A DNA stretch of 15,078 nt from Thermoflexales bacterium (GTDB lineage Bacteria; Chloroflexota; Anaerolineae; S140-20): positions 1-15,078 of the forward strand of contig WFUY01000156.1 in NCBI GenBank assembly GCA_015484715.1, written 5' to 3'. Positions 1-15,078 of the stretch are shown here, piece after piece. Under the pieces are notes generated by a model. That model was given only the letters and a program-made list of their open reading frames with translations. It did no database searches and had not been told where the DNA came from. How positions within the stretch are numbered: the first letter of the stretch is position 1; every line of letters starts with the position of its first letter. The translations under genes and the position numbers were made by a program.

Positions 1-2182
1 CCTCCCCCCGCCGCTTCACATCGGCCACGCCCAGGGGCACCAGGTACTCCTCCTCCGGCAGCGGCCCCGTCTCCAGGTAGAGCAGCTTGTTCTCGAAGAA
101 GAGGACAGGGTTGTTGGAGCGGATGGCGGCTTTGAGCAGCCCCTTGGCGTCGTAGGGGGTCGAAGGAGCGACGATGATGAGGCCGGGGATGCCCATCAGC
201 AGCGCCTCCCAGCTCTGGGAGTGCTGGGCCGCCATGCCGATGCCCGCCCCGCCGGGCGTGCGCACCACCAGAGGGAGCCGGTACTGTCCTCCCGACATCA
301 GCCGCAGCTTGGCCGCCTGGTTCACCAGGGGGTCCATGCAGGTCGTCAGGAAGTCGCTGAACATAATCTCGGCCACCGGGCGCATCCCCGTCATCGCGGC
401 ACCGACGGCGGACCCGACGATGGCGTACTCGCTGATGGGCGTGTCCATCACCCGCCGGGGGCCGAACCGCTCCTGAAGCCCGGCGGTGACGGCGAAGTAG
501 CCGCCGCTGGAGACGTCCTCGCCCAACAGGTAGACCCGCTCGTCCCGTTCCATCTCCTCGGCCAGCGCCTCCCAGAGGGCGCGGGAGACGGTGGCCTGGC
601 GGGTGGGGCCGGTGGGCGGCTTGGCCGGGCGGTAGAGATGGACCGGCTCCGGCGCGTAGACGACGGCCTCAACGTCGTCAAAGGTGGGCTCCGGACTCTC
701 CTGGGCGAAGCGCCACGCCTCCTCCACCTGCCGACGGGCCTCCTCGGCCAGCGCCCGGTAGCCCTCCTCGTCCAGGAGGCCCGCTTCCAGGAGGGCAGCT
801 TTCCAGCGGGCGATGGGATCGCGCTCCCGCCAGCGGGCGATCTCCTCTTCGCTCCGGTAGCGGGCCGACTCCCCCTCGGTGTGGCCGCTGATCCGGTAGG
901 TGAGGGCCTCGATCAGGGTCGGCCCCCCGCCCCGTCGGGCCTGGGCTACCGCCTCCCGCACGGCCTGGTAGACCTGCCAGACGTCGTTGCCGTCCACCTG
1001 GCATCCGGGGATGCCGTAAGCGGCAGCTTTGTCGGCCAGCCGAGCCACCCGCGTCGTCCGCTGAGTGGGGGTGAACTCGGCGTACTGGTTGTTCTCGATG
1101 AAGAAGACGACCGGGAGGTCGAAGACGGCGGCGAAGTTGACCGCCTCGTGGAACATCCCCTGGGCGACGGCCCCATCCCCCAGGAAGGTGAGGGCGACCT
1201 GGCGGCTGCCCCGCCGTTGGGCGGAGAGGGCGGCTCCGATGGCGATCAGGCCGGCCGCGCCGACGATGCCGTTGGCCCCCAGCGCACCGACGGCGGCCTC
1301 GGTGACGTGCATCGGTCCGCCCAGCCCCCGGCAGAGGCCGGTGCGCTTGCCCAGGATCTCGGCCATCATCGCCTTCAGGTCGGCCCCCTTGGCCAGCATG
1401 TGGCCGTGGCCCCGATGGGTGGTGGTGATGTAGTCGTCGGCCCGCAGGGCGAAGCAGGCCCCCACGGCGCAGGCCTCCTGGCCGATGGAGAGGTGCAGCG
1501 CCTCCGAGGGAACCTGCCCGGCGGCGAAAGCCTGGGCCAGCCGCTCCTCGAAGGCCCGGATGAGGAGCATGCGCCGCAGCATCTCCCGCTTGAGGGCCGC
1601 CTCGTCCTTCGGCAACCCCTGGTCCCGGTAGCGGATCGCCTCCTCGGCCACCGCCTCCTGGAGGGGGATCAGGTGGCGGGAGAGGGCCTCGAAGTCCACC
1701 GAGACAGGCCGGCGCCGACGGGGCCACAGCCGGGACAGCAGCCCACGCCGGCGGGCTCCTGTTGGCTGCTCCCGGATGATCATCTCCTCGTAGCCCAACT
1801 CCCGCAAGACCTGGGGGTAGAGCTGAAAGGCGGGTTTGACGGCGGGGAGGAGGGCCAGGGCCTTGGGAACGGAGCCCCGGGCGATGACTTGGCGGGTGGC
1901 GATGGCCCGAGGAACGTTGAGCCGACCGTGCCAGAAGCGATGGGCGGTGTCGGCCGACTGGATCATCTCGACGTGGGCGGGCAGGTCCGACTCCCCGAAG
2001 GTCCAGCGGATGGGGGCGCTCCGCATGTCCACGGTCACCACCCCGTCGGGGTCGGTGAAGCGGAAGCGGACGACCAGCCGGCCCTCGAGGAGCCGCTCGG
2101 CGATGGCCGGATCGGCGCTGATCCGGCGGAAGAGAGCGTCCAGAACCTCGTAGAGGTGGTCGGTATCGCGGAAGACGGCCAT
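1..2182 (-). CDS. Fused thiamine-diphosphate 2-oxoacid dehydrogenase E1 (alpha+beta) with N-terminal SCP2-like domain, partial (C-terminus beyond window)
   Basis: The visible part is 727 codons, open without a stop to the left edge. Residues 1-132 resemble an SCP2 sterol/lipid-carrier domain (for example FRFTDPDG and FWHGRLNVPRAIATRQVIARG). Residues 141-160 form an arginine-rich linker. Residues about 195-505 are an E1 alpha subunit with THRGHGHMLAKG (His256), GLCRGLGGPMH, LGANGIVG and the thiamine-diphosphate motif GDG (335-337) followed 26 residues later by NN (364-365). Residues about 528 onward are E1 beta, with GEDVSSGGYF, RVMDTPISE and AQHSQSWEALLMGIPGL. E1 decarboxylates a 2-oxoacid and passes the acyl group to lipoyl-E2 in a cytoplasmic complex. 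The alpha motifs are closest to acetoin/pyruvate-type enzymes, but the substrate cannot be fixed and no E2 or E3 gene is in the window. The start is ATG at 2182, preceded by GGGGAAAGG. Its own promoter lies at 2247-2275. The alpha/beta assignment is firm; SCP2 is a pattern-based call. Confidence 0.92.
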   Translation of the reverse strand, partial: MAVFRDTDHLYEVLDALFRRISADPAIAERLLEGRLVVRFRFTDPDGVVTVDMRSAPIRWTFGESDLPAHVEMIQSADTAHRFWHGRLNVPRAIATRQVIARGSVPKALALLPAVKPAFQLYPQVLRELGYEEMIIREQPTGARRRGLLSRLWPRRRRPVSVDFEALSRHLIPLQEAVAEEAIRYRDQGLPKDEAALKREMLRRMLLIRAFEERLAQAFAAGQVPSEALHLSIGQEACAVGACFALRADDYITTTHRGHGHMLAKGADLKAMMAEILGKRTGLCRGLGGPMHVTEAAVGALGANGIVGAAGLIAIGAALSAQRRGSRQVALTFLGDGAVAQGMFHEAVNFAAVFDLPVVFFIENNQYAEFTPTQRTTRVARLADKAAAYGIPGCQVDGNDVWQVYQAVREAVAQARRGGGPTLIEALTYRISGHTEGESARYRSEEEIARWRERDPIARWKAALLEAGLLDEEGYRALAEEARRQVEEAWRFAQESPEPTFDDVEAVVYAPEPVHLYRPAKPPTGPTRQATVSRALWEALAEEMERDERVYLLGEDVSSGGYFAVTAGLQERFGPRRVMDTPISEYAIVGSAVGAAMTGMRPVAEIMFSDFLTTCMDPLVNQAAKLRLMSGGQYRLPLVVRTPGGAGIGMAAQHSQSWEALLMGIPGLIIVAPSTPYDAKGLLKAAIRSNNPVLFFENKLLYLETGPLPEEEYLVPLGVADVKRRGE

Positions 2183-2246
2183 CCTGCGAGCCTTTCCCCT
2201 AGGTTGAAGTCACCGGATCGGTCAGACTTTGGATCACCGCAAGGGA

Positions 2247-2275
2247 AGCTTACCACAAGCGTCAACAGGTGTCAA
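2247..2275 (-). promoter_or_regulatory. Putative sigma70-type promoter of the E1 gene
   Basis: On the minus strand a perfect -35 TTGACA (2275-2270) is followed by a 17-bp spacer and a weak -10 TAAGCT (2252-2247). This would give a leader of roughly 60 nt before the ATG at 2182. A second TTGACG lies 10 bp after the first. The -35 box sits 2 bp from the target duplication of the inserted element at 2289-2405. Confidence 0.5.
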
Positions 2276-2277
2276 TG

Positions 2278-2288
2278 GACAACGAAAG
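2278..2288. repeat. Target-site duplication, copy 1 (GACAACGAAAG)
   Basis: This 11-bp sequence is repeated exactly and in the same orientation at 2406-2416, directly on the other side of the inverted-repeat element 2289-2405. Confidence 0.8.
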
Positions 2289-2405
2289 CGGTGATTACCC
2301 ACAAGTGAGCGAGAATGCACGAATGAGGCGGTCCTTAATTCGTGTATTCGTGCCCCATTCGTGGACGGCTCGTCTCCCTATCTCCAGAGATATGGGTAAT
2401 CACCG
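2289..2405. mobile_element. MITE-like element, copy A (117 bp)
   Basis: The ends form a perfect 13-bp inverted repeat, CGGTGATTACCCA at 2289-2301 and its complement at 2393-2405. The flanks are an exact 11-bp direct repeat (GACAACGAAAG), as expected for a transposition target duplication. Inside, GAATGCACGAAT (2313-2324) can pair with ATTCGTGTATTC (2338-2349) around a 13-nt loop, and ATTCGTG recurs a third time. It has no coding capacity. A diverged copy lies at 11466-11615. Among known families, duplications of 10-12 bp are reported for parts of the IS4 family and 8-11 bp for IS1, but I cannot assign a parent. It separates the terminator of the secreted-protein gene from the E1 promoter. Confidence 0.8.
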
Positions 2406-2416
2406 GACAACGAAAG
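2406..2416. repeat. Target-site duplication, copy 2 (GACAACGAAAG)
   Basis: Exact copy of 2278-2288. On the minus strand it reads CTTTCGTTGTC and forms the T-rich tail of the terminator at 2414-2442, so the element seems to have inserted just behind that terminator. Confidence 0.8.
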
Positions 2417-2442
2417 GGGCCGGCCTTTCCGGCCGACCCCTT
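2414..2442 (-). terminator. Intrinsic terminator of the secreted repeat-protein gene
   Basis: On the minus strand GGGGTCGGCC (2440-2431), loop GGAAA and GGCCGGCCCC (2425-2416) form a 10-bp stem with one G-U wobble, extended by AA/TT, and are followed by TTTCGTTGTC. It starts about 35 bp after the stop codon at 2477. The T tract is short and interrupted, so strength is uncertain. Confidence 0.7.
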
Positions 2443-2476
2443 CGTCTGTCGCGCTCCCCGATCGGTCCTGGACCGA

Positions 2477-5380
2477 CTAGGGGTAGTTTCGCGTCACGAT
2501 GGGCAGATAGATCTCGTACTTCGCGGCCTGAGGCTGAACCACGCCGGTGAGGGCGAAGTCGGTGAAGTGGTTGATCTGCATGGTGACGACGCGGTTCGTC
2601 TTGTCCACGGTGTAGCCCGCCGGCGCGATCCAGGCACCGGAGACGCTGGAGTAGTAGGCGGGGCGGATGTCGTCCTCGGTCAGGCCGGGCGGGAGCTGGT
2701 TCGGGTCGTAGCGGAACTTGATGATCACGTTGCTTCGGAAGGGCCCGTTGAGCCCCCGATTGGTGCCGGCCACGGTGGCGTTGAGGGCATACTTGAAGTC
2801 CGTGGTGACGGCATCCCCCGACCGGTTCAGGTCCCGGGCCTTCGGCGTGATGTAGAGGGTGACCTTGCCCGTGTCGGTCACCGCCTTGGCCGGGATGTCT
2901 ATCTCCGTGCCGTCATCCAGGACGACCTTGAAGGGCTTGTCCGCGTCAAAGGTCACGGCCATCTGCTGGGGCACCGCCACGTTGGCCGACTTCAGCGTCA
3001 GGTTGACGCCGGTCACATCGGTGTTGCCCACCGTGACCGTCACCTCGTCGGACTCCCAGAGGTTGCCCTGGTCGTCGGTCCACATCGCCCCGACGTGCCA
3101 GATGCTGTTGGGCGCGACGGTCAGGGTGAAGCTGCCGCTCTCGTCCACGTAGGCGTCGCTGCCGCCCCCGTTCTCCTCCCAGCCCCAGACGTAAGTGAGG
3201 GTGTCGGTGAAGGGCATCGTGCCGGAGAGCACCTGCCCCTGGATCTTCACGCTGGCCTGGCGGAACTGGAGGGTCAGCGGATCGGGGGTCTGCCCGCTCA
3301 CCGTGACCGTCACCGTCTGCATCGGGGGTTCAATCCAGGCCCCCGCCTGATCCGGCGGCACGCCGGCGCCCACCTGGTAGACGTTCGCCGGCAGGGTCAT
3401 CGTGAACCGCCCGCTCCCGTCGGTATCCTCGTAGAACCAGAGCCCCTCGGCCGCGTTGAAGGCGTAGGCCGTGGTGTGGGAGATCGGGGCACCGCTGGGC
3501 GACAGGACCTGGCCGGTGAGGGTGGCGTTGGTGGGCATGAGGTCGAAGTCGCGCTGCACGTCTTGGTTGCCCACGGTGACGGGCGTGTCGGCGTAGTCTC
3601 CCACGTTGGCGTAAGGCCCCTCCCAGATGATGTAGTTCAGGAACCAGTCGCCAGAGGAGACGGTGAGGGTGTAGACGTTCTGCCCGTTCTTGAACTCGAT
3701 GGGAGCACTGCGGAAGGCGCCGGTGTCGGGGTTGAAGCCGTACACCTCGCCCTCCAGCGGGGAGGCGATAGGCGCACCGTTGGCGGTGAAGGTACCGTAG
3801 ATGGACCGGGTATCGCGGGTGAGGGTGAAGATCACCGTCTGAGTCATCCCCGCCCCCGCGCTGAAGGTAACCGTCTGGGTGTAGGGGGTGACGGAGAACT
3901 CGGCCTCCGGGGGCAGGTAGAGCCCCACGTAGACGCTATCGCCGGGGTTGGCAGCCACCGCTATGTTGAACCGGCCCCGGTCCACCGGCCCATCGCTCAG
4001 CGGCGCCATCCACTCGTCCTTCCCCGGCTCCTGGGCGTAGGCCCAGCCGTAGAAGTCGGTGGCCAGATTACCGTTCTGATCCACCACCCGTCCGAGGAGG
4101 CGGGCATCGGCACCCATCGCCTGGAAGTCCACATCGGTCATGTGGGAGCTGTTGTCGGGCACCCGAACGGTCTGGTGGGAGGGCATGAGCTGATAGGGCG
4201 CATCGGAGGGCAGCCACGGCTCTACCTCCCAGAGGCCGGCCGAGACGGTGAGGGTGTAGTAACCACCGGCATCGGTGGAGGCGAAAGCGAAGCCCATCCC
4301 TTCCTCCTCCCAGGCGGCCACGCTCACGTTCGGGACACCCACCCCATTGTGAGTGATCCGACCGCTGATGAGTGCTCCCCGGGTCTCCAGGCAGATGTCG
4401 CCCAGGTCCAGGTCGCCGTCAACCGAGTAAGGCCCCCAGGTGCCAGCCGGCAGGACGAGGGGCATGTCCGTCCACAGGTACAGGTAGTAGGTACCCGCCG
4501 GGACGGTGATGGTGAAGTAACCGCTTCCATCCGGTTCTGCCACGTTACCCTCGCCCGTCTCGCTGTAGGCTTCCATTAAAACCTGGTAGGCCAGGGTACC
4601 GAGCGTACCCGGTGCGCAACCCGGCGGGAGCAGCCGACCGATGATCCGGCTCTCGGCAGCTCCGACGGTGAAGGTGATGGACTTGGTCTCGGCCATCCCA
4701 TTGTCTTCGAACGAGACGGTCTTGGGAAAGCCGGTGTATTCCCAGTCAGTACTCCAATCCATAGGTTCGACCCAGACGTCCCAGGTGCCGGGAGCTACCT
4801 CCAGGTTCACCTCACCCGAGGCATTCACCATCCCGGAAGCGACGGAGGGGTCGTCTATACCGGTGGCGTAGACCTCGGCGTCGGTCACCGGAGAGCCGTC
4901 GCTCTTCTGGACCTTCACGTGGATGGTCTTCTTGCCCGACGTCTGGGCCGTAGAGCTAAACTGGAAGGTCATCGAGAGGTACTGCCCAGACTGAATGGTC
5001 ACAGTCATCGGGGTCGGGGCCATCCAGTCGGGGTGGTTGGCAGGGGGGTCGAGCATTACCCAGTAGGTGCCCGTGAAAGGCACGTTGATGGAGAACCAAC
5101 CGTTAGCATTGGTCCAAGTCTCGAAGTCACTATACCGATCGGGGAACTCTTCAGGGCCCTCGAGGCCTATCCAGGCCCCATTGGCCGGCGTGGTGCCGTC
5201 GGGAGCGTAGACATATCCTCGCAATCCCTGGGCGCTGGTGGGGCCGATGGTCGGGGCAGAATTGGGGGAAGTTGTCTTGCCGAAGGCTAACGCGGGGAAC
5301 AGACCAACGAGGAGAATGAGCGCGATCACCAAGCTCCCAGCCAAAGCCACCTGCCGCCAAAATGCCTGCTTGCTATCCAT
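2477..5380 (-). CDS. Secreted protein of tandem carboxypeptidase-regulatory-like repeats with YLPIVTR C-terminal tag
   Basis: The product has 967 residues. A basic N-region, a hydrophobic core (about residues 10-31) and a likely cleavage site after ALA (30-32) form a signal peptide. About eight beta-sandwich repeats of roughly 90-110 residues follow, each with a turn such as GRVVDQNGN, GQVLSPSGAP or GRITHNGVGVPN and an ending like GYYTLTVSAG or GRFTMTLPAN, typical of carboxypeptidase-regulatory/CNA_B-like domains. Residues 813-946 are a different C-terminal domain ending INHFTDFALTG. The last 13 residues, YEIYLPIVTRNYP, match a tail I associate with Chloroflexota exported proteins. There are only two cysteines and no enzyme motifs, so an extracellular structural, adhesive or cell-surface role is likely. 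The ATG start is supported by GGAGG five bases upstream. A terminator lies at 2414-2442; no convincing promoter was found. Confidence 0.9.
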   Translation of the reverse strand: MDSKQAFWRQVALAGSLVIALILLVGLFPALAFGKTTSPNSAPTIGPTSAQGLRGYVYAPDGTTPANGAWIGLEGPEEFPDRYSDFETWTNANGWFSINVPFTGTYWVMLDPPANHPDWMAPTPMTVTIQSGQYLSMTFQFSSTAQTSGKKTIHVKVQKSDGSPVTDAEVYATGIDDPSVASGMVNASGEVNLEVAPGTWDVWVEPMDWSTDWEYTGFPKTVSFEDNGMAETKSITFTVGAAESRIIGRLLPPGCAPGTLGTLAYQVLMEAYSETGEGNVAEPDGSGYFTITVPAGTYYLYLWTDMPLVLPAGTWGPYSVDGDLDLGDICLETRGALISGRITHNGVGVPNVSVAAWEEEGMGFAFASTDAGGYYTLTVSAGLWEVEPWLPSDAPYQLMPSHQTVRVPDNSSHMTDVDFQAMGADARLLGRVVDQNGNLATDFYGWAYAQEPGKDEWMAPLSDGPVDRGRFNIAVAANPGDSVYVGLYLPPEAEFSVTPYTQTVTFSAGAGMTQTVIFTLTRDTRSIYGTFTANGAPIASPLEGEVYGFNPDTGAFRSAPIEFKNGQNVYTLTVSSGDWFLNYIIWEGPYANVGDYADTPVTVGNQDVQRDFDLMPTNATLTGQVLSPSGAPISHTTAYAFNAAEGLWFYEDTDGSGRFTMTLPANVYQVGAGVPPDQAGAWIEPPMQTVTVTVSGQTPDPLTLQFRQASVKIQGQVLSGTMPFTDTLTYVWGWEENGGGSDAYVDESGSFTLTVAPNSIWHVGAMWTDDQGNLWESDEVTVTVGNTDVTGVNLTLKSANVAVPQQMAVTFDADKPFKVVLDDGTEIDIPAKAVTDTGKVTLYITPKARDLNRSGDAVTTDFKYALNATVAGTNRGLNGPFRSNVIIKFRYDPNQLPPGLTEDDIRPAYYSSVSGAWIAPAGYTVDKTNRVVTMQINHFTDFALTGVVQPQAAKYEIYLPIVTRNYP

Positions 5381-5392
5381 ACAACCCTCCTC

Positions 5393-5406
5393 GGTTCAAG
5401 GTTCAA
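5393..5406. repeat. 7-bp tandem repeat (GGTTCAA twice)
   Basis: GGTTCAA occurs twice head to tail at 5393-5399 and 5400-5406, immediately upstream of the ribosome binding site of the secreted-protein gene. It may be an operator half-site pair or chance; nothing further supports function. Confidence 0.35.
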
Positions 5407-5538
5407 CAGTACACGAATTGAAGGCTCTGCGTAGGACAAGACTCACACCAGAGGACACCGATGGGGAGAGGTCCGAGGAACGATCACAGGGACAAGGCAT
5501 CACCTCCCTTCACAAACATAATGACTGTGGATGCGCCC

Positions 5539-5558
5539 AAGGGGGATAGCACCCCCTT
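5539..5558. other. Hairpin in the gap between the cyclase and secreted-protein genes
   Basis: AAGGGGG (5539-5545) and CCCCCTT (5552-5558) form a 7-bp perfect stem around ATAGCA. No T tract follows on the minus strand, so it is a poor intrinsic terminator for the upstream cyclase gene. A TATAAA sequence on the minus strand (5562-5557) overlaps it and could be a -10 box of the secreted-protein gene, but no fitting -35 is visible. Apart from this and the tandem repeat at 5393-5406, I see nothing in the 292-bp gap 5381-5672. Confidence 0.4.
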
Positions 5559-5672
5559 TATACCCGGCAAGCGTGAATTTTTCGTGAAGGCGTCGCTCCG
5601 GCAAAGAGGGAGAGATGCTCACCCCGACACCTTCCTTCTGGTAACCCTGGACTTTTGAGAGAACGCGGCTCC

Positions 5673-8600
5673 CTACCTTCCTAGGAGTTCTCGGACTTGC
5701 CGGGCTTCTTCTTCCTTTCCAGCGAGGGTGAACAGTTCGGCAGCCCTCTCCAGGCAGGCCCGGCCTCGGGCGATGGTCTCCCCTTCGTCCTGGGCCTGAC
5801 CTTGCTCCATCAACCAGCGACCATATCCGGCCCAGGCGCGGGCCAGTTCTCCCGGATCACCGGCCTCTTCCAAGAGGGCGATGCTTTTCCGGTAGGCCTC
5901 CTCGGCCCGGGGGTCATCCAGTTGGGCGTAGGCAGCGGCCAGCGTCCGCCAGGCCAAGGCCAGGGCCGGTTGGTTGTCCAGGGCGTCCGCCAGTTGACGG
6001 GCGGCCTCTGCGTGTTCCAGGGCTTCCTCCGGCCTTCCCTGAATCAGCAGCACCTCGCTGAGGTTGCGATGGGGGTCTATGAGGTGGGGCTTGCTGCCCA
6101 GCGCGGCGAAGCCCTCAATGGCCTCCCGCAGGTAGCCTTCGGCCTCCTTGTAATCCCCCAGTCTCAGGGCAGCCTCCCCCAGGTTGCTGTAGCACTGGGC
6201 CATTCCCCACCGGTCGCCCATCTCCTGCCGCAGGGCCAGGCTACGCCGGTAGTAGTCCACAGCTTGCTGGTAGCGGCCCTGCTTGTAGCTCACGGTTCCC
6301 AGGTTGTTGTACGATGCTGCGATGCCGTAGGACTCGCCGATGCGCTGACGGATCTCCAGGCTGCGGTGCAAGTAAGCGGAAGTCTGGTCGTACTGCCCTT
6401 GCTGCCAGTAGACGAAGGCCAGGTTGTTGTAAGAGTTGGCCAGGCCGGGCAGATCCTGCAGGGCTTCTCGCAGCCGGATGCTCTCCTCGTGGAACTCTAT
6501 GGCCTCGGCATAGTTCCCTCGCGAGGAGGCGATGCTCCCCAGGGTGTGATAGAGCTCGGCCCGGGCCCGCTGCACCCCTTCGTCCTCCGGCCAGTCCTTC
6601 AGGTACTCCAGCCCCCGCCCGCAGTACTCCAGGGCCTGGTCGTACTCCCCCCGCCGCATCAGTACCCATCCCATAGCCCCGTAGATGCGAGAGACTTCCA
6701 GCGAGGCAGGCTCTTCTCGCAACAGATCCATCGCCCGATGCAGATGCTCCAGGGCCCGATCGTACCGCCCCTGCCGCTCGTAGGCTCGGGCGATCCGGCG
6801 CAACAGGGACGCCCGCTGCTCCGAGGAACCGGCGACCTCCAGGGCCTGCCGGTAGCAACGCAGCGCCTCCTCGTAGCGACCGATGTGCTGGTAGACATCG
6901 CCCAGGGACCGGTAGGCCTCTGCTGCGCGGGGATCGTGGGGGGCGATCTCCAGCGCCCGCCGGTAGTAGGCGATGGCCGACTCGTTGGCGTACTTGCTCC
7001 GGGCTTCGTCCCCGGCCAGGAGCAGGTAATGGACCGCTTTGTCCCACCGCTGTCCCTGGTCGTAGTGATGGGCCAGCAGGTCGTAGACCTGGGCCGGGTT
7101 ATCGGCGTAGTGCTCCTCGATGTAGGCCCCGATCTTGCGGTGTAGTTCCCGGCGGATGGCGAAGAGCAGGGTCTCGTAGGTCACCTCCCGAACGAGGACG
7201 TGCCGAAAGAGGTACTCCAACACCGGCGAGACCCGCTCCAAGAGGGTCAACCCTTCCTCCTCCAGGGCTTCCAGGCGGGTGCGGAGTTCCTCCTCGCTCA
7301 CCCGGTGAGGGTAGACGCCGTGCAGGAGATCGAAGCCGAAGCGAACGCCGATGACCGAGGCGACCTGGAGGGTGTTCCGCTCGGGTGCCGGCAGGCGGTC
7401 CAGACGGCTGATGATCAACCCACTGATGGTTTCAGGAAGCTCCAGTTGGGCAAGGTCAGGCCTTACCCGCCACTTCCCATCCGCCTCCGGCATGAGGAGG
7501 CCGGAGTCCACGAGCACGCGGGTGATCTCTTCGATGAAGAAGGGATTGCCTTTGCACTTCTCCTCGACGATGGTCTCCAGGAGGGGCGGGAGGGTCTGAG
7601 CGTGCAGGAGTACGCGGGCCAGTTCCTTGCCCTTCTGAGGGGGAAGCTCCCGCAAGAGAATGGTGGTGCAGTGCTCTCCCCGCATCCAGGCCTCTGTCGG
7701 CAGATCAGGGCGGTAGATGAGGAGCAGGAGGATGGGGTCGGCGGTGATGTTGCGGGCCACGTAGGCCAGCAACTCCCGAGAGGCCCTGTCCATCCACTGC
7801 ATGTCCTCGAGGATCAGCACCAGAGGACGGTGGGAGGCTTCGATCCGCAGGATCTCGAGGACCATGGCGAAGAGGCGGCGCTGCCGGAGCTGAGGGTCCA
7901 GAGAGCGGGTGAGCACGTTGTCTGGGACCTCCAGGCCCAACACCTGCCCCAGGATGGGGGCCCAGTCCACCAGGCGGGGAGCCACCTCATCCAGATGGGC
8001 GAGCAGCCGGGAGGCGGTGACCGACCGGGATTCATCGCCATACAGGTCCAGGCATGCCTTCAGCAGTTCCACCCAGGGGTGATAGGGGGAATGGGTCGCG
8101 TAGGAGAGGCTGGTACCCTGTAGCACCCGCATGCCTTGCTTCTGGCAGTAGTCCCGTAGCGCCTCGGCCAGGCGTGTCTTGCCGACGCCGGCCTCTCCCA
8201 CGATGGACAGGACCTGTCCCTGCCCCCGCCGGGCCCGGTCGGCGACGGCCTGGGCCTGGTCCAGTTCCCGGGTCCGGCCAACGAGGGGTGTCTGCACCCG
8301 ACGATGGACCCGCTCCTGCACGGCGATCACCTGGCTGATGGAAACGGGCATGCGCTTCCCCTTCACCCGCACCGGTTCCATCTCCCGGCAGACGACGAGA
8401 TCGGCCACCCAGTGACGGGTCGCCCGGCTGACGATGATCTGACCGGACCGGGCGATGGCCATCAGGCGAGCTGCCAAGTTCACCTCGTCCCCCATCACCG
8501 TGTACTCACGGCGGATGGGACTGCCTACGTTGCCCGCGACGACGTAGCCGGTGTTGATGCCAATGCGCTGCCGGAGGGGGAAGGTGCCCTGGGGTGTCTC

Positions 8601-9806
8601 GATGGCCTGGAACGCCTCCATGGCGGCCTGCATCTCCAGGGCTGCCCGCACCGCCCGCTCGGGATCGTCCTCGTGGGCCTCGGGCGCACCAAAGAGGGCC
8701 ATGATGCGGTGGCCAACGGCGTAGGTATCCAGTTTGTTCACCACCCCTCCGTAGCGGGCTAAGATGCCCTGCATCGTGGTGAAGTGGCGGTCAAGGGTTT
8801 CGATGATCAGAGCGCCGCCCTCCTCGCCCAAGGTCTCGATCATCTCATCTACTCCGTAGAAGTTGGCGAAGAGGATGGTGACCGGTCGGAACTCCCCCTC
8901 CAGCTCAGCCCCCTCCACCAACCTTTCCAGCAGACCCTCAGGCAGGTAGGGGGTCAGGCGATCCAGTTGGGCAACGGCCAGGGCCAAGCTCGTTGGCGGG
9001 GGAAAAGGGGAAGGGGGTGCTGTAGGCGATGGAGACGAGAGGATGCGCCGAACAGGGTGATAGCCCTCACGGGACGGGCCTACGACAATCCGATCTCCCA
9101 CGGCGGCACGCGCTTCTTCGTTGATGATCACTTCTCCGGCCTCGGCTCGGTCCTCGGCGTGGGCCATCTCCCGCACGGCGTGGCCCATCACCGCGTACTC
9201 CCGTCGCTCTCGGGTGCCCACGCTGGCTGCGAAGAGGGGGCCCGTCCCCAGCCCTACCGTCATCCGCAGGGAGAAGGTCTGGCCGAAGACCTCCACCTGC
9301 CGGAAGCGGTGCATCCTCTCCTGCATCGTCAGCGCTGCCTGGATGGCTCGCAGGGCGTGCTCCTCCCCCAGGAAGAGGGCCATAATCGCGTCACCGCCGA
9401 ACTTGAGCAGCAGGCCATCGTAGGCGAGGAGGGGGGTTAGCATCTCCGTGAAATAGTCATCCACGATGCCCGTGATCTTCTCCGCCCCCTCCCGCCGCCG
9501 ATCTTGGCCCCGCTCCTGGTGGGAGAGGGCCTCGGTCATCGCAGTGAAGCCGCTGATGTCGGCGAAGAGGGCCGTCCCGTACAGAAAGGCACCTCGCACG
9601 TGCTCTGGGGGAGGAACAGCGATCTCCTGGGCCACCAGGTGACGGGGCAGATAGGTGACCACCACGTCCCGGAGGGCGGTCAGGTGGGTCAGGAGGTGAC
9701 GCTCCATCTCCGGTGGGAGCCCCGTCAGATCCGCCGGAAGCTGACGGCGCAACGCGGAGGGGAGATAGGGGTGTAGGGATTCCGAGGGTAACGGGGGAGA
9801 GGGCAT
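5673..9806 (-). CDS. Tandem class III nucleotide cyclase / AAA ATPase / TPR signalling protein
   Basis: The product has 1377 residues and no signal peptide or membrane segment. Two class III cyclase homology domains lie at about 75-240 and 305-470. An AAA/STAND-type ATPase follows (LVGRTREL at 508-515, Walker A GEAGVGKT 537-544, Walker B LVLILED 662-668). A helical region precedes about ten TPR repeats at 920-1370, a protein-binding scaffold. Domain 1 keeps both metal aspartates (Asp83, Asp139) but has His209, Arg212 and His216 in place of the base-recognition Asp and transition-state Asn/Arg. Domain 2 has Asn315 and His366 in place of the metal aspartates but keeps Lys358, Asp440, Asn443 and Arg447. 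Together they could build one composite site, as in mammalian adenylyl cyclase C1/C2; alternatively both are inactive regulatory domains. The start ATG lies 18 bp after the thioesterase stop. It is last in the pcm operon, and I see no clear terminator after it. Confidence 0.95.
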   Translation of the reverse strand: MPSPPLPSESLHPYLPSALRRQLPADLTGLPPEMERHLLTHLTALRDVVVTYLPRHLVAQEIAVPPPEHVRGAFLYGTALFADISGFTAMTEALSHQERGQDRRREGAEKITGIVDDYFTEMLTPLLAYDGLLLKFGGDAIMALFLGEEHALRAIQAALTMQERMHRFRQVEVFGQTFSLRMTVGLGTGPLFAASVGTRERREYAVMGHAVREMAHAEDRAEAGEVIINEEARAAVGDRIVVGPSREGYHPVRRILSSPSPTAPPSPFPPPTSLALAVAQLDRLTPYLPEGLLERLVEGAELEGEFRPVTILFANFYGVDEMIETLGEEGGALIIETLDRHFTTMQGILARYGGVVNKLDTYAVGHRIMALFGAPEAHEDDPERAVRAALEMQAAMEAFQAIETPQGTFPLRQRIGINTGYVVAGNVGSPIRREYTVMGDEVNLAARLMAIARSGQIIVSRATRHWVADLVVCREMEPVRVKGKRMPVSISQVIAVQERVHRRVQTPLVGRTRELDQAQAVADRARRGQGQVLSIVGEAGVGKTRLAEALRDYCQKQGMRVLQGTSLSYATHSPYHPWVELLKACLDLYGDESRSVTASRLLAHLDEVAPRLVDWAPILGQVLGLEVPDNVLTRSLDPQLRQRRLFAMVLEILRIEASHRPLVLILEDMQWMDRASRELLAYVARNITADPILLLLIYRPDLPTEAWMRGEHCTTILLRELPPQKGKELARVLLHAQTLPPLLETIVEEKCKGNPFFIEEITRVLVDSGLLMPEADGKWRVRPDLAQLELPETISGLIISRLDRLPAPERNTLQVASVIGVRFGFDLLHGVYPHRVSEEELRTRLEALEEEGLTLLERVSPVLEYLFRHVLVREVTYETLLFAIRRELHRKIGAYIEEHYADNPAQVYDLLAHHYDQGQRWDKAVHYLLLAGDEARSKYANESAIAYYRRALEIAPHDPRAAEAYRSLGDVYQHIGRYEEALRCYRQALEVAGSSEQRASLLRRIARAYERQGRYDRALEHLHRAMDLLREEPASLEVSRIYGAMGWVLMRRGEYDQALEYCGRGLEYLKDWPEDEGVQRARAELYHTLGSIASSRGNYAEAIEFHEESIRLREALQDLPGLANSYNNLAFVYWQQGQYDQTSAYLHRSLEIRQRIGESYGIAASYNNLGTVSYKQGRYQQAVDYYRRSLALRQEMGDRWGMAQCYSNLGEAALRLGDYKEAEGYLREAIEGFAALGSKPHLIDPHRNLSEVLLIQGRPEEALEHAEAARQLADALDNQPALALAWRTLAAAYAQLDDPRAEEAYRKSIALLEEAGDPGELARAWAGYGRWLMEQGQAQDEGETIARGRACLERAAELFTLAGKEEEARQVRELLGR

Positions 9807-9824
9807 CGTTGAAGCGGCGTTGGG

Positions 9825-10259
9825 TTAACGGGAGAGGCGGCGCAGCGCCGGCTCGTACTCGGTGATGGTCGCACGCCAGCTTTCCGGGATGGGGCGGGTG
9901 GCCCCGACGCGGTAGTCGTAGCAGACCGAGACCGTCCGGGCCTGGGCAGCCAGGGCTCCGGCCGCCTCGATGCGGTAGGCCATGTGGAGGCTCTTGTTCC
10001 CCAACCGGCTGACCCGCAGCCAGACGACGACGGGATCGCCGTAGTAGATGGGGCGCTCGTAGGTGCAACAGGCCTCAACGATGATGAAGCCCAGGTCGTC
10101 CCAGCGACCCGAGGTCCACAGCCCCAACTGGCGGACGTACTCGACGCGGGCCTGTTCCATAAAGCTGAAGTAGGCGGCGTGGTTCACGTGGCCCTGAGCG
10201 TCAATGTCACGGTAGCGGACGGTGATGGGGATGGAGAAGCGGAAGAGATCGTCGCTCAT
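9825..10259 (-). CDS. Acyl-CoA thioesterase, hotdog fold, FadM/YbgC (4HBT) type
   Basis: The product has 144 residues, usual for the family. The sequence RYRDIDAQGHVNHAAYFSFMEQAR contributes the 4HBT signature: acidic residues Asp18/Asp20, then GHVNH and an aromatic helix ending in EQAR. Strands follow with IYYGDPVVVWLRV and GNKSLHMAYRIE. Members hydrolyse acyl-CoA thioesters in the cytoplasm; the substrate cannot be told from the sequence. I chose the ATG at 10259, not the longer in-frame start at 10376. It overlaps the receiver gene's stop as ATGA and has AGGAGG four bases upstream, whereas the upstream extension is an arginine/proline-rich shadow of the receiver gene. The overlap implies translational coupling. 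Confidence 0.9.
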   Translation of the reverse strand: MSDDLFRFSIPITVRYRDIDAQGHVNHAAYFSFMEQARVEYVRQLGLWTSGRWDDLGFIIVEACCTYERPIYYGDPVVVWLRVSRLGNKSLHMAYRIEAAGALAAQARTVSVCYDYRVGATRPIPESWRATITEYEPALRRLSR

Positions 10260-10669
10260 AGGACCTCCTGTTGGCGATCTTCGGTTCCCTGGAGGGCGCG
10301 GGCGATGCTGGCCCGCAGTTCCTTGACGGTAAAGGGTTTCACCAGGTAGTCGGCGACCTCGGCGACCTGGGGCCATATCCCCTCGGTCAGCCCTTCCGTG
10401 CGCACCGTGATAACGATGACGGGGGTATCACGGAGGGCCGGATCCTGGCGCATCCGATTAAAGACCTCCCAGCCATCAATGTCCGGCAACATCAAGTCCA
10501 GCAGGACCAGGTCCGGCTGGAGTTCCTTGATGAGCTCCCAACCCTGCTCGCCGGTGAGAGCCCAGGCGAAACGGATGTCTTCCTTGCGCAGGATAAGCGC
10601 CAACAAGTCTATCAGCTCACGCTCATCCTCGATGTAAACGATGGTCTTCTGATCCTTCTCTGCGTCCAC
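10256..10669 (-). CDS. Single-domain response regulator (receiver, CheY-like)
   Basis: With the GTG start at 10669 the product has 137 residues, essentially one receiver domain and no output domain. It shows the acidic pair in YIEDE, the phospho-acceptor Asp in LVLLDLMLPDIDGWE, the switch Thr in VIVITVR and the conserved Lys in YLVKPF. All key residues are present, so it should accept phosphate from a histidine kinase; none is in the window. An ATG at 10711 would extend it by 14 residues into pcm. I prefer GTG because AGGAG sits seven bases upstream and the codon lies four bases after the pcm stop. Its end carries the ribosome binding site of the thioesterase. It probably acts through protein contacts, perhaps with the cyclase/TPR protein of the same operon (inference). 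Confidence 0.93.
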   Translation of the reverse strand: MDAEKDQKTIVYIEDERELIDLLALILRKEDIRFAWALTGEQGWELIKELQPDLVLLDLMLPDIDGWEVFNRMRQDPALRDTPVIVITVRTEGLTEGIWPQVAEVADYLVKPFTVKELRASIARALQGTEDRQQEVL

Positions 10670-10673
10670 CTTA

Positions 10674-11384
10674 TCACTCCTGAAACGATGATACGCCTGG
10701 CCATTCGTCATCCTGATCCTCGGCCCAGGCGTGCCGTCCGACCATCGGCACGAAGATGACCGGGACGAGCTGCTCCTGCACCCACTGCTTGCCCTTTCGG
10801 GTGAGCCGGATCAGCATCTGGTCGTAGCGATTGCCCACGGGGCCGACAAGGCGTCCCCCGTCGGCCAGTTGTTGGCGAAGGGGGAGGGGGATCGTGGGAG
10901 GGGCAGCGGTCATCAGGATGGCATCGAAGGGGGCTTCCTCCGGCCAGCCGGCGCTCCCATCGCCCACCCGGATGGACACATTTCGGTATCCCAGCTCGGC
11001 CAGGCGGCGGCGGGCTCTCTCGGCTAGAGAGGCATAACGCTCGATGCTGTAGACCCAGCGGGCCAGCAGACTCAAGATGGCGGTCTGGTACCCTGAACCG
11101 GTACCTATCTCCAGGACTTTCTCATCTCCCTTGAGCTGTAGGGCGGCTGTCATATAGGCCACGATGTAGGGCTGGGAGATGGTCTGGCCTTCACCGATGG
11201 GCAGGGGGCGATCCTCGTAGGCGAGGTGACGGCGATCTTCGGGGACGAAGAGGTGGCGAGGCACCCGTCGCATCGCCTCAATCACCCGTTCGTCCCGGAT
11301 CCCCCGGGCGACGATCTGCTGCTGGACCATCCGCTCGCGGCGGGCCGCGTAGTCATGGGCACGCATCCCTCGATTGGGCCCCAT
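10674..11384 (-). CDS. pcm: Protein-L-isoaspartate O-methyltransferase
   Basis: The product has 236 residues, slightly longer than the usual 205-230. It repairs isoaspartyl residues in damaged cytoplasmic proteins using S-adenosylmethionine. The signature GEGQTISQPYIVAYMT (64-79) holds the substrate-binding segment. Motif I, LEIGTGSGYQTA (91-102), binds the cofactor. FDAILMTAAP (153-162) and FVPMVGRHAW (211-220) are typical later motifs. The ATG at 11384 is preceded by AAAGGCGGAACAGG; an alternative ATG at 11366 has its purine tract too close. It is first in the operon with the receiver, thioesterase and cyclase genes, behind an extended -10 promoter at 11425-11433. Confidence 0.95.
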   Translation of the reverse strand: MGPNRGMRAHDYAARRERMVQQQIVARGIRDERVIEAMRRVPRHLFVPEDRRHLAYEDRPLPIGEGQTISQPYIVAYMTAALQLKGDEKVLEIGTGSGYQTAILSLLARWVYSIERYASLAERARRRLAELGYRNVSIRVGDGSAGWPEEAPFDAILMTAAPPTIPLPLRQQLADGGRLVGPVGNRYDQMLIRLTRKGKQWVQEQLVPVIFVPMVGRHAWAEDQDDEWPGVSSFQE

Positions 11385-11424
11385 CCTGTTCCGCCTTTCA
11401 GCCCCCTTGCGCTCCTATTCGCCT

Positions 11425-11433
11425 ATTATAACA
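11425..11433 (-). promoter_or_regulatory. Extended -10 promoter element of the pcm operon
   Basis: The minus strand reads TGTTATAAT, a perfect TGnTATAAT extended -10, about 40 bp upstream of the pcm ATG. No good -35 is found at 16-18 bp, which is acceptable for extended -10 promoters. The edge of MITE copy B lies about 33 bp further upstream. Confidence 0.5.
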
Positions 11434-11465
11434 CACCTGCAAAGGAAGGGGTAGCCCGTGGGGTC

Positions 11466-11615
11466 TGGTGATTACCCACACCTGAGCGAGCGAATGGGCC
11501 ATAGCGGGCCGTCTATGAATTTTCCCGAATGCACGAATGGGGGGGCCTAACTCGTGTATTCGTGCCCTATTCGTGGACGGCTAATCTCTCACCCCCAAGA
11601 TATGGGCAATCATCA
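11466..11615. mobile_element. MITE-like element, copy B (about 150 bp, diverged)
   Basis: It begins TGGTGATTACCCACA and ends TATGGGCAATCATCA, an inverted repeat of 13 bp with two mismatches and the same outer sequence as copy A. It is in the same orientation as copy A and shares GAATGCACGAATG (11527-11539), CTCGTGTATTCGTGCCC (11551-11567) and ATTCGTGGACGGCT. Relative to copy A it has about 35 extra bases after TGAGCGAG. The flanks are GTGGGGTCT (11458-11466, overlapping the outer base) and GTGGGGGGTCT (11616-11626), probably a target duplication altered by a two-base change in a G run. It has no coding capacity. Confidence 0.7.
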
Positions 11616-11659
11616 GTGGGGGGTCTTGTCAGAGAACTGATGGACCCTGCCGGAACCGG

Positions 11660-12523
11660 TCACGAGGCCAGGCGCAGATAGGGGTCCCGCTGACCCAGCA
11701 ACCCCCTCACCAGGTAGTAGAGGGCGTAGAGCTCTAGGGCGAAAGGCAGGTATCCCCCGTAGCCCAGCAGGGGCATCTCGAAGATGCGCAGGAAGTCCAC
11801 AAAGGGGATGGTGTAAACCCACTTGGGAAAGGCCCAGTAGTTCCAGAACTCCCAGAAGAAGGCACAAAGCAGCACCCCGGCCCAGAGGGAGGCGACGGAA
11901 CGCCAGTCGCCCCGGGCCGTCTCCTCCAGGAGCGTTCGGTGTCCCAGCCAGGCGTTGACCGGCTCCAGAATGAAGAAGAGGGAGAGCCAGATGAAGGGGA
12001 AGCCGTAGCGGGGCCAGGTCCAGAGCACCGCCAGCATCAGCCAGCCGGCCAGGAAGAAGCCCAGGAGCAGCCGGCGCGTCGGGCGCAGCCGGGGGCCGTG
12101 GCGGAAGCGCTGGATGAAGGAGCAGGTAGACGCCAGTTCGGCAGCTTCGAAGACGGCCGGCAGGACCGTGGAGAAGGCCAGGCTGGCCAACAAGGCATAC
12201 TCTAGATCGCTGAAGAGCTCCCGGCCCACGTAGTGCCAGTTCCGGGTGCGCCAGTTCAACAGCTCGAAGAGCCACCAGATGGGGGCAGAGAGGACGAAGA
12301 GCCCCACGAAAGCCTGCCAACGGCGGGTGAGGAGGGAGTGCCCTCGCCGCCGCCAGACCAGGGCATCGAGGGTGAGGACCAGGCCGGTCCACAGAGGGAA
12401 AAAGGTGAAGTGGGTCCGGGGGCCTGGTAGGAACCACGTGAGGGGCCAGAAGAGGGTGATCAGGAAAAGCCCCAACCAGCCGTGGCGGGGCCAGGGACGG
12501 GGACGGACGAGGATACGAGTCAT
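11660..12523 (-). CDS. Uncharacterised multi-pass membrane protein
   Basis: I do not recognise a named family. The 287-residue product has about eight hydrophobic segments (roughly 15-34, 40-58, 70-90, 105-130, 151-171, 173-192, 207-228, 246-272) and is rich in tryptophan. Charged or polar residues lie within or next to the segments: WWLFELLNW (83-91), FFILEPVNAW (183-192), FFWEFWNYW (222-230) and FEMPLLGYGGYLPFALE (248-264). Repeated Glu-with-aromatic patches suggest a membrane-embedded binding or catalytic site. This is faintly like membrane carotenoid-modifying proteins, but I would not assign that. The ATG at 12523 has GAGGAGG six bases upstream. It lies behind the nuclease remnant at 12559-12690 and probably uses its promoter at 12730-12758. 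Confidence 0.85.
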   Translation of the reverse strand: MTRILVRPRPWPRHGWLGLFLITLFWPLTWFLPGPRTHFTFFPLWTGLVLTLDALVWRRRGHSLLTRRWQAFVGLFVLSAPIWWLFELLNWRTRNWHYVGRELFSDLEYALLASLAFSTVLPAVFEAAELASTCSFIQRFRHGPRLRPTRRLLLGFFLAGWLMLAVLWTWPRYGFPFIWLSLFFILEPVNAWLGHRTLLEETARGDWRSVASLWAGVLLCAFFWEFWNYWAFPKWVYTIPFVDFLRIFEMPLLGYGGYLPFALELYALYYLVRGLLGQRDPYLRLAS

Positions 12524-12558
12524 GCCGCGCCTCCTCTCTTCACTCGCTCTCCAATCGC

Positions 12559-12690
12559 TCAGTCGGGCACCGTGCTGAGGGGATCGGGCGTTGCTGGATC
12601 CAGCCCCAGCGTGACCGCCATCTGCTCGGTGCTTTGGTCTACCACAAACTCCGCCCAGAGGGGGAAGTGGTCCGAGATTCGGTACGACAT
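12559..12690 (-). pseudogene. Remnant of an endonuclease/exonuclease/phosphatase (EEP) family gene, C-terminal end only
   Basis: The frame from ATG 12690 to TGA 12561-12559 encodes 43 residues beginning MSYRISDHFPLWAEF. The SDHxPLWAEF pattern is the usual C-terminal strand of EEP nucleases/phosphatases, with the catalytic Asp-His pair. The rest of the domain (about 200-250 residues) is absent upstream. A strong AGGAGG (12720-12715) followed by ATG (12709-12707) opens a frame that stops after three codons and is out of frame with the remnant. This looks like a gene whose middle was deleted, leaving promoter, start and tail. An expressed 43-residue peptide cannot be excluded. Apart from this remnant and the two promoters beyond it, I see nothing in 12524-12824. 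Confidence 0.6.
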
Positions 12691-12729
12691 CTGCCGCCTA
12701 GCTGATCATCTCCACCTCCTGTACACCCT

Positions 12730-12758
12730 ATTGTATAACCTACCGGGGCAGGAGGCAA
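12730..12758 (-). promoter_or_regulatory. Putative sigma70-type promoter for the nuclease remnant and membrane-protein gene
   Basis: On the minus strand TTGCCT (12758-12753), a 17-bp spacer and TACAAT (12735-12730) match the -35/-10 consensus at 4 of 6 and 5 of 6 positions. An AGGAGG ribosome binding site follows at 12720-12715. Confidence 0.55.
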
Positions 12759-12774
12759 GGGGAATGTTGCAGAG

Positions 12775-12803
12775 TTGATGTTTTCCGTGTTTCGAGGTAA
12801 ACT
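12775..12803 (+). promoter_or_regulatory. Putative sigma70-type promoter for the lectin-fold gene
   Basis: TTGATG (12775-12780), a 17-bp spacer and TAAACT (12798-12803) each match the consensus at 4 of 6 positions. It diverges from the promoter at 12730-12758, with only 16 bp between the two -35 boxes. Confidence 0.4.
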
Positions 12804-12824
12804 CTGGGGGAAGACCGAGCCGGT

Positions 12825-13661
12825 ATGCCCCCGCCCCTCGGCCCCTTCACCAGAGCGTTTGGGGGAAGGGAGACGGTGAAAAGGCTTCAGGATCGCTTTG
12901 AGGGATTGCCTTCCCCCCATTGGTCCCAGTACACTGCCGGCAAGGGCCGGATTGTCCTGACTGGGACCAGCGTGCGCTTTCTTCTGGAGGGCGCTCGGGC
13001 CGGGGAACTCTCCGATGCTCAAATTGACGATTACCAGGGTCTTCCACGCCGGCGGTTCTACTGGCGTCCTCCCCTACGGATGCAGGTTCGGGCCAGGGCC
13101 TCCCATTCGGCGGGGAGGCTGCAGGGGACGGCAGGATTCGGCTTCTGGAACGCCCCCTTCGGTGTGGGAACCCGGTGGCCGGCGTTGCCCCAGGCGATCT
13201 GGTTCTTCTACGCCTCGCCACCCTCGGAGATGCGGCTGGCCTTGGGCCTGCCCGGCTGGGGGTGGAAAGCGGCCTGTCTGGATGCGGGGCGACCAGCAGC
13301 GCTCCTGTGGGCTCCTTTCGCCCTGCCCCTGGTCCTCTTGATGCGGCTCCAGCCCGTCTACCAACGGCTCTGGCCGACCATTCAGCAGGCTCTGGCCATC
13401 CACGAACGGCTGTTGGAGGTGGACTTGACCGCTTGGCACACCTACGAACTGGTGTGGCGGCCTGACGGTGCGACCTGGTCGGTGGACGGTGAGCAGATCC
13501 TCACCGCCCCGGCGGCCCCTCGGGGTCCCCTGGCCTTCGTCGCCTGGCTGGACAACCAGACCGCCGTCGTCACACCCCAAGGCCGATTGCGCCTTGGCCT
13601 GTTAGAGGTTCCCCACCGCCAGTGGTTGGAACTGGACTGGGTCGAGATCTGTTCCTGGTGA
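12825..13661 (+). CDS. Uncharacterised protein with probable concanavalin A-like (GH16-type) beta-sandwich fold
   Basis: The product has 278 residues from ATG 12825, or 261 from GTG 12876, which has GGGAG upstream and begins at the domain proper (VKRLQDRFEGLPSPHW). The stretches GTAGFGFWNAPFG (101-113), AIWFFYASPP (124-133), AWHTYELVWRPDGATWSVDGE (within 203-223) and PLAFVAWLDNQ (235-245) are like the strands of family-16-type lectin/glucanase sandwiches. The catalytic ExDxE motif of GH16 is not seen, so binding rather than hydrolysis is likely. It has no signal peptide. Residues 157-198 form a hydrophobic/helical insert (LLWAPFALPLVLLMRL) between the strands, which could touch a membrane. 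Function unknown. I see no clear terminator in 13662-13807. Confidence 0.8.
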   Translation: MPPPLGPFTRAFGGRETVKRLQDRFEGLPSPHWSQYTAGKGRIVLTGTSVRFLLEGARAGELSDAQIDDYQGLPRRRFYWRPPLRMQVRARASHSAGRLQGTAGFGFWNAPFGVGTRWPALPQAIWFFYASPPSEMRLALGLPGWGWKAACLDAGRPAALLWAPFALPLVLLMRLQPVYQRLWPTIQQALAIHERLLEVDLTAWHTYELVWRPDGATWSVDGEQILTAPAAPRGPLAFVAWLDNQTAVVTPQGRLRLGLLEVPHRQWLELDWVEICSW

Positions 13662-13807
13662 GCGTATGATCTGAGCGAGAAGATCGGTCAACGAAGGCTG
13701 AGCGAATAAGCGAATGGCCGCTCGCCACGGCCCAAACGAACCAAGAAAGTTGTCGGAGAACGTCGAGAGATGGCGCGTAGAGGCTATGTTGGGAAGAGGA
13801 GTAGGAT

Positions 13808-14182
13808 ATGGCTGGTCGCGTTATGGCGATTATGGCAGATCTGTTCTTTGCCATCCGCTTGGAGGATGTAGCTCAGACGACGGGCTGTGAGATCATCTGG
13901 CCCTCCATTGCTGACGATGTGGTAGCGGTGGCGGAGGAGGAAGGGGTCGCCCTCATCCTCGTGGATACCCACACTATCCTGCCGTGGGAGCGGTGGGTGC
14001 AGGAACTCAAGGGCGATCCGAGAACAGCCCCCATTCCGATCATCGCCTTCGGAGCGCCTGCGGATTCCAAGCTCCGCCAGCAGGCACTGGAGGTAGGGTG
14101 TGACGAAGTGCTGGCCCGCTCAGAGTTCGTCTCCCGTCTGCCCTCGTTGATTCAACGGTACGTGCTCCTCCAGGAGGGGTAA
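13808..14182 (+). CDS. Degenerate receiver-domain (pseudo-receiver) protein
   Basis: The product has 124 residues with receiver-like alternation of strands and helices: VMAIMADLFFAIRLEDVAQ, VALILVDTHTI, IPIIAFGAPAD and ALEVGCDEVLARSEF, the last in the place of the usual A-D-x-x-x-K-P segment. Asp53 occupies the phospho-acceptor position. The N-terminal acidic pair is reduced to Asp11, and the conserved Lys is missing (Ala-Arg-Ser at 103-105), so normal phosphorylation switching is doubtful. The ATG at 13808 has AGGAG six bases upstream. Its stop codon is one base before the GTG start of fabL, and its last codons contain the fabL ribosome binding site, so the two are co-translated. A regulatory or structural partner role is inference. 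Confidence 0.75.
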   Translation: MAGRVMAIMADLFFAIRLEDVAQTTGCEIIWPSIADDVVAVAEEEGVALILVDTHTILPWERWVQELKGDPRTAPIPIIAFGAPADSKLRQQALEVGCDEVLARSEFVSRLPSLIQRYVLLQEG

Positions 14183-14183
14183 T

Positions 14184-14954
14184 GTGGCTTTGGACTTCTC
14201 CGGCAAAGTGGCCCTCGTTACCGGCAGCGGGCGGGGGATTGGGCGAGCGATCGCCCTCCACTTGGCCCGCCACGGGGCCGATCTGGTGGTCAACTTTTTT
14301 CGCAACCGGACGCCCGCCGAGGAGACGGCAGCCCAGATCGAGGCCCTGGGCCGACGGGCCATCGTCGTCAAGGCCAACGTGGGCGATCCCCAGGCTCTCG
14401 AACATCTTCTGACCGAGACGGAGCGGGCCTTCGGCGGGCTGGACATCCTGGTCAACAACGCGGCTTCGGGCTACAACCGCCCCGTGATGGAACAGCGGGT
14501 GAAGGGGTGGGACTGGACGATGGGGATCAACGCCCGGGCCGCGCTCTTTCTCTCCCAGGGGGCCGTGCCCCTGATGCAGCGGCGGGGTGGCGGCCACATC
14601 GTCAACATCTCCAGCGTTGGCTCCTTCCGCGTGTTGCCCGACTACGTCGTCGTAGGAGCTTCCAAGGCCGCACTGGAGGCGGTCACCCGCTACCTGGCTG
14701 TGGAACTGGCTCCCTACAACATCGTCGTCAATGCCGTCGCCGGCGGGCTGGTGGAGACCGAGGCGCTGAAGCACTTCCGCCCCCTGCGGGAGAACCGTCG
14801 GCTGCTGGAGGAGGCGGCTCGGCGGACGCCGGCCGGCCGCAACCTCCAGCCCGAGGACATCGCTCAGGTCGTCGCCTTCCTCTGCACCCCGGCCGCCCAG
14901 ATGATCCGGGGACAGGTGATCGTCGTGGACGGCGGGTACACGCTGACGGTGTGA
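14184..14954 (+). CDS. fabL: Enoyl-[acyl-carrier-protein] reductase III, FabL type (SDR family)
   Basis: The product has 256 residues, the usual length for the family. It carries the NADPH-binding TGSGRGIG (13-20), NNAASG (91-96) and Ser143/Ser144 in NISSVGS. The active site is Tyr154 and Lys161 with six residues between them (Y-x6-K), the spacing of enoyl reductases, not the Y-x3-K of FabG ketoreductases. KANVG, RPVMEQ, WDWTM, GASKAALEAVTRYLAVEL, EALKHF, TPAGR and MIRGQVIVVDGG agree closely with Bacillus FabL as I remember it. It catalyses the last reduction of each fatty-acid elongation cycle in the cytoplasm. The start is GTG at 14184 with AGGAGG six bases upstream; an ATG at 14182 is in another frame. 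I see nothing recognisable in 14955-15078. Confidence 0.88.
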   Translation: MALDFSGKVALVTGSGRGIGRAIALHLARHGADLVVNFFRNRTPAEETAAQIEALGRRAIVVKANVGDPQALEHLLTETERAFGGLDILVNNAASGYNRPVMEQRVKGWDWTMGINARAALFLSQGAVPLMQRRGGGHIVNISSVGSFRVLPDYVVVGASKAALEAVTRYLAVELAPYNIVVNAVAGGLVETEALKHFRPLRENRRLLEEAARRTPAGRNLQPEDIAQVVAFLCTPAAQMIRGQVIVVDGGYTLTV

Positions 14955-15078
14955 GGGAAAGCTGAGATCCTCCCACAGGTTCCCCTCACGGCTAAAGCGC
15001 GTCACGGGCTGCCTCCGATAGGTCATTGCTGTCGCCGGGCACCGCACGACCTGCGGGAGGGTTTGGGGGGAGCTAGAG

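Follow-up and report, generated by a model that had tools for sequence, protein, structure and literature searches.

The element in the window and its surroundings

The window, that is, the whole stretch of 15,078 bp that was analysed, belongs to contig C156 of the draft genome G000 (2.99 Mb, 588 contigs, 70.6% complete). The gene for an E1 dehydrogenase component runs off one edge and lies downstream of a predicted TTGACA-17-TAAGCT promoter, beside which a short element with inverted ends was found (Table 1). Its terminal repeats, 13 bp each, are complementary without mismatch. The flanking repeat is 11 bp long, or 12 bp if positions 2277 and 2405 are included, and its edge bases may be chance matches. 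The original prediction was thus exact in each value: an element of 117 bp, inverted ends of 13 bp without mismatch and a flanking duplication of 11 bp. The 12-bp internal stem that it described is present as well, but it is imperfect, with one G.T pair. That the stem may give the element a structure, as had been suggested, was examined by folding positions 2278-2416 as single-strand DNA, which gave z = -5.36. The 12-mer GGTGATTACCCA was found at 4 places in the window when up to 2 mismatches were allowed, compared with an expectation of 0.72, and 1 of 200 shuffles reached 4.

Table 1. Coordinates of the features at the two elements of the window.
Feature	Positions	Strand	Remarks
E1 dehydrogenase component gene, off the window edge	1..2182	-	PF00676 (E 1.2e-84), then transketolase pyrimidine domain PF02779
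Predicted -10 TAAGCT	2247..2252	-	spacer 17
Predicted -35 TTGACA	2270..2275	-	starts 14 bp from the GGTG edge of the MITE
Target duplication GACAACGAAAG, promoter side	2278..2288	+	sequence
MITE copy, 117 bp	2289..2405	+	GGTG-to-CACC span 115 bp against 153 bp typical; ~38 bp absent internally
Left terminal inverted repeat CGGTGATTACCCA	2289..2301	+	sequence
Internal palindrome arm GAATGCACGAAT	2313..2324	+	sequence and fold
Internal palindrome arm ATTCGTGTATTC	2338..2349	+	one G.T pair with the GAATGCACGAAT arm
Right terminal inverted repeat TGGGTAATCACCG	2393..2405	+	sequence
Target duplication GACAACGAAAG, distal copy	2406..2416	+	sequence
TATAAT 5' of the PCMT gene (10674-11384, minus)	11425..11430	-	adjoins the degenerate copy
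Second, degenerate MITE copy	11467..11614	+	ends with 0 and 2 mismatches

The second copy, which had also been mentioned, is real though degenerate. It has a flanking repeat with 8/9 matches, placed 3 bases inward of one end. The -35 of the PCMT promoter next to it is weak (at best 8/12 at offset 12 or 13) and falls under the threshold of the counts given below.

A high-copy family in the genome

Searched with the DNA of the window copy, G000 yielded 117 matching pieces, a figure that includes fragments and both strands. Allowing up to 3 mismatches, the 15-bp end ATATGGGTAATCACC matched at 231 places against 8 for the reversed pattern, which rules out a chance origin of the inverted ends in the window. 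These end matches were sampled as 60 loci and 40 regions, several of them overlapping and with at least one listed place (C23:4493) left out. From the fetched places, ends 50-400 bp apart were paired into 73 non-overlapping candidates, 64 of which align well to the family sequence; the other 9 scored below 60 and were excluded from the promoter counts. For most members the GGTG-to-CACC span is 153 bp, and the interior is a palindrome built of CACGAAT words.

Target duplications, searched from 6 bp upward, measure 7-12 bp with a mode of 9. A recognisable duplication is absent in 10/63 elements of G000 and in 13/37 paired elements elsewhere. The family members are short and non-coding, have inverted ends and duplications, are dispersed in many copies with differing flanks, and share their ends with an autonomous element; a near-empty site was also found (see below). 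The feature in the window is therefore a MITE copy, as had been claimed, and with 64 members collected in G000 the family extends well beyond the two copies of the window. What the original prediction overlooked was promoter-directed insertion.

The 40 nearest genomes returned for G000 share only the class with it. A palindrome with the same core words, CCACGAAT..CACGAAT..ATTCGTG..ATTCGTGG, recurs at L102, L105, L110, L113, L114 and other loci in class genomes (G008, G009, G012, G025 and G026). In the stretches read, these palindromes have no GGTGATTACCCA ends, and they are a separate repeat.

Predicted promoters beside the elements of G000

Promoters were scored as TTGACA-(16-18)-TATAAT with at least 9/12 matches, and all are consensus predictions. 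Three of 128 flanks in G000 were too short to score. Among the 125 others, 51 have a sigma70-type promoter with its -35 at offset 11-16 from the element, compared with a mean of 0.47 (maximum 2 in 200) after dinucleotide-type shuffling. When the same 125 flanks were stacked without selection, TTGAC started at offsets 12-15 in 37 of them (9, 18, 6 and 4, respectively) and TATAAT mostly at 36 (10 flanks). Apart from the two bases at the element edge, enrichment in the flanks is strongest at the TT and the G of the -35.

The position is narrow. In successive 10-bp bins going outward over 124 flanks, the promoters numbered 3, 57, 1, 3, 0, 2, 3, 2, 0, 1, 1 and 1, while the controls totalled 1 for displaced flanks (121 flanks) and 8 for inward-pointing promoters. 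At least one end has a promoter at offset 9-18 in 51 of the 63 scorable elements, and 12 of the 63 have none on either side. Searched to 40 bp, promoters were found on the left only in 25 elements, on the right only in 18, on both sides in 9 and on neither in 12. Oriented insertion was considered and dropped, as 25 left against 18 right gives a binomial p of 0.36. Open reading frames behind the promoters gave no clear separation of the flanks (36/48 promoter flanks against 43/66 others).

At locus L022, a newer element and an older inverted-repeat end both adjoin one and the same 12-bp sequence, which suggests two insertions at a single promoter. At L075, L093, L211 and L054, elements or single ends stand in tandem, about one target duplication apart, which suggests repeated hits at one place.

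Occurrence in other genomes and anchoring to the -35

The 12-mer GGTGATTACCCA is present in 181 of 396 genomes of the class, many of them with 1-2 matches, and is enriched in several (G085 44, G065 40, G186 29 and G218 26). MITE interiors vary by genome and consist of CACGAAT, CGCAGAG or TGTCATTGCGAGC words. Counting flanks of at least 45 bp, a promoter at offset 11-16 was found in 60 of 160 unique flanks from 25 class genomes other than G000. Shuffled flanks (160 rows) gave a mean of 1.36 and a maximum of 5, and windows displaced from 11-16 gave 0-3 promoters. One duplicate flank (L220, identical to L158) was removed for the count of 60/160 and retained in the offset-distribution, correlation and shuffle tallies. 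Seven of the 25 genomes contributed 1-2 flanks each and were pooled, with a promoter in 7/18 flanks. No promoter flank at 11-16 was found in G230, G277, G286, G048 and G386 (5-6 of the genomes outside this pool), and 18 of 37 scorable paired elements outside G000 have no 9/12 promoter at offset 9-18 on either side. Several promoter-less elements, in G000 and elsewhere, have weaker predicted promoters. Of 400 phylum genomes searched, 7 contain GGGTAATCACC-N11-14-TTGAC, 4 of them lying outside the class, and none contains the reversed pattern.

Outside G000, and with one duplicate counted, the -35 starts at offset 12 (23 flanks), 13 (29), 14 (10) or 15 (2). The distance from the GGTG/CACC edge is mostly 12-14 with a mode of 13, a mode of about 11 if the two outer bases are counted as element. 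Among 85 strong promoters, the correlation of offset with spacer length is -0.02 for the -35 and 0.50 for the -10. Since only the -10 offset tracks spacer length, it is the -35, and not the -10, that sets the position of the element. The gap between duplication and -35 is 1-3 bp in 54 of the 59 cases having both a duplication and a promoter.

For one copy in G186 (L280), the orthologous locus of G218, 78% identical, lacks the element and has one stretch resembling the target duplication beside TTGACA (ATCTAATCT against ATCCATTCT, 7/9). Since the two genomes diverge further upstream, this is a near-empty and not a perfect empty site. Another core promoter, TTGACATAGAACAAATGTGCGATTATAAT, which we take to be LexA-box-like, is conserved in four related genomes (L144, L335, L336 and L337) with different insertions upstream. 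G218 has a GGTGATTACCCA-type element there and G186 a damaged one of this type. In G364 the insertion lies 15 bp upstream and has ends that look ISKra4-like when compared by eye with L331, and in G342 a TAACTATTCAG-ended element stands next to the divergent promoter. This lexA-like locus was rejected as a clean empty site because the relatives carry other insertions there.

The insertion sequence with the same ends

A full insertion sequence (IS) with the ends of the MITE was found in other class genomes and none in G000, a metagenome-assembled genome (MAG) of 70.6% completeness in which no relative of the transposase was found. The same 12-bp ends bound L131 of genome G088 (1449 bp, one intact ORF, -35 at 13), L132 (1382 bp, interrupted ORF, -35 at 12) and L133 (1481 bp, interrupted ORF). 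The GGTGATTACCCA-ended IS is thus 1.4-1.5 kb long and encodes a DDE transposase of about 440 aa. Among 8000 proteins scored, 2121 are relatives of the L131 protein at E ≤ 1e-5; in the 120 listed, the names, where given, are mostly 'hypothetical protein'. L131-type relatives occur in 17/396 class genomes at E ≤ 1e-20.

Among named genomes, one scan detected 22 loci with a full-length or partial IS, mostly in Chloroflexota MAGs, with one in a Sumerlaeota and one in a Rubrobacter MAG. Not all 22 are independent, since several are the same records as loci sampled from the class genomes. Seven have a 9/12 promoter at 11-16 (L175, L179, L183, L184, L185, L189 and L191), and the remaining 15 have a weaker promoter or none. 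There is none at 11-16 in L180, L181, L187, L192 and L196; some lineages may therefore have weaker targeting or have lost it. In L179, a full-length IS, promoters lie 14 and 13 bp from the ends and there is no matching duplication; it is possibly a recombinant of two copies. At L134:590-2748, two GGTGATTACCCA ends stand 2159 bp apart with a 559-aa ORF between them that has no Pfam match and is possibly cargo or a nested insertion.

The residues D117, D209 and E338 are invariant in 60/60 homologues, and the D-(91)-D-(128)-E spacing is within the IS4 range of D(60-110)D(100-150)E. The position of the YREK motif reads W331, R334, E338 and Q345, that is W(2)R(3)E(6)Q, also in 60/60. The IS4 model NF033590 matches all 60 aligned homologues weakly (E up to 1) and PF01609 matches 44 of them (E up to 1), while no Mutator-type model is among the families listed for the 60. 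Bit scores are far from the NCBIfam cut-offs, 27-30 for protein P0003 against 152-160 and 22.4 for L131 against 160; the best E-value among the IS4-model scores shown for other members is 2.1e-13. A search of solved structures gave a single match, E 0.024 to a coat protein, which was taken as noise. A parent of the IS1 family, to which the GGTGAT end and the 9-bp duplication had seemed to point, was discarded as no PF03400 was found in G000. Judged by the criteria of PMC2266710, the GGTGATTACCCA-ended family fits none of IS4, IS701, ISH3 and IS1634 exactly; among the families compared, it looks IS4-related and without a name.

Discussion

The explanation that we favour, at a probability of about 0.85, is that the MITE of the window was moved by a transposase acting in trans and encoded by an IS4-related, GGTGATTACCCA-ended IS, whose family prefers sites just upstream of sigma70-type promoters. 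Insertion, in either orientation, would duplicate about 9 bp (7-12); a gap of 1-3 bp would then separate the duplication from the -35, which would come to lie 12-15 bp from the inverted repeat. Targeting would act through recognition of the promoter, most likely of promoter-bound RNA polymerase holoenzyme, by way of sigma region 4 or the upstream region near -42. Landing upstream would spare the core promoter and the gene and would allow a high copy number.

The insertions analysed are existing ones that have already passed selection, none being fresh, and intergenic upstream regions tolerate insertions. Broad insertion followed by survival of only the harmless copies upstream of promoters would be one way to obtain the pattern. 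Selection alone, however, predicts no window of a few bases, and the -35 offset peaks at 12-14 (62/65 outside G000 in the 10-19 bin), while the 10-bp bins between 20 and 120 bp, a region in which insertions should do no more harm, hold 1-5 counts each. Together with L022, which looks twice hit at the same position, this makes survivorship improbable. The fixed spacing upstream of the -35 also resembles the placement of an activator, and in so numerous a family the inverted repeat could be a regulator binding site, with copies kept as activators of transcription. We consider this very unlikely, as many of the adjacent predicted promoters are near-consensus (11-12/12) and should need no activator, the promoter is faced by either end in the proportions given above, and some IS elsewhere and MITEs with different interiors obey the same spacing rule.

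In a variant compatible with the favoured explanation, RNA polymerase would not be needed and the transposase would recognise the TTGAC of the -35 in the DNA itself. This is a sizeable possibility, though a less likely route than the holoenzyme. Position tracks the -35 and not the -10, and the enrichment of its TT and G agrees with direct reading; yet a poor -35 sometimes stands with a good -10 at the fixed offset (TTGGTC-17-TATAAT, TTGCGT-17-TATAAT), as expected if whole promoters are targeted. Intergenic TTGAC is usually part of a promoter, so both routes fit.

Promoters are known targets of other elements. According to the available text of PMC3942029, TnGBS, ISLre2 and 13 IS of the ISKra4 group insert upstream of sigmaA promoters, TnGBS 15-17 bp from the -35 and the IS of the screen with the promoter 13-17 bp from the inverted-repeat junction. 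The same text proposes contact with the RNA polymerase initiation complex and treats this targeting as an atypical property of two Mutator-superfamily lineages (TnGBS/ISLre2, p-MULT 3, and the ISKra4 group, p-MULT 4). The transposases of those lineages have a signature motif with a conserved Asp between domains N1 and N2. Like these elements, the GGTGATTACCCA family has a DDE transposase and a fixed distance upstream of the -35, and like those with near-perfect inverted repeats it has promoters on either side. It differs in lying slightly closer to the -35 (mode 13 against 15-17 or 13-17) and in a transposase that matches IS4-type models only.

The shared target preference (PMC3942029, in its available text) could point to an ISKra4 or ISLre2 transposase as the mover of the MITE, and in a search that covered ISKra4 only, model matches were found in 22/60 class genomes, above the cut-off in 5. 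ISKra4 was nevertheless rejected as the parent, and the chance that either of these moved the element seems minimal. Seven of eight ISKra4 loci have no GGTGATTACCCA at ≤2 mismatches, and the eighth, L334, has two 2-mismatch matches that both lie within the matched gene stretch. The inverted repeats found in three of these loci have other sequences, G000 has no ISKra4 match, and GGTGATTACCCA ends directly bound the IS4-like gene. Comparison by hhalign of the transposase profile with six ISKra4 sequences gave a probability of 0.2%, hence no relation. As a separate observation, the last codons of an ISKra4-type transposase form the start or the end of many contigs of G033 and G038, which suggests that both genomes contain an ISKra4 element in high copy number.

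With the IS4 family, as the consulted part of PMC2266710 describes it, the GGTGATTACCCA IS shares a single-ORF DDE layout, the D/D/E spacing, a length of 1.4-1.5 kb and a duplication of about one helical turn. It differs in having WREQ where IS4 has Y(2)R(3)E(6)K and in scores far below the NCBIfam cut-offs. The criteria published there are YREK and duplications of about 10 or about 5 bp; the word 'promoter' has 0 occurrences in that paper (PMC2266710). IS701, ISH3 and IS1634 are likewise IS4-like with a varied YREK, and their models give weak matches to part of the 60 homologues, but their typical duplications are 4 bp, 4-5 bp and 5-6 bp, respectively (PMC2266710, same part), against 7-12 bp here. 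No report of a promoter-targeting IS of the IS4 type was found in the literature searched by titles and abstract openings, with subscription papers and ISfinder outside reach.

In yeast, Ty3 integrates at RNA polymerase III promoters. It is cited as an analogy for promoter targeting in the available text of PMC3942029 and shares with the GGTGATTACCCA family a fixed place next to the promoter, but it uses a eukaryotic retrotransposon integrase and is an analogy only.

The phenomenon itself is therefore known; what looks new is the lineage, together with its ends and its high-copy MITEs. Judged from the transposase sequence, promoter-upstream targeting here looks like an independent, IS4-related origin. 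We further propose, tentatively and at somewhat less than even odds, that within the IS4 superfamily a distinct family has acquired on its own the ability to dock on promoter-bound RNA polymerase, with insertion at about -45 to -37. Its MITEs would then have seeded many promoters in some Chloroflexota genomes, replacing the upstream activator region and sparing the core promoter.

An IS4-related enzyme with the same geometry suggests that unrelated bacterial transposons converge on promoters or their polymerase, and with the GGTGATTACCCA family there is now another kind of protein in which the determinant of targeting could be sought. Landing upstream of promoters also suggests how a MITE can pass 60 copies without destroying genes, and the ends of such MITEs are sequence-only pointers to promoters in uncultured bacteria.
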